Source: Sulfolobus islandicus Y.N.15.51 (GTDB lineage: Archaea > Thermoproteota > Thermoprotei_A > Sulfolobales > Sulfolobaceae). Taken from it: a DNA stretch of 64,000 bases. The DNA lies in contig NC_012623.1 in the NCBI RefSeq assembly GCF_000022485.1, positions 1,638,501-1,702,500 on the forward strand. Reading direction: 5' to 3'. Below the pieces are notes generated by a model. It searched no databases, was not told where the DNA came from, and saw nothing but the letters and a program-made list of their open reading frames with translations. This document shows, one piece after another, positions 1 through 64,000 of the stretch (position 1 is its first letter; each line of letters begins with the position of its first letter). Made by a program: the position numbers and the translations under genes.

Positions 1-101
1 TGTTCTCCCGCTGGGCCTACTGTATACTCGTATTTTTCAGCTTCCATTACGTCATACCATCTTAATAGCCTTCCTTCTTTTCCACTCTTCTCCCAAGACA
101 T
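1..101 (-). CDS. DUF35/OB-fold acyl-CoA-associated protein, N-terminal part only
   Basis: Only the first 33 or so codons lie in the window; the gene runs off the left edge. It starts with ATG at 101-99, immediately after the TAA stop of the upstream DUF35 gene, and a GGTGATC Shine-Dalgarno site sits at the end of that gene, so the two are translationally coupled. The visible peptide starts MSWEKSGKEGRLLRWYD and continues to EYTVGPAGE. Its position directly after another DUF35 gene and next to thiolase-fold genes makes a second DUF35-type partner the best guess, but too little is visible for a firm call. Confidence 0.45.
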   Translation of the reverse strand, partial: MSWEKSGKEGRLLRWYDVMEAEKYEYTVGPAGE

Positions 102-599
102 TTAGATCACCTTAAAGCATTGGATATCTTCAATACTTCCTTTCCTTTCCTCCTTTGGCTTCCACACCGCCTTAACCCTCTTCCCTATGATTTCCATACT
201 CTTCACTTGTTCATAACTTGCACATATTCTGTGGAATATTCCAGGGTATACGAAATCCCTATCGTTAGAAGGTAATAGCCTTATAATCCCGACTATCTCT
301 GGCTCTTCCAACTTAGCTCTAGTCCAACTTATGAAGCTAGCAACTGCAGTCATTACTATTCCTTCATCTTTAACTTCAACCCACTCGTCAGTGGGTCTAA
401 AGCATTCCTCACAATACATTTTTGGCGGTACGTGAATTCTACTGCACTTATTGCACTTCCTTCCATAAATTTTTCCTTCCTTAAGTCCAAGTAGATATTT
501 GCTCTGAGCCTGTCCCGCAGTGTATGCGTATTTAGCGTTTGGTTTATATGAGAGTATATAATGTTTGCTTAAGTCTTCTTCTTTTAGAGGAGTTACCAT
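102..599 (-). CDS. DUF35 family OB-fold protein with rubredoxin-like zinc ribbon
   Basis: A 165-residue protein with a four-cysteine zinc ribbon (C49, C52, C63, C66, in the context KCNKC and YCEEC) followed by an OB-fold-like region. This is the DUF35 architecture. DUF35 proteins bind acyl-CoA and form complexes with thiolase-superfamily enzymes, for example in the archaeal thiolase/HMG-CoA synthase complex and the ChsH2-Ltp2 aldolase of steroid side-chain breakdown. It is downstream of two thiolase-fold genes in the same direction and 11 bases after one of them, so it is very probably their partner subunit. The substrate cannot be read from the sequence. Confidence 0.85.
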   Translation of the reverse strand: MVTPLKEEDLSKHYILSYKPNAKYAYTAGQAQSKYLLGLKEGKIYGRKCNKCSRIHVPPKMYCEECFRPTDEWVEVKDEGIVMTAVASFISWTRAKLEEPEIVGIIRLLPSNDRDFVYPGIFHRICASYEQVKSMEIIGKRVKAVWKPKEERKGSIEDIQCFKVI

Positions 600-610
600 C
601 TCATATCACC

Positions 611-1785
<1,175 letters not shown>

Positions 1786-1789
<4 letters not shown>

Positions 1790-2931
1790 GGCTTTTCCAC
1801 CACCACAACTGATCCAGTAAGAGTGGGAATTCCACGCCAAGACGCGACAAGTGCCCTTTCACCTTTCCCTTGCTTAATATAATCTATTGCGTCTAACAGT
1901 AATGAAAAACCTGAAGCTTCTAAAGGAACTCCCTTAGCTATATGCCCACCTAATGGATTTACCGGAATTTCTCCTTGAGGAGAGAGATTTCCCTCCCTTA
2001 AGTCCTTTGATGGTTCCTCAGAAACTCTCAATCCCTCCAAGTGCTGTAATTCTTTGTAACTGTATCTATCATCAACAAAAACAGCATCAAAATACCTTCT
2101 AGGCGACTCAATTCCAGCCATTCTATATGCCATATCTGAGGCTATCCTCATGTAGTTTGCCTTTCCTAGCTCTGCAGTTTCTAGGTTTGAGGAATCAGTT
2201 ACAAATCCCAGTCCCTTGATTACTAGATAATCATCTTTTTTCAGCTTTTTACCAACTTCCTCATCAGCAACTACTATAACTATTGCTCCATCAACAAAAG
2301 GCGCCATATCCAACTCACTAAGAGGGTAAACTACGTAATCTTTCTTTAACACGTCTTCAGCTGATATATTACTAGCATAAGACGCTCTAGGAGATGATAG
2401 ACCAGCTTTCTTATTCTTTTCCACTACTAATGCTAAGTCTTCCCTTGTTATCCCTTTTCTTTGCATGAACTTTACCGCATCTAACCCTGCAATAAAATGG
2501 AAATTTGGTGGATTAATGGATCTAACGTATATGGGATCCATTGCGAATTTCACTAAGTCACTAAACGTTAGTATGTCGCTTACCTTAGAATGGGCTTCAA
2601 TTGACACTACGTTAGCTACACCGGAATTAATATGCATTACAGCGTGAGCTAATCCTTGAAGCGCGTCTCCAGCTACAGTCATGGTTGGTCTCATTGCTCC
2701 TCCCATTTGGTCTGGCGCGAATTCGTCAGCTATCGATATTCCCTCCCAGAAGTCCTCTTGGCAGGATATAAAAGAGTCCACATCATTTCTAGGATTTATA
2801 TTTCCCGCATCCTTATATGCCCTAGACGCAGCCTCGAAAACCATCTCTCTAAATGAGACTTCTGGAGTTGTAGACCTAAAGCCGAACCAACCTATGCCTA
2901 TTATGGCAATTCGATTCAAAAAAGTCCCCAA
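1786..2931 (-). CDS. Second thiolase-fold protein with degenerate active site
   Basis: A 381-residue thiolase-superfamily protein, first gene of the operon. It starts with TTG at 2931, about 26 bases after a TATA-like GCTTTAATAAG at 2950-2960, consistent with a leaderless transcript. The nucleophile loop reads TVAGDALQG, with Ala near position 90 where Cys is expected. The late motif reads NPLGGHIAKGVP, so the usual GHP histidine is also lost. The segment RYSYKELQHLEGL matches the YKELHHLEAL of the next gene, so the two are paralogues that probably form a heteromer. It overlaps the following gene by four bases. Confidence 0.8.
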
Positions 2932-2994
2932 ATATATTCTCTTGACGTACTTATTAAAGCTTTTTAGCCTTACCTATGAAAGGATCGAAAGTAA

Positions 2995-4110
2995 CTAAAT
3001 ATACGGTATTCCATACCGCTCAATATATTTAGCAATAATGTGTCTTTGTACTTCATCAGTTCCCTCACCTATCCTAAGTAATCTGGCATCACGATATATT
3101 CGTTCAATAGTGGTTCCCTTAGCGTAACCCATACCACCAAATACTTGCAAGGAGATATCGACTATTTCGTTAGCGATAATCGCCGATAATAGCTTTAACA
3201 TTGCTACGTAAACTCCCTTATCCTTTGAATTCTCATCAAACTTATTGCTAACATCCTTAGCCATTGATTTTACCGCGTTGAGTTTAGCTACGGAATCGGC
3301 GAAGTACCATCTTATCCCTTGAAAATCATAAATTGAATTGCCAAATGCTGTTCTAGATCTAGCCCACTTAAGAGCTTCTTCCAACGCAGCCTCAGCCAAA
3401 CCTATTGCAATCCCAGATATAGCAAGTCTCCCTATCTCTAGTACTGAATTTACCATATTCCACCCATTATTTACTTCTCCAACTACGTAATCTTTTGACA
3501 CTTCACAATCATGAAAGATTACCTCAGCAGTTCCAGTTCCCCTATTACCCATGACTTCTATTTTTCTAGTCTCAACGCAATTACCCCTAGGCACTATGAA
3601 AACGGATAAATCATGCCTAGATGAGCCAGTTCTCGTAACTGTGACGAAAATATCAGCGTAAAGTCCTTGAGTTATCCACATCTTATGTCCTTTTATTCTC
3701 CATAATCCATTTCTTTTCTCAGCGAAAGTCTTCATGGAGCCTATATCACTTCCACCAGAAGGTTCAGTTAGGGCAAAACTACCTATCATCTCTCCCTTAC
3801 TCATCGGTTCTAGAAACTCCTTCCTTTGTCTTTCGTCTGCATATAATCTAATCATTTCGCCAGCCAATTCTCCTTGAGCGTCAGCAATTAACGCTAAGGA
3901 CCCGCTAACCTTGGCAATTTCTTCTAAAATTATCATCATATCGTAGTGTGAAAGTCCATTAGTTAAAGGGATTAGAAAGCCTAACTCTCCGAGTTTCCTA
4001 ACTAAATCTCTAGGGTAGTAATCTTCTTTGTCTATTTTAGTTGCTATTTTTTCAACATCTCTTTTGAGGAATTCCCTCAGTGATTCTATAAAAAGCTCTT
4101 TTTCGCTCAT
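2995..4110 (-). CDS. Acyl-CoA dehydrogenase
   Basis: A 371-residue FAD flavoprotein of the acyl-CoA dehydrogenase family, which introduces the alpha-beta double bond in beta-oxidation-like pathways. Family signatures are visible: SFALTEPSGGSDIG (FAD and substrate binding, around residue 112), IKGHKMWITQG, the C-terminal FGGMGYAKGTTIERIYRDAR, and EGTDEVQRHIIA, where acyl-CoA dehydrogenases carry the catalytic base. Length is typical. ATG at 4110 lies about 28 bases after a TTTAAAAG-type TATA element. It is transcribed in the same direction as the thiolase-fold operon, 63 bases before it, and is probably part of the same acyl-CoA pathway. Confidence 0.92.
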   Translation of the reverse strand: MSEKELFIESLREFLKRDVEKIATKIDKEDYYPRDLVRKLGELGFLIPLTNGLSHYDMMIILEEIAKVSGSLALIADAQGELAGEMIRLYADERQRKEFLEPMSKGEMIGSFALTEPSGGSDIGSMKTFAEKRNGLWRIKGHKMWITQGLYADIFVTVTRTGSSRHDLSVFIVPRGNCVETRKIEVMGNRGTGTAEVIFHDCEVSKDYVVGEVNNGWNMVNSVLEIGRLAISGIAIGLAEAALEEALKWARSRTAFGNSIYDFQGIRWYFADSVAKLNAVKSMAKDVSNKFDENSKDKGVYVAMLKLLSAIIANEIVDISLQVFGGMGYAKGTTIERIYRDARLLRIGEGTDEVQRHIIAKYIERYGIPYI

Positions 4111-4169
4111 ATATTTATCCTACATTTAATAACTTTTAAATCTTATATCAATCTATCATTATTGAACGA

Positions 4170-4210
4170 AAGGTATATATAATTTTTAATTTACAAATGT
4201 ATATGATAAC
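4170..4210 (+). promoter_or_regulatory. Leaderless promoter of the acyl-CoA synthetase gene
   Basis: An AT-rich TATA region, ATAATTTTTAATTT at about 4180-4193, preceded by a purine-rich GAACGAAAGG that can serve as the BRE. Its centre lies about 26 bases upstream of ATG 4211, the spacing expected for leaderless mRNA. The divergent acyl-CoA dehydrogenase gene has its own TATA about 40 bases away. Confidence 0.55.
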
Positions 4211-6079
4211 ATGAGTTGGAAAATATATTCTCTAGATCAGATTAAAGCATTGGCGAAATTCTCTATGGAAAATCCAGAAGCCTTCTGGCGAGATAAGGCT
4301 AATTACATAACTTGGTTTAGGCAACCAGAGAAAATACTTGAGGGAGAACCACCGTACGAGAAGTGGTTCGTTGGAGGAACCACAAATATATCCTATAACG
4401 CTATAGATAGACATTTACCAGATAAGAAAGATAAGGTGGCATTTTATTGGACCAATGAAAGATTAGATAGTTTTAGGTCAATATCCTTTCAAGATCTTTA
4501 TCAAGAAGTAAACAAGGCAGCCTATGTCTTAAGTGAATTGGGCGTGAAAAAAGGCGATACGGTATCCATGCTAATGCCTAATATACCAGAAGCTGTATAC
4601 TTCTCCTTAGCAACACACAGACTGGGGGCAATTCTAATAATACATTATGTAGGTTTGAGCGAGGAAACAGTGGCATATAGGTTTAATGATTGCGGTTCAA
4701 AAGTATTGATTGTTGCTTCAAAGACGTTTAGGAATGGAAATGAGATAAGAATTAAGGATTTTGTGGATAAAGTTTTGGAATCTCATACTACACCCATACA
4801 GAAAGTCTTGGCAGTGCCGAGGGGATATTCAGATTTTAATGTTAATGGGAAAAGGGATGTTGTGTATGATGATGTGAAACCTAAAGGGAAAGTTTACGTT
4901 AAACCAGTGGAAGTTGAGGCTAACGAGCCAGCGACAGTTTATTACACGTCTGGAACTACGGGAAGACCTAAGGGATTATACCATAGTAATGGAGGGTATG
5001 TGATAGCACTCAATTGGGCTTTTAAGGCAATATTTAACCCAACAGAGAATGACGTTTGGTGGACTGTTTCAGAATTAGGTTGGCCAGTATGGCCAATGGC
5101 AAATTTATACACGATACCAGTAATGGGAATACCTGGTGTGCTTTTTGAGGGATATGTTGGTTATAAAAGGGATCTATTCTCGAGAGTAATTGAGAGATAT
5201 AATGTAAGCCTAGTTTGGAGTTCTACCACAACTCTTTACACTCTCAAGAGTTTAGGAGAGGAGTCAGTTAAGAGCGGAGATACATCAAGCTTAAGAATGA
5301 TTCTTAATACAGGAGAACCTTTAAACGTTGGAGCGTGGATGTGGTTAAATCAGAATCTTCCTCAAGTTAAGATAGCAGATGCGTACTGGATGACAGAGCA
5401 TTTATCGCCAGTTGGTGCAACTCCTTACGGAATCGGCGAAATTCCCTTTAAGGCAGGTTCCGCTGGTATACAATTCCCAGGAGGAACATATTTCTTAATT
5501 GTTGACGATGAGGGAAAACCATTACCTCCTAAGCAAAAGGGGTATATAGTGTTAAAACCGCTTAACCCAGCCTTAGCTAAAATGTGGAATGATCCCAATT
5601 ACGAGAAGATAAAGGAGAAGTATTGGTCTAGGTTCCCAGGATACTTCTACACTGGAGATTACGGTTATGTTGATGAGGATGGATATCTGTTCGTGCTGGG
5701 AAGAGCTGATGATGTAATAAGAGCTGAAGGGGAGAGGATAGGAACACTTGAAGTTGAAAGTGTAATAGTAACTTATCCCAACGTGGCCGAAGCTGCCGTA
5801 ATAGGTCAAGGCGGTAACATAATAGCGTTTGTAGTCCCAAGACAAGGGGTTGAGGTTGGTGACGCACTCAGAAATGACATTAAGAACTATTGTAGGAACG
5901 CTGGTTACATAGTTGATAAAGTAGTGTTTGTGAAGAGACTGCCTAAAACCAAAAGCGGGAAGATAATGAGAAGGCTACTAAAGGCTATCCTAGCTAACGA
6001 GAATCCAGGTGATGTATCAACATTGGACGATATAAGGATAATGGAGGAACTTAAGGAAGCGTTGAAGAGCCTAAGCTAA
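4211..6079 (+). CDS. AMP-forming acyl-CoA synthetase (acetyl/propionyl-CoA synthetase-like)
   Basis: A 622-residue ANL-superfamily ligase that activates a carboxylic acid to its CoA thioester through an acyl-adenylate. Visible motifs are the P-loop YYTSGTTGRPKG (about residues 243-254), the A5-like DAYWMTEH, YFYTGDYGYVDEDGY, the hinge LGRADD, and the C-terminal KTKSGKIMRR with the adenylation lysine. The N-terminal domain contains the FEGYVGYKRDLF region of acetyl/propionyl-CoA synthetases. The substrate is uncertain; length and the SELGWPVWP motif favour short-chain acids. The gene's end overlaps the convergent regulator gene by nine bases (6071-6079). Confidence 0.9.
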   Translation: MSWKIYSLDQIKALAKFSMENPEAFWRDKANYITWFRQPEKILEGEPPYEKWFVGGTTNISYNAIDRHLPDKKDKVAFYWTNERLDSFRSISFQDLYQEVNKAAYVLSELGVKKGDTVSMLMPNIPEAVYFSLATHRLGAILIIHYVGLSEETVAYRFNDCGSKVLIVASKTFRNGNEIRIKDFVDKVLESHTTPIQKVLAVPRGYSDFNVNGKRDVVYDDVKPKGKVYVKPVEVEANEPATVYYTSGTTGRPKGLYHSNGGYVIALNWAFKAIFNPTENDVWWTVSELGWPVWPMANLYTIPVMGIPGVLFEGYVGYKRDLFSRVIERYNVSLVWSSTTTLYTLKSLGEESVKSGDTSSLRMILNTGEPLNVGAWMWLNQNLPQVKIADAYWMTEHLSPVGATPYGIGEIPFKAGSAGIQFPGGTYFLIVDDEGKPLPPKQKGYIVLKPLNPALAKMWNDPNYEKIKEKYWSRFPGYFYTGDYGYVDEDGYLFVLGRADDVIRAEGERIGTLEVESVIVTYPNVAEAAVIGQGGNIIAFVVPRQGVEVGDALRNDIKNYCRNAGYIVDKVVFVKRLPKTKSGKIMRRLLKAILANENPGDVSTLDDIRIMEELKEALKSLS

Positions 6080-6703
6080 AATGTTTTTTATGGAAAACGC
6101 AATTAACTTCCTTTGGGCATTTCTCAAATGATAGAGGAACGTTACTTTACTTATTCCTAATAGCTTAGCTAATTCATCGGCAGTTGCTCTTCTGGGATAG
6201 TCTAAATAACCATAGGAATAGGATACCGTAAGCACTTTCTTTTCCCATTCAGTCAGATTAGGGTAGAGAATTGGGTTAAAGTCAGTTGTCTCCACTCTTT
6301 TCACCTTTCCTAAACTTTCGATCTCAGTAAGAATCTCTCGAAGATTTTTGCTGGAAGTTACAAATGACCATTTTTCGTCTTTACCTTCTATGAGATTACC
6401 CAGAATCAACACTTCCTTATCGTAGAGGACCCCAGCTATTGATCCCTTGTATTTATTTAAAAAATCCACATAAGTTCCTCCCTTAAACCTATCTACCTTC
6501 ATAACCTTTATAACGCTTCTGTGTGTTTTCATTAAGTTTGATATAACCTTATTTTCCATTGAATCGATAAGAATCCTACTCCTTAAATAGTTCTTATGTG
6601 GATAAACTTCTAAATTAATAGTATATGCGGTAAATGGCATGTGTGAAGTCCAACAATCTTCATGGCTTACAACTATATCTACATGTTTAATCAAGTTAAT
6701 CAT
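6071..6703 (-). CDS. Bacterio-opsin-activator-type HTH transcriptional regulator
   Basis: A 210-residue protein with a divergent N-terminal ligand-sensing region and a C-terminal HTH_10 (Bat-type) domain at about residues 150-205. The domain reads LTEWEKKVL, then an aromatic YSYGYLDYPRRAT stretch, then ADELAKLLGISKVTFLYHLRNAQRKL. Such regulators are archaeal DNA-binding proteins. It is divergent from the MFS gene of the aromatic cluster, with a 131-base region between them that holds a perfect 16-base palindrome. That makes it the best candidate regulator for the cluster at 6835-12136; this assignment is inference. ATG 6703 follows a TATA-like CATTTATATTTTT by about 25 bases. Confidence 0.82.
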   Translation of the reverse strand: MINLIKHVDIVVSHEDCWTSHMPFTAYTINLEVYPHKNYLRSRILIDSMENKVISNLMKTHRSVIKVMKVDRFKGGTYVDFLNKYKGSIAGVLYDKEVLILGNLIEGKDEKWSFVTSSKNLREILTEIESLGKVKRVETTDFNPILYPNLTEWEKKVLTVSYSYGYLDYPRRATADELAKLLGISKVTFLYHLRNAQRKLIAFSIKNILA

Positions 6704-6783
6704 GTACTATTTAAACTCTTTAAAAATATAAATGTTATGTATTATAAGAAACTATAATATAGTATACTGTTAGTCGTATGTTT

Positions 6784-6799
6784 ATTAAACTAGTTTAAT
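6784..6799. promoter_or_regulatory. Perfect palindrome, candidate operator of the aromatic cluster
   Basis: ATTAAACTAGTTTAAT is a perfect 16-base palindrome ending 35 bases before the ATG of the MFS gene, just upstream of its TATA region (ATTAAATTATTG at about 6805-6816). The half-site AGTTTAAT recurs at nearly the same distance before the flavin reductase and dioxygenase genes. Placement next to the divergent HTH_10 gene suggests a regulator binding site. Confidence 0.55.
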
Positions 6800-6834
6800 A
6801 TAGAATATTAAATTATTGATTTGAAAAGCCAAAT

Positions 6835-8313
6835 ATGGCAGAAAAGGCTGCAGTAAAAGCAGGGGAAGCGATTGCTAGAATGGATAGAATCCCAATATGG
6901 GGACTTTCATATATTTTTATAGGAATATTAGGTATAGGGTTTCTCTTCACATTTTATGACATTTTCGATATAAATGTATCATTTATACAAACGGCATTAA
7001 CGCTATTTCACGTTAGCAATCCAACTTCTCCTCAGATTCCAGCATTACTAGGCCCCATAGTCCTATTAAACCTAGTAGGGTATATAATAGGAGCCCTTAT
7101 ACTTTCTCCAATATCTGACGTAATAGGCCGGAGGAGGATGCTAATGATAACTATGATCATTACAGGCCTTGGCAGTTTATATAACGCATTGGCGAATAAT
7201 TATGTTAATTTTTTAGTAGCAAGGACCATAACTGGTATTGGTGTTGGTGCTGATTTAGCAATAGTTAATACTTATATTGGAGAAGTAGCTCCCATTAACG
7301 GAAGGGCTAGATACACTAGTCTAGTATTCTTATTTTCAACACTAGGCGCAACACTAGGCATATGGTTAGGATTGTTCTTAACAACGCCCTCTGCTCCATT
7401 TCCTCTTGGATTACCGTTTGCACTTGGTGGAAGTGGGTTCTTTGCGGTTAATGGATGGAGAGTAATGTACGGGATAGGTGCGTTATTGGCTTTAATAGGA
7501 TTGCTCTTAAGGTTTAGCTTACCTGAATCTCCAAGATGGTTAATATCTAAGGGTAAATTAACTGAAGCTGAAAGGATAGTTGAGGTGATGGAGAAGAAAG
7601 CTACTGGCAAGTTAGGTAATCTCCCACCATTACCCAATATAATTCAGCCTTATATTGCAGAGAGGTATTCCTATTTAGATGCATTAAAGACCATATTTAG
7701 TTCCTCACTTTATATAAAGAGGTTTGGAATACTTGTCTCAATGTGGTTATTTGGTTATATGACCGTCTATACCTTGGCAGCTGGTTTAACATCTGTATTA
7801 GCCTCACTGGGATTTGCTCCACCAGAAGCTGGAATGATTGCGGCAATAGGTGTTATAGGTTTCATATTAGTTCCTATAACAACCTTCTTTGTTGGAGATA
7901 GACTTGAAAGAAAGACGTGGACAGTCATTTCAGTAGTCTTCACAATAATTGGGGGATTATTAATAGCTATAGCTGGTACTAACATAGCATTATCTTTCCT
8001 AGGATCTATAATTCTCTTTTATGGTTTTAATTTATGGGTTCCAACATCATACGCTTGGACTGCTGAGAGTTTTCCGACTAGGGCTAGGAGTACTGGTTTC
8101 GCCTTATGTGACGGTGTAGGTCATATAGGGGGTGGGATAGGGATTATTGCAATTTCCTCTTTCATAGGTTCTCTGATAGCTTCTGGGGTCACTACAGCTT
8201 TGGCAATAGAGGTATTTTTGCTAATAGCCTTATTCCAAGCAATTTCAACAATAATTGCAATAGCAATAGGACATAGGTCTGCTAATAAGAGATTGGATGA
8301 GGTTTCACCCTAA
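6835..8313 (+). CDS. MFS transporter, probable aromatic acid importer
   Basis: A 492-residue polytopic membrane protein of the major facilitator superfamily, with the loop 2-3 motif DVIGRRRML and the linker motif SLPESPRWLISKGKLTEAERIV, which places it near the sugar-porter/organic-acid branch. About 12 membrane segments are visible, with an insert of small hydrophobic residues around residues 180-205. It heads the cluster of aromatic hydroxylase and ring-cleavage genes, so import of 4-hydroxyphenylacetate or a related phenolic acid is the likely role. ATG 6835 is 25 bases after a TATA element, with no leader. Confidence 0.85.
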   Translation: MAEKAAVKAGEAIARMDRIPIWGLSYIFIGILGIGFLFTFYDIFDINVSFIQTALTLFHVSNPTSPQIPALLGPIVLLNLVGYIIGALILSPISDVIGRRRMLMITMIITGLGSLYNALANNYVNFLVARTITGIGVGADLAIVNTYIGEVAPINGRARYTSLVFLFSTLGATLGIWLGLFLTTPSAPFPLGLPFALGGSGFFAVNGWRVMYGIGALLALIGLLLRFSLPESPRWLISKGKLTEAERIVEVMEKKATGKLGNLPPLPNIIQPYIAERYSYLDALKTIFSSSLYIKRFGILVSMWLFGYMTVYTLAAGLTSVLASLGFAPPEAGMIAAIGVIGFILVPITTFFVGDRLERKTWTVISVVFTIIGGLLIAIAGTNIALSFLGSIILFYGFNLWVPTSYAWTAESFPTRARSTGFALCDGVGHIGGGIGIIAISSFIGSLIASGVTTALAIEVFLLIALFQAISTIIAIAIGHRSANKRLDEVSP

Positions 8314-8323
8314 GACATCAACT

Positions 8324-8340
8324 CAGTTTAATGATAAACT
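8324..8340. promoter_or_regulatory. AGTTTA-n4-TAAACT inverted repeat before hpaC-like gene
   Basis: CAGTTTAATGATAAACT contains inverted arms AGTTTA and TAAACT separated by four bases. It lies directly upstream of and touching the TATA region (CTTAAATAATTTTTTTAAG), and starts 45 bases before ATG 8369. The half-site matches the palindrome at 6784-6799 and the site at 8845-8853. Confidence 0.55.
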
Positions 8341-8368
8341 TAAATAATTTTTTTAAGTATATACTCTC

Positions 8369-8836
8369 ATGAGCGAGACGATAAGGAATATAATGAGATT
8401 ATTTCCACTAGGAATAGTAGTAGTTACAACTAAATGGAGTGATAATTTAGTAGGAATGACGGTCAACACATTTAATTCGCTTTCTTTAAATCCACCATTA
8501 GTTATGTTTACCGCAGATAAAACTAAGGGTAATGATGTACCTTTTATCGAGAGTAATGGTTTTATAGTAAATTTTGTCGATGACGAAAAAATCTTCAATA
8601 CATTTGCCTTTAAGCCCATAAAGGAGAGATTCAAGGAGGCAAAGTTCTTCGAAGGTTTAGATGGAATACCCGTATTGGCTGACAGTTACGCTTACATGGA
8701 AGTTAAGAAGTATAAGACTATTGATATTGGTGATCACACCATTGTAGTTGGTGAGGTAATTAATGGAAAGGTTGTTAGAGATAATTTCTCACCCTTAGTC
8801 TATTACAATAGAAATTATTGGAAGTTATGTAGATAA
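8369..8836 (+). CDS. hpaC: Flavin reductase, small component of 4-hydroxyphenylacetate 3-monooxygenase (HpaC-like)
   Basis: A 155-residue flavin reductase-like protein (split-barrel FMN-binding fold) that supplies reduced flavin to a two-component hydroxylase. The family pattern is visible: LFPLGIVVVTTKW near the N-terminus, MTVNTFNSLSLNPPLVMFTADK, where bound flavin contacts fall, and the late GDHTIVVGEVINGKV. Length is typical. It stands two genes upstream of the HpaB-type oxygenase, its natural partner. ATG 8369 is 26 bases after a TATA box, so it probably has its own leaderless transcript. Confidence 0.88.
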   Translation: MSETIRNIMRLFPLGIVVVTTKWSDNLVGMTVNTFNSLSLNPPLVMFTADKTKGNDVPFIESNGFIVNFVDDEKIFNTFAFKPIKERFKEAKFFEGLDGIPVLADSYAYMEVKKYKTIDIGDHTIVVGEVINGKVVRDNFSPLVYYNRNYWKLCR

Positions 8837-8844
8837 CCTTAAAT

Positions 8845-8853
8845 CAGTTTAAT
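8845..8853 (+). promoter_or_regulatory. CAGTTTAAT element before the ring-cleavage dioxygenase gene
   Basis: CAGTTTAAT is identical to the element at 8324-8332 and ends 38 bases before ATG 8892, upstream of the TATA region GAATTAATTTATC. The second arm of the inverted repeat is degenerate here. Confidence 0.45.
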
Positions 8854-8891
8854 AGTGAATTAATTTATCTTTTTGCACTTGATAGTGTTTG

Positions 8892-9839
8892 ATGATCAAC
8901 ACTTTACGTACATCTCATGTGTGTATAAGAGTTAGCGATTTGGATAAGGCGAGATACTTCTACTCAGAACTCTTAGGATTTGTGGAGACAGAAAAGGATG
9001 GCGATTATATTTATTTGAGAGGGATTGAGGAAGGTCAGCATCATAGCTTAATACTAAAAAAGGCCAACTCGGCTGGTTTATCGTATATAGGCTTTAGGGT
9101 AAGTAAAGGAGAGGAATTAGATAAGGCCAGAGAAGAATTGGAAAACCTAGGTCATAAGGTTAGGAAATTTAGGGAAAAGGGTATTAATGAAGCTCTATTA
9201 TTTGAATCCCCCGAAGGAATCCCAATACTTCTATACTATGACATGGAGTATGTAGGCGATTTAAGATTAGCATTTCATAGGCATAGGGGAGTGAGTCCAG
9301 TCAGGTTAGCCCACGTAAATTATATGGTTAAGGACTTGGAGAGAGAATTGGAGTTCTTTAAGAGATTCATGGGTTACTATGAGACTGAGAGGTTCTTGGA
9401 TAAGGATGGGAATTTGGCAGTAGTGTGGTTAACTAGAAGAGGGGATTCACACGAAATAGCAATAGCGAAGTCAAGTAAAAACGTTCCGGGATTTCACCAT
9501 GAGACGTATTACGTTCATGATGTAAAAGATGTCATTAAAGCCCCAGATATTCTAGCCTCAGTGGGATTGTGGGATAGTATAGAAAGGGGTCCCGGTAGAC
9601 ATGGTGTAACTGAGGGTTATTATATTTATTTGAGAGATTTTGATAAAAATAGAATTGAGTTCTTCACCAACGATTACGTGGTTCTGGATCCGGATAAGTG
9701 GAAACCAATAGTTTGGACCTATGATCAATTAAGGTATAGAAGTGATTTTTGGGGAAGGCCGATTCCTCAATCTTGGTTAACTGAATGGGTTGCCGTGGAG
9801 GATATTTCCACGGGTCAATTAAAGGGGTGGTCTGGATGA
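8892..9839 (+). CDS. VOC-fold extradiol dioxygenase (catechol/homoprotocatechuate 2,3-dioxygenase type)
   Basis: A 315-residue two-domain vicinal-oxygen-chelate protein that opens catechol rings next to the hydroxyls using Fe(II). Domain 1 starts [25 protein letters not shown]. Domain 2 starts [30 protein letters not shown] and carries the metal ligand histidines (RLAHVNY and [11 protein letters not shown]), plus the late [15 protein letters not shown] with the glutamate ligand. ATG 8892 is preferred over an in-frame TTG three bases earlier because it fits the promoter spacing. Its stop overlaps the hpaB start as ATGA, so the two are co-translated. The natural substrate is probably 3,4-dihydroxyphenylacetate. 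Confidence 0.88.
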
Positions 9840-11311
9840 TAAGAAGGGGAACAGATTACATAAAAAGTATAAAGGAAAACCCACCAGTAGTTTACTATGA
9901 AGGAGAAGTAGTAAAGGATGTTACAGAACATTCAGCATTTAAAATACCGATATCTACTGTTGCGAAATATTATGATCTACATTGGGATGAGAAATATAAG
10001 GAGTACCTAAGGGTTTATAACCTTGATGTGGGAGAGGAAACTAGCATAAGTTTTCTAAGACCTAAAAACAAGAAAGATTTAGGCAAATTAAGGGATGGCC
10101 TAGTAAAGATATATGATTACTATAGGGGATTCTTCGGTAGAAGTCCAGACTACCTAAACTTATGGACAATGGTATTCTATGCACACGCTGAGGACTACTT
10201 TGGAAAACAGTTCGGTTCAAAGTTCATGGAAAATGCGATTGAAATTTACAAAGAAGCTACAAAGAGAGATTTGTTCTATACCCACGCAATTGTGGCCCCA
10301 ATGTACGATAGATCTAGACCACCTTCTCAATGGGAAGATCCATACATTCAAGTGGGAATAGTTGAGGAAAAACCAGAAGGTGTAGTAGTAAGAGGAGCCG
10401 CAATGATATGTACCGCCGGTCCTTATGCGGAGATGTTATGGTATTTACCAAATGTCAGAAGAGATAGTGATCCTAGATATGCAATATACTTCTCTATCCC
10501 AACAAACACTAAAGGAGTTAAGTTCTTGTCTAGAAGGGGGTTCCAGCCTAGGGAAGGAGGAGAATTTGAATACCCAATATCTTCTAGATTTGAGGAATCC
10601 GATGCAGTTTTAGTGTTAGATAACGTCCTAATTCCTTGGGAAAGGATAATATTCTTCAAGAAGCCTGAGTTAATCGAAGACCTAATGTGGCATACCGTTC
10701 AGTTAAGGGGATGGTTTAACTGGCACTTCGTAATTCAACATTATAGCAGGTTAAAATTCCTTGCTGGTTTAGCTATCGCCATTGCTGAAGCTTCTGGCAC
10801 CAGTAATTTCATTAACGTTCAAGAAAAGATAGGTGAGATACTGATATATGTAGCTCTAAATGAGGCAGCCCTCTATGCATCAGTTGAAAGAGCCCAAGAA
10901 TTGCCCAATATTACTAGACCAGATCCCTATATTTCCATTTCAGCCAGTCACTTCAACATGAAGACAGTTCCCAGAGCAAATGAGATATTAAGGTCAATTA
11001 GTGCAGGATCATCAATACCTATACCTGCTGGTATTAAAGATTTTGAAAATCCCGAGGAAAGAAAATTATTGGATAAGTACATGGCAATGAAAGGTCTTGA
11101 TGCCCTAGAAAGAGTTAAGATGTTTAACCTACTGTGGGACGTTATAGGATCTGAAGCAGGGATGAGATATGAACAATATGATAGGTTCAGTAGGGGTGAT
11201 CCCACAATAAGATGGGCTCAAACTTATACTGAGGTATTCAAGGATAGAAAGCACGAATTCGTCAAATTGGTTAAGGATATAATCGATCAGATGCCTAATC
11301 CTAAAGCTTAA
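9836..11311 (+). CDS. hpaB: 4-hydroxyphenylacetate 3-monooxygenase, oxygenase component (HpaB)
   Basis: A 491-residue FADH2-dependent hydroxylase of the HpaB family, which adds a second hydroxyl to a phenol to give a catechol. It has the acyl-CoA-dehydrogenase-like fold with [21 protein letters not shown] at the N-terminus, [58 protein letters not shown] and a C-terminal [16 protein letters not shown] 9836 overlaps the preceding TGA; a longer reading frame from 9785 would run inside the dioxygenase gene. Its flavin reductase partner is at 8369-8836 and its product is the substrate of the dioxygenases on either side. Confidence 0.92.
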
Positions 11312-11319
11312 GTGAACAA

Positions 11320-11349
11320 AAGTTAACTTAATTTTTTATTTATATTTTT
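11320..11349 (+). promoter_or_regulatory. Palindrome and TATA region before the LigB-type dioxygenase gene
   Basis: AAGTTAACTT at 11320-11329 is a palindrome related to the AGTTTAA elements of the upstream promoters. It is followed by the AT-rich TATA region ATTTTTTATTTATATTTTT, centred 26 bases before ATG 11363. Confidence 0.45.
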
Positions 11350-11362
11350 GGAGTTCTTGTTA

Positions 11363-12136
11363 ATGACAATTGGCTTATTTATATCTCATGGTTCTCCTAC
11401 AATACTGATTGATGAGAATAAGTGGAAGGACTTATTGAGAAGAGTAGGAAAGGAAATTGAGGAGAAGTATAAACCAGAAACAATAATAGTCTCAAGTCCC
11501 CATTTCGTCTCATGGACGGAAACCTTCTATATTGAAAGCAGTGAGAAGCTAGAGTGTATTCAAGATTATTACGATTTCCCAGATGAGACTTATAAATACT
11601 GTTATAACGCGTTAAATGACACTGAACTAGTTGAAGAAATAGTGAAAAACGCTGAGGGAAAAGTAGTGAAAGATGATAAATGGGGATTAGATCACGGTGC
11701 GTGGATTCCCCTCTTCTACATGTTTCCCGAGTATAAACCAAAAGTTGTAACAATATCAATTACTGACAATTCGCCAGAATCACACTATGAAATAGGTGAA
11801 AAGATTAGGAAAGCAGTAGAGAAACTTGGAAGGAAAGCAGTGTTTTTAGCCACTGGTTCACCAACTCATAGGTTAGACTTGTTTTACTTTAAGATAACTC
11901 CTAAACCTACAAAATTCGATGCGATATTAATGGATCTAATAAAATCTGGTGAATTTGAGAAAATATTAAAAATTAGTGAACTTTATCCTAAGGAGTATCA
12001 GACTGCAATGCCAGAGGGAAATCTAAATACTCTACACATGCTCTTAGGGTATATTAAACCAAAGAAGGCTGAGATACTAGGATATGATACACCTTGGCCC
12101 GGAGTTAGTATGCTAGCCGCAAGCTTTTATGAGTAA
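11363..12136 (+). CDS. Class III extradiol dioxygenase (LigB/DODA family)
   Basis: A 257-residue protein of the LigB superfamily, close to the DODA/YgiD type. Metal ligands are apparent in ISHGSPT (H9), SSPHFVSW (H47), the [15 protein letters not shown] motif and TGSPTHRLD. These enzymes open catecholic rings with a non-heme Fe(II) or zinc in a fold unrelated to the VOC enzymes. ATG 11363 is chosen over an upstream TTG at 11348 because it sits 26 bases after the TATA box. It follows HpaB, which would produce its catechol substrate. Having both extradiol classes in one cluster is unusual. Confidence 0.85.
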
Positions 12137-12149
12137 AAGACTCATTTTT
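12130..12149 (+). terminator. Short hairpin plus T-run after the LigB-type gene
   Basis: TGAGT-AAAAG-ACTCA forms a five-base stem at the very end of the gene (the stop codon is in the left arm), followed by ATTTTTA. It resembles an intrinsic terminator, though archaeal termination often needs only the T-run. Confidence 0.4.
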
Positions 12150-12153
12150 AGAC

Positions 12154-12255
12154 GTGCGTTTTTGTCCTAGATGCGGTTCGGCGAGAGCTATATTACTTAA
12201 TAAGAAGAAAAGATTGTATAGGTGCATGACGTGTAGCTTTGTTTACACTATTTAG
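12154..12255 (+). CDS. 33-residue zinc-ribbon microprotein
   Basis: A small reading frame starting with GTG at 12154 and ending at TAG 12253-12255. It encodes FCPRCGSARAILL then RLYRCMTCSF, that is two CxxC knuckles 16 residues apart: the N-terminal zinc ribbon pattern of RPB9/TFS/TFIIB-type proteins. The preceding in-frame stop (12130-12132) leaves GTG as the only start. It begins 17 bases after the LigB-type gene and its end overlaps the convergent hemerythrin-like gene by four bases. Four correctly spaced cysteines in 33 residues make chance unlikely; function unknown. Confidence 0.6.
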   Translation: MRFCPRCGSARAILLNKKKRLYRCMTCSFVYTI

Positions 12256-12659
12256 AAATTTCTTATATCTATACCAGTAATTTTTTGATAGTTTTCAAAG
12301 CCATATTGTTCTATAATGTCTAAGACCAAACCTTTTCTTTCTTTTACCTTCGGAAATACGTATTTCTCTTCATTCAGATTATGATCTAACACTATTTTCA
12401 TATACCTAGGTACCCAATCTTTTCTCTTCTCCTTTATTATCGTATCACCGTACTTCTCAATTAGTTTATGGTCGTTTGAATAAGGCTTGGCTTCTGGTAT
12501 ATCTTTAAAGACATACAAGTCCTCCATCTTCGCGTGAACATTAACTATGAAGTCATGTAATGTTTCCAATTCCTGCAAAGAATTATCAACTTTTTCCAGA
12601 AAATAGAACCTTATTCTAAATATACCATGTTCAAATTTAAGTAGTTCTATTAAGTCCAT
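12252..12659 (-). CDS. Hemerythrin-like HHE-domain protein
   Basis: A 135-residue all-helical protein starting at ATG 12659 (MDLIELLKFEHGIFRIR). Histidines and acids fall in the HHE pattern: EHGIFR in helix 1, LHDFIVNVHAKMEDLYVF in helix 2, NDHKLIEKYGD in helix 3, and DHNLNEEKYVFPKV in helix 4. Such domains bind a di-iron centre and serve in oxygen, NO or iron sensing and storage. An in-frame extension to 12737 would overlap the divergent gene's promoter and is not preferred. Position after an oxygenase cluster fits an oxygen-related role, which is inference. Confidence 0.75.
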   Translation of the reverse strand: MDLIELLKFEHGIFRIRFYFLEKVDNSLQELETLHDFIVNVHAKMEDLYVFKDIPEAKPYSNDHKLIEKYGDTIIKEKRKDWVPRYMKIVLDHNLNEEKYVFPKVKERKGLVLDIIEQYGFENYQKITGIDIRNF

Positions 12660-12724
12660 ATTTTCATTAATGTTGGGATTACTAAAAAACCTTTTATTGA
12701 AGAGTGAAAAGTGTAGAGATAGTA

Positions 12725-13219
12725 ATGAAATTCTCATTTCTCCTATTACTGATAATAACCGTAATTTCGAAAACGTTTATGCTAGGCAATTATATAATAC
12801 ATGTTAACGTAAATGAGAATTTTCCATTAGTTCAAAGCGTTGAGAACTCCACTATTGGTATAAAATTTGTAGTAAGTGTAAAGAACTTTACAGTAGAACC
12901 TCAAACTATTGATAAGTTATTAGCAATAAAGAATAGCACCAATTTCTCGGAAATAATTGTACCTTATTATCTGATTAACAAAACATTCTCAATAGTTTAT
13001 AATGGGAGTTATTATGCAAACATTACAATAAGCTCTGTGCAAGTAAACGACAGTAATAATTTTGGTGGAAATCTTACGAATGTTTCATTCATTTCTACCT
13101 CTTCATCTCCTTTAGCCTTAAACACTTTTTACAGTAATGGGGTTATTGTAATGGTACTAGTTGCAACATTTTCAATAGTCTTATATACAATTTTACAGAC
13201 CAAGAAGAAGAGAAAATAA
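12725..13219 (+). CDS. Predicted secreted/membrane-anchored protein, unknown function
   Basis: A 164-residue protein. The N-terminus (MKFSFLLLLIITVISKTFML) is a signal peptide or membrane segment. The body is rich in N-glycosylation sequons (NST, NFT, NKT, NGS, NIT, NLT, NVS), and a C-terminal membrane helix (VIVMVLVATFSIVLYTILQ) ends in KKKRK. This is the usual layout of Sulfolobales surface proteins anchored by the C-terminus. ATG 12725 is chosen over GTG 12704 because it is about 29 bases after the TATA-like TTTTATTGA. No family recognised. Confidence 0.65.
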   Translation: MKFSFLLLLIITVISKTFMLGNYIIHVNVNENFPLVQSVENSTIGIKFVVSVKNFTVEPQTIDKLLAIKNSTNFSEIIVPYYLINKTFSIVYNGSYYANITISSVQVNDSNNFGGNLTNVSFISTSSSPLALNTFYSNGVIVMVLVATFSIVLYTILQTKKKRK

Positions 13220-13228
13220 GAGGAAAGA

Positions 13229-13579
13229 TTAAGTTCGGAATGCTGAAAGCTCCTTTGATTCTTCTCTCTCACTTACGGATTGTAGTCCAATTATTATCAT
13301 TGATTTCTGTGGTAGTTTAGATGTGATATAGCACGATACTTCTAGTGTATCTTTAGCTCTAATTAAACTTTCCTTAATTATCTTAACTGGTAAATCAGAA
13401 GATATTACTACGAAATATTTGACACTGTATGGAAGGAACGTGCTAAAGAATTTTTCAAAGTTTGAGATGATTTTTGTATTTATAAGGAATATATGTCTTA
13501 TATCTTCTTTCTTTAAAAGCTTTAATAAATCATCATCAAGATAACTTTCAAGTTCTTTAACACTTAAGTGTTCCATCAT
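13229..13579 (-). CDS. Conserved hypothetical protein, paralogue of the gene at 16225-16527
   Basis: A 116-residue soluble protein with alternating beta and alpha character. The segment FEKFFSTFLPYSVKYFVVISSD matches AQKFFKTFVPTAKYYVVIVPD of the protein encoded at 16225-16527, and both end with a hydrophobic strand MIIIGL/ILIIGY, so the two are clear paralogues of about 100 residues. No known domain recognised. The gene converges on the secreted-protein gene 9 bases away. A start at the second Met is equally possible. Confidence 0.6.
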   Translation of the reverse strand: MMEHLSVKELESYLDDDLLKLLKKEDIRHIFLINTKIISNFEKFFSTFLPYSVKYFVVISSDLPVKIIKESLIRAKDTLEVSCYITSKLPQKSMIIIGLQSVSEREESKELSAFRT

Positions 13580-14114
13580 ATATAAAGTATCCTAAGTTAT
13601 ATATTAATTTAACTTCTTTACACTTCATCAGATTTCAAGGACAAGGTTTATATGTGTAAATATACTTGTAGTTTAAAGGGCAAGGATCTCTCTAAATTTA
13701 TGCAAAAACCTTAAGTATGTTAGGGAGAGAAGCGATTAGGATTCGTTAGTAATTATAATATTATCTCTAGATTAGCGTAAGTCTATAAGGGAATACTTGA
13801 TTAAATAACAGTGTATCGAGAAAAATAAGAAGCATAGTAATAATATTATTATGAACAATAATTTGATAATCTATACTCAAAAGCAATGGTCAAGGTGATC
13901 TACAAAATCCTCCAAGGAGAATGAAACGTACCAAAACACCTACTACTCAAGCAAAGACTCAATCAAATTATTAGACCTTAACTACTCCAAACACTCTTGG
14001 GGTAGCAAGATAAAAAACAAGATCGTAATAAAGCATAACAAGCTTGAGGCTATGTGGGACAAATCTGCATAAGTGGGGAAAGGTTAATAATCTCGGGGAT
14101 TTATAATATAAATC
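13580..14114. other. 535-base intergenic stretch with promoter and decayed coding remnant
   Basis: Apart from the remnant listed separately at 13886-14072 and the promoter of the antitoxin gene (TTAATAATC at about 14083-14092), the notable item is an imperfect inverted repeat, CTCTCTAA and TTAGGGAGAG, near 13688-13735. No RNA gene or intact coding region could be recognised. Confidence 0.4.
13886..14072 (+). pseudogene. Frameshifted coding remnant of unknown family
   Basis: From ATG 13886 the frame reads MVKVIYKILQGE and then stops. The +1 frame then continues with protein-like composition: NETYQNTYYSSKDSIKLL, later LNYSKHSWGSKIKNK and HNKLEAMWDKSA before TAA at 14070. Joining the two frames gives about 60 residues. 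It resembles the tail of a decayed gene, possibly from a mobile element, but no family could be named. Confidence 0.3.
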
Positions 14115-14351
14115 ATGGCATATGTTGTAAAAGTGGATGATAGAGGTAGGATAAAGCTTCCTAAAAATCTAGCTAATGCTGACTCGGTAATAATAATTGA
14201 GGCAGGGACTTTCTTCGTCGGTATACCTATTCCTAAGGACCCCTTGGCTGAAACTTACGGCATAATTAGAACTGAGCTTAGTGTTAAGGAGCTGAAAGAA
14301 ATTACTGAAAAGGAGGCTGAAAGGGACGCATTAGGAAGGCACTCAAAATGA
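14115..14351 (+). CDS. AbrB/SpoVT-type antitoxin (VapB-like) without an obvious toxin gene
   Basis: A 78-residue protein with an N-terminal swapped-hairpin AbrB domain (YVVKVDDRGRIKLPKNLANADSVII), followed by an acidic helical tail (SVKELKEITEKEAERDALGRH) of the kind that wraps a VapC toxin. A VapC gene normally follows with an ATGA overlap. An ATGA overlap is present here (14348), but the frame it opens is only 40 codons long and does not read as a PIN-domain protein, so the toxin gene seems lost or displaced. The gene lies between decayed sequences. Confidence 0.75.
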   Translation: MAYVVKVDDRGRIKLPKNLANADSVIIIEAGTFFVGIPIPKDPLAETYGIIRTELSVKELKEITEKEAERDALGRHSK

Positions 14352-14409
14352 TGATAGAGAGTGGGGTTTGGGCTTTATTGAATTTTCATGAATTTGTATC
14401 TAATTCTCA

Positions 14410-14446
14410 GCCCTTGGGCCTCACCAGAGTCACGGGGCATTGCCCC
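14410..14446. repeat. Two adjacent GC-rich palindromes
   Basis: GCCCTTGGGC (14410-14419) and GGGGCATTGCCCC (14434-14446) lie 14 bases apart in a GC-rich patch that stands out from the AT-rich surroundings, inside the 337-base gap after the antitoxin gene. They may be the subterminal hairpins of a lost IS200/IS605-type element or a transcription terminator. The rest of the gap (to 14688) holds only the TATA element (AATTTATTTG) of the MFS gene. Confidence 0.4.
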
Positions 14447-14688
14447 ACTCATACCCCTCCACCTATATAAGAAATATCAGTAAAAAGGTTTGGTCAACCT
14501 TAGACGTCAATATTGAATGAAAATGCATTGCCCTTTAAAGTGTGATTAAGTATAGTTGCTTATCATAACTAAGTTGTAACTAAAAGCATTACTATTTATG
14601 GTAAAGAGTTAACACTATATCATTCTTTTATGTTCATTGAAAAAGATATATCGGAAAATTTATTTGTCTTTATATCGCTCTTTTCTTT

Positions 14689-16107
14689 ATGGACTCTAAA
14701 GAAGCAATGCGTACTTTAATTACCCTCACTCTAATGTTAACTTTAGTAAATTACGTTGAGACAATGGTTATACCTGCACTGCCGAAAATCGAAACACAAT
14801 TCTCTACTACAGCCACAACGGTTGCATGGATAACATCAGCCTATCTCATAGTTGGTGCAATTGCATCACCACTTTTTGGAAAACTTGGTGATAGATATGG
14901 GAAGAAGAAAGTTTACCTCTTATCTATTGGGTTTTACTCGTTAGCTGTATTATTAGCTGGGTTCTCAACTAACATCTACTTTTTAATTTTCGCTAGGGCG
15001 ATTCAAGGATTAGGCTATGCAACGTTTCCTCTTGCAATAGCCATTATAACTGACCTATTTCCCAAAGAGCGAGTTGCATGGGCTCAAGGTATTTTAAGTG
15101 CGACACTCGCAGCCGGTCCAGCCTTAGGATTATTAGTAGGTTCCTATATAGTTCAAGATCTTGGATGGCCTTATGCGTTTCATACCGCATTTTTACTATC
15201 AATAATTCTAGTAATAATTTCCGCAAAGTACATAGTTGAGATCCCCGAGAAGACTAGGGAGAAGATAGATTATTTAGGGGCAACATTTCTTATGCTAACA
15301 GTAGTTCCGTTATTAGTATATTTATCTAATGGTCCTAATGTTGGTTGGACTTCACTTAGTCAATTGTTATTGATTGCGATTTCAGTAATAGCATTTCCCA
15401 TATTTTTATTGGTAGAGAGAAGAGCCAATGAACCCTTGATGAGACTTGAGTTATTTGGAGTAAGAAATATAATGGTAGCAAATATAGCTGGGCTAATATC
15501 TGGAGCTGGAATGTTTTTAATGTTTACAGGATTAGTCTATTATCTTCAACTACCTCAACCCTATGGACTAGGCTTATCCATAATAGAATCTGGGCTGTTA
15601 ATGGCACCTGTAGCTTTAGTAATGATGATTGTCGGACCGATAGTAGGTAGATTGATTAACGCTACTGGACCTAAGCCATTACTTATCATAGGTTCTGTAA
15701 TTAGCATTTTTGGTTATTTGCTTCTAGATACTTTTAGGTATAGCGTATATGAAGTTGTACTTGATGTCATGATAACTGCTGTAGGGTTAGTTAATATTAT
15801 GATTCCATTAGTTAATATGGTCGCAGTATCTTTACCAGAGGAACAAAGAGGAATAGGAATAGGAATGAACACTTTAATAAGAACTATCGGAAGTTCAATT
15901 GGCCCAGTAATCTCAACACTGTTTATGGATACCTACACTACATGGATAATATATGATTTTAACGATCAAATTGTACCGTTAGCTCAAGTACCATCTTATT
16001 TAGCCTTTCATTACATGTATACTGCTGCAGTCAGTATAATGGTCCTAAACCTTATCGTTGCTTTATTCACTAGGAATTACGTAATTAAGACGGGGCAACA
16101 TGCGTGA
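14689..16107 (+). CDS. MFS drug:H+ antiporter, DHA2 (14-TM) type
   Basis: A 472-residue MFS exporter. N-terminal MVIPALPKIETQFSTTATTVAWITSAYLIVGAIASPLFGKLGDRYGKKKVYLL contains the family D1 and A motifs, and GPALGLLVGSYIVQDLGWPYAFH contains the antiporter motif C region. These are characteristic of EmrB/QacA-type pumps. Fourteen membrane segments can be counted. It probably exports toxic organic compounds. Single gene with its own leaderless promoter; neighbours give no clear pathway link. Confidence 0.88.
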   Translation: MDSKEAMRTLITLTLMLTLVNYVETMVIPALPKIETQFSTTATTVAWITSAYLIVGAIASPLFGKLGDRYGKKKVYLLSIGFYSLAVLLAGFSTNIYFLIFARAIQGLGYATFPLAIAIITDLFPKERVAWAQGILSATLAAGPALGLLVGSYIVQDLGWPYAFHTAFLLSIILVIISAKYIVEIPEKTREKIDYLGATFLMLTVVPLLVYLSNGPNVGWTSLSQLLLIAISVIAFPIFLLVERRANEPLMRLELFGVRNIMVANIAGLISGAGMFLMFTGLVYYLQLPQPYGLGLSIIESGLLMAPVALVMMIVGPIVGRLINATGPKPLLIIGSVISIFGYLLLDTFRYSVYEVVLDVMITAVGLVNIMIPLVNMVAVSLPEEQRGIGIGMNTLIRTIGSSIGPVISTLFMDTYTTWIIYDFNDQIVPLAQVPSYLAFHYMYTAAVSIMVLNLIVALFTRNYVIKTGQHA

Positions 16108-16224
16108 GCTTTCTACTTATCTTTTCTATTTAAGTATTGCAGTATAAATTGTATAAATCCTATATACTTCTTATGGAATATTATACATGTATACTTATTA
16201 ACATGGAAAATATACATAAATATA

Positions 16225-16527
16225 ATGGTAGTTATACCAATTGAGGAGTTATCAGAACATGTTGAGGATAGCCTAATTAAAATGATAAGTAAAAGTGGAA
16301 GTGTGAAGTTTGTTAGGTACGTTAGTCCCAGTTTGATAGTTGATGCTCAGAAATTTTTCAAGACTTTTGTACCTACTGCTAAGTATTATGTAGTGATAGT
16401 GCCAGACAACGTAAAAAATGAAAAAGTAAAAGATGAGCTTATATCTATGTCAAGAAATAGTTTTAATTTTACAATCCTTTATTCTTATAAGCTTATGGAT
16501 AAAATTTTAATAATAGGTTACGATTGA
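16225..16527 (+). CDS. Conserved hypothetical protein, paralogue of the gene at 13229-13579
   Basis: A 100-residue protein with the core AQKFFKTFVPTAKYYVVIVPDNVKNEKVKDELI, alignable along its length with the 13229-13579 product. It looks like a small alpha/beta domain. ATG 16225 is 27 bases after the TATA-like CTTATTAAC, with no leader. The two paralogues point away from each other and flank the antitoxin and MFS genes. Function unknown. Confidence 0.6.
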   Translation: MVVIPIEELSEHVEDSLIKMISKSGSVKFVRYVSPSLIVDAQKFFKTFVPTAKYYVVIVPDNVKNEKVKDELISMSRNSFNFTILYSYKLMDKILIIGYD

Positions 16528-16567
16528 TTGAAACAAAAGAAGGGAAAAGTGTTATAATAGATAGCTT

Positions 16568-16666
16568 GAAGGAAGAAAGGTCGCAAATAAGGAATTACTA
16601 ATATCGGACTGTAATATATTAGTACTTGTAGCGCTTGAAAACGTCATAAATAAGTTTAATGCTCCC
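16568..16666 (+). pseudogene. 99-bp fragment of glutamate dehydrogenase gene (inverted copy)
   Basis: The sequence encodes [19 protein letters not shown] then [14 protein letters not shown], matching the gdhA segment [33 protein letters not shown] at 20142-20240 on the other strand. By eye the two are the same length (99 bases) with six substitutions and no gaps; five of the six are C-to-T or G-to-A changes in the fragment. No homology to gdhA is evident on either side. The remaining sequence of this 362-base gap (16528-16889) shows no gene. Confidence 0.85.
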
Positions 16667-16889
16667 TTCAGTGTAGGCAACAATTTCACTCATGAAGCGT
16701 AGTTTAAATTCCCTTAAATCGGCTTTCATTGACATGTAAATATTTAGTAGAAATTAGAAGGAAAAACTATAATATTCAATTTTTACTATAGAATTTTATG
16801 TTGAATTGAAAATGAGTTTCTAATCTATATGATACTAAATTAATGAAACTGCTGTCTAAGCTGTAGAGAATAGCAGAAAGAATTAAAAA

Positions 16890-19517
16890 TTATTTTCTTT
16901 TACTGATTACTAGTATAACAATTATAACCATTATTAAGATTATACCCGCAATAATTCCTATGCCTACGTAATTATATCCAGAGTTAACTATTAACGTTTT
17001 CACAGCAGTCTTACCCCATAAATCTTTAGCTATTAGCGTAATATTATTTTCACCGTTTTGCAACTTAAACTGTAACTGGGTTGTTGATGAGTAGTTACCT
17101 ACAAGTTTACCGTTTAAGAAGATAAGATAATACGGATCAGTTCCGCCATTAACTGAAGCCGATAATGCAATTGATGTATTATACTGAATGAAGTTTCCTT
17201 GAGTTTGTTCTTTAACACTTAACGAAGGAGGTGGGACTATTAACACTGGTTTACTCATATTTATTATATAACCTGCAGAATCTCTCACCGTTACCGTTAT
17301 TATATAAACTCCTATGCTGCTTAAATCTAGTTCCTTAATGGATTCATTACCCACATAACTTCCGTTAATATACCAAGAAATATAGTAGGGTGATGTTCCT
17401 AGAGATACTGTAGCGTTAACTGGAAACTCAGCTCCAGAATCTATAGTAGTTTTAGGTACTGATAACTCAACTACGGGATCAGGGTTAACCTTTATAATAA
17501 CGCTCTTCGCTGACGATACCCCTAGAACGTCTTTTACCATAACAGTAATGTTATATTCGCCAATATTAGAAGGCGTGAAATTATACAGTTCATCCCCAAT
17601 TCCACTACTTACTAAAGAGTTATTAACGTACCAGTAATATATAAGGCTTCCAGATCCTCCTTTACCTATAGCCTTTATTACTTCCCTTAATCCCTTATCT
17701 GTCTCAGAGGTATAACTTAATGTAGAAATATAGGGATTGGGATTGATAGTGAAATTATATTTTGAAATATTTATACTACCTGCGTAATCCTCAACTTCTA
17801 TTTGAATGGTGTATTTTCCTATACTATAGCCCTTCATGTTTACTGCGTAATATGCAATTGAAGTGTAATTTATAATTTTATATGTTTCTGATAATATCCC
17901 GCTATCATTAGATATTGTAATAGTGATGTTATATGGCTTAGTACCTCCGCTTATTATTGAGGTAAAGTTAAAGTATGGCAATGCAAGATCTATATAATTG
18001 GTTACGTTGAGTATTTGTACTTTTAAGGGTGGGTTTATTGTAAGTGAGAATTCGTAAGATTTTGAATTTCCATTAAAATCAGTAAGTTTTATTTTAACAG
18101 TATAATTACCTGGAGAAAGCGGACTTAAGAATAAATAATACGTTGATACAGAGGGGAATAGAACGTAAGTATATCCAGATAACTCGTTTCCACTGCTATT
18201 GCTAATTGTAACGTTTAACTTATACGGTAAAACTCCGCCAGAGACGTTTATAGTAAATATATATGGGAAATTCTGGTCTGTAGCTTTAGTGTAATTAACA
18301 ACGTTAAATCTCAACTGTGATACGTTTTCGTTTAAGTTGTTTATAACTTGATAACCACTACTCACTAAATAAACGCCATTATATGAAATAGAATATAAGT
18401 TATCTGCAGATTCCTCAGTATCAAGACCAAAGGGGAAGAGGAATTTAGGGGGTGCTAAAGTTCCGTTTAAATATTGATAGATCATAGCTAATTCTACATT
18501 TGATTCATTAAAGAACGTAAACTCGCCATTACCTCCACCACCTAATATTAGCTCTGCATCGTAAGCAAGCCCTCCTGCAGTGAAGTTATAACCATCTACT
18601 AGGATATATGCTGATAAAGTATTAGGTATTAATATGGTGACATTATCGTACCATATGGCTGAACCACTCTGGTTCATATAACCAAAAGATATCATGGGAC
18701 CTTGAGAAGTATATGATGTGTTTATGAGTAAGTATTTTAAAGAGGGTATCAAGAGTGTTGAGAAATTGGTACCATATGCGTAATAATCATTTCCATTATT
18801 AGTAACGTAAACTATTCCATTACCTTTTACACTACTATTAGATAGAATTGAGATTTTACCAGTGAAATTCCATATATTATCTACAAATCTGTAGGAATCA
18901 TTATTGGTATAAATTTGTATAACATTCTGTAACCAAAGTTGTTGAGAACCACCTATAGTATTAACTTGAAGAACTACATTTAACTGAATAGATGCAGAGT
19001 AATGACTTATACCAGCTGGTGGTGTTGAATTATAAGCTAGTAATTTGTTAATTTCAACAGCACCTATTACACTTTTAATTTTCTCTATATAAGGACTAAT
19101 AACACCGTTGTTAATCTTAAGACCATAATCGGCTATACCAGTAGGCAAGGGTCTTGTTAGAATATAGTAATTTAACGTAACAGGATTATTACTAATGTTA
19201 TTATTGAAAACAATATAATATTGCCCACTTAGAGGAAAGAATCTACTAAGGGAATTAGTAGTAATTGAATATATTGACTGAGATGAACCCGTTTGATTAA
19301 ATTGATAAAATTGTGAAGGAGTCATAATCATGAACGTTATTGGTGACGATGTGTAAAAAATTACGTCAATACCGCTTTCCTGTGTAACATTTTCACTAAT
19401 ATAGAAAAGGTAGTGAGGAGGTAATTGTATCTGGCCATATAAAGGTAGGGATAAAGTAAAAAAGGAAAATAATGGAATAATTAACATTGCCAAAAGTAGT
19501 ATTTTAAGCAATCTCAT
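16890..19517 (-). CDS. Thermopsin-family surface protein with PKD/Ig-like repeats
   Basis: An 875-residue predicted cell-surface protein. A signal peptide (residues 1-28) precedes a thermopsin-like (peptidase family A5) region to about residue 400, marked by PTGIADYGL, SIQLNVVLQVNT, QLWLQNVIQIYTN and the IWYDNVTILIP segment. Then follow about five beta-sandwich PKD/Ig-like repeats (for example YTVKIKLTDFNGNSKSYEF, YNITVMVKDVLGVSSA, YIITVTVRDSAGYI). A C-terminal membrane helix ends in SKRK. Thermopsins are acid proteases outside the cell; here the repeats probably raise the domain above the S-layer. Rich in N-glycosylation sequons. Confidence 0.82.
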   Translation of the reverse strand: MRLLKILLLAMLIIPLFSFFTLSLPLYGQIQLPPHYLFYISENVTQESGIDVIFYTSSPITFMIMTPSQFYQFNQTGSSQSIYSITTNSLSRFFPLSGQYYIVFNNNISNNPVTLNYYILTRPLPTGIADYGLKINNGVISPYIEKIKSVIGAVEINKLLAYNSTPPAGISHYSASIQLNVVLQVNTIGGSQQLWLQNVIQIYTNNDSYRFVDNIWNFTGKISILSNSSVKGNGIVYVTNNGNDYYAYGTNFSTLLIPSLKYLLINTSYTSQGPMISFGYMNQSGSAIWYDNVTILIPNTLSAYILVDGYNFTAGGLAYDAELILGGGGNGEFTFFNESNVELAMIYQYLNGTLAPPKFLFPFGLDTEESADNLYSISYNGVYLVSSGYQVINNLNENVSQLRFNVVNYTKATDQNFPYIFTINVSGGVLPYKLNVTISNSSGNELSGYTYVLFPSVSTYYLFLSPLSPGNYTVKIKLTDFNGNSKSYEFSLTINPPLKVQILNVTNYIDLALPYFNFTSIISGGTKPYNITITISNDSGILSETYKIINYTSIAYYAVNMKGYSIGKYTIQIEVEDYAGSINISKYNFTINPNPYISTLSYTSETDKGLREVIKAIGKGGSGSLIYYWYVNNSLVSSGIGDELYNFTPSNIGEYNITVMVKDVLGVSSAKSVIIKVNPDPVVELSVPKTTIDSGAEFPVNATVSLGTSPYYISWYINGSYVGNESIKELDLSSIGVYIITVTVRDSAGYIINMSKPVLIVPPPSLSVKEQTQGNFIQYNTSIALSASVNGGTDPYYLIFLNGKLVGNYSSTTQLQFKLQNGENNITLIAKDLWGKTAVKTLIVNSGYNYVGIGIIAGIILIMVIIVILVISKRK

Positions 19518-19802
19518 GTGTAAAAGTGGATACCATGTTATATTTAAATATTGTTATCGTAATACTTTATGTAACTAACGTTAACAATAACGCTTTTACC
19601 AACATTATTTTAATGACATTTTATCGATTTATGCTAATGATATTAAGTGATCAAAAATTAGTAAAACTTATACATTTAAGGGGCTAAGTAATAAATTATG
19701 AAAGTTGAACTCTAATCAAGCTCTATTCTTTATTTCATTATTATCCTACCTTGTCTTATCTTTCTCTTTAAGGGGTCTAGGATTAAGCCCAAGGAAAAAA
19801 TA

Positions 19803-21062
19803 TTATAATAGACCTCTAGCTTTCATAGCTCTTACTACTCTATCCACAGCTAATGCCATGGCAGCAGTTCTCAGATCGTGATCTTCTAATTTCTTTTGAT
19901 GATAATCGTATAGGGTATTGAAAGCATTGTTCATTCTGTCGACTATAAGCTTCTTAGCCCCTTCATCGCTTATTATTTGACCCATTTTATTATTAGCCCA
20001 CTCTACATAACTTCCAACAACTCCACCAGCATTAGCAAGTATATCTGGCACAACTACTATGCCCCTTTGTCTCATTATTTCATCTGCATCAGCAGTCAAT
20101 GGACCATTTGCACCCTCAACAATAAGCTTAGCCTTAATCTTGGGAGCATTAAACTTATTTATGACGTTTTCAAGCGCTGCAGGTACTAATATATTACAGT
20201 CCGATATTAGTAGTTCCTCATTTGTGACCTTTCTTCCCTCAGGATAATTTGTCACACTTCCAGTTTTCTCCTTTATTTCCATAGCCTTTCCAACATCTAT
20301 TCCATTCTCATTAATTACTCCACCTTTAGAGTCACTAATTCCTACTATTTTAGCTCCCATATCGCTTAGGAATTTAGCTGCATAATACCCAACATTTCCG
20401 AAGCCTTGAATTATTACCCTAGCTTCCTCAATACCTCCTATAAACTTATTCGCAGCTTCCTTAGCTATGGTAGCAACTCCAAGTCCAGTACTGTATAATC
20501 TAACACCTATTCCACCTAGTTCCACTGGCTTCCCAGTAAATACTGCGAAATCAACATTTCCAGTTATCTTTATGTACTCATCTAGGTACCATGCCATGGT
20601 TTGTGAATCTGTGTTCACATCTGGGGCTGGGATATCTAATTCGCTACCTAAATATTTATAAATAGCTTGGATAAACTTTCTCGATAATTGTTCTAATTCT
20701 TCTTTAGTCAACTTTTTAGGATCTACTCTAATTCCACCTTTTCCTCCTCCATATGGTAATAATAGTAATGAGTTCTTCCATGTCATTATCATAGATAACG
20801 CTTCTACCTCATCTTGTGTAACATTAGGATGATACCTAATTCCGCCCTTGTATGGGCCTAAAGCCGAGTTGTGCTGACTTCTCCAACCCATAAATGTTTT
20901 TAATTTACCATCAGACCCTCTAATTTGTATCTTAACTTGAATTATTCTTTCGGGCTGAGAAAGCGTTTCTAAAGTTTCGTTATCAAGACCCAATAATTCT
21001 CCGACTTTATATAACTTTTTGACTTGTTGAGTATACAGACTCGAACTAAGAACTTCTTCCAT
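19803..21062 (-). CDS. gdhA: Glutamate dehydrogenase, NAD(P)-dependent
   Basis: A 419-residue hexameric-type glutamate dehydrogenase catalysing reversible oxidative deamination of glutamate to 2-oxoglutarate. Visible are [36 protein letters not shown] with the catalytic lysines, the PAPDVNTD motif, the Rossmann motif [13 protein letters not shown], and the late [22 protein letters not shown] 21062 is chosen over TTG 21065 and follows a TATA element by about 27 bases. The upstream amino-acid permease gene in the same direction suggests linked amino-acid uptake and catabolism. Confidence 0.95.
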
Positions 21063-21065
21063 CAA

Positions 21066-21372
21066 TATAAATTCGTTTTCCCGGAATAAAAATTTATTCC
21101 AGCACAGCTTTAAAATTTTCTTAATTCACAATTTTCTTTAGGTGAAAAAGTCAAAACGATATAAAAAGGGAATTTATTAATTGATATGCTACCAAAATGT
21201 AATAAATGGTTTTTAGTTGTTATTTGCTTTTTAGAAATTGTTTGGAAACTCACAACTATTATAATAAACAGTTTCTACTTTTCATTATTTTAGCATGATT
21301 TTTCGACCTAAAATAAGGCATAATTTCTTGATTAAAAAATTTCCATTAAGATTCGAAATAACATTTTTTCAA
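21066..21372. other. 307-base gap between gdhA and the APC permease gene
   Basis: AT-rich stretch holding the gdhA promoter (AATAAATTTTTATTCC at about 21083-21100) and, next to the permease gene end, several T-runs on the transcribed strand. No gene or repeat seen. Confidence 0.4.
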
Positions 21373-23222
21373 TTAATCTCTTCTCTCCTTCTGATCTTCA
21401 ATAATTTCTTCTATTTCCCTTGTTCTAAAACCACTTAAAACGGCTAAATAATGGAATATTATACCTATTATCGAAATTATTGCAATATCATAAGGGAATC
21501 TTATAGGAGCAGAGTTGCTTGATGGTCCAAACTCACTAGGATAACTGATAATGTAAATTGTAATAATTAAGCCCATAAGCCAAAATCCACTCTTCAGGTG
21601 TACTTTCTCATTAGTGTTTACAGTTAGATAAGCAACTACTAGGGGTGTTAACGCCATTAATATAAATAGTGCAAAGTATAGTATAGGATTATCGTTATTC
21701 AAAACTAGGCTATAATATCCGATTATAGTTAATATGATATTTACAACTAGTTGTGATATTCCTAAGCTAATACCAATCCATTTCTTTAGCCCTAGAATCT
21801 TCACAGCATAATTTATCCAGAAGATTGGAATTCCAATAAATAAAGCAGAGATGATATAAAACAATGTTGTAAACCCTGACCAATACACTATTAGCAAGGA
21901 AACTATTGTAGCAACTGGCGCTATTATGCTAGCAAACGGTATCTTAATTCCTCTCTTTAAATCGGGGGCTGTTTTTCTCAAGGTTTGTAAACCTATACCG
22001 CCCATAATATACGTAAGTACAGTAGCTGAGGAGTTGAATCCAACTAATAAATACCAACTTGGAAACGGAAGTAGGAATATGATACTGGCTATTAAGGATA
22101 CGATTAAGGACCATATAGGGATTCTATAGCTATTTAATTTTTTAAATATTAGTGGGAAATATTCTTCTGCTGATAACCCGTAAAGCGTCCTAGCTGATGT
22201 CCCAGTATAAACTAGTCCAGTTCCACTGGGAGATAGAACCGCATCTATTAAAAGTACATATCCCCAAGCTCCAGCTATTGCTAGACCTTCAGCTTCCAGC
22301 TCACTGTAGAATGGACTGTTAGCCCACTTACTATTTAGCAATGCTGACCAATTGCCTGGTGTTACTCCAGCAGATACCCAATTTATTGCACCTATAAAAG
22401 CTATTTGTAGGAAAGTGTAAATTAGTATGGCAATTACTATTGAGAGAATTATGGCTCTCCATACGTTCCTTTCAGGGTTTTTGGCCTCTCCAGAATACTC
22501 TATGGGTTGTCTAAATCCTAAATACGAGTAGATTATCCCAGCCGAGGGTATTGCATACAGCATACCAACTGGACCACCATAATTTGATGCAACACTTTTC
22601 GGAAATAATCCTCCATAATTTGTAAAATTACTTGATTTAAATGCGAAAAATAATAACATAAATGTAACAACTGGTATGATCAATTTCCAAACTGTTATGG
22701 CTGAATTCGTTTTCCCTAAGATCTTTATACCGTAATAATTTACTAAGAAATAGATAAATAGTAAAAGAATGGAAAACAGTAATCCGGGAAGCTTCAATAT
22801 AGTAACTGGTGTGCCGTTAACAACTGTTGAGTTAGTAAGCAATTTACTCAAAGTAGGGTTTACATTAGTTAAGTATTCGATTGTTGCTAAAGCTTCTATA
22901 GAAGGTGTAGAGATTGCCGAGAGAAGATATAGAAATGCTATGACAAATCCAGTGTAACTTCCGTGGGAATAAACTGGATATCTAACTATACCACCAGTTT
23001 TAGGTATTGAACTTCCAAGTTCGGCATAAGCTAACCCTATAAACATTACCATTATCCCAGCCATTATCCAAGATAAAATTCCAGATGGCCCGCTATGGAT
23101 GCCACGCTTAAGGAAGCTAGTAACCAACCAGAACCTATCATTGCACTTAAAGATAAAAAGGTTAGATCCAAGAGGCCCAACTCTTTCCTTAACAACTTAT
23201 CGGAGTTACTGACGCTTGTCAT
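21373..23222 (-). pseudogene. APC-family amino acid permease with a single-base frameshift
   Basis: From ATG 23222 the frame encodes the canonical APC N-terminus (KELGLLDLTFLSLSAMIGSGW) up to SVASIAG near 23090. One base is then missing within GCGGGCCATC (about 23087-23093), and the permease continues in another frame with GPSGILSWIMAGIMVMFIGLAYAELGSSIPKTGG. Restoring one base gives about 616 residues and 12 or more membrane segments, normal for the family. This is either a true recent frameshift or a sequence error. The TATA element CTTTAAAAAG about 28 bases upstream supports ATG 23222. Substrate probably amino acids. Confidence 0.85.
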
Positions 23223-23617
23223 ACAAATTATTTACGAAATAAGATAGGTCTTTTTAAAGTAATATCTAAAGAAACGTACGCTAATCGTACAGTTTGAGAG
23301 GTAATGATTTCGTAGTTCGTAAATGCGGGATCGAACTCTTACTGAATTGGTGACCTCAGGAGAGATGAACTAGGATGAATTCTCAATTTTTTCTCAGAAT
23401 TATTATATGTCAAAAAACACACCTCATAAATAATGTATATATAATATCGTATAAGTCACTTTTCCTCTTATCTAGTTACATTGACTCTAGTAAATTAGAA
23501 AAATATAATTAGAGAATATTGGAGATTTTTGGTATTTCCTAATTCACGATTAGATTAAAAATTACTCTCTCTTTTAATCAGTTTAATTTATATACCCCTT
23601 TTTAGCAATACTGAAAG
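23223..23617. promoter_or_regulatory. 395-base divergent promoter region
   Basis: It carries the permease promoter (TTACTTTAAAAAG near 23245-23258) and the NCS1 permease promoter (AATTTATATAC near 23585-23595). Between them lies a segment resembling a tRNA 3' end (GTTCGATCCCGC on the minus strand near 23326-23337), but no cloverleaf could be built. Otherwise featureless. Confidence 0.45.
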
Positions 23618-25096
23618 ATGTCAGAACAAGAAATAAACCACGTTAATTTAGACTTAACGGAATATAATCAAGGAACGACTGTAGTACCAGACAGTTACTA
23701 TAATCCAAACATAGCACCGCTTCCTAAAAACGCAAAAACATGGACATGGATAAATTATGCTACCATATGGGCTGGAATGATACATAACGTCCCCGCATTT
23801 ATGCTTGCGGGGCTATTAACATTTGAGTTCGGCCCACTAATAGCATTAATGATCATCGCAATAGCCTACTTTACCTTGCTAATAGCACTATACTTAAATG
23901 GGCATATAGGTACAAAATGGGGAATTCCATTCCCCTCATCAATTAGACCAATGTTCGGAATAAGGGGTGCTAGAGTACCAGTAATAATAAGGGCAATTTC
24001 AGCATTGTTTTGGTTCTCCGTTGAGACCTATGCTGGCGGTCTAATATTAGATGCGCTAATCTCAATCTTTTATCCCTCATGGTCAACAATCTCAGCAGAC
24101 CTCTTAGGAATGCCACTCCATCTGACAATTTCGTTCTTCCTCTTTTGGTTCCTTAACGTATTAGTCTTATTTAAGGGAATGGATGATATAAAGAAATTTG
24201 AACTAATTGCTGGTCCCTTGGTAATAATAATCTTAGGAGGTTTGATGATTCACGCAATTACTCTTGCAAATGGTCTATCATCATTGTTTCAAATAAGGGG
24301 GAATAACGTTTCATTACCTAACATAGCCTTAGCAATATCCACAATGGCAGGTTTTTGGGCAACCCTAGTCCTAAACATTCCGGACTTTACGAGATTTTCT
24401 AGAAGCCAAAAGGACCAACTAATAGGACAAACTATTGGTCTACCTATACTTACGTTGCTTTTCAGCTTCATAGCAGTTGGGTTAGCATCGGCAGTAATTT
24501 ATATTTACAATATTCCAAGTAATGACGCAATTAATTATGTAAACCCAGTAAATATAATGTATCTCTTTACTGACAATCCTTACATAACGTTAATCTTAGG
24601 AATCAGTCTAGTTATTGCAACAATCTCAGTTAACGTTGCAGCAAATATTGTATCACCCGTTTACGACTTGATAAGTTTATTCCCAAAGAAGCTTAACACG
24701 TGGTCTAAATCAGCTATTGTATCTGCAATTCTGGGTTTACTTTACGCCCCATGGTTATGGTACAATAACGCTTCAAGTATAGAAAATGTGATAAATTTGA
24801 TTGGTGCCGGTCTAGGTTCTGTCGCCGGAGTCATGATAGCCCACTACTGGATATTAGGAAAAACTGAAATTAAACTTGCAGATCTATTTAAGCCAAATGG
24901 AAGATATTGGTATGTGTCAGGCTATAACGTTAATGCGTTAGTTGCAATGATCATAGGGTTCTCTGTACCAGTAATAGGATTTCTAATTCCTAAACTATCC
25001 TTGCTATATGACTATGGTTGGTATCTTGGATTATTTTTGAGTATAGCAATATATTTGGGATTGGAGAGAAAAAGAGAAGTAAAAATGGAACCTTAA
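23618..25096 (+). CDS. NCS1-family nucleobase/hydantoin permease
   Basis: A 492-residue polytopic protein of the nucleobase:cation symporter-1 family (cytosine, allantoin, hydantoin and similar substrates). Family landmarks are the hydrophilic N-terminus leading into TWTWINYATIWAGMIHNVPAFMLAG, GIPFPSSIRPMFGIRGARVPVIIRAI, and NIPDFTRFSRSQKDQLIGQTIGLP. Twelve membrane segments are apparent. ATG 23618 follows a TATA box by 28 bases. It ends four bases before the convergent CoA ligase gene. The nearby amidohydrolase suggests uptake of a cyclic amide or related compound. Confidence 0.88.
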   Translation: MSEQEINHVNLDLTEYNQGTTVVPDSYYNPNIAPLPKNAKTWTWINYATIWAGMIHNVPAFMLAGLLTFEFGPLIALMIIAIAYFTLLIALYLNGHIGTKWGIPFPSSIRPMFGIRGARVPVIIRAISALFWFSVETYAGGLILDALISIFYPSWSTISADLLGMPLHLTISFFLFWFLNVLVLFKGMDDIKKFELIAGPLVIIILGGLMIHAITLANGLSSLFQIRGNNVSLPNIALAISTMAGFWATLVLNIPDFTRFSRSQKDQLIGQTIGLPILTLLFSFIAVGLASAVIYIYNIPSNDAINYVNPVNIMYLFTDNPYITLILGISLVIATISVNVAANIVSPVYDLISLFPKKLNTWSKSAIVSAILGLLYAPWLWYNNASSIENVINLIGAGLGSVAGVMIAHYWILGKTEIKLADLFKPNGRYWYVSGYNVNALVAMIIGFSVPVIGFLIPKLSLLYDYGWYLGLFLSIAIYLGLERKREVKMEP

Positions 25097-25100
25097 TTTT

Positions 25101-26597
25101 TTATTTCTTTCTAAGTAGATATCTTTGTATTTTACCACTCTCAGTCTTTGGCAATTTATCAACAAAGTCAACCCTTTCTAGATGTACGTGCCTAGAATAT
25201 TTAGTATTTACAAAATCAATAATCTCCTTCTTTAGTTCCTCACTTGGAGTATATCCACTTTTGAGTACAATATAAGCATGTAATACATGTCCTCGTATTG
25301 GATCTTCATCGGCAACAACAGCAGATTCTAGTACTGCGGGAAATTCTAGAAGTACGCTCTCAACTTCAAATGGACCTATCCTGTAACCAGATACCTTAAC
25401 CACATCGTCCTTCCTTCCAACAAACCATAAATATCCTTCCTCATCTTTATACGCATTATCACCAGTCAAGTACCAATCGCCTCGAAATGATTCCTTGGTC
25501 TTCTCTGGATTGTTTAGATATCCCAAGAAGTGGAAACCTGGAGAATCTCTCTTGACAGCTATAATATCCTCTATTATATCGACCTCATAACCAGGTGCAG
25601 GTAGTCCCATACTCCCTATTTTTACTTTTGCGTCATATCCCCAGCCATTATAAACTACCATTCCAACTTCAGTTTGTCCATAATGATCCTTGATAGTAAC
25701 ATTGTACTTATCCATAAACCATCTTATAACTTCTGGGTTAAGTGGTTCACCTGCAGAACTCGCTCTTTCCAATACTAAATCATACTTCTTCTTAACCGTT
25801 CCAGCTATCATTCTATATGCCGTAGGTGCGAAAGCAAAATTAGTAACCTTATTTTCCTCCATGAACTCCATTGTCCTTTCTGGGTTAAATGGTTCGTCAA
25901 GAAAGATTATAGTTTTCCCAAACATTAGCGGTCCTATTATACCATAATATAGCCCATAAGCCCATCCAGGATCTGCGGGGTTCCAAAACACGTCATTTTC
26001 CCTAACACCTATACCATATTTCATGTAGACATAAATGTTAAGAAATAGCCTCTTAGCGATTAGGGCCCCTTTAGGTGTTCCCGTAGTACCAGAAGTGTAA
26101 AGTAAAATTATTGCATCATCCCAATTTATCTTTTCAATCTCTTTCAATTCACCGTAACTTAATAATTCATCAAACTTGGAGAAGAGTATTGCATCATTTA
26201 TCTTATCCTTTTGGTCATCTTGACAAAAGATAATTTTTGGTTTTACATCTCTAGTCCTCATCTTAATTGCCTCTGGCCCAAATGCAGTAAATAATGGTTG
26301 ATAAATTGCTCCTAGGGAGAGAGTTGCTAAAAGTACTATGATTTGTTGAATCTTCTTTGAAGCTAATATTGCTATTACATCACCCTTTTTAATGTTATGA
26401 AACTCCTTGAGATATAAGGCAAGTCTTAATGCCTTTCTTTTAAGATCTGAGAAGCTTATCTCCTCCATAGCGTTCTTAGTGAATCTCTTAACTGCTATAC
26501 CGTCATGAGAAGTCAAAACGTCTAATGGGTTCTCGTCTAAATATCTAATTACCTCACTCCACGAAAAACTTCTCCTAACTTCTTCATAACTAGCCAT
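25101..26597 (-). CDS. AMP-forming acyl-CoA synthetase
   Basis: A 498-residue ANL-superfamily ligase. Motifs: LLYTSGTTGTPKGALI (P-loop, around residue 167), DHYGQTEVGM, WYLTGDNAYKDEEGYLWFVGRKDD, KVSGYRIGPFEVESVLLE, and the C-terminal LPKTESGKIQR with the catalytic lysine. It is shorter than true acetyl-CoA synthetases and resembles the medium-chain/acetyl-CoA-like branch. The substrate is not evident. It lies upstream of nothing co-directional within 1.9 kb except its own promoter (CCTTTTAAGTTTTAAATG), and shares the 3' end region with the NCS1 permease. Confidence 0.9.
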   Translation of the reverse strand: MASYEEVRRSFSWSEVIRYLDENPLDVLTSHDGIAVKRFTKNAMEEISFSDLKRKALRLALYLKEFHNIKKGDVIAILASKKIQQIIVLLATLSLGAIYQPLFTAFGPEAIKMRTRDVKPKIIFCQDDQKDKINDAILFSKFDELLSYGELKEIEKINWDDAIILLYTSGTTGTPKGALIAKRLFLNIYVYMKYGIGVRENDVFWNPADPGWAYGLYYGIIGPLMFGKTIIFLDEPFNPERTMEFMEENKVTNFAFAPTAYRMIAGTVKKKYDLVLERASSAGEPLNPEVIRWFMDKYNVTIKDHYGQTEVGMVVYNGWGYDAKVKIGSMGLPAPGYEVDIIEDIIAVKRDSPGFHFLGYLNNPEKTKESFRGDWYLTGDNAYKDEEGYLWFVGRKDDVVKVSGYRIGPFEVESVLLEFPAVLESAVVADEDPIRGHVLHAYIVLKSGYTPSEELKKEIIDFVNTKYSRHVHLERVDFVDKLPKTESGKIQRYLLRKK

Positions 26598-26643
26598 AAG
26601 TTAATTATACATTTAAAACTTAAAAGGTTTATAAAAAGAAAAA

Positions 26644-27870
26644 CTAACCCTTAATTGACTTATTCTCCACAGTTAATTTTCCATTCTTGACTACATGTGT
26701 AATCTTAGATATTTCCCTCACATTTAGCGTAGGATCACCATTAATGATTATGATATCAGCATCTTTTCCAATCTCTATTACACCAGCGTTAATTCCAATA
26801 GCCATCGCAGCATTATAAGTTGAGGCTCTTAAAGCCTCTATTGGAGACAGCCCTCCTCTTTCAACAAGTAAAACAGTCTCCATCCAATTCTTTCCCATAT
26901 CAATCTCCTCTAATCCCGTTTCAAAACCCAAATCAGTACCACTTATTATCGTAACTCCATACTCCTTAGCTTTTCTAACAACATTTGCAATATTCTCCCT
27001 TACGGAAGTGATCTTTTGGAGTCCCCACTCATCGACTCCAATCTGTTTACCATATTTGAATATTAACTCTTGAATCGTCAATGTTGGAGTTAACGTTACG
27101 TTTTTCTCCTTCATTAACTTTAGCGTCTCATCCTTAAGTAAGGTACCGTGTTCTAACGTTTTTACTCCAGCCTCTATTGCAATCCTTGCTCCTCTATCTC
27201 CATGAGCATGAGCTGCTACGTAAGTATTGACTTTTTCAGCTTCGTTAACTATTGCCCTAATCTCCTCGTAACTTAGCTGGGGATGTTCTGGTCTATCCCT
27301 CTGTGATAGCACTCCGCCAGTTGCGAATATTTTGATGAAATCAGCGCCATCCCTTAGAACTTTCCTGGCAGCGTGAATACATGATTCCATTCCGTCACAA
27401 AATTCAGAAAAGCTCATGGTTTTTGAGAACTCTAACGGTACATCATGACTTAATTCCCCATGTCCAAAAGTCTGTGTAATAGGTTTGCCGGCAGCAATTA
27501 CCTTAGGCCCACCTATAATTCCGTCATTTAAAGCCCTCTTTAAGGCTAAAGACACTGTTTCTCCACAGTCCCTGACAGTTGTAAATCCAGCTAACAGTAG
27601 CTTTTCTAGCCATTTAGCAGCGCGAAGTACCCTATATTCTGGTTTCTCAAACATTATCTTTAATAGACTACCACCTTTGATTCCAGAAAGATGAATATGA
27701 GCGTCAATTAATCCGGGCATTACAAACATGTCTTTGGCATCAATTTCCATTTTCGCACTGTGATCTTCTCTAGAGACTTCTACAATTTTTCCTTCTCTCA
27801 CATAGATGTTAGTTTTTCCTATTATTTCTTTTCCGTTAAAAACGATCCCGTTTCTTATCGCTAGCTCCAT
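26644..27870 (-). CDS. Metal-dependent amidohydrolase (imidazolonepropionase/prolidase-like)
   Basis: A 408-residue TIM-barrel amidohydrolase. Metal-site residues are visible as DAHIHLSG (HxH), FIKIFATGG with the candidate carboxylated lysine, AAHAHG, LEHGTLL, and ISGTDLGFE with the catalytic Asp. The frame matches the imidazolonepropionase-like group that also contains Xaa-Pro/Xaa-Arg dipeptidases. It starts nine bases after the MFS gene at 27880-29163, so the two form an operon and the transporter probably imports its substrate. Confidence 0.87.
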   Translation of the reverse strand: MELAIRNGIVFNGKEIIGKTNIYVREGKIVEVSREDHSAKMEIDAKDMFVMPGLIDAHIHLSGIKGGSLLKIMFEKPEYRVLRAAKWLEKLLLAGFTTVRDCGETVSLALKRALNDGIIGGPKVIAAGKPITQTFGHGELSHDVPLEFSKTMSFSEFCDGMESCIHAARKVLRDGADFIKIFATGGVLSQRDRPEHPQLSYEEIRAIVNEAEKVNTYVAAHAHGDRGARIAIEAGVKTLEHGTLLKDETLKLMKEKNVTLTPTLTIQELIFKYGKQIGVDEWGLQKITSVRENIANVVRKAKEYGVTIISGTDLGFETGLEEIDMGKNWMETVLLVERGGLSPIEALRASTYNAAMAIGINAGVIEIGKDADIIIINGDPTLNVREISKITHVVKNGKLTVENKSIKG

Positions 27871-27879
27871 GATTATCCC

Positions 27880-29163
27880 TTATCTTTTCAATACTTCTTG
27901 TCCCTCAAATACTGTTCCTTTAGTTTCTTTATACAATAAATAAGCTATTAATGTTACGATCATTCCAGCTATTCCCCAATAAACAGGTGCTAATTTATAA
28001 CCAGTAGCGTAAATCAGATAGCTTGCAATGAATGGCGTGGTTCCTCCAAATACCGCAACTCCCACATGGTAGTCGAAGGATAAGGCTGTATATCTTACTT
28101 TGGTTGGGAATAACTCAGTTAAGGCAGTTGCATATGCACCAGCTGACATTGAACCTATAACGGAGTATATTATTTGAGCTAACAATATTAGCGAGAATTG
28201 GCCAGTAGAGATTAATAAGAAATACGGGTATACGAGGATTAATAAACCTACTGCAGTTGCAACCATTAATGGCTTTCTCCCTACTTTATCAGCCAACATT
28301 GCGAACAAGAGTATAGATATTGCCTCAACGATGTATCCTATAGTCAAGGCTAATGAAACGAGTCGTGCAGGTACTCCTATCACATTTTCTAAATATGATG
28401 ATGCGAAAACACTAGTAGCATATGTCATTGTAGTACCACCTATTATGAATCCTAAACCCAATAGTATCCTTTTCCAATAAATTCTGAAAGCATCAACTAG
28501 TGGAAAATGAGAAATCTCATTCTTCTCCTTAACTTTTTTGAATACTGGTGATTCAGAAATTTTTAGTCTTATCATGACTCCTATTACTGCGATAAATGCG
28601 CCAATTATGAAAAGTATTCTCCAACCAATAGATGCGAAAGCACTAGGTAACATAATACTACTAAAGACGAATATTAATCCAGTAGCCATTAGCGGGCCTA
28701 TACCTTGGGCCATTTGAGCAATTCCGGTATAAAAAGCTCTTTTCCCAGGTTCTGCAAATTCCGCTGAGAGAGTAATTCCTCCTCCAAATTCGCCTCCTAG
28801 TGAAAATCCTTGAAGTAATCTCAAAATCGTCAGCAACGTGGGTGCTAAAACCCCTAATATAGCGTAACCTGGTAATAAACCCGTAAATAATGACGATAGC
28901 CCCATTAATGTCATAGTAATTATTAATGTATATTTCCTTCCTATCTTATCACCTAGATGACCAAACACTATTGCTCCCAGCGGTCTACCAGCAAAGCCTG
29001 TAGCAAATACTGCAAACGTGTCAAGAAGCGACACTATTTTATTTCCAGATGGGAAGAATAAGTTAGCCAAGATGCCAGCTACGAATCCGAATATCAAAAA
29101 ATCATAGAATTCGAATGCTATACCTATCATTGCTGCGATTGAAACTTTTGTTTCTTCCTTCAT
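27880..29163 (-). CDS. MFS transporter, metabolite:H+ symporter (MHS) type
   Basis: A 427-residue transporter with the MHS signatures FEFYDFLIFGFVAGILANLFFP near the N-terminus, FATGFAGRPLGAIVFGHLGDKIGRKYTLI, and RLLQGFSLGGEFGGGITLSAEF. The family imports carboxylates, osmolytes and aromatic acids (for example ShiA, KgtP, ProP). First gene of an operon with the amidohydrolase. ATG 29163 is about 28 bases after AAAAAATTTAAGG. Confidence 0.9.
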   Translation of the reverse strand: MKEETKVSIAAMIGIAFEFYDFLIFGFVAGILANLFFPSGNKIVSLLDTFAVFATGFAGRPLGAIVFGHLGDKIGRKYTLIITMTLMGLSSLFTGLLPGYAILGVLAPTLLTILRLLQGFSLGGEFGGGITLSAEFAEPGKRAFYTGIAQMAQGIGPLMATGLIFVFSSIMLPSAFASIGWRILFIIGAFIAVIGVMIRLKISESPVFKKVKEKNEISHFPLVDAFRIYWKRILLGLGFIIGGTTMTYATSVFASSYLENVIGVPARLVSLALTIGYIVEAISILLFAMLADKVGRKPLMVATAVGLLILVYPYFLLISTGQFSLILLAQIIYSVIGSMSAGAYATALTELFPTKVRYTALSFDYHVGVAVFGGTTPFIASYLIYATGYKLAPVYWGIAGMIVTLIAYLLYKETKGTVFEGQEVLKR

Positions 29164-29509
29164 ATTTTACAATCGTTTGTTTCTTCCTTAAATTTTTTAC
29201 TCATTAAAAGTTAAACAGTATTCTATCATAATGAAGAGACTTTTACAATATAACTGAAAAATTTTTAAGTAAATTATAGATAAATTATAGGATCTAAAAA
29301 TCTCGTTATTTTATAGAAGAGATGATTTTCTACTAAATTTTATAAATAGTTTACTATTTTAGGTATTTTTCCTCATCTTAAACAATCTTAACATTTATTA
29401 TTAACTAAGTGAATATTTTAACTTAATTATCTGAAGGTTAGAACCAAGCTTTTTATTAATTTCATGCTGTCATAAAATTTATTAGAATGAGAAAAGGTAA
29501 TAATTTTAT
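29164..29509. promoter_or_regulatory. 346-base divergent intergenic region
   Basis: Very AT-rich. Holds the MHS gene promoter next to 29190 and, for the rightward gene, ATTTATTAG near 29476-29484, about 30 bases before ATG 29510. No other structure recognised. Confidence 0.4.
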
Positions 29510-29782
29510 ATGAATTTACACACTCACATAATATTAGCCTTGGCATTTGGGCTAATTTTCTTCCACAATGACATAACCTTAGCTGTGTTAGTAGGGATTG
29601 GAGCGGCAATACCTGACCTGGATAGGGAATATGTATTAACTAAGAGGAAAATATTTGCAAAATATCAACTACACAGAGCTCTCTTCCATAACATCTTTTT
29701 CGCTCTTGCAGTGGTCTATTTAAACTTTTACTTAGGATTTGCTTTGTTGATCTCTTCAATTTATTTCATAAGCATGATATGA
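29510..29782 (+). pseudogene. 5' part of a membrane metal-dependent hydrolase gene interrupted by an insertion element
   Basis: Ninety codons starting MNLHTHIILALAFGLIFF, with IPDLDREY and QLHRALFHNIFF. These are the H, D and HR..H residues of the YdjM/YbcI-type (DUF457) membrane hydrolases. The frame ends at a TGA just before an ISC1058-like element. The rest of the protein (GLGIFLHMALDLLTSP onward) lies at 30795-31448 on the far side of the element. One further base change appears needed to restore frame (to read HDMMHLGLGIF across the junction). Confidence 0.7.
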
Positions 29783-29784
29783 TG

Positions 29785-30794
29785 CACTGAGAATTTTTCA
29801 GTAATTAATATTTATTTCAACGTTATTCGCAAGCTCACACCCTAATACCCGGAGCTCTACCAACTAAAGAATTAGCCAAGTGGACCATCCATGCATAAGC
29901 CCAGAACTTGAGCTTAGCCTCAACCACTTGTCCTAAAAAACTTGTAGCCCTAACAGATTCCCCAAAAGTACGCTTCACAGCAGAGAATAAGGACTCAATC
30001 CTCCACCTAACACCGTAACCCCTCTCCTCCCTCCAACGATTATAACCCAACCTCTTGAACTCCCTTACAGCCTTTCTCCTAGCAGGATGACCGCGTCTAG
30101 TGGAGGCGTTCTCCCTAGGTGGAACAACAACCTCAACCCCAGTCTTGTAAACCTCATTAGCATCATAAGCTTTATCTCCATAAAACTTCTTGACCTTCTT
30201 TCCCTTATCTTGTAAATCCTTAACCGTCTTAACTGCAGTCTGAACCTCGTTGCTGGTTACTTCAGCGTTTATTACGTTGAATTGGTCCTTATCCATTACT
30301 ATTTCGATCTTGAGGAATTTTGAGTCCTTGGTTTTTCCCCATTTTGCTATAATGTATTGTCCTCCCTTGTTTGTGCTTATTCCCGTTGCGTCTGCTATTA
30401 CTTCAAGTTGGTCATTTGCCTCTGGGAATTTTATGTTCATGTTTCTTACTCTTTCCCATATTGTTGAGTAGTCTAGGCTTGTTGGGATGATTTTCAGTCT
30501 TTCTAATGCTCTCAATACTCCTTCTATGGCCCTATAAGGTAGGAACAAGTGCAGGAACGCTAGGAAGTCGTTGAACTCCTTTGGCGCCTTGTAGGTTTTC
30601 TTGGCATTCCTATTCTCTTCTGCTAGTAATTCCCACCAGTGTTGGAAGACGTAGAAGGGGAACATTAGCTCGTATCTAGTTATAACGTTCTCGTCGTACT
30701 TGCTCCAATCCCTCTTGTACTTACTCTTTCCCATGAGTAATACTCGGTATAATTATTTATAAATTTTTGTATAATTCTGAAGTAACCCACAAAG
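29785..30794 (-). mobile_element. ISC1058-like insertion sequence (IS5 family), copy 1
   Basis: About 1 kb with one transposase gene. The right end reads inward CTTTGTGGGTTACTTCAG and is matched by the left end of copy 2 (CTTTGTGGGTTCGTTCAA). The left end here is less clear: CACTGAGAATT beside TTTCAG can be read either as an imperfect terminal repeat or as a diverged target duplication of CACTTAGGATT on the right flank (9 of 11 matches). It splits a membrane hydrolase gene. The family name is from memory of S. solfataricus elements and is tentative; boundaries are good to about 12 bases on the left. Confidence 0.75.
29835..30734 (-). CDS. Transposase, IS5 family, ISC1058-like (intact)
   Basis: A 299-residue DDE transposase: the N-terminal helical region (YELMFPFYVFQHWWELLAEE), the first acidic residue in VIADATGISTNKGG, the second in KKFYGDKAYDANEVY, and the third in YGVRWRIESLFSAVKRTFGESV, the typical IS5 R-E-F region. 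Stops and frames are intact, so it may be active. The start ATG is directly preceded by GAGTATTACTC, a motif also found in front of the unrelated ISC796 transposase at 46904. Confidence 0.9.
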   Translation of the reverse strand: MGKSKYKRDWSKYDENVITRYELMFPFYVFQHWWELLAEENRNAKKTYKAPKEFNDFLAFLHLFLPYRAIEGVLRALERLKIIPTSLDYSTIWERVRNMNIKFPEANDQLEVIADATGISTNKGGQYIIAKWGKTKDSKFLKIEIVMDKDQFNVINAEVTSNEVQTAVKTVKDLQDKGKKVKKFYGDKAYDANEVYKTGVEVVVPPRENASTRRGHPARRKAVREFKRLGYNRWREERGYGVRWRIESLFSAVKRTFGESVRATSFLGQVVEAKLKFWAYAWMVHLANSLVGRAPGIRV

Positions 30795-31448
30795 CACTTA
30801 GGATTGGGAATATTTCTTCATATGGCTTTGGATCTACTTACATCACCTACGGATAGGGGTGTAGAATTGTTTTTCCCTTTAGGTAGATTGGTTAAAAATT
30901 ATGAACTGGACTACGACGGTAATATAAGGAAAAGCAGGGGGATAATGTGGTATCTTGAAGATCCAATGAGAATAATAAATAAGACGGCAGATCCTGGGTT
31001 GAAAGAAGTAGTTAAGATGCCTTGGATCAGAATTTATGGTCCCTTTAAAAACAGTAGACTAGTTGATTGGATGATATTCTATTCTTCTTTCGTGTTCATC
31101 CAATTATATGAGTTAAATCATCTTGCTGAATGGTGGAAAATATTTCTATATACTGTGTTTGTAAAATTTACCTTCTATTGTATCGGAATAGTGCTATTTT
31201 ACTTCACAGGAGAATTATGGAGAAGAAGATTGCAGTTTCAAAATTTAAATAGTAAATTGAAATATGTAATACTTGGCGTAATGGCTTTAGGCCTATCATT
31301 CATTCTATTTCAAGGTATAAATCTGTATTCGCCCATGAAGCCCATAATCAATTTCAATACATTAGTTCTTATAATAGTCTCAATGCTTGTTGGGTTATTT
31401 TTGGCTTATATTCACGTAAGACTTAGGTTTAAAAAAGTCACGCTATAA
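30795..31448 (+). pseudogene. 3' part of the interrupted membrane hydrolase gene
   Basis: Continues the protein begun at 29510: HLGLGIFLHMALDLLTSPTD, containing the HxxLD metal motif of DUF457-type hydrolases, then RGVELFFPLGRL, and three or four membrane segments to the C-terminus (LFLAYIHVRLRFKKVTL). A TTG at 30804 could restart translation, but the first catalytic half would be missing. It ends two bases before the convergent thermopsin gene. Confidence 0.7.
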
Positions 31449-31450
31449 TT

Positions 31451-33115
31451 TTATCTTCTCTTTCTCAGTATTAACATGATAATAACTATTACTATTATTA
31501 TAGCCGTTATTTCTAATAGTAAATTATTAATAGATAATTGCAATTTTTCAACTATCGGTTTATTCACTACTATGGTCCCTCCTAGTGTTAAGTTATAAGT
31601 CCCGATAAACCTTCCCACTTCATAAAAGGGGATACTTGCACTTAATTTAACAATTGTACCAGTGTTAATCCATATGCTTCCATTTACCCTTTTATCATTT
31701 AAGTATGTTGGCAAATCGGAGTTTATTATAACTCGATATTGTTTTATAGTGTTTATGGTAACGTTTAAAGGCGAGCTAATGTTAAACGATAGCGATGGTA
31801 AAATTGATGAAATAACATACCTCTCATCGCTACCATTATAATACGTGTAATTAACTATTTTGATTTGAGTACCTTGGGCAAACCAATTTGTATCATTTAA
31901 GGTAATTTGTTTACCATTTATCGTGCCAATAACTGGAATAGATGAGTTTACTCTCACCAAGTAGTAATATGTGTAGTTAGGGATAATGTTCAAAATCTTG
32001 AACCAACTGACGTTAGGTTCTATTAAGCTAGGATAGTTTCCATTGAGGACTGCAAAGGAGGATGAGTTAATGGAATAATTCATAAAGAAGCCTAATTTAA
32101 TTGGGGCTGAAACGTAACCAGAGAAAGTACGTGAAATGATGTTATTAACTAGAAACGGTATTTTACTACTAATATTCAAGTATAAGAAACCAGGGATTGA
32201 AGGGTTAAAGTTAGTAGTTAACAATCCTGGATTCTGCTTTCCTATTGTAACGTATGCATCTCCATTTTTTGCTATGGTAACACGTAAATTATTAGTGGAC
32301 TCTGCTGTGTCACTCCCGTAATTATATACTTGTGAAAATGGGACCCATTTACCGTTTTTCATGTACAGTAATGCTAGATAAGAGGACATGTTTAAGAACG
32401 TTGTAGATGCACCATTTCCAAATCCTCCCCATACCAATTCAGCATCTAAGTAGCTTCCCAAATATGTTATAATACCTAAGTTTAAATTAGGAGTAGTCTG
32501 ATTAGCTATTATAATTGAGGCAGAGGTCAAATTATTAACTGGGATGAAAACTGTATCGTAAAACGTTGGATTGGGTGGAGTTATATTTCCGTTCTGAAGA
32601 ATAACGTAACCGAAACTAACATATACTCCTTGATTATTATGGCTTTCATTTACTATAAGGTAAAACGAAAATGGGAAATCGTATTTAATATAATAAGTGC
32701 CGTAAGCGTAGTATGAAGAATGAGAGAAAAGGTCTGAGGTGGAGTATATTTCACCCTTGCCAATTACGTTATTTATTCCAGCTAATGGAGTAGTTGAGTT
32801 CCAAATATTTTCACTAAAGAACATCTTGCTCTCATTTGTAATGAAATCTGCTACATTTTGTAGCCAAAAATAGTACTCCTCATTGCTAGTATTCACTTGT
32901 AGCATGACGTTTAATTGCAGCGAAGCACCATAAGGTGGAATTCCAAATTTTGAACCAGATGCATTATAAGCCTGAAGTGATGTTATATTCACGTAACCTA
33001 ATACTTGATTTGTGAATATAGGACCGTCATAAGCTACTACTCCAGTTGGTAATGAAATGGCCAGTAATGGTGTTGGTAAGAGCAAAAGGAGGATTAGTAA
33101 TGTATTCCTTAGCAC
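31451..33115 (-). CDS. Thermopsin-family secreted protease-like protein
   Basis: About 554 residues. GTG 33115 is preferred because it lies about 27 bases after the TATA-like GTTTTTATTTTTG and gives a clean signal peptide (LRNTLLILLLLLPTPLLAIS); an in-frame TTG at 33163 lies inside the helicase gene. The body has thermopsin (A5) landmarks: LPTGVVAYDG, YGASLQLNVMLQVNTS, YFWLQNVADFI, and AELVWGGFGNG. A C-terminal membrane helix ends in RKRR. Related to the larger protein at 16890-19517 but without PKD repeats. Acts outside the cell at low pH, by family. Confidence 0.82.
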   Translation of the reverse strand: MLRNTLLILLLLLPTPLLAISLPTGVVAYDGPIFTNQVLGYVNITSLQAYNASGSKFGIPPYGASLQLNVMLQVNTSNEEYYFWLQNVADFITNESKMFFSENIWNSTTPLAGINNVIGKGEIYSTSDLFSHSSYYAYGTYYIKYDFPFSFYLIVNESHNNQGVYVSFGYVILQNGNITPPNPTFYDTVFIPVNNLTSASIIIANQTTPNLNLGIITYLGSYLDAELVWGGFGNGASTTFLNMSSYLALLYMKNGKWVPFSQVYNYGSDTAESTNNLRVTIAKNGDAYVTIGKQNPGLLTTNFNPSIPGFLYLNISSKIPFLVNNIISRTFSGYVSAPIKLGFFMNYSINSSSFAVLNGNYPSLIEPNVSWFKILNIIPNYTYYYLVRVNSSIPVIGTINGKQITLNDTNWFAQGTQIKIVNYTYYNGSDERYVISSILPSLSFNISSPLNVTINTIKQYRVIINSDLPTYLNDKRVNGSIWINTGTIVKLSASIPFYEVGRFIGTYNLTLGGTIVVNKPIVEKLQLSINNLLLEITAIIIVIVIIMLILRKRR

Positions 33116-33152
33116 GTAAGGGAAATGAATGTTCAAAAATAAAAACGTTTTC

Positions 33153-34184
33153 CTAAATTGCAAGTAAGTTATTGATTCTTTTAATCATGTCAGCTTCTCT
33201 GAACGTATAGAACGTTATTGCTTGACCCACTCTTCCCATTCTACCAGTCCTTCCTACTCTATGTATGTAAGTCTCCACGTCTCTAGGAATATCGAAATTT
33301 ATTACCTTGTTAACATCTATTATATCAATTCCTCTAGAAGCCAAATCAGTTGCAACTAGAACATTGTACTTTCCCTTTTTGAACCCGTAAAAGTTCTTTA
33401 ATCTAACGCTCTGAGGCATATCTCCACTTAAAAGTCCCACATTTACTCCCTTCCCTTTTAACAGATAGTATAGTTTCCTAGCCCTATCCCTAGTCCTAGC
33501 GAATACCAGAATTTTCTCACCGTTTATTTCCTCCAGTAATTTCGATACTTTATCATTCCAATCATTCCTAACCTTCACGAATTTCTGTTTAACCTCCTCT
33601 ACCGGTTTATATTCATCCAATACGATCTCTCTAAGATCCTTGGAGAACTCTTTGGCAAGGGTCATAATTTCATCTGGTATTGTAGCTGAGAAGAACCCTG
33701 CAATTTTAGCATTACAATGATTCAATATCATTCTAATGTCATCTATAAAACCCATATCCAGCATTCTATCCGCTTCGTCAACTATAACGAAATCGTAACC
33801 AGAGAAGTCAATCTTGCCCTTACTCCACAGATCCAAAAGTCTTCCTGGGGTACCAACGACTATTTTGGATTGTCTTTGATCGTCGTAACTCATCCCACCT
33901 ATTATCAAGCTAACGTCAATTTGTTTATATTTTCCTAGTTTCTTTATCTCATCTAGAATTTGCGTTGCTAATTCTCTACTAGGCGATAAAATTAAAGCGG
34001 TACTATTTCTTTCTAAAATTGGAATAACATACGCTGCAGTCTTACCAGATCCGGTCTTAGCTTGAACTATTACACTTTTACTGTTCATCAATTCTGGAAT
34101 AACAACTTCTTGGACTCTGGTAGGTTTAATGTAACCGGCTTCATTCAAAGCCTTTCTTAGATCTTCACTTAAATTTTCAAACAT
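33153..34184 (-). CDS. DEAD-box ATP-dependent RNA helicase
   Basis: About 343 residues from ATG 34184 ([18 protein letters not shown]); an in-frame ATG at 34235 would add 17 residues but fits the promoter less well. All core motifs are present: PTRVQ (Q motif), [11 protein letters not shown] (Walker A), [24 protein letters not shown] (DEAD), FFSATI (SAT), [22 protein letters not shown] and [13 protein letters not shown]. No C-terminal extension, so a minimal two-domain helicase for RNA remodelling. Confidence 0.93.
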
Positions 34185-34302
34185 ATTGGGTAACTGCTCT
34201 TGATGGTCTAATAAAGCTATGCTTATTCGAATCATAAAAAATTAACACGTTTACTACTTTTGTAAGTAAGTTTAAATTTAACTTGTCAACTATGTATCTG
34301 CA

Positions 34303-35493
34303 ATGCACAGCTCAAAACATTCATTGATTTACTCGGCCATAATTCTTGTACTAATGACAATCTCAGCCAGAGCTACAGATAACATGGTTACTACAACGGT
34401 TCCATTATTAGCAAAGTATAGTCTTCAACTATCTAACTCTCTGGTTGAACTTTTATCGGCATTACTATTTACCTTCAATTTTATCACCACAACATTTATT
34501 AATCCTGAACTTAATTCGAGGGTAAGAAGGAGAGTATTTGTAATTTCCAATGTTATAATTTTATTTTCGTTACCACTCTATTATCTGTCTAACGAAATAT
34601 CAATATGGATAATCTCAATCTTCGCCGGAATCGCGTTCGGTTTAGTAATGCCTAACCTAATAACAGCAGCGAGTTTGGCAAATGATAAGAAATCAGTTGA
34701 GAGGCTACTATCCCTGTACTCAACTAGCCTTAGTACCAGTTTGATTCTAGGTCCTGCAATTGAAGTCTATTTACTAACTAAATACGACTATAGGGATGTA
34801 TTCTTATGGTTTATTCCAATAGCAGTTATAGGCATTATAATTTCATCGAGTATTAGATTCCCAGATGTTAAGAGAGAAAGCAGTGGGATTTCAGTGATTA
34901 AAAATAAGGGTCTAACAGCTGCTGCACTATCAATTACCACGTATAATGTGCTATTCGCAGCATTTACCACATTCTTGGCAATATTGGCAAAGGATAGATT
35001 CAACTTACCTAATTTCGATGCCTACTTTGTCTTTTTGCCATTCTATATAATGTCTTTCTTAACTAGACTTACGATGACCATAAGACCTTTCGAAAACCTC
35101 AGAATGCCAATGTTAATTTCTATCATTATAACAATTTTGGGGTTATTTGGAATCCTATACGCCCCAAATTACTCTATTTTCTTAGCAGTTATAGCACTAC
35201 TGGGAATACCTCACGGTTCAATATTTCCTATGGCTACCATAATGATAAGTAGGGCTACAAGTATAGCTGAGAGGAATGCAGTAAATTCCTATTTCTTAGC
35301 TTATAACAATTTATTGTTCTTAGTAGTACCAGCTACAATTGGATTTGTATCAGAGATAGTTGGATTATCACTCTCCATTTCAGCCCTAATAATACCAGTT
35401 GCCATTACTGCAGTAGCTTTCTTCAAGATGTTTTGGAATGATAATATTATGGTTAAGAGATGCTTTGTGGGTTCGTTCAATATATTTCAATAG
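34303..35493 (+). CDS. MFS transporter whose last 10 residues are encoded by an insertion element
   Basis: A 396-residue, roughly 12-TM MFS protein (MTISARATDNMVTTTVPLLAKY, then GIAFGLVMPNLITAASLA and GIPHGSIFPMATIMISRA). The insertion of ISC1058-like copy 2 at 35463 changed the 3' end. The uninterrupted gene would read ATG-GTT-AAG-AGA-TGA and stop after MVKR. In the present sequence the element supplies TGC and nine more codons (CFVGSFNIFQ). The transporter core is intact and may still function. Substrate unknown. Confidence 0.8.
   Translation: MHSSKHSLIYSAIILVLMTISARATDNMVTTTVPLLAKYSLQLSNSLVELLSALLFTFNFITTTFINPELNSRVRRRVFVISNVIILFSLPLYYLSNEISIWIISIFAGIAFGLVMPNLITAASLANDKKSVERLLSLYSTSLSTSLILGPAIEVYLLTKYDYRDVFLWFIPIAVIGIIISSSIRFPDVKRESSGISVIKNKGLTAAALSITTYNVLFAAFTTFLAILAKDRFNLPNFDAYFVFLPFYIMSFLTRLTMTIRPFENLRMPMLISIIITILGLFGILYAPNYSIFLAVIALLGIPHGSIFPMATIMISRATSIAERNAVNSYFLAYNNLLFLVVPATIGFVSEIVGLSLSISALIIPVAITAVAFFKMFWNDNIMVKRCFVGSFNIFQ
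35452..35462 (+). repeat. 11-base target duplication of ISC1058-like copy 2 (left)
   Basis: GTTAAGAGATG occurs here and again at 36502-36512 on the other side of the element, marking the exact insertion point across the MFS stop codon. Confidence 0.85.
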
Positions 35494-36501
35494 GATGATA
35501 CAGTAAAAATATGTTTTCTATAGAAAATAATATCTCTCCTAAATAATTTACTATACTACTTCTTGACCTCAAAGCCCTTAGCTCGACCAACAACAAGGTT
35601 GGCCATTTACATCATCCAAGCATAAGCCCAAAACTTGAGCTTAGCCTCAACAACTTGACCAGCAAAACTCGTAGCCCTAACAGACTCACCAAAAGTACGC
35701 TTAACCGCTGAGAACAAGGATTCAACCAACCACCTATTACCATAACCCTTCTCATCCCGCCAACGTTCATAACCCAACTTCTTGAACTCGCGCACAGCCT
35801 TACGCCTAGCAGGATGACCACGCCTAAAGCGTCTTTCCTAGGAGGAACAACAACATCAACGCCAAGATTATAAATCTTGCCATCATAAGCCTTATCGCCA
35901 TAGAACCTCTTAACTTCCTTACCCTTTTCCTTCAAGTCCTTTACAGTATTTGAAGCAGATTCGGCCTCATTACTCGTCACCTCAGCGCTTACTATCTTGA
36001 ACTCGTCTTTCTCCATAACTACTTCAATCTTAAGGAATTTTGAATCCCTCCTTTTGCCCCACTTTGCTACTACTGTCCTCCTCTTGTTGTGCTTATTCCA
36101 GTACCATCAGCTATTACTTCAAGTTCGTCACTCGCTTCAAGGAAATTAATATTCATGTTTCTTACCCTTTCCCATATTGTTAATCTAGGCTTGTCGGTAT
36201 TATCTTCATTTCTGCTAGTGTGCTTAGTACTCCTTCTATTGCTCTGTAAGGTAAGAATAAGTGTAGGAATGCTAGGAAGTCGTTGAACTCCTTTGGTGCC
36301 TTGTACTTGGTCTTAGCATACTTGTTCTCTTCCTGGAGTAATTCCCACCAGTGTTCGAAGACGTAGAAGGGGAACATTAGCTTGTATCTAGTTACCACGT
36401 TCTCATCGTACTCCAATCCCTAGTGTTCTTCTTTTTCATGGGTAATACTCTGCATAATTACTTAAAAATTTTTGTATAATTCTGAAGCGATCCACAACGT
36501 A
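35463..36501 (-). mobile_element. ISC1058-like insertion sequence, copy 2 (degenerate)
   Basis: A 1039-base element with left end CTTTGTGGGTTCGTTCAA and right end (read inward) CGTTGTGGATCGCTTCAG, bounded by the 11-base direct repeat GTTAAGAGATG. The transposase gene is broken. Its right end shares CTTCAGAATTATACAAAAA with copy 1. Confidence 0.82.
35556..36439 (-). pseudogene. Broken ISC1058-like transposase
   Basis: Homologous to the intact transposase at 29835-30734 along its full length, but disrupted. There is a small deletion after RDWS near the start (about 36410-36416), another at the region before 36180, frameshifts around 36075 and 35830, and an in-frame stop after FWAYAWMM near 35607. 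Residual conserved pieces include YDENVVTRY, KEFNDFLAFLHLFLPYRAIEGVL, RFYGDKAYDG and WLVESLFSAVKRTFGESVRA. It cannot make a full transposase. Confidence 0.88.
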
Positions 36502-36547
36502 GTTAAGAGATGAAAATTTAAATAACTGTAAGGCTGTGCATATCCAC

Positions 36548-37066
36548 ATGGATAAGAAAATCTTGATTTTTATAGTATTAATAGTTATAATATCTTTTGC
36601 TTTAATAATGGTATGTCCCTCAAAAGACCTTTTGTTCTCTCCTCAAGAGGCTGAAGCTATCTTTGGGGGAAATTGGGAGGTTCTGCAAAACAATACTAAT
36701 TTAAAGTCTATTGGTACGATAACAATATATTATGCTAATAGTACAAATCTTACTACACAACATTCACTAGAAGTCGAATCAATTGAAGAAGAAGTACTTG
36801 TGGGAGACGTAAATAATACTAAAGTGGAAATGACTATAGTTATCGTAAAATTCTCTTCAAATGGTAGTTGGAGTGAAATCTTCGGTAATAATACCAATTA
36901 TTATAAATATAACGGATATTACATTACTTATTCAGCTACTTCTTTTACGTATCCTAAAACAATTATAGTTGCTTATAAGGGCTCAACTTTAGTAGAAATA
37001 ACCTTAGAAGGGTATCAAGCTTCATTTGCTCAGGTAAAGGAGATATTAAGCTACTTGAACATTTAA
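36548..37066 (+). CDS. Predicted secreted lipoprotein-like or membrane-anchored protein, unknown function
   Basis: About 172 residues from ATG 36548 (MDKKILIFIVLIVIISFALIMVCPSKD), an N-terminal membrane anchor followed by an extracellular domain rich in Asn and sequons (NNT, NST, NLT, NGS, NNT). The segment SPQEAEAIFGGNWEVLQ and the C-terminal ITLEGYQASFAQVKEILSYL are soluble. ATG 36548 is about 29 bases after AATTTAAATA, whereas the GTG at 36536 would be too close. It resembles other small Sulfolobales surface proteins but no family is recognised. Confidence 0.6.
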   Translation: MDKKILIFIVLIVIISFALIMVCPSKDLLFSPQEAEAIFGGNWEVLQNNTNLKSIGTITIYYANSTNLTTQHSLEVESIEEEVLVGDVNNTKVEMTIVIVKFSSNGSWSEIFGNNTNYYKYNGYYITYSATSFTYPKTIIVAYKGSTLVEITLEGYQASFAQVKEILSYLNI

Positions 37067-37567
37067 ATCTCATTAACTCATCTATACTCCCGTATTAACA
37101 CATGATTATTAATGGAAATTACAACTATTAACAAATGCCATCCATTGACGATGATCAAATTAAGCTAGGAATGTAGAGGAAGTGAAGCATGTTTAGGATT
37201 TAGAAAGATAGGAGTTTGTAAGGAATAACGTAGAAAGCCTAAGAACAAAGGGAGGTTAGCTTAAATTACGACCAGCATCTTTCGAAAAGACTCTTAAATA
37301 TTGTCAAACATCTTCATGATATAAAAAGGAAACTCCAATTCCAGTGGTTATAGCAATAGCCATAGTTACTATCTCAATAACTACAATGTCAGTATTCTCT
37401 TTAATAATTCTTTTGTTTCCTCTTCAATATATTTCAACTTTCCTTGATACCTCCTTGGTATTCTCGCCTTAACCAGATTCCTTTTGTTATTTAATTACCA
37501 GATAAAAGAAGCTTTAAAATTAATATCTTAATCTAAAAGTGATAAATTATTATAAAATTATAAAAAA
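37067..37567. other. 501-base gap with a possible decayed small gene
   Basis: On the minus strand, 37494-37382 encodes VKARIPRRYQGKLKYIEEE and ETKELLKRILTL without a start codon. This is reminiscent of the tail of a ribbon-helix-helix type antitoxin, but it is short and the call is weak. The rest, including purine-rich 37160-37260, shows no gene. T-runs near 37555 belong to the end of the ECF operon. Confidence 0.3.
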
Positions 37568-38533
37568 TTAAAGTCCAACGTATGGTATCGTTCTCCCAAA
37601 TCCAAGTAAATTAGCTACAATTGCTATAATTATTAATGCCGCAATTATTGCAGTACCGTAGTAGTCAACTCTTGTAAACTTAAGTTCTACTAGACTAGTC
37701 CTACTTGGATAAGCTCTAAATCCCCTAGTATCAGCTGAAATTGCCAAGTTCTTAGCTCCCCTAAACAAATACACCATAGTTGGTATTATTGCTTCAAAAA
37801 TCGCGTAAACTATTAACAGTGAAGAAACTATTTTCGGTCTACTATACCCTAAACCTCTTATATACTGCATCTTCACTGAAGTGTCTAACAGCTCAAATAT
37901 CCTAGGTATCATCCTTATGCCAACTAACACTGAAAACGTAATTGCTATAGGTATCTTTATTTTAGTGAACATCCTGAAGATATCGGATCCAGTTGTTGTA
38001 GTAATGAACAGTAAGGCTGACAATAATACTGGAGCTACTCTAAAGGTAGTCTGAAGGCCGTAAATTAGAGCTTCTAACGTTAATTGTTGCTCATACCCCA
38101 TTACTTGGAAATAAGATGGGAATGTCCAAATTACCGTAAACTGTTTCACACTAGGGAAGGCTAACTGTAGTGTACTAGGTGGAGTGTAAGGAGCAATGCT
38201 CCACGTTCCACCCAATATTGTTGAAAGCGCTAAGAAAAACGCATATCCGAATTTCCTTACTCCATCGTTTAGCGTAAGATATGATAATAAGAGAACTAGG
38301 GTTAATATGGCGCCTATCCACCATATCGTAGTAGCAGCTACAGTCATAACTACTATTGTGAGTACTACCTTCGTAACGGGGTTTAGCTTATATAGAAACG
38401 TATTTCCAGTCTCATAACGCGTTATTTCCCTTAAACCTGTTATTCCTATCAAGAAAATTACGAATAAAGCTGGCACTGCGGATCCGTAGAGAACAATTAT
38501 CCAACTTATTATTTGATCAACTAAAGTGTTCAT
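37568..38533 (-). CDS. ECF transporter T component (EcfT/CbiQ/YkoC-like)
   Basis: A 321-residue membrane protein, the energy-coupling transmembrane subunit of an energy-coupling-factor importer. About six hydrophobic helices are visible. The cytoplasmic coupling region has the two Ala/Ile-Arg-Gly motifs of the family (YIRGLGYSRPK and SADTRGFRAYPSR). It overlaps the fused ATPase gene by 17 bases, making a three-gene operon transcribed S, A-A, T. Final gene of the operon. Confidence 0.85.
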   Translation of the reverse strand: MNTLVDQIISWIIVLYGSAVPALFVIFLIGITGLREITRYETGNTFLYKLNPVTKVVLTIVVMTVAATTIWWIGAILTLVLLLSYLTLNDGVRKFGYAFFLALSTILGGTWSIAPYTPPSTLQLAFPSVKQFTVIWTFPSYFQVMGYEQQLTLEALIYGLQTTFRVAPVLLSALLFITTTTGSDIFRMFTKIKIPIAITFSVLVGIRMIPRIFELLDTSVKMQYIRGLGYSRPKIVSSLLIVYAIFEAIIPTMVYLFRGAKNLAISADTRGFRAYPSRTSLVELKFTRVDYYGTAIIAALIIIAIVANLLGFGRTIPYVGL

Positions 38534-40109
38534 TTTTTATCAATCCTCCCAACTCATATTCTAATGGAGGTTCTATACCATGTCTTAGTGATTTAATGAA
38601 AACCTCTTCTGGCTTCCCTTCCAATACGATTTTTCCCTCATTCATTACTAACAGATAATCAGCAAATCTATCAACAAATCTGGAATCATGAGTCACAACC
38701 AGTATAGTATATCCCTTATCTCTCAATTCTAAGAGTTCTTTTCCCAAGATTTGCTTATGATACCAATCTTGTCCACTTGTCGGCTCATCCATCAGTATAA
38801 CCTTAGCCCCACCTGCTAGTACTGAGGCCATTGCAACTCTTCTCCTTTGCCCCATGGAGAGAACTAAAGGATCTTCCTTCCTATAGGCATCTAGAGAGAA
38901 CATCTTCAAAACCTCTCCTAACCTCTTCTCGTCGTATGTACCTCTATTCTTCATTGAGAACTTAATCTCATCCTCAACAGTTCTCTTTATAAACATAACG
39001 TCAAAGAACTGAGGTAAATACGCTATGAATTTTCCCCTTTCCACCAGCTTAGTCTTACTTAAATCTACACCGTTGACTATGACCTTCTCCTCCTCTACGA
39101 TCAGCCTCTTCTTGTCTATTAAACCAACAATTACCTTCAATAAAGTAGTTTTTCCAGAGCCATTCTTACCCATTAACGCTGTTATAGTACCTTGTTTTAA
39201 TGATATTTTAGTATTAATCAGATAAATTCCATTTTTCGTCTTAACCTTTACGCTCGCGTATAGCGCTTCTCCTTTTCCCCCAATTCTAGAAGGTGGTCTA
39301 TAAGTATAAGTTTTCCTTAAATACTCGTAATCTATTTTCCTAAAACCGTTTTTCTTTAAAAATAGCATATAATCTGGTATTTCAAGACCCAAAGAGTAGA
39401 GAAAATCGGCCTTGTCCACAATCTCATCTTTTCTGACATCTACAGCAATTTTTCCTTCTTCTACTACAATTATTCTATCAACAAAGGGTAATACTCTCTC
39501 TATTTTATGCTCAACTAAAACTAGGCTAATTCCCTCAGATCTAAAGGTCTTTACTAGTTCTAAAATTTCCCTAGTACCTTGAGGGTCTATATTGGAAGTT
39601 GGCTCATCTAAAATTAACGCCTTAGGTCTCATGGCTAAAACTGACGCTAAGATAGTTTTTTGAAGTTCCCCTCCAGATAAAGTATTAATCTCCCTATCCC
39701 TTAAGTGTGAAATGCCACATATCTTCATTGACTCTTCAACCCTCTCTATCATCTCATCCCTACTTATCATATAGTTCTCGACGCCGAAAGCCACCTCATC
39801 TATTATAGTATAATTAAAAGCTTGAGTATCCGGATCTTGTAATAGTGTACCCACATATTTAGATATTTCATGTATTGGCGTACTCTTAACGTCAAATCCA
39901 AAAACTCTAACTTCTCCTTTTATTTCAGCGTTAATTAAGTGTGGAATTACGCCATTAATTACACTTACTAGCGTCGACTTACCACTTCCCGACCTACCAG
40001 TTATTAAAACGGATTCTCCTTCTTCTATATCAAGCTTATCTACCACTATGCTGGGCTTATCTTTTCCCATATAGGTTACTTGGAGATCCCTAATCTCCAC
40101 AAACTTCAT
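38517..40109 (-). CDS. ECF transporter ATPase, two ABC domains fused (YkoD-like)
   Basis: A 530-residue protein with two complete ABC domains. Domain 1: Walker A GRSGSGKST, LLQDPDTQAF, signature LSGGELQK, Walker B ALILDEPTS and LVEHK. Domain 2: Walker A GKNGSGKTT, FIAYLPQ, a variant signature LSMGQRRR, Walker B VILMDEPTS and VVTHDSR. It replaces the separate EcfA1 and EcfA2 subunits. ATG 40109 overlaps the stop of the S component as ATGA. The variant second signature implies asymmetric ATP sites. Confidence 0.9.
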   Translation of the reverse strand: MKFVEIRDLQVTYMGKDKPSIVVDKLDIEEGESVLITGRSGSGKSTLVSVINGVIPHLINAEIKGEVRVFGFDVKSTPIHEISKYVGTLLQDPDTQAFNYTIIDEVAFGVENYMISRDEMIERVEESMKICGISHLRDREINTLSGGELQKTILASVLAMRPKALILDEPTSNIDPQGTREILELVKTFRSEGISLVLVEHKIERVLPFVDRIIVVEEGKIAVDVRKDEIVDKADFLYSLGLEIPDYMLFLKKNGFRKIDYEYLRKTYTYRPPSRIGGKGEALYASVKVKTKNGIYLINTKISLKQGTITALMGKNGSGKTTLLKVIVGLIDKKRLIVEEEKVIVNGVDLSKTKLVERGKFIAYLPQFFDVMFIKRTVEDEIKFSMKNRGTYDEKRLGEVLKMFSLDAYRKEDPLVLSMGQRRRVAMASVLAGGAKVILMDEPTSGQDWYHKQILGKELLELRDKGYTILVVTHDSRFVDRFADYLLVMNEGKIVLEGKPEEVFIKSLRHGIEPPLEYELGGLIKNEHFS

Positions 40110-40831
40110 TGTCCCACCGCTTTAGCTATCCTCTGCCCGGCTAAAGCTCCTAAAATTCCTATGACCACATCTCCAGGTATAAAGGCTAGAAAGTCAAATT
40201 GTATAGTAGCCCAGTTCACTATAGCCCCACTTATTAAGGGCCTAAAGAAGCCAAGATAAAAGATTGGGTCTGGAATTGCAAACAATATACCAATTATTAT
40301 ACCTTCTAATATTGCCAATCCTACAACAGTTTTAGTTGCCACAGATGACCCATTGCTACTTTTATATCCAATACCGAATAATTTTCCCCTACTAGCTACA
40401 ATTACAAGGTCAAGAAATAATCCATAAGTTAGGGCTTCATAAATTGTATACATGGGTTCTCCGCCAAAACCATAGAAGAATAAATCTGACAGTATATTAA
40501 AGATCAGTAAACTCAGTATCCCAGTACCTGGTTTTCTAACTAAGGCAGCTACAATAAGGAGAATAAACATTCTCCCCCAAAATCCTACTCCTATGAAAGG
40601 TGTACTGGGTAAAAATCTACCAATGAAACTACCTATATAGAATTCCCAAACCACGCTAAAAGCTGCTCCCACTGCAATGTAAACTAAATCAATTGTTGTA
40701 AAACTCTTTAAGCCGAATCTCCTAGCGAAGTAAAATACTATTGCAAGCCCTACTATAAAGTAGATAGTAGCTATCTCCCAAGGCACCATACCTGGAACAG
40801 AAGTATCGAATTTTATCCCATTGAATTCCAT
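40106..40831 (-). CDS. ECF transporter substrate-specific (S) component
   Basis: About 241 residues from ATG 40831, which lies 24 bases after CCTTTTAAATATTTG; an in-frame TTG at 40849 is less likely. Six or more membrane helices, with the aromatic VWEFYIGSFIGRF and the C-terminal FIPGDVVIGILGALAGQRIAKAV typical of S components. The gene order S, fused ATPase, T matches the ykoEDC thiamine-precursor importer of bacteria, so a thiamine/HMP-like vitamin is a reasonable guess. No riboswitch seen upstream. Confidence 0.78.
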   Translation of the reverse strand: MEFNGIKFDTSVPGMVPWEIATIYFIVGLAIVFYFARRFGLKSFTTIDLVYIAVGAAFSVVWEFYIGSFIGRFLPSTPFIGVGFWGRMFILLIVAALVRKPGTGILSLLIFNILSDLFFYGFGGEPMYTIYEALTYGLFLDLVIVASRGKLFGIGYKSSNGSSVATKTVVGLAILEGIIIGILFAIPDPIFYLGFFRPLISGAIVNWATIQFDFLAFIPGDVVIGILGALAGQRIAKAVGQ

Positions 40832-40920
40832 ATTTAATTTCTGGCACAAATATTTAAAAGGATTTCCTATATTGATACTATAAACTATATAGTTTACTTT
40901 TGGTAATATCTACCTGAAAT

Positions 40921-41559
40921 TTAGAGATTTTTCGTGACCATTGGAATTATCTCTCTTAAATTCCTTACCTTTTCCTTGATCTCTGGATAAAAGTCGTATC
41001 TGTCCAACAATATCGCATCTACATAGCTTCTCCTAGCTCCCACGTAATCAATTTCATATATATCCCCTATATGCAAAGCTGGATATCCTCCCTTTAAAAT
41101 TGCAATGGCGAAGATTTTAGGATTAGGCTTAACAATACCAATCTCGTGAGATAAGACTAAGTCATCAAAGTACTTTACTAATCCCAATTCTTCCAACAAC
41201 TTTTTGGTCCTAGGTGATGAGTTGCTTAATAAAATTAATTTAGTGTTGGTACTTCTAATAGTTTCTAAAAATTCCATCACATCATCATATATGAACGCTT
41301 CCCCGTCCCTTATATCAGAACCCCTTATATGGCTGATCAATCTATCACTTGGAGGAATATTCAAATTATATAGGAATTCCTTAATATCAGTTGGTTGGGA
41401 ATAGTTATTAACAGCCATGGCTTTCACATAAGCTCTGAAGACCCTTCTAATGTCAACATCATAACCGTGTTCTCTCAGAATAGTTTGTAATTTCTCATAA
41501 AATGCTGGTTTAAAACCAACTAGCGTGTTTCCAAAGTCTACGAAAATCGCTCTATACAC
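40921..41559 (-). CDS. HAD-superfamily phosphatase-like hydrolase
   Basis: A 212-residue haloacid dehalogenase-like hydrolase. Motif I is FVDFGNTLV with the nucleophilic Asp, motif [10 protein letters not shown], motif III lysine in IVKPNPKIF, and motif [19 protein letters not shown] small helical cap (about residues 15-85) is typical of subfamily I. It starts with GTG 41559. Substrate unknown; small phosphorylated metabolites are typical. Confidence 0.88.
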
Positions 41560-41637
41560 ATGTTTTCACTAATTTTTAAGGTTATATACTTTTGTTCCCC
41601 TTTAAATATTGGGAAAAATTTAATTAGATAGAGAGAA

Positions 41638-42207
41638 ATGTACACATTAATGAGCAAAAACGATAGATACATTAATCCACTAGTTCTTGATAATCCTTTA
41701 AGGTCTTTGGTTTCACCTCCTAATAGGATACTATCAAGATTCGTGAAATATCTAAAAGAAGACTACACGGTAGTGGATTTGGGATGTGGTCCTGGGTTCT
41801 TCACTACAATCCTCGCTAGAATTGTGAAAACCGTTTACGCAGTAGATCCTGACGAGAGGGCAATAAGAAGATTAAAGGAAAAAGTCCAAAAGTTGTCTTT
41901 GAATAACGTTATACCGTATGTAGCTCCAGCTCAAAAACTGGAATTTATTAAAGATAAAAGTATTGACTTTGTTTTCTCTAACCTAATGCTGTGTTGTACT
42001 TCAGACCACAATGGCGCTATAAAGGAAATTAAGAGGATTCTAAAGGATAATGGTTTAGCTTACATAAGCGTTACAAGAAGCTTTCTCATAAAGGATAAAA
42101 TGGATGTTAGTGGAGACGAATGGAAGAAAATACTTGGTCAATTTAAGATAATAAGAGAAGGAAAGAATTTAATGGAGAGATGGGCTGTAGTGCAACAAAT
42201 TAGTTAA
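41638..42207 (+). CDS. Class I SAM-dependent methyltransferase
   Basis: A 189-residue protein with a Rossmann-like methyltransferase core: [17 protein letters not shown] (motif I), [11 protein letters not shown] (acidic residue for SAM ribose), [23 protein letters not shown] (motif IV) and [16 protein letters not shown]. The N-terminus is short, so it is a minimal small-molecule type enzyme. Substrate unknown. Divergent from the HAD gene. Confidence 0.88.
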
Positions 42208-42300
42208 TATTAAAGATGTAGACCCGAATGGATAAGCGTAACTCTTGCCTTTTAAGGCGTGGAAGATATCAGAAATAGCTTTTTCTTAAAGGCGAAGCTC

Positions 42301-42831
42301 TCAGAGATAAGCCAGATATATCATTACGGCACCAGCTATTATTGCTAAACCGTTTGCTAAGGGGTTATCATATCTGAAATGTGCCAAGGCAAATCTTTTC
42401 CATCTACCGTATTTTTTAACGTAAATTCCCCTTTCCGTAAATACGTCCAGGAACAAATGAGAGGGCCCAACAACTACACCATTTAACAATATTAACAACA
42501 CCACCTTATTGCTAAGGGAGAAATAGTACTCGTGATAGCTAAACCCATTATAATAAATCAATAAGAGAATAAAGACCGGGACTACGGAGACAATACCCCA
42601 AACTACACTTCTAGGAATTGTATGGGTTAAAGGTGTCCTTACCGGGATATACCCATACCCAGTGGCAATCTCCTTATGGCCAATCCTATCAATCAAGGAA
42701 TTACCTATTACCGAAACTATTCCGCTCAAGATTAAAGCGTAGTAAAAATATTCATGAAAGAGTACAGAGTCCAGAAGCGTCAATAAACCGGTTGAGAAGA
42801 TGTAATGGGTTCTGAGCCTCACAAGATTCAT
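42301..42831 (-). CDS. DUF1286-type membrane protein
   Basis: A 176-residue membrane protein with four or five hydrophobic helices and conserved polar residues: NLVRLRTHYIFSTGLLT, NSLIDRIGHKE, RTPLTHTIPRS and GPSHLFLDVFTERGIYV. The HTIPRS and SHLFLD histidines and aspartate resemble the DUF1286 family of Sulfolobus and its viruses, itself akin to DUF457 hydrolases. ATG overlaps the stop of the SWIM-finger gene as ATGA, so the two are translationally coupled. Family name recalled, not searched. Confidence 0.65.
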   Translation of the reverse strand: MNLVRLRTHYIFSTGLLTLLDSVLFHEYFYYALILSGIVSVIGNSLIDRIGHKEIATGYGYIPVRTPLTHTIPRSVVWGIVSVVPVFILLLIYYNGFSYHEYYFSLSNKVVLLILLNGVVVGPSHLFLDVFTERGIYVKKYGRWKRFALAHFRYDNPLANGLAIIAGAVMIYLAYL

Positions 42832-43046
42832 ACCCTCTCCTCGCTTATAAATCTCACCTTATTTTTAGCAATTGCTATGTGTTTGCATTTTCCTCTCATT
42901 GCAAATCCCTTGCAACTACACGAATAATTGATTACGCTTTTATCCTTGTACACTATCCTTACTAGGTATGACTCTAATGGGTTCCTCTCAGATTCCATCG
43001 CTATGTAATAAGTGTTCCTAGTTATTCCAATCAAGTATGGGTACAT
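42828..43046 (-). CDS. SWIM zinc-finger microprotein
   Basis: A 72-residue protein whose C-terminal half is a SWIM finger: YSCSCKGFAMRGKCKHIAIAKN (two Cys, then Cys-x-His). SWIM fingers bind DNA or protein and occur in recombination mediators and transposases; standalone versions of this size are known from Sulfolobales. Coupled with the DUF1286 gene by a four-base overlap. It has its own promoter upstream of ATG 43046. Confidence 0.78.
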   Translation of the reverse strand: MYPYLIGITRNTYYIAMESERNPLESYLVRIVYKDKSVINYSCSCKGFAMRGKCKHIAIAKNKVRFISEERV

Positions 43047-43208
43047 CTCATTATCGTTTCTTCAAAAAAGAATTAGATCCAGTACACTGAAAGTATTATT
43101 CATTGAAGATGGGAAAGTATTCCTAAGGTTTTATACGTTTTAACCCTTTTAACTTATGTTAGATAAGTTTATAAATTAGAAGACTTATATATAGTTAGGG
43201 TGAAATAT

Positions 43209-43394
43209 ATGATAGGTCTCAAAATTAGTCATAAGAAAGAAGATAAAAAGAATGACAATTCTAGAGTTAACACTCCCATTACTTACGACATGGCTAGATT
43301 ACCAGAGGAATACTTGAGAAATGAGTTTCCAGAAGAGTGGCGTTCATTGCAAAAAGAAAAGAAATCTTATTATGGTTGGATCTGGTATTCCTAA
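43209..43394 (+). CDS. Small hypothetical protein (about 61 residues)
   Basis: Basic N-terminus (LKISHKKEDKKND) and an acidic-aromatic C-terminus (PEEYLRNEFPEEWRSLQKEKKSYYGWIWYS). The start is uncertain: ATG 43209 has a GGTGA Shine-Dalgarno site at 43199-43203, whereas GTG 43200 would suit a leaderless message from TTTATAAAT near 43172. No family recognised; codon use looks normal for the genome. Confidence 0.5.
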   Translation: MIGLKISHKKEDKKNDNSRVNTPITYDMARLPEEYLRNEFPEEWRSLQKEKKSYYGWIWYS

Positions 43395-43597
43395 CCTTAA
43401 CTAAAACCTTTTTAAATTTCTATCTTCTTCTAAATTAAGCTTTTTGAATGTTTGTTATTTAGAACCTATATTTCTGAAAATAAGTTATATTCTTCTCTTA
43501 AAGGATTAACTCTTTTTAGTCTTATGATATTACCTTAAGTTATACTTTAGTTAAAACCGTAAAGTATATTTAAGAGAATAACATAAGGATATCTTGA

Positions 43598-43798
<201 letters not shown>

Positions 43799-44008
43799 GC
43801 TAATGAATGAGTATTAAAAGCTAAATTCTTTTTGTTTTTCTTATTTATATCGTTGTTTTGTTGAGCAAATATTGTGTTTGGTCTGATAATTAGCAAAATA
43901 AAATAGTCGTTTCCGACCATATTCTTCATAAGTTTTAAAAAGAGTTAACACAATATGTCATTTGAATGATTAAAGTGGCCAGGACTGAAAAAACGTGATG
44001 AAATGTTT

Positions 44009-45676
44009 TTAATATGACTTGAAAGTTCTACCTAACCAATAACCTCTTTGTATAGCCTTACCAATACTCGGCTGGTCATCAGCAATATTATGTATTTCCA
44101 CGTCAAACTTCATACTATTTTTTTCCTCTAAGAACTTCACACCAACTTCACTTAACTCCTTTCTTAGGAGGTACTCCCTAGTTCTATCCAATCCCTTAAA
44201 CGATCTCTCAGTAATGTAAATCTCATTATATTTAGCTAGCTCAAACGCATAGTCATGATAAACGTAAAGGTTAGAATCTATCAGCAATTTTTCTCCCTTG
44301 ACGTCGGGCATTTTAGGTATTTCATAGTCAGGTATAGCCATTATACAGTCAGAGCACTCAATCTTAGAGTTAAGCTTAACCTCAACATTAAGTCTCTTTA
44401 ACTCCCTCTCATAGTAATTAATTAACTCTTGGAACTCCTTAACTTTCCAAGGATCCTTGTAAAGTAGGAACTGTCCTCCTAACTTATTGTTTTGCTCATA
44501 TAAAGTTACCGTGAAGCCCCTCAAAGCTAAGACTCTAGCAGCTTCTAAACCCATTACGCCTCCTCCCACTACAATAACCTCTCCCTTGCCCTTCTCTAAT
44601 GGTGGTAACAACTCCCATCCTAATTCGGGGTTGACATCACATCTTACCTCTTTATATACAACCCCTCTACATGTCTGATTACACCTAATACATGGTCTTA
44701 TTGGTAGATCCCTTTTAGCTTTCTCTAGCCAATAGGGATCGGCTAATAATTGTCTTCCTAATACAACGACGTCAGCAATTTCTCTCGCCTTAATCGCATC
44801 TACTGGAGTTATCACAGATCCAACAAGAAATATTGGAATATTAACTGCATCCCTTACTACCTTTGCCTCTTCAAGAAATGCCAATCTCTTATAGTAGTAT
44901 GGCATGCTGGAACCCAAAGGACCATCTCTTCCAGCTGATAAGTGAATATAATCTATCCCAGCCTTCTCCAACTTTTTACCTATTTCAGCAACAATTTCTG
45001 GAGTTAAGCCATCATTGTCGAATTCGGTTACACTGATTCTTATACCTACAGTGATTTTAGCTTTTTCCTTTATGCCCTTAAGGATTTCCTCTATAAACCT
45101 TACACCATCTTTGTACTCATCATTCCTCTTATTTGTCGCGGGAGATAAGAATTGGGCTAATAGATACCCATGAGCTCCATGAAGTTCTATTCCGTCAAAT
45201 CCAGCCCTCTTAGCTCTTATTGATGCGTCTATGAAATCGTTTTTAACCCTCTCTATATCCTCCTTAGTCATTTCCCTTACTTCGTCCATTATAGGAATGG
45301 GAGAAGGGGCTATTGGTTTGTTACCCCAAATTATATCCTTTCTAGTCTTCCTACCAACGTGAACTAGTTGCACAAAAATCTTACTTCCCAAAGCGTGAAT
45401 TAACTCAGTTAACCTCATGAACTTTGGCGTTAACTCATCTGAATCCATTCCCAGTTCGTTAACTGATCCCCTAGCGTCTACGTGATTAACGTATGTGTAT
45501 TCTGTTATTATTAACCCAACTCCTCCCTTAGCTCTCTCAGCTAAGTAAGCTATATGAGCATCACTAGGATAACCCTCCGGCGTACCTAGATTACTGATCA
45601 TTGGTGACATGGCTATTCTATTCTTTAAAACAATATCTCCAATTCTTATTGGTTCCAGTAGCTTCGATAGATCCAT
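44009..45676 (-). CDS. Old Yellow Enzyme / 2,4-dienoyl-CoA reductase-like flavoprotein with shortened C-terminus
   Basis: A 555-residue protein. An N-terminal OYE TIM barrel (RIAMSPMISNLGTPEGYPSD, GVGLIITEYTYV, IELHGAHGYLLAQFLSPATNKRNDEY) is followed by a 4Fe-4S cluster motif (CIRCNQTCRG then RCDVNPE). A Rossmann domain then begins VIVVGGGVMGLEAARVLALRG. 2,4-dienoyl-CoA reductases and related enzymes are usually 640-670 residues; here the second dinucleotide-binding half is reduced. It probably reduces enoate or dienoyl-CoA substrates using NAD(P)H through FMN. TATA GTTAACTTTTTAAC precedes ATG 45676. Confidence 0.85.
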   Translation of the reverse strand: MDLSKLLEPIRIGDIVLKNRIAMSPMISNLGTPEGYPSDAHIAYLAERAKGGVGLIITEYTYVNHVDARGSVNELGMDSDELTPKFMRLTELIHALGSKIFVQLVHVGRKTRKDIIWGNKPIAPSPIPIMDEVREMTKEDIERVKNDFIDASIRAKRAGFDGIELHGAHGYLLAQFLSPATNKRNDEYKDGVRFIEEILKGIKEKAKITVGIRISVTEFDNDGLTPEIVAEIGKKLEKAGIDYIHLSAGRDGPLGSSMPYYYKRLAFLEEAKVVRDAVNIPIFLVGSVITPVDAIKAREIADVVVLGRQLLADPYWLEKAKRDLPIRPCIRCNQTCRGVVYKEVRCDVNPELGWELLPPLEKGKGEVIVVGGGVMGLEAARVLALRGFTVTLYEQNNKLGGQFLLYKDPWKVKEFQELINYYERELKRLNVEVKLNSKIECSDCIMAIPDYEIPKMPDVKGEKLLIDSNLYVYHDYAFELAKYNEIYITERSFKGLDRTREYLLRKELSEVGVKFLEEKNSMKFDVEIHNIADDQPSIGKAIQRGYWLGRTFKSY

Positions 45677-45793
45677 GAGGGATATTAGAATGTGATAGTT
45701 AAAAAGTTAACTGTAAGGCTCTGTATTTTCATAGAAATACTAAATCTTAGATGAATGTAATATATAAAAAGTTTTTTAACTATTCAATAATTG

Positions 45794-46102
45794 CTATAAA
45801 GCTCTCTTATATAAGAAATTTCCAATATTATCATAAGTCATGTAGACTTTAACTAGTTTAAATCCCTTTGCACGTAATAACGAGTTTATATCTTTTTCTA
45901 ACTCCTTCCTAACTTCTATCAAAATTTTATCAGTTATATCTAAGGTATTCGTGGTTCCTTTCAATACTTCCAATTCACCACGCTCGACATCAATCTTTAA
46001 TAAATTTACCTTTTTTAGGCCAAGAGAGTCTAAAGTAACTGCGTCAACCACAATCTTGTTACCCTTACTCTCATAGGCTGAAGTCATGTCATCATATTCC
46101 AC
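45794..46102 (-). pseudogene. 3' remnant of a FkbM-family methyltransferase gene
   Basis: Encodes the C-terminal third of a FkbM-type SAM methyltransferase: IVVDAVTLDSLGLKKVNLLKIDVERGELEVLKG. The nucleophilic and SAM-binding N-terminal part is absent; upstream codons (YTKLLKVEYDD) continue briefly to a TGA near 46120, and an ISC796 element sits 47 bases further on. It is part of a run of decayed glycan-modification genes. Confidence 0.65.
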
Positions 46103-46156
46103 CTTTAGTAGTTTGGTATATCATTCATTTATTTTAGGAAATCTGTTAAAATACCT

Positions 46157-46952
46157 GATAGTGTCGTCGTTAAGCTACAAATTCTGGGATTAACCTTCTC
46201 TCCCATAAGACTAGGGCTATGGAGTACATCATGGTGCGAATGCTCCTATTTACTGCCTTCGTTGCTCTCTTGAATCTAATTAGCCTATCCCTTAATGAGG
46301 AATGAAAGGACTCGTTCGGGTTAACTGGCGAGACAACCGTGTGGTCTTTCAACCAGAAGTACAAGTTATAATCATCGCTCACCCATCTACCCTCGTCAGG
46401 CAAATACTTTTTGACCTCAAGGAAAGTACTCTCATCCCTATCCCCCACAGAGTAAATGAGGTAAACTCCCAGCTTCGTGTACACGTAACAAGTGAAAACC
46501 CACTTGTAAAAAGCCCTAGCATTCTTGTACAAGTAAGTCCACATCTCATCAACAACCTTAGCAACAACCTTACCCTTGACCAGCTCCTTAGCCCTACCCC
46601 ACAACTCAACCAACTTCTCATGCTTTTTCCTACCATAACGCTTAATCCAAGTGAAAACAGTACCAAGAGGTACGTTAAGCACCCTAGAAATAGCCCTCAT
46701 ACTCATACCATTAGCATACATTCTCAAAGCCTCCTCCCTCAACTTCCTAGAATGATGATGATAACTAGCATCACCCAAGAAGTACTTACCACAATCCCTA
46801 CACAAAAACTTCTGCCTACCCAAAGGCCTACCACACTTAACAACATGATGACTACCACAAGAGGGACAAGAAACGTCTTGCCTAAATACAGGCTTCCTAC
46901 CCATAAGTAATACTCGTTATACAAATATAAATAACTTAACGACGACACTACC
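46157..46952 (-). mobile_element. ISC796, IS1-family insertion sequence, complete
   Basis: Exactly 796 bases between inverted repeats GATAGTGTCGTCGTTAAG (left) and GGTAGTGTCGTCGTTAAG (right, read inward), with one mismatch in 18. An 8-base target duplication AAATACCT lies at 46149-46156 and 46953-46960. One intact transposase gene. The length and ends make the ISC796 name likely. The perfect duplication indicates recent insertion. Confidence 0.93.
46170..46904 (-). CDS. IS1-family transposase (ISC796), intact
   Basis: A 244-residue single-frame IS1 transposase: zinc-ribbon VSCPSCGSHHVVKCG and QKFLCRDCGKYF, a helix-turn-helix (EALRMYANGMSMRAISRVLN), and the DDE catalytic region (KVVDEMWTYL, WVSDDYNLYFW, NPNESFHSSLRDRLIRFKRATKAVNRS). 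Unlike bacterial IS1 no frameshift is needed. The ATG is immediately preceded by CGAGTATTACTT, nearly identical to the sequence before the ISC1058-like transposase. Confidence 0.93.
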   Translation of the reverse strand: MGRKPVFRQDVSCPSCGSHHVVKCGRPLGRQKFLCRDCGKYFLGDASYHHHSRKLREEALRMYANGMSMRAISRVLNVPLGTVFTWIKRYGRKKHEKLVELWGRAKELVKGKVVAKVVDEMWTYLYKNARAFYKWVFTCYVYTKLGVYLIYSVGDRDESTFLEVKKYLPDEGRWVSDDYNLYFWLKDHTVVSPVNPNESFHSSLRDRLIRFKRATKAVNRSIRTMMYSIALVLWERRLIPEFVA

Positions 46953-46960
46953 AAATACCT

Positions 46961-47126
46961 CAAGTTAATGTATGTTTTAAAATAGGAATAATATAGACGG
47001 GAAATTTGAAGGTTTAACGTTAAGATATTCTCTTAATGAGGGAGGTTTGGTTTTTAACTCCTCTATTCTCAACGCAAACTAGCCTCTTCCATCAATTCCT
47101 TTAACCTTTCGGCGTGGTTTTCCATC
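46961..47126 (-). pseudogene. Decayed coding sequence flanking ISC796
   Basis: The minus strand reads RIEELKTKPPSLREYLNVKP and then SNFPSILFLF before stopping near 46980. Upstream, another frame reads FKMENHAERLKELMEEAS, like the last helix of a GT4 glycosyltransferase. These are short scraps in different frames and suggest two decayed genes for surface glycans. Confidence 0.35.
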
Positions 47127-47399
47127 TTAAACTCTTAGCAATCTCCCATATATGAGTTCAAACTCATTTTCCTCCTCAAAAATCTCATTTATACTATCCA
47201 AGGCTTCCTCCCAATCCTTAACGCCAAAACTCTTATCCTTTATGAGCTCCTTACTTCCTAAACCGCCATTAACTATAATTACTGGTCCTCTCATCATATC
47301 TCTTGCCTCTATTATTCTATCTAGATCTACTGTTGCGACACCTTCCCTATTTTTAGCGTAAATACTAAATTTAGCGTTAATATTTCTAGCCTCTTCCAA
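47127..47399 (-). pseudogene. Probable glycosyltransferase fragment
   Basis: Ninety codons: ATVDLDRIIEARDMMRGPVIIVNGGLGSKELI, then KSFGVKDWEEALDSINEIFEEE. The GPVIIVNGG..ELI pattern, followed by an acidic helix, is reminiscent of the nucleotide-sugar binding C-terminal domain of GT4 enzymes. The remainder of such a gene is missing and the frame breaks near 47125. An alternative is a short unrelated hypothetical gene with a TTG start. Confidence 0.35.
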
Positions 47400-47452
47400 A
47401 GATACTCTAGTTAAAACCTAACTCCAGAGTATCCTCAGTAAAATGTTACTCA

Positions 47453-48139
47453 TTATAGCTCTCCCAGATTACCGAACTTAACCTCCTCACCTTTTTCACA
47501 ACCAGTATAGGCTAAAGATGAAGAGTAGATAGCACCTTTATTAAAATATAACTTATAGTACTCTTCCTTTCTTTTTATCCTATCCTTTCTATAATAGTTA
47601 TAGAAGTAGATAGTAGAGGATCTATCAATCCTATTTATCTCCATGATTAGCAGATTTAATGCGGATTGTGTAACGTCCTGCAACTTGTCAATCTCTTTAA
47701 TGCTGTATGTTGCAAAATATTTGGCAACAAGTTCTGAGTCTACCATTAGCATGGGGTCTATTCCTAGTACATTACCCAATTTGTATTTATCGACACTACC
47801 ATTATGGGCTAAGAATAGTATTGATTTTGGAGTACTTTCTAAATAAGGATGGGAATAATAGGGGGAGATTAATCTCTTATCACTGGCTTGCCTAGCGTGA
47901 ATTATTACTTTCATTTCACCATCTAGCAAGTTTAGGATTTTCTCTAGATTTTCGTCCTTAAATATTGGGAGATGGCTTCTGTAATGTATTAAATTATTAC
48001 TAGCAATTGCCACAATTCCCCAGCCATCCCCATGGGTTTCATTGGTTAATGGGTCATTTAGTGATGCCTTAGCTAGGCAATTCGTAAGTCTCTTTAAGTA
48101 CTCCTTATCATCTCCATGGTATGCTAACATTCTACACAT
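47453..48139 (-). CDS. Class II glutamine amidotransferase (GATase_4/YafJ-like)
   Basis: A 228-residue N-terminal-nucleophile amidotransferase. It starts MCRMLAYHG with the catalytic cysteine at position 2. HGDGWGIVA, IIHARQAS and LAHNGSVDKYKL are the substrate-binding motifs of the YafJ group, and MLMVDSELVAKYFA follows. No synthase partner domain is attached. It precedes the PaaX-type regulator's convergently placed neighbours in the same direction. The role is unknown; ammonia transfer to an unidentified acceptor is typical. Confidence 0.85.
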   Translation of the reverse strand: MCRMLAYHGDDKEYLKRLTNCLAKASLNDPLTNETHGDGWGIVAIASNNLIHYRSHLPIFKDENLEKILNLLDGEMKVIIHARQASDKRLISPYYSHPYLESTPKSILFLAHNGSVDKYKLGNVLGIDPMLMVDSELVAKYFATYSIKEIDKLQDVTQSALNLLIMEINRIDRSSTIYFYNYYRKDRIKRKEEYYKLYFNKGAIYSSSLAYTGCEKGEEVKFGNLGEL

Positions 48140-48176
48140 GTTATTTTAATAGATGATGTGAGGGGATAAAAATGTT

Positions 48177-48977
48177 TCATGGTTCATAAACCTTATAAAA
48201 GAACTCGTTAGCCTTAGGAGTAAGTTCCTCCCTTAATTTCATAAATAGATCATATGCTGTATACCCTATCCAATTTGGAGGTAATAAATCCTCAGGTAAA
48301 TCTGGATCAATGTTTAAAAATTTTCTATATTCGTGGACAAGTAGTATCCTAGTTACGAACGCCTCATTACTTTTTAGACTACTTACCTTTTCTAGTACTC
48401 CAGTCCATTTTTCTAAGAACGCTCTATAAGCTTGTTCAACTTCAGATAAATTCCAACATTTTTCTACTAGTCCCTTAGGTTCTCCTAGATAATTTGCAAC
48501 GAAAATGTCTACTTGTATACCATTAGATGAACCATAGTGATCGTTAATGAAATTCTTTAAGGTATCTTCAATTGGGTTTGGTGAGATCCACGTCGATTGG
48601 GCTAACATACCAAATCCAAGCCACTTCAGCTCTCTCCTTAACTTATCTCTTAGTTCTCTATTGTTCTCTGGGATATTATATACTACTATCCTCCACTTAT
48701 TATCCCATCTTCTCCTAACTTTTTCATAAACCCTCCTAGTTCCTTCCAATAATCTTAGCATACCTTTTTCTGATAATTTGTAGCTAACTTTCCTATTTTC
48801 TCCTTTTATTCCTACTATAAGTCCTGCTTTCTTCATTCTATGTAATCCTGCCCTTATTGCTCCTTCGGAAAATCCAAATTCCTTAAAGATTACGATTAGA
48901 CTTTTAGAACTTATCGTTCCTCCAGAATCCTTCACATAATCTCCATAGAGTGTAAAGAACAATGACTGTATCTTCAT
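48177..48977 (-). CDS. paaX: PaaX-family transcriptional regulator
   Basis: A 266-residue regulator. N-terminal winged helix (SLFFTLYGDYVKDSGGTISS, FGFSEGAIRAGLHRMKKAGLI) with the PaaX signature, central WRIVVYNIPENNRELRDKLRRELKWLGFG and C-terminal helical domain (LLVHEYRKFLNIDPDLPEDLLP). In bacteria PaaX represses phenylacetate genes and is released by phenylacetyl-CoA. It sits next to an aromatic acid-CoA ligase and di-iron oxygenase genes, so a ligand such as an aromatic CoA thioester is likely. Confidence 0.88.
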   Translation of the reverse strand: MKIQSLFFTLYGDYVKDSGGTISSKSLIVIFKEFGFSEGAIRAGLHRMKKAGLIVGIKGENRKVSYKLSEKGMLRLLEGTRRVYEKVRRRWDNKWRIVVYNIPENNRELRDKLRRELKWLGFGMLAQSTWISPNPIEDTLKNFINDHYGSSNGIQVDIFVANYLGEPKGLVEKCWNLSEVEQAYRAFLEKWTGVLEKVSSLKSNEAFVTRILLVHEYRKFLNIDPDLPEDLLPPNWIGYTAYDLFMKLREELTPKANEFFYKVYEP

Positions 48978-49089
48978 TAATAATAACCTTTAAATTAATA
49001 CTAAAAAATTTTCTTAGTTGTAGCAAGTGTTATAAAGCTCATCGACATGTTTACAAAGGATTAGTTTCTTTTTTAACTGTCCTTATAAA

Positions 49090-50685
49090 TTATTTGATCT
49101 CCCCTAGCCTAAACTTATATCGTTGTATCTTACCGGTTGCAGTCTTAGGAATTTCCGTAATAAACCTTATTTCTTTAGGAACCTTATAATGGTCTAATTT
49201 TTCCCTAAGGTAATTCCTTATCTCCTCAGCTAATTCACTACTTGGCGAATACCCTTGTTTTAGCGTAACAAACCCAACTACCCTTACTAATCCTACTTCA
49301 TCTGGAATACCTACAACTGCAGCCTCAAGAACTGCAGGATGTGATAATAGCGCAGATTCCACTTCTATTGGAGAAACCCATAATCCCGAAGTCTTAACCA
49401 TATCGTCAGACCTTCCAACGTAGTAATAATATCCCTCGTCATCTCTGTAAAACTTATCTCCAGTTCTAAACCAAGATCCCATCATGTTCTTTCTAGTACT
49501 TTCGTAATCATTCCAATAAAACATGGCTACACTATCTCCTTTTACGTAGAGATCCCCTATAGTTTTAGGAGGAACCTCATTGCCATCTTCATCTACTATT
49601 TTAACCTCATATCCAGGGACTGGTTTCCCAGTACATCCAGGCTTAGAATTACTTGGAATGTTAGAGATATATATGTGAAGTGCCTCAGTGGAACCAATAC
49701 CATCTAGAATTTCTACGCCGTATCTCTCTTTCCATTTAATATATATTAACGGGGGTAAGGGTTCTCCAGCAGAAACGCAAAATCTTAAACTAGTTAAGTT
49801 GTAATTCTTCCAATCCTCTACATGTAGCATTGCGTTATATAAAGTAGGCACTCCAAAGAAGATAGTAGGCTTGTATTTATGTATGGTCTCCAATACCCTT
49901 CTGGGTTCTACTCTATCTGGCATCAGAACTGTCGAGGCACCGTTACCAAAGGCGAAGTAGGATCCATTTCCTAATCCATAAGCGAAAAATAGTTTAGAGG
50001 CGCTGAATAGTCTATCTTTTTCACTGATTTTGAGAACGTTTTTCACATAGGTATCGAGAACAACTAATATGTCTTTATGTAAGTGAACTGCTGCTTTAGG
50101 ATGTCCCGTAGTCCCTGACGTATAGAGCCAAAACGCCATATCGTTTGGAGAAGTCTTTTCAGCTTCTAAGTGAGTGGAGGCTGTAGAAACAAGTCCATGA
50201 TAAAAACTCAACTCTGCCTTGTGATTATGATCCTCGAAAGTGATCTTCTGCGTTTCTGATATACTGGGCAAAATTATAACATGTTTAAGTTTATCAGCTC
50301 TACCTTTAAGGTATGGAGATAACTTGGGCCAAATGTCTGGTTCAATTGCCAATACCTTAGCTCCAGTATCCTCTAAAAGGAAAAGATACTCCTCTGGTTT
50401 TAAATAAGTGTTAACTGGTACCGGGATCGCACCAATTTTCATGGCACTATAGAAAATCGATATAAAGAACGGTGTATCATACGCTATTATCAATATTCTA
50501 TTTTCTTTCTCCACTCCTAATTCCCTTAGGGCATTACCTACCCTATTTATTTCCTCTATTACCTTGCGATATGACCAAACTTCATCTTTATAATAAATTG
50601 CTATTCTTTTATCTGCCTCACTATTTTCCCATTTTGAAAACAACGCATCAGTTACATTTAAAATTCTACCATACTTAGCAGTCAT
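49090..50685 (-). CDS. Aromatic acid-CoA ligase (benzoate/4-hydroxybenzoate-CoA ligase family)
   Basis: A 531-residue ANL ligase: P-loop FWLYTSGTTGHPKAAVH (around residue 188), FFAYGLGNGSYFAFGNGAS, the family-specific FCVSAGEPLPPLIY and LDGIGSTEALHIYISN, WFRTGDKFYRDDEGYYYYVGRSDD, and the catalytic lysine in PKTATGKIQRY. The KLFFAYGLGN and GIGSTE.LHI patterns are those of benzoate-CoA ligases. It would activate an aromatic acid before attack by the di-iron oxygenases encoded next door. Confidence 0.88.
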   Translation of the reverse strand: MTAKYGRILNVTDALFSKWENSEADKRIAIYYKDEVWSYRKVIEEINRVGNALRELGVEKENRILIIAYDTPFFISIFYSAMKIGAIPVPVNTYLKPEEYLFLLEDTGAKVLAIEPDIWPKLSPYLKGRADKLKHVIILPSISETQKITFEDHNHKAELSFYHGLVSTASTHLEAEKTSPNDMAFWLYTSGTTGHPKAAVHLHKDILVVLDTYVKNVLKISEKDRLFSASKLFFAYGLGNGSYFAFGNGASTVLMPDRVEPRRVLETIHKYKPTIFFGVPTLYNAMLHVEDWKNYNLTSLRFCVSAGEPLPPLIYIKWKERYGVEILDGIGSTEALHIYISNIPSNSKPGCTGKPVPGYEVKIVDEDGNEVPPKTIGDLYVKGDSVAMFYWNDYESTRKNMMGSWFRTGDKFYRDDEGYYYYVGRSDDMVKTSGLWVSPIEVESALLSHPAVLEAAVVGIPDEVGLVRVVGFVTLKQGYSPSSELAEEIRNYLREKLDHYKVPKEIRFITEIPKTATGKIQRYKFRLGEIK

Positions 50686-50754
50686 TATTATTTAATTTTT
50701 TAAACCAATTTATATAGTTTACGCTGTTAATCTAGTACGTTAAAATCTCGCAAT

Positions 50755-51459
50755 TTATTTTAGTACAATATTATAGTGGAGATTTTTATCGTAGTTTACT
50801 TCAACAAATCCAAAATTCCTCATCTCATCATTAGTCGATCTTACGTAGTCTTCAATGAGTTTATCACTTATCAATTCGGAAACGTTAAGGTCTCTAAGAT
50901 GAACCTCATTTAGGGATTTCACTTTATATAGCATCTCTAAGGCTCTAGGGAACCAGAAGTTGAGCGCAGCTTGTAACCTATTCTTATTCTGATAGGCCTT
51001 CAATACGTTTTTAGAGAAAAATAAATGGCTCTCTTCCTCCTTAATCATGCTAGAGGCCAAATTGGCTAATGGTTCAAATGAACAATCCTTAATTACTCTC
51101 AACTGATATAACCCAGCTCTATCTACTAGAAATACAAACGCTATGACATCTTCCCAGTTAAATAGAGGCATATTAGATATATCCAACATATGGATTCCCA
51201 ATCTAGCTTCTTCAATTTTAACTACTCTATCCTTAACGTTAAACTCTTCCAGTAATCTCACTAGTTGCCAACCATGATTCAGCTCATCTGAAACTAGCTT
51301 AGCCGTAAATAATCTATCATCTACTGTTGGCGCGTTAACTAGCCAGGGTGAAATTTGTTCTACCATGCCTAATTCGAAGTCTGCCCTTAACACTATTATC
51401 TCTATTAAGGTGTTTTTTAGATCTTGTGACAGTTCCCTTACACTGTTAAATTTTTGCAT
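50755..51459 (-). CDS. PaaA/PaaC/BoxB-like di-iron protein (aromatic-CoA oxygenase candidate), A
   Basis: A 234-residue ferritin-like protein. Di-iron ligands appear complete: Glu29, then ELNH (Glu59...His62), Glu103 in NWEDVIAF, and EESH (Glu142...His145). This is the pattern of phenylacetyl-CoA and benzoyl-CoA epoxidase catalytic subunits. It is divergent from its homologue at 51561-52331 across a 101-base intergenic region. It is shorter than bacterial PaaA (about 310) or BoxB (about 470). No reductase gene is visible nearby. Confidence 0.82.
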   Translation of the reverse strand: MQKFNSVRELSQDLKNTLIEIIVLRADFELGMVEQISPWLVNAPTVDDRLFTAKLVSDELNHGWQLVRLLEEFNVKDRVVKIEEARLGIHMLDISNMPLFNWEDVIAFVFLVDRAGLYQLRVIKDCSFEPLANLASSMIKEEESHLFFSKNVLKAYQNKNRLQAALNFWFPRALEMLYKVKSLNEVHLRDLNVSELISDKLIEDYVRSTNDEMRNFGFVEVNYDKNLHYNIVLK

Positions 51460-51560
51460 AGTAACTCATTAAGTATCTATTTTTTAGAAACTTTTATGCT
51501 TTTCGCTTTTTTCTTTCTACGTACAGAAAACGTTATATACTTTTAAGTACAATTGGTATA
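51460..51560. promoter_or_regulatory. Divergent promoter region of the two di-iron genes
   Basis: Two TATA-like elements face outward: CTAAAAAATAG near 51478-51488 for the left gene and GTTATATACTTTTAAG at 51531-51546 for the right gene, each about 24 bases from its ATG. Between them lies CTACGTACAGAAAACGT; a related TAGTACGTTAA occurs upstream of the ligase near 50734. This could be a PaaX-type operator, but the match is loose. Confidence 0.45.
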
Positions 51561-52331
51561 ATGATGGTAGTTGTGGAATACAAAAAGCCTAAAAGAGTCG
51601 TTGGATGGGGAGAGTATAAGGGATTAAGAAAGTTTGAGTCAATTTATGATCTTCCACCAGAAGCAGTTAAAGTCTTATTTAAGCTATTGTCAGTTCAAGG
51701 GGATACAGAATTTGCGTCAATAGAGCAGCATATGCCTTGGTTAATTCATGCACCAAAACTATCTGATAGGGTAACTATCTCGAGAATTATGGTAGATGAG
51801 ATGAGGCACGGATGGCAAGTAATTCAGATATTAAAGGAATTCGGTGAGGAGGGAAAAAAAATAGCTGAAGATCTACTATCTAGGCGAATGGGTAGACATA
51901 AGCTCGACGCATTTAATATTCCATTCAATATGTGGGAAGATACCTTAGGCTTCACCTTTTTAATAGATAGAGTAGGAATGTTCCAGCTATTAGCCTTTGA
52001 GGATTCTAGTTTTGGTCCCTTATCTAGGATAATACCCACCATGATGATGGAGGAGGAATTTCATATCAACTTTGGATACACTGGTATTAAGAAGCTAGTT
52101 GAGGAAGGCAAGAGGGATTTAGCGCAGGCATTAATAAATAAGTGGTTCCCTAGAGGCTTGGACATGTTTGGCCACTCTAAGTCGATTACAATAGATTTAG
52201 CATACAAGTATGGGATAAAGAAAATGAGGAATGATGAAATGAGACAGTTATACATTAAGGATATTAAAGAACTAATTACTCCTCTAGGTTTAGAGTTACC
52301 AGATATAAATAGGAATAGAAGGGTATATTAG
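51561..52331 (+). CDS. PaaA/BoxB-like di-iron protein (aromatic-CoA oxygenase candidate), B
   Basis: A 256-residue homologue of the divergent neighbour, also with full di-iron ligands: Glu50 (DTEFASIEQHMPW), EMRH (Glu80...His83), Glu126 in MWEDTLGF, and EEFH (Glu165...His168). It is followed directly, across a stop/GGTGA Shine-Dalgarno junction, by an enoyl-CoA hydratase gene. Bacterial Paa complexes pair one catalytic subunit with a PaaC that has lost the metal site; here both retain it. Confidence 0.83.
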   Translation: MMVVVEYKKPKRVVGWGEYKGLRKFESIYDLPPEAVKVLFKLLSVQGDTEFASIEQHMPWLIHAPKLSDRVTISRIMVDEMRHGWQVIQILKEFGEEGKKIAEDLLSRRMGRHKLDAFNIPFNMWEDTLGFTFLIDRVGMFQLLAFEDSSFGPLSRIIPTMMMEEEFHINFGYTGIKKLVEEGKRDLAQALINKWFPRGLDMFGHSKSITIDLAYKYGIKKMRNDEMRQLYIKDIKELITPLGLELPDINRNRRVY

Positions 52332-52340
52332 GTGAGACTG

Positions 52341-53144
52341 ATGGGCTTAAGTGAGTTAAATCCAAAGTACTTCAAAATAGAAGTCGAAGACGGAGTAGGA
52401 ATTATTAAATTAAATAGATCTCCAGCAAACGCACATAATCTTGAGATGTTGAGGGAATTAGATAATATAATAGTTGAATCGAGATTCGACCAAAACGTTA
52501 AAGCCATACTCATAACTAGTAATATTCCTAGGTTCTTCTCTGCAGGATTTGATATAAATGAAATAAAGGATAAGTCCCCCGAGTATATTGGATTATCGAG
52601 TCAGTTTAGTAAGGAGGTTATGCTTAGGATGATGTCCACTAAGAAACTAATAATTGCTAGCATAAACGGGCATTGTATGGGAGGTGGGTTAGAACTTGCG
52701 TTGGCGAGTGATTTAAGATTTGGAGCTAACGATGAAAATATAAAATTTGGTATGCCAGAAGTAGCCAATTTGGCCCTAATACCAGGGGAGGGTGGAACAC
52801 AGTTTTTAGCTAGGTTAGTGGGTAGATCTAAGGCAATATACTTAATAGTAACCGGAAAGACGCTCTCTCCTAAAGAGGCCTATGAACTCGGAATATTGGA
52901 CAGATTAATAGAACCCGAAAAACTATTTGAAGAGTCCTTTGAATTTGCAAGACAAGTGGCTAAAGGTCCATCATTAGCTGTAGGATTTACGAAATTAGCG
53001 GTAAACGAAGGAATGGATTTACCTTGGTATAATGCGTTTGCCCTAGAAAGGGAAATGCAAAACCAAGCGTTAGCGTCAGAAGACGCTAAGGAGGGAGCTA
53101 GGGCGTTCTTTGAAAAAAGGAGACCAGTATTTAAAGGGAAATAA
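52341..53144 (+). CDS. Enoyl-CoA hydratase/isomerase (crotonase family)
   Basis: About 267 residues from ATG 52341, six bases after a GGTGA Shine-Dalgarno site; an in-frame GTG at 52332 is part of that site. Crotonase features: AHNLEMLRELD, FFSAGFDINEIKD, INGHCMGGGLELALASDLR (oxyanion hole Gly-Gly) and FGMPEVANLALIPGEGGTQFLARLVG with the catalytic Glu. Probably acts on the ring-opened or epoxidised CoA ester, like PaaG or PaaF, in this aromatic cluster. Same operon as the di-iron gene upstream. Confidence 0.9.
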   Translation: MGLSELNPKYFKIEVEDGVGIIKLNRSPANAHNLEMLRELDNIIVESRFDQNVKAILITSNIPRFFSAGFDINEIKDKSPEYIGLSSQFSKEVMLRMMSTKKLIIASINGHCMGGGLELALASDLRFGANDENIKFGMPEVANLALIPGEGGTQFLARLVGRSKAIYLIVTGKTLSPKEAYELGILDRLIEPEKLFEESFEFARQVAKGPSLAVGFTKLAVNEGMDLPWYNAFALEREMQNQALASEDAKEGARAFFEKRRPVFKGK

Positions 53145-53258
53145 CGACCGCTGGATGTGAAGTTCCTAAATAACTTTTTCCTAATAAACCCCGTTAAACT
53201 ATTTCCCACATGTTTTTCCTTAGCCAATCTTATTTAAATGGAAAAAGTCTGATATCAT

Positions 53259-54416
53259 ATGAAGCTGGTAGTTGCTACAAATTTCGATGATTCCCTATTG
53301 GAAGAATTAAAAAAGTATCCAGAGGTTAAATACATTTTTGGAAGTTTTAAGAGGACAATAACTGGACACGGTAGGGCTGGTTTTATCATACCCGATATTA
53401 AGGAAGAACAGTTCAAGAATCACATTAGTATAGCACATTCTTATGGCATAAAATTTCTTTACACAATGAATACTAACACATTATTAGGCAAGGAATATGA
53501 CGCAGAATTTATTGGTAAAGTAATGAAAGAGATCGACAAGTTAGTAAGTCTAGGAGTTGATGGTTTCATAATAGCAGTACCCTTTCTTATTAGGCTAATA
53601 AGAAGTGAATACCCTGACTTAGAAGTATCAGCCTCATCGTTTTCTAGAATTCACAATGTGAGGGAAGTTGAGGAGTATGCGAATTTAGGTGTAAACACTA
53701 TTATTATGCATGAGGATGCAAATAGGGATTTCAAATTATTAAAGGAGATTGCTTCATTATCTAAAACTAATAAATTCGACGTGGAGTTAATACTCAACAA
53801 TTCTTGTCTTTACGGTTGCCCGTTTAGGCTTACACATGACGGAATTTCATCAATTACTTCTATGGTAAACGGAGTAAATGACGTTTGGTTTGAGTATCCT
53901 ATATTATTATGTGCAACTGATGTCTTAAACGATCCAGTAAATTTGATAAGGAGTAGGTGGATTAGGCCAGAGGATATAAAATACTACGAGGAGATAGGGA
54001 TAAATAGGTTTAAGATCGCTGGGAGAAATAAAAAGACAGAATGGATATTGAACGTGGTTAAGGCTTTTACCGAGAGAATGTATGAAGGAGATCTCTTAGA
54101 TCTTGTTAGCTACCCTCAAGGGAGAGCGGCAACAAAGGCTATTCAGATGGTTAATGGGCCATCATCCTATTCTGTACTAACTAAAGTGAAGATAGACAAT
54201 ACAAAGTTCCCTGAGGGATGGATAAAGTTCTTCCTTACCAACGATTGCGATACGAGAAGTTGCAAGGAATGTAAATATTGTGATATCATAGCTGAAAGAG
54301 TAATTACAATAGATGGAGAACCATTTAAGACTGACAAATGGAATATAAGGCAATCCTATCCTATCAATTTAATACCAAAATTTAAAGAAAATGGTATAAA
54401 AAAAGGAAATCAATAA
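53259..54416 (+). CDS. U32 peptidase-family-like Fe-S protein
   Basis: A 385-residue protein of the U32 family (UbiU/UbiV/RlhA/TrhP relatives), a TIM-barrel group with a 4Fe-4S cluster. Cysteines in the U32 pattern: [15 protein letters not shown] and later [13 protein letters not shown]. The middle contains [17 protein letters not shown] and [26 protein letters not shown], typical of the family. UbiU/UbiV and RlhA members hydroxylate aromatic rings or RNA, some with prephenate as oxygen donor. Promoter CTTATTTAAATGG about 26 bases before ATG. Near the aromatic-CoA cluster, so an unusual hydroxylase role is possible. Confidence 0.8.
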
Positions 54417-54430
54417 TTACTTACTCCTAA

Positions 54431-54673
54431 TTATTTCATTCTTTTAATTAATATCCTTGTTACTCCTCCTTGTTGTTGTATGTCAACTACTTGGTTTCCG
54501 GTTCTCCTAGCCCACGCTTCAATGTCAGGTTTCGCAGCAGGATCAGTTGCAAGTATTTCCAAAACCTCACCAACATTTATTTGCTTAATTGCCTTTGCAG
54601 TTTCTAAAACTGGGCCGGGGCAATACATCCCCCTAGCATCTAACGTCTTTGCAATCCTAACCTCTTGAGACAT
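54431..54673 (-). CDS. TusA/SirA-like sulfur-carrier protein
   Basis: An 80-residue protein of the TusA family: IAKTLDARGMYCPGPVLETAKAI, with the persulfide-forming cysteine in the CPGPVL motif, and the C-terminal GVTRILIKRMK. TusA proteins relay sulfur to tRNA thiolation or sulfur oxidation complexes. It converges on the U32 gene 14 bases away. A GGAGAA site and a TTTTATAAACC TATA lie upstream of ATG 54673. Confidence 0.9.
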   Translation of the reverse strand: MSQEVRIAKTLDARGMYCPGPVLETAKAIKQINVGEVLEILATDPAAKPDIEAWARRTGNQVVDIQQQGGVTRILIKRMK

Positions 54674-54980
54674 AATATAAGATTCTCCTTATGGTTTATA
54701 AAACTTCTTATATATGCAAATTTTTTTAATTTAGTACCTCTTATCCCATTAATCGAGTTATTTCTTACTTTCTCTGAATATATTTAGTGTCGATTGTATT
54801 TATAAGTCATGCAATTTTTCTAATAGACTAGTACTCTGATATTTATAATTGGCTTTAACTTAGGCTCAGGTTAGAGACCCAGAAGGTAGAATGCTTAGTC
54901 ATTTAACTTAGGGAAAAGTTGGGGGAAAAAGGTAACAACAGCGAAAGTTTTGCTCAGATCAAATACTTCCCTTATAGAAA
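54674..54980. other. 307-base gap, no gene recognised
   Basis: Contains the TusA promoter at its left end. The segment 54850-54950 is purine-rich and less AT-rich than the flanks (TTAGAGACCCAGAAGG, GTTGGGGGAAAAAGG); it could be a remnant of something lost but no reading frame or RNA fold is convincing. Confidence 0.3.
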
Positions 54981-55490
54981 CTAGATGGTGAGAAATATTC
55001 TTGATAAAGTATAAGTTATCATTAACAACACTACAAAGAGTATATCCTTCTTTGATCCTCTCCTGCCTAATTCCCTTATTTCCTTAGGAGATTTCAGCTT
55101 TTCTCCCGGTATTAGGTATCTAGTTGACGGCTCAATTAACGTTATTAGAGTGATTGGGTTCTTTAAACTCAGCACTATTAGTAGAACTAATGAGATAACC
55201 CAACTTATCTGTACAACCCTCCTATCTAGTTTCCTATACGGTATCTTATATTCCACGTATAATGCGCCAGTAAAAATGTAGAGAAGCCAGTATATTGATG
55301 GTATAAGGAAGAAAGGGTTATTAATGAATAATCCCCATACAATCGATATAGATGCTTCAAATGCAGTACCTATTACGTTCCCCCACATGGTGTATTTTGT
55401 AAGATATAATGTCAATGTGAGTAACATTAGCACTAACGGTATCGAAACGTAGACTATCCTTATCTCGTTATACGGTAGACCCAAAATCAC
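54981..55490 (-). CDS. Membrane protein, 5' end replaced by an insertion-element end
   Basis: A 169-residue protein with four or five membrane helices and a basic loop (STRYLIPGEKLKSPKEIRELGRRGSKK). Its GTG start and first seven codons (ILGLPY) lie inside the terminal inverted repeat of the ISC1225-like element, and the AGGAGGTG ribosome site comes from the last codons of the transposase gene. The native gene probably began further upstream and was cut by the insertion. Family not recognised. Confidence 0.6.
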   Translation of the reverse strand: MILGLPYNEIRIVYVSIPLVLMLLTLTLYLTKYTMWGNVIGTAFEASISIVWGLFINNPFFLIPSIYWLLYIFTGALYVEYKIPYRKLDRRVVQISWVISLVLLIVLSLKNPITLITLIEPSTRYLIPGEKLKSPKEIRELGRRGSKKDILFVVLLMITYTLSRIFLTI

Positions 55491-56542
55491 CTCCTTGAAA
55501 ATAAATCTATAGTGTAAATAAGTGTTTCAATTACATTAAATGTAAAATTCTCTGGATTGAATAAATCAGGAAATAAAAGAATTAATAATAATCTAAACTC
55601 CTCTCTCCCCACCTCCCCCTTGAATATGGTATATAAGGAGTAGAGTACAAGGGCCAGCACGAAGATCAACGTGCGGAAAACAAACTTGGTGGAACTGGTG
55701 AATGGAAGAAAAGCCTTAATGTTCCTATAAGAGGTCTCTATGGGACCCCTTACCTTATTATACAAATCCAACACTTCCCTCTTGGATAGGTCTAGGTTAG
55801 TAGCCCTAGCAAAATAAACAAGACTCTTCTTCTTTCTCCTCACTTTTTCCTTGCTGTACACGAGAAGCCTGAACTTGACCTGCTCATCCCTCCTATGCCT
55901 CTTACTATTAGTTGTGTAATCCCCGTCAAACTCCTCATAAACCTTAACGTCCCCAACAGGCACAGCAACTATATACTTAAACTGTGAAATGAAATTGAGC
56001 ACATCAACAGTATAGAAACCAGCGTCAAGAGTTATCAACCTTATCTTGAACCCCATCGCGACGACTTGCTCCACGAGGGCCTTCACGATCTCTTCCTTAG
56101 TCATCCCCTTGACTTGAGTGACGAAGGCCAGTAGGAGCACTTTCCCATTAAACTTTGTCGTCGCAGTTGCGTAGTTCCAAGAGTTTCCCTCCTCCGAACT
56201 CCCGAGCCCTCCCACCGGTCTCCCGTACCAGGTCTTGGTTGTCCAGTCTATTGAGACGTCTATCTCCCTTACTCCCTTCAGTACCTTCAAGGATATCTTC
56301 CTGGCGCTTTCCAAGAGTTTCTCAATAACTTCCACCCCTTGCTCCTCCACGTAATTCCTCACGGTCTGTGGGGACACGCCATACGCCCTCGACTTGCTTT
56401 CCACCGAATCGTTCCATAGACACGCTGAGATGAGGGTTCTCGCCACCTCTTCCCCTTTCTTTCCCTTGAAGTTCAGCATGGAAAGTAATTTATATCCTAT
56501 TTGTTGAATGTTATTTTGGTGAGGGAGACCGGATGTTACCAT
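55487..56542 (-). CDS. ISC1225-like DDE transposase
   Basis: A 351-residue transposase: N-terminal helical domain, then IDVSIDWTTKTWYGRP (first Asp), IRLITLDAGFYTVDVLNF (second Asp), and VRGPIETSYRNIKAF (Glu of the YREK-like motif). The order D-D-E and the LYNKVRGPIETSYR segment are typical of the IS4/ISH3 group. ATG 56542 lies in the loop side of a long imperfect hairpin (56518-56580). Confidence 0.85.
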   Translation of the reverse strand: MVTSGLPHQNNIQQIGYKLLSMLNFKGKKGEEVARTLISACLWNDSVESKSRAYGVSPQTVRNYVEEQGVEVIEKLLESARKISLKVLKGVREIDVSIDWTTKTWYGRPVGGLGSSEEGNSWNYATATTKFNGKVLLLAFVTQVKGMTKEEIVKALVEQVVAMGFKIRLITLDAGFYTVDVLNFISQFKYIVAVPVGDVKVYEEFDGDYTTNSKRHRRDEQVKFRLLVYSKEKVRRKKKSLVYFARATNLDLSKREVLDLYNKVRGPIETSYRNIKAFLPFTSSTKFVFRTLIFVLALVLYSLYTIFKGEVGREEFRLLLILLFPDLFNPENFTFNVIETLIYTIDLFSRR

Positions 56543-56580
56543 CTCACTTACTCACGTGGTAATACCACATCTCCCTCACC
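56518..56580. repeat. Inverted repeat spanning the ISC1225-like transposase start codon
   Basis: GGTGAGGGAGA (56518-56528) pairs with TCTCCCTCACC (56570-56580), and inner TTACCA (56536-56541) with TGGTAA (56557-56562), leaving a 15-base loop. In the mRNA sense the ATG (56542-56540) falls at the base of the loop, so the fold would hide the translation start. Confidence 0.75.
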
Positions 56581-56786
56581 TTAAACCCTTTCTTCAATTG
56601 AATTCTTAATACTCATATAAATCCTGTTATCTATCATGAATCGATATTATTCTGTCAGAATTATTTTTCATAATACGATTTTGGGTCTACCGTATAAGGG
56701 AGAAATACATAAGGGATAATCGGAGGTTTCATTACCAGAATGTCCTTATATCCTATCTTTAAGGACATAATTTTAGGTTGTAAATA

Positions 56787-56933
56787 TTACATTATAGGTA
56801 AAGTGTAAGCTATTATTGGAATAAGTACCAATGCCTTTACTAAATTAACACTGAGGAACGGTAGTAGAGCAACTACATAAGTGAGTACTCCTAGGAAATA
56901 TAACGCATGATTTCTAACTTTACCTCTATTCAT
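56787..56933 (-). CDS. Small membrane protein (48 residues)
   Basis: MNRGKVRNHALYFLGVLTYV followed by VALLPFLSVN and LVKALVLIPI. Two membrane helices with a basic N-terminus. ATG 56933 overlaps the end of the NnrS-like gene, which indicates coupled translation. Not recognised; similar small proteins accompany heme-copper-related membrane genes. Confidence 0.5.
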   Translation of the reverse strand: MNRGKVRNHALYFLGVLTYVVALLPFLSVNLVKALVLIPIIAYTLPIM

Positions 56934-57849
56934 TTAGCCTCACCACTTGTTTAAGTGTTAATACAAAAAATGAAAGTATTCCAATTCCTTGTAATGGAGA
57001 GGCCAATAAAAGAATTGGTATTGATAATCCGAAATTGTACAAGAACCTCATTGTTAAACCAACATTTAACAAGATAAATGGAATATATGAAGGTTTTACG
57101 TGTATCCTTCTATTGAAGGCATTGACAAACAAATCCATCATTACTACATCAACTCCAAATACTGTGTTGAAGAGAAAACCCACTGCTATTGCGTGAATGT
57201 ATATATCATAACTGAAAACTAATATTGACGCAATCAAAAGATATATCCAAGCAATGCCCAAGTGGAGAATCGGATACCTCCTTCCCTTAAATCTGTATAA
57301 CCCAGAAGCGTGAAACGATAAAATCCACGCTAAAATCATTAAAATACTACAATTAGGGTAAATTCCCATCCCAATAGCTAATAGTATGAAAGCCAATACG
57401 TTTTCCCAATGTCTAGCAATTTTTACTCCAGTTACAAGGGCGATATCTCTATCCATCACTGCCAAAATCATGCTAGCAGGGAATATTAGGTTTATGTAAG
57501 GTATTGCACATCCCAATCCAAGTTGGAACGCTACTATAGCAGATGATATCATGATAGAGTAAAATAGTAACCAATTGTAGGTTGTAGGTGACAAGCCTAT
57601 TTTTGATACACCTAAGTATTCCTTTGAATGATAAAGGAGGATTCCCATACTAAGTAGGATAGAAATAAGTCCCAATTGTTGACTAAGGAAAAGGAATGAA
57701 ATTGAACCTAAGATGGCAGACGATAAATAAACTGCTATTAGCCTATTATCAGCAGTTTTTCCACTCCATTCGACACTTAATGCTACCAATACTTCGTTTC
57801 CTATTAAAGCACCAAAAAAGCCATATATCATTATAAACCTCTGATTCAC
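56926..57849 (-). CDS. NnrS-like polytopic membrane protein
   Basis: About 307 residues, nine or more membrane helices. The segment PILHLGIAWIYLLIASILVF followed by YIHAIAVGFLFNTVFGVDVVM resembles the NnrS family, where HLGYAW and HALTVG motifs hold metal or heme ligands; NnrS proteins are linked to nitric oxide stress. GTG 57849 is one start; ATG 57831 fits the TATA element (AATTTTTATTG) better. Assignment rests on these two motifs only. Confidence 0.5.
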   Translation of the reverse strand: MNQRFIMIYGFFGALIGNEVLVALSVEWSGKTADNRLIAVYLSSAILGSISFLFLSQQLGLISILLSMGILLYHSKEYLGVSKIGLSPTTYNWLLFYSIMISSAIVAFQLGLGCAIPYINLIFPASMILAVMDRDIALVTGVKIARHWENVLAFILLAIGMGIYPNCSILMILAWILSFHASGLYRFKGRRYPILHLGIAWIYLLIASILVFSYDIYIHAIAVGFLFNTVFGVDVVMMDLFVNAFNRRIHVKPSYIPFILLNVGLTMRFLYNFGLSIPILLLASPLQGIGILSFFVLTLKQVVRLNE

Positions 57850-58007
57850 AATAAAAATTTTGAATAAGGTTAAAATTACAATACTATACTTTATTAATTG
57901 ATAAATCTTGTGGCGGGGGGTGTTCTCATGCAGTCATCTTATTCGATATTGAATAGTAAAAATATTAAATATATGTTAAGATTATAAGTCTTCGTGAGAA
58001 AACTTCT

Positions 58008-58067
58008 TGTGTGAGGGTGACGAGATTGTATAGGGGAGACGAGAATGGACCTCGTCACCCTCACACA
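58008..58067. repeat. Perfect 17-base inverted repeat around the IS1-type transposase start
   Basis: TGTGTGAGGGTGACGAG (58008-58024) and its exact complement (58051-58067) enclose a 26-base loop containing the Shine-Dalgarno-like GGGGAG (58033-58038) and the ATG at 58045. A transcript reading in from outside would fold into a very stable hairpin. Confidence 0.85.
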
Positions 58068-58995
58068 ATTAATAGTATTGATTTTAGAGAATTTAAAGGT
58101 TAAGCCTAGAAAACACGATCTAGAAAGGATCTCAATGGCAATAGCTGCATACTTGTTGGGAGTGCCAATAACTAAGCTTGGAATACCGCCATCAACAATT
58201 TATTACTACACTAGGAAATTGGGTGTAAGGAAGAGGAGGGAGATTAGGCCAAACTGTCCATCTTGTAAGTCGGACAAGGTGATCAAGAATGGTTCATCAA
58301 GAGGTAAGACAAAGTACAAGTGTAATGTCTGCAGAAGGACTTTCTACGATGCTAATAGTCATGGGATGAGTAGGGAGCAAAAGGAGAGGATCTTGAAGGA
58401 GTACTTGAATAGGATGAGCATGAGGGGAATAGCTAAAGTTGAGGGAAAACCTTTAACTACAGTTTACAGTCTGATAAAGAGAAAAGGAATAGTGGCATAC
58501 GTTAATTTATTAGTCCTATAAGAGCAACTAAAAAGCTTTACCGCAAAAGTCACGGTATTTGACGAGAGTTGGACTTACCTTAGGGTTAGGCATGGTTCCA
58601 AGAGGGAGAACTTGTGGATTTGGAATGCCTTAGCTGATGGTTTACCCTTCTTTACTACGGGTGATAGGGATTATAAGACTTTTAGTTTTCTCTTGAATTC
58701 TCTGCCTAAGAGTGAGGTTAATTACACTGATGATTACTCTGTTTATCAAGTCCTTGACAATCACGTTGCAAGTAAGAAGTACACTTATACGGTTGAGAGT
58801 TATAACTCTTACTGTAGGGCTCATTTGGCTAGGTTGGCTAGGGACACTAGGGCTGTCAATAGGAGTGAGAGAATGGTTGATTATAGTCTTGCCTTACTTA
58901 ATGTCATGTATCCAGTAATTTATTCAAGGGAGAAGACTCCCTTGAACGAGGCTTACTTGAGGGGAGTACAGAATATTAGAGAAACTCTGATATAA
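58045..58995 (+). pseudogene. IS1-family transposase split by an in-frame TAA
   Basis: The two halves, 58045-58521 and the continuation to 58995, are in the same frame, separated only by TAA at 58519-58521. Reading through gives about 316 residues: HTH and zinc-ribbon (NCPSCKSDKVIKNG, KYKCNVCRRTF), RMSMRGIAKVEGK, then after the stop VTVFDESWTYLRVRHGSKRE, NYTDDYSVYQVL and VESYNSYCRAHLARLARDTRA with the DDE residues. It is either a nonsense mutant or relies on read-through. Parts from other copies of the element could still mobilise it. Confidence 0.85.
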
Positions 58996-59304
58996 TTTTA
59001 CTATAAGTTCTCGAATAAGATGACTGCATAAGAACACTCCCTTGTGGCGAATTGAAAATAAATTTACACTTTATATAATTTATACTGAATTAACAAAATT
59101 GTTATCCACACTCCCTTTGGAAGAGATAAATTTTTAATAAAATATCTAAAAATAATTATTTCATATAATATATAGATAAATTATGAGTAAACACTTAAAG
59201 AACAATTCAAAAGCAGTTTATTCTTACTAGTAATATTTTATGTTTAGTATTATCAAGTATAGAAGAAAGGTTAAGGAAAAAAGCTATAATTAGGAGTAAA
59301 ATCC

Positions 59305-59676
59305 TTAACTATTAATGGCAAATATAACTAGTTTCTTAACATCTTCCTTAAGTTTTTTAACTTCCTTCTCGTTTAAACTAAGCTCATGGAATCCTTCCAC
59401 ATGAAGAGTCCATGCGCTTTTCCATAGAATTAGTATTTCAGGATTATTACTTCGTAATAATTTGGAAGCTTTAAACAAGTTTTCGCTTTCCCATCTTCCC
59501 TTGCTCTCAACATCATTTATTATTTCTTTTAGGTTATTTTCTATAACAAGAAGCTTTATAGCCTCCTCAGCAGCCTTATAATACTTCTCACAAGCTTGAA
59601 CAAGATCACCCTTAGATAAAAACTCCTCAGCCTCATTTAAGAACTTTAATGCTAAATCTTTGCTTGGCCTCCTCAA
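59305..59676 (-). CDS. PaREP1/HEPN-family protein, copy B
   Basis: A 123-residue helical protein of the PaREP1 group (HEPN-like), with the core NEAEEFLSKGDLVQACEKYY then KAAEEAIKLLVIENNLKEII. The start is a TTG at 59676 inside the end of the upstream copy. It shares a 116-base identical DNA segment with copy A and then diverges (WKSAWTLHVEGFHE). Function of the family is unknown; HEPN folds are common in toxin and RNA-binding systems. Confidence 0.72.
   Translation of the reverse strand: MRRPSKDLALKFLNEAEEFLSKGDLVQACEKYYKAAEEAIKLLVIENNLKEIINDVESKGRWESENLFKASKLLRSNNPEILILWKSAWTLHVEGFHELSLNEKEVKKLKEDVKKLVIFAINS
59513..59628. repeat. 116-bp identical repeat, copy B (partner 59853-59968)
   Basis: Identical by eye to 59853-59968, offset by 340 bases, in the same orientation. 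It encodes the EEFLSKGDLVQACEKYYKAA-to-LKEII core of the two PaREP1 genes. The flanks are different, so this is local gene conversion or a recent partial duplication. Confidence 0.9.
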
Positions 59677-60010
59677 TTAGCGTCTTAATGTCTTTCTTAT
59701 AATTCTCTATTAAATCTTTATCCATAAATTTCCTTGCAGTAAAAAGTGTTACCGCTGATGCCCACATGTCTATTATATTATCTCCAAGCTTATAAGACAG
59801 TTCAGTTACCGCATCATTTAATGTCTTAGAATCCCACCCGTGCTCTTCTGCCTCATTTATTATTTCTTTTAGGTTATTTTCTATAACAAGAAGCTTTATA
59901 GCCTCCTCAGCAGCCTTATAATACTTCTCACAAGCTTGAACAAGATCACCCTTAGATAAAAACTCCTCCGCTTCCTCGTAATATATTTCTGCACTAGTAC
60001 TTATACTCAT
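59633..60010 (-). CDS. PaREP1/HEPN-family protein, copy A
   Basis: A 125-residue helical protein starting at ATG 60010 (MSISTSAEIYYEEAEEFLSKGD). The conserved PaREP1 core is followed by WDSKTLNDAVTELSYKLGDN and a C-terminal basic helix (DIKTLIEEAKQRF). A longer frame to 60115 translates part of a transposase remnant and is not preferred. The 3' end overlaps the start of copy B by 44 bases. Confidence 0.72.
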   Translation of the reverse strand: MSISTSAEIYYEEAEEFLSKGDLVQACEKYYKAAEEAIKLLVIENNLKEIINEAEEHGWDSKTLNDAVTELSYKLGDNIIDMWASAVTLFTARKFMDKDLIENYKKDIKTLIEEAKQRFSIKVLK

Positions 60011-60079
60011 TACAATAAACATTATAAAACACACTTTTAACTTTTTCTGACAAAGAATGACAAGCCTCACCCGGACGGG

Positions 60080-60192
60080 GTTTGTGTATTTTCTTAACTC
60101 TGGGAATTTCTTCAAGACTTGTCTGGCTGATTTCCCCTTGAAGTAGTTTGCTAGGTACGATGGTGAGTATCTGGGTGGGCAGTTTACGAAGC
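60080..60192 (-). pseudogene. IS200/IS605 TnpA (Y1 transposase) fragment
   Basis: Minus strand encodes FVNCPPRYSPSYLANYFKGK followed by SARQVLKKFPELRK, the segment right after the HUH motif in archaeal IS200/IS605 TnpA proteins. The HUH and the catalytic tyrosine are absent. Downstream, ACCCGGACGGGGT near 60069-60081 could be part of a terminal hairpin of the lost element. Confidence 0.7.
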
Positions 60193-60312
60193 ATAGTAAA
60201 ATTATGAAAGAAAATTAACTTTTCTAATTTTATAGCCATAAACTGTTACTTACATGCCTCTTATAATTTAAAATGTTTAGCTAAAATTGAATGAAAAAAG
60301 AGTAATAGATCA

Positions 60313-61845
60313 CTATTTCTCGCTTCCATATCCTCCTCCCCCTGGGGTTTCAATTATTACCTCATCTCCCCGATTTAAAATAGTGGAGAACTTACTGGGC
60401 ATTTCCTCTACAACATTACCCTTTCTGATAATTGTAACCCTCCCTGGCTTTCCGTTCTCTCCTCCCTTTAATCCCCAAGGTGGAACCTTAAATCTTTCAG
60501 CCATTATTGAGAGCTTAGTTTTCTCTAAAACCTTAAATGCTCTTATTATTCCATCTCCTCCCCTATACATACCCTTTCCTCCGCTTCCTTCTCTTATTCT
60601 ATATGTAGTGAAAAGTATTGGATAATGCCTTTCAGCTATTTCTATGGGAGTATTTAACGTATTCGTCATATTTACATGAACCCCAGACACTCCATCCTTA
60701 TTTGGTCTTCCCCCCGTACCTCCCCCTATAGTCTCATAGTAAGCCCAATATTTTCCCTTATAAGTGCCCCCCATCATTACGTTCATCATGGTACCAGAGC
60801 TTGCAGCTGGTACTGGAATTGAGTGTGAAAACGCTTTAAATGTGACATCTGCAATCCTCTGTGAAGCTTCAACGTTTCCTCCTCCGACTGCTGCAGGCTT
60901 TAATGGATTAACTATAGTACCCTCTGGTGCTATTACCTTAATTACGCTATAAAACCCCTCATTAGTAGGAATGTCCTTCCCTATTAAAGACCTAACCACA
61001 AAACTCACTGCAGAAAAAGTAACACCGTATACTGCGTTAAATGGAGCTTCAACTTGATTATCAGTTCCATTAAAGTCTGCAATTATTCCCTTATCACTAA
61101 TAGTTATTTTAACCCTTATTCTCTTTAAAGTATCCAATTCTAAGTAATCCTCATCCTCAAATGAACCCTCATTCCATTTAGAAATTTCAGAAAGAGCTAA
61201 GGATCTTCCGTATTCAATTGATTTTGCCCAGGAAGATAAAACTCTATCTAAGCCGTATTTATCTATTAGCTGCTTTACTCTCAATACACCGTTTAAGTTA
61301 GCTGAGATCTGAGCATTTAAATCACCTAAGGATACTTCTGGAACCTTAAAGTTCTCTCTAACAATCTCAACTATCTCCTCGTTTAGCTTACCCTTCTTAA
61401 TTATCTTTACTGGAGGTATTACAAGTCCCTCCTCATATATTGTAGTGGCATAAGGGTTTAAACTCCCTGGAGAAGGTCCTCCTACGTCTACATGATGAGC
61501 TTTATTAACAACGTATCCTATGAGTTTACCGTTATAATAAATAGGGGCTAACAGCATTACGTCATTTAAGTGAGTACCAGAAATGTAAGGGTCATTTAAT
61601 ATAACCATATCGCCCTCTTCTAAATTAACGATTTTCAGAGTATTCTTAACTCCTACACTGAATGAACCTAGATGAACGGGTATATGCTCAGCCTGAGCTA
61701 TGATATTTCCCTCAGCGTCTAAAATGGCACAACTGTGGTCCATTCTCTCTCTAATATTAGGTGACATCGCCGATCTCTTTAACATAACTCCCATTTCTTC
61801 TGCAATAAATTCAAAAGCCTTATGAATTATTTCCCAACTCGTCAT
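60313..61845 (-). CDS. hyuB: Hydantoinase B / 5-oxoprolinase subunit (HyuB)
   Basis: A 510-residue protein of the HyuB/N-methylhydantoinase B family: [80 protein letters not shown] and the C-terminal [25 protein letters not shown]. With HyuA it forms an ATP-dependent enzyme that opens 5-oxoproline, hydantoins or related rings. The ATG overlaps the hyuA stop. Same pathway context as the NCS1 permease elsewhere in the window is possible. Confidence 0.92.
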
Positions 61846-63776
61846 TCTCTCACCATTATAATTGAATCATCTACTAAAGCCTTCCAACCTGGCTTGACCA
61901 CGATAGTAGAGCTATACTCCTCAATAATTGCCGGACCCCTTATTTCAAATCCCTTAGGTAACTTCTCCCTAACGTAGACCTCTGTATTAACCCAATCATC
62001 TTCTATTAGAACCTTTCTAATTTCCTTAGGTTTGTTTTCGTTCCCAAATGTAGGTGATATTTTTGGCGTAACTCTCCTTCTAATTGCGAACACCCTTATA
62101 GTAACTATCTCTATTTCCCTATCACTCATAACGAAACCATATGTAGCTAAATGTTTATCCTCGAACACCTTTCTAATTTCATTAACGTTTTCTGGAACCT
62201 GAATTGTCAGTTCCCATCCCTGCCCCTTATATCTAACATCGGCATATCTAATGAAGTAATCAACCTTTTTGAGCCTTTCAATTAATTTATTTTCTAACTC
62301 CTTGAAGTCCCTCTCTAAGTCTCTAGGGTAAGATTTCCTAGCCTCAAAACGCCAGTCAGCAAGTAAAAGTCCTAATGCACTAAACAGTCCAGGATAAGGT
62401 GGAATTATTACCCTTTTTATACCTATCTCATCGGCTAAATATAACGCATGTTGAGGACCAGCCCCTCCAAAAGCTATAAGAGAGAAATTTGACGGATCTA
62501 AGCCCCTCTCAACAGTAACTAACCTTATAGCCCTAGCCATTTCTAAATTGACTAAATCTAACGCGACTTTACTTACCTCATATGGATCACCTAGTCTAGA
62601 TAAGCCCTCTAAGGCCTTCTCTTTATAAAGTTTCATGTTTCCTCCTAATAATTCCTCTCCAAGTCTACCTAAGACTAAATTAGCATCAGTTATCGTTGGT
62701 TTATTTCCCCCTTTGTTATAACATATCGGTCCGGGATCTGCACCAGCACTTATCGGTCCCACCCTTAAAGCGTTAGCCTCATCTCTCCATATAATCGTAC
62801 CTCCTCCAGCTGAAACTTCTGCTAAGTCCACAAAGGGAAACCTTATCGGGTACCCGCTACCCTTAACCACTCTACCGTGATGAACCTCTCCTCCTACTTC
62901 ATACTCAGAAGTTATCTCGAATTTGCCGTTTATTACGACTCCCGCTTTTGCTGTAGTCCCTCCCATATCAAAACTTATTAAGTTCTCCTCGGGAAGGAAA
63001 CTGGCTGACGCTATCACTCCAGCTGCAGGACCAGATTCTATTAATTGGACGGACTTATTTAAAGCCTCATTAATATCTACTAGCCCTCCAGAGCTTGACA
63101 TTATATAAAAATTATCAGTCGGTAAAGAAGACTGGATATTTTCAAGATAAGAGGAGACTATTGGCATTAAAGCTGCATTAATTACCGTGGTAGAAGTTCT
63201 TTCGTACTCTCGTGGTTCTGGAGCTACTTCTGAGGATATTGAGATATACTTAAAATATTTCTTTAAGACCTCCTTAGTCTTTAATTCATTATGTGGATTA
63301 ATATAAGAGTGTAAATAACTCACTGCTACGGCTTCGGCTTTTATCTTGCTTACCTTTTCCACTACCTCTATCTCATCTACCTCTTTTAAAATTTCACCAT
63401 CTGCATTAACTCTCTCATCTACCTCTATTCTTAACTCTCTGGGGACTATTTGGTTAGGTTTTTCGAAATACAGATCATACAATCTAGGCCTATTTTGTCT
63501 CCCTATTTCTATTACATCTCTAAAACCTTTAGTAGTAAGAAGAGCAGTTCTGGGAATGTTAAGATTCTCCTGCCCTAATAAAGCGTTTGTAGCTAATGTC
63601 GTGGCATGCACTACCTCCTCTACCTCGCAGTTTAAGCCTTTTATTACATTTTGTATTACCTCACCAGGATTTCTGGGATTAGTTAAAAATTTTATCGTAC
63701 TAACTTCACCTACCTCGGAGAGTATTATGAAATCAGTAAAAGTTCCTCCAATATCGATTGCAACCTTACACTTCAC
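61842..63776 (-). CDS. hyuA: Hydantoinase A / 5-oxoprolinase subunit (HyuA)
   Basis: A 644-residue ATP-dependent subunit: N-terminal sugar-kinase-like [26 protein letters not shown], the middle [50 protein letters not shown] and [29 protein letters not shown], and [16 protein letters not shown]. Length is normal for HyuA. The start is GTG 63776, about 29 bases after a CCTTAATAC TATA. First gene of a two-gene operon with hyuB. The adjacent IS110 element begins within about 60 bases of its promoter. Confidence 0.93.
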
Positions 63777-63838
63777 ACTTCATACTCACGATATTAGTAT
63801 TAAGGTTTTTCGGGGAACTTACATCACTAGTATTTCCT

Positions 63839-64000
63839 ATATAGGCGTGACTCACCCCTACCGTCGGACTGAACATTGTGATAAAATTCACGAATATAGG
63901 TGTGACAAAGAGGTAGGGGTAATAGGAATAGATATATCAAAAGAACATTTAATAACTAGCAGGGGGAGGGTGAGAAGATACGAGAACAGTAAGAAGGGTT
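63839..64000 (+). mobile_element. 5' end of an IS110-family element (runs off the window)
   Basis: From about 63920 the plus strand encodes VIGIDISKEHLITSRGRVRR then YENSKKG, the N-terminal DEDD motif of IS110 recombinases. The only in-frame start upstream is GTG 63847. Before it lie structured sequences: a direct repeat ATATAGG(C/T)GTGAC (63839-63851, 63894-63906) and an inverted repeat ACCCCTACC/GGTAGGGGT (63854-63862, 63912-63920). In IS110 elements the end preceding the recombinase gene can encode a bridge RNA. The exact left end is not determined. Confidence 0.7.

Follow-up and report, generated by a model that had tools for sequence, protein, structure and literature searches.

Five open reading frames in a 64,000-nucleotide stretch of the Sulfolobus islandicus Y.N.15.51 genome (the window, to which all coordinates refer) form a cluster encoding a PaaX-type repressor, a benzoate-CoA ligase, two PF05138 di-iron proteins and a crotonase. 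An open reading frame check and Pfam and NCBIfam profile scans bore out the coordinates and families given in a sequence-only reading of this DNA, and the gene content supports its view of the locus as an archaeal aerobic aryl-CoA oxygenase-type cluster (the "hybrid" pathway). We refer to the two di-iron proteins as BoxL1 and BoxL2, names coined in this analysis. The features are:

48177..48977, minus strand: PaaX-type repressor, 266 aa (PF07848, PF20803, PF08223)
49090..50685, minus strand: benzoate/anthranilate-type CoA ligase, 531 aa (TIGR02262)
50755..51459, minus strand: BoxL2, second PF05138 di-iron-fold subunit, 234 aa (PF05138 over cut-off; six ligands)
51460..51560, no strand: putative divergent promoter region between BoxL2 and BoxL1 and candidate PaaX operator (conservation, TATA-like elements)
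51561..52331, plus strand: BoxL1, catalytic-type di-iron subunit, miniature BoxB-like, 256 aa (PF05138; six ligands and QGDTE)
52332..53144, plus strand: crotonase (enoyl-CoA hydratase, ECH), 270 aa, grouping with the BoxC N-terminal domain (profile scan, tree)

A genome-wide profile search found BoxL1 and BoxL2 to be the sole PF05138 genes of the 2.85-Mb genome, and across the class PF05138 is present in 10 of 229 genomes, from three genera of one family. The PaaX-ligase-BoxL2-BoxL1-ECH core, partly rearranged, recurs with differing flanks in ten loci of nine other Sulfolobales genomes, so the cluster is not a chance assembly. PaaX adjoins the core in nine of these ten loci; the Metallosphaera yellowstonensis locus has no neighbouring PaaX, and its operon carries on with a thiolase, a PaaK-like ligase and a 3-hydroxyacyl-CoA dehydrogenase. 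BoxL1 and BoxL2 are adjacent in every Sulfolobales genome that has both, divergently transcribed in Saccharolobus (the genus of the window) and, in Sulfolobus and Metallosphaera, read in the same direction with almost no gap between them. The aldehyde dehydrogenase (BoxD/PaaZ) step is absent from the cluster.

Metal sites and ancestry of BoxL1 and BoxL2

Both window proteins carry an EEHDEH ligand set. In an alignment that included E. coli PaaC, all six positions line up with those of BoxB and E. coli PaaA, confirming the earlier claim of two metal-complete di-iron proteins. The BoxB ligands, which we take to be E120, E150, H153, D211, E240 and H243, fit the 3PER sequence. The BoxL1 and BoxL2 positions likewise agree with the PaaA ligands Glu42, Glu72, His75, Asp126, Glu155 and His158 (PMC4498308).

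EEHDEH is intact in BoxL1 of every relative tested. BoxL2 is ligand-complete in eight copies from seven Saccharolobus genomes, but in two Sulfolobus genomes (G213 and G214) its first Glu is replaced by Lys and its fifth ligand by Asp. The M. yellowstonensis partner, which adjoins an intact BoxL1, is a degenerate protein of 196 aa without the Asp and the last Glu/His; its model (pLDDT 82.8) still aligns with 4MUD and PaaC, with a PaaC-like fold. PaaC varies as well: the Haloferax and Halorubrum proteins have all six ligands in the alignment, and those of Thermus, Haloterrigena and Agrobacterium have the same Lys as Sulfolobus BoxL2. Because BoxL2 loses ligands in Sulfolobus and Metallosphaera and some PaaC proteins stay complete, neither half of the family follows a set rule of "both complete" or "one broken". 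The completeness of BoxL2 is a Saccharolobus-level state, not a system-wide rule, and the "different subunit logic" once proposed for this locus, premised on a partner that is otherwise metal-free, is not supported in that form.

Within Saccharolobus, BoxL2 diverges to 57% identity. Its six ligands are nonetheless invariant, compared with 43% of columns overall (0.006 if all columns were equally variable), an indication that the site has some function. BoxL1 evolves slowly, with a dN/dS of 0.035-0.066; BoxL2, at about 0.12-0.13, evolves 2-3 times faster, under purifying selection. BoxL1 and BoxB have in common the QGDTE motif and a Gln placed four positions ahead of the first ligand, where BoxL2 has R or I. 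This second-sphere Gln presumably matters for BoxB catalysis.

A maximum-likelihood tree of 38 rows separates BoxL1, BoxL2, BoxB and the single archaeal and bacterial relatives from PaaA plus PaaC (support 100/100). The window pair is thus no PaaA/PaaC pair; both of its proteins belong with BoxB. An AU test rejected a clade of BoxL2 and PaaC (p-AU 4e-5) and hence BoxL2 as a PaaC orthologue. A BoxL1-BoxL2 clade was neither supported nor rejected (p 0.32), and a split within Sulfolobales or an earlier one would both fit. As judged from these phylogenies, BoxL2 is a paralogue from the BoxB-like lineage with an origin separate from that of PaaC. Both window proteins miss the cut-off of 499 for the BoxB equivalog TIGR03225, BoxL1 at 105 bits and BoxL2 at 40 bits. 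The solved structure nearest to BoxL2 is 4MUD (SSO1313 of S. solfataricus), which is also the best match for the AF2 model of BoxL1 (pLDDT 93; VIA-align Z 29.0, against 27.5 for BoxB 3PF7 and 25.6 for PaaA 3PW8).

BoxL1 relatives of about 35-47% identity occur outside Sulfolobales in Thermoplasmata, Kariarchaeota, Chloroflexi, Binatia and, most abundantly, Poseidoniales, as judged from 80 of 273 loci; these are mostly from Poseidoniales, and bacteria with other relatives may be missed. Like BoxL1, the single BoxL1-type genes of Poseidoniales, Thermoplasmata, Kariarchaeota and Chloroflexi have EEHDEH; they have no BoxL2. A BoxC-N-like crotonase adjoins the gene in Thermoplasmata, Kariarchaeota and Poseidoniales, as it does in the window; the Chloroflexi contig is the exception. 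Exactly one PF05138 match was found in M. yellowstonensis, in one Thermoplasmata genome, in one Kariarchaeota genome and in five genomes of Marine-Group-II type, so a recognisable ligand-complete partner is not required for BoxL1 to act; most of these genomes are metagenome-assembled, which makes the absence of a second copy provisional. The Chloroflexi genome has four PF05138 matches and the Binatia genome three. One of the extra Chloroflexi proteins has a His-to-Gln change at a ligand and is without the second-sphere Gln.

Neighbouring genes and electron supply

The ligase passes TIGR02262, the benzoate-CoA ligase family, at 537 bits (cut-off 375). Its best PDB matches are the anthranilate-CoA ligase 4WV3 and the benzoate-CoA ligase 2V7B, and it contains the GIGSTE-x-LHI motif common to benzoate ligases.

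The crotonase has both catalytic Glu residues of active hydratases in alignment. A 25-row tree places it in one clade (97/100) with the N-domains of BoxC, the crotonases of the other clusters and one from Haloterrigena; PaaF, PaaG and the remaining crotonases of the genome lie outside, and a grouping with PaaF was rejected (p 1e-4). The BoxC branch in this tree is long. A clade of cluster crotonases and BoxC without the Haloterrigena protein, which nests inside, was marginally rejected (p 0.046). The Haloterrigena gene follows PaaA, a PF01883 protein, PaaB and PaaC, in that order, and plasmid searches place haloarchaeal crotonases at ~50% identity to the window protein. Sulfolobales crotonases have Ser where BoxC and other cluster crotonases have Cys. 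The window crotonase is single-domain and misses TIGR03222, which describes the two-crotonase-domain BoxC (53 bits vs 712).

PaaX has all three of its domains (N-terminal, middle and C-terminal) and scores 219 bits, below the TIGR02277 equivalog cut-off of 264.55. The 101-bp region between BoxL2 and BoxL1 is strongly conserved in seven Saccharolobus loci. A TATA-like TTATATA lies about 25 bp before the BoxL1 start, and a TATA-like CATAAAAG precedes BoxL2 on the minus strand. The region may thus be a promoter in both directions and is a candidate PaaX operator.

S. solfataricus has a similar cluster in which SSO1311 is the enoyl-CoA hydratase, SSO1313 a BoxL2-type protein and SSO1314 the ligase; we placed these locus tags through the identity of SSO1313 with 4MUD and gene order. 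SSO1313 is a diverged copy with 72% identity to the window BoxL2, and one genome (G205) carries both kinds of copy. The SSO1314 protein, annotated as an acetyl-CoA synthetase, was seen in the S. solfataricus proteome and fell under nickel (PMC1995220), and SSO1311 mRNA was detected (PMC3694839), so this copy of the cluster is expressed. Our search of the available literature found no study of SSO1313 or of an archaeal benzoyl-CoA epoxidase.

Profile searches detected neither a PaaE/BoxA-type reductase nor PaaB. PF00175, the NAD domain of such reductases, has no match anywhere in the genome of the window; 30 of 31 family genomes, among them every one with the cluster, have none either. The same search matched in 10 control genomes, yet found nothing in the controls Haloferax volcanii and S. 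acidocaldarius, where PF05138 is present. PaaB (PF06243) was not found in the window's genome or in the 31 family genomes, with matches in controls. The earlier remark that no reductase lies nearby was therefore correct and understated. Its corollary, an unlinked electron donor, stands as far as linkage goes; "merely unlinked" does not, since no PaaE/BoxA-type domain was detected in either the genome or its cluster-bearing relatives. Because no such NAD(P)H reductase was detected, electrons would come from a general carrier, and ferredoxin is the simplest candidate.

Other potential components fared less well. The genome's Fer2 matches were considered as a PaaE ferredoxin domain and set aside: they fall in three frames of 163-171 aa, likely, from their size, molybdo-hydroxylase small subunits. 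An OYE-family flavoenzyme (44009-45676) was dropped as a donor because just 5 of 11 loci have it and it does not adjoin the cluster. What is annotated as "paaE" in Haloferax is a PaaD zinc ribbon of 55 aa. PF01883 (PaaD-like) has three copies in the genome, unlinked, widespread and uninformative. A dicluster-type ferredoxin lies ~6 kb from the cluster in 3 of 11 loci, though not in the window, and is a weak hint.

A proposed Box-like route and its alternatives

The cluster resembles the BoxB/BoxA/BoxC system of Azoarcus and Burkholderia in the ligands, QGDTE motif and tree position of BoxL1, in its benzoate-CoA ligase, and in a crotonase of the BoxC N-domain clade adjoining the oxygenase. It differs in the size of BoxL1 (256 aa vs about 470 for BoxB), in the second subunit BoxL2, in the single-domain crotonase and in having no detected BoxA. 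BoxB is monomeric and needs no structural subunit, and only the N-domain of BoxC holds an active site (PMC4498308). With the PaaABCDE system of E. coli and Klebsiella and the haloarchaeal PaaABCD, the window shares two adjoining PF05138 subunits and a PaaX-type regulator; like the window, haloarchaeal PaaABCD has no linked FNR-type PaaE, and Haloterrigena has a 2Fe-2S ferredoxin gene nearby. Unlike those systems, the window has no detected PaaB, its BoxL2 is not a PaaC orthologue, and its ligase is of the benzoate type rather than PaaK. In the Paa system, PaaA is insoluble in the absence of PaaC. The build that emerges is unusual: a miniature BoxB-like subunit, a second subunit not descended from PaaC whose metal site varies, a one-domain BoxC-like crotonase and no detected FNR-type reductase.

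With moderate confidence, we propose that the cluster encodes a compact archaeal Box-like aerobic CoA-thioester ring-cleavage route. The ligase would activate a benzoate-like acid, and the BoxL1 di-iron site would use O2 to form an epoxide on the aryl-CoA ring. The BoxC-N-like crotonase would process or hydrolyse the epoxide ahead of general beta-oxidation. BoxL2 would be a separately evolved PaaC-like partner, its most likely role being that of a structural or regulatory subunit paired with BoxL1. Its ligand-complete site in Saccharolobus may bind metal; with the second-sphere Gln of BoxL1 and BoxB replaced, it is unlikely to serve as a second site of epoxidation. Electrons would most likely arrive from ferredoxin, and PaaX would repress from the shared divergent promoter. 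Points that speak against this reading are the invariance of the BoxL2 ligands in Saccharolobus, the lack of support for a BoxL1-BoxL2 clade, the Ser in place of Cys in Sulfolobales crotonases, the long BoxC branch and a cluster that has no aldehyde dehydrogenase.

The invariant BoxL2 ligands raise the question of whether both di-iron sites are used in Saccharolobus, either for two oxygenations or with BoxL2 as the O2-activating or electron-relay site. Their persistence despite divergence to 57% identity and the purifying selection on BoxL2 favour such a two-site oxygenase. However, two Sulfolobus genomes and M. yellowstonensis have a broken partner site in an operon that works, if at all, in that state, the partner is absent from most other BoxL1 genomes checked, and BoxL2 is without the Gln common to BoxL1 and BoxB; we regard a two-site enzyme as unlikely. 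A broader version, in which two cooperating metal-loaded subunits of Saccharolobus are fed directly by ferredoxin and the Sulfolobales still display the passage from a two-site enzyme to one with a metal-free pseudo-subunit, separately from PaaA/PaaC, is likewise unlikely. It is very unlikely that the two proteins form no complex and act as separate oxygenases for related CoA thioesters made by one common ligase: divergent transcription in Saccharolobus and the monomeric state of BoxB would fit, but the genes stay adjacent wherever Sulfolobales have both, nearly abut in one direction in Sulfolobus and Metallosphaera, and the ligand loss in BoxL2 is in keeping with a partner that does no catalysis.

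The substrate is a separate matter, and there is a small chance that it is phenylacetyl-CoA, a cinnamoyl-type CoA, a hydroxybenzoyl-CoA or another acyl-CoA not made from a benzoate-like acid, the likeness to Box being one of chemistry only. Family membership is an unreliable guide to the specificity of aryl-CoA ligases, and the cluster's regulator is a PaaX-type protein; E. coli PaaX responds to phenylacetyl-CoA. Against this, the ligase strongly matches benzoate and anthranilate ligases, down to GIGSTE-x-LHI, and not PaaK, and the crotonase groups with BoxC-N, not with PaaG or PaaF.

On the favoured Box-like reading, BoxL1 and BoxL2 are probably a second case, arising independently, of the "active plus pseudo" di-iron pairing seen in PaaA/PaaC, and one in which the metal site of the partner is still intact in one genus but broken in its neighbours. 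Because intact and broken sites coexist among these genera, the role of a dead subunit becomes testable in thermophiles with genetic tools. The cluster also points to aryl-CoA epoxidation in archaea that lack an FNR-type reductase, and draws attention to a related operon, with a single subunit, found widely among marine Poseidoniales. There the BoxL1-type protein is about 380-400 aa long, and the gene order continues with an uncharacterised 190-aa protein and a 3-hydroxyacyl-CoA dehydrogenase.

The Poseidoniales operon

Among the matches listed (80 of 273 loci), most are from Poseidoniales, and their Marine Group II contigs (L040-L115) share a conserved operon, exemplified by L047:8963-12528. 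This operon encodes a crotonase, a BoxB-like protein of 380-400 aa, a ~190-aa protein that had no Pfam match, and a 3-hydroxyacyl-CoA dehydrogenase. An aldehyde dehydrogenase gene lies close by. We propose the operon as a candidate for a widespread marine archaeal ring-oxidation route.

Other PF05138 relatives

A Chloroflexi genome (G556) encodes a Box-like paralogue with a His-to-Gln ligand substitution (L143:1548-2282) as well as an intact BoxL1, the BoxB-like di-iron subunit. This paralogue is possibly another partner decaying separately. On a Bartonella sp. HY406 plasmid, a PaaX-family gene is followed by two neighbouring genes of PF05138, the PaaA_PaaC family (L122:2534-5915), and in the alignment used here both proteins have incomplete ligand sets. 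The Haloferax gene annotated "paaE" (L119:7511-7678) was ruled out as a reductase, its product being a 55-aa PaaD zinc ribbon (PF23451).

Cluster copies and neighbouring genes

One genome, G205, carries two copies of the cluster (L028 and L029): one is 99.6-100% identical to that of the window at this locus, and the other is of the diverged type represented by SSO1313. In a relative, G204, the benzoate-CoA ligase gene is broken into two frames of 311 and 224 aa (L027:10966-12559), which is a frameshift or sequencing error.

Upstream of the cluster, the window encodes an OYE-family flavoenzyme (44009-45676) whose position is conserved among some relatives. At L028 in G205, the OYE-family gene is interrupted by ~1.3 kb containing a 363-aa ORF that is also present in L029.

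The window holds a second set of adjoining genes (8369-12136), encoding a flavin reductase, an extradiol-type dioxygenase, HpaB (4-hydroxyphenylacetate 3-hydroxylase) and a LigB-type dioxygenase. This probable 4-hydroxyphenylacetate meta-cleavage cluster lies ~37 kb from the cluster encoding BoxL1 and BoxL2, the second PF05138 subunit.
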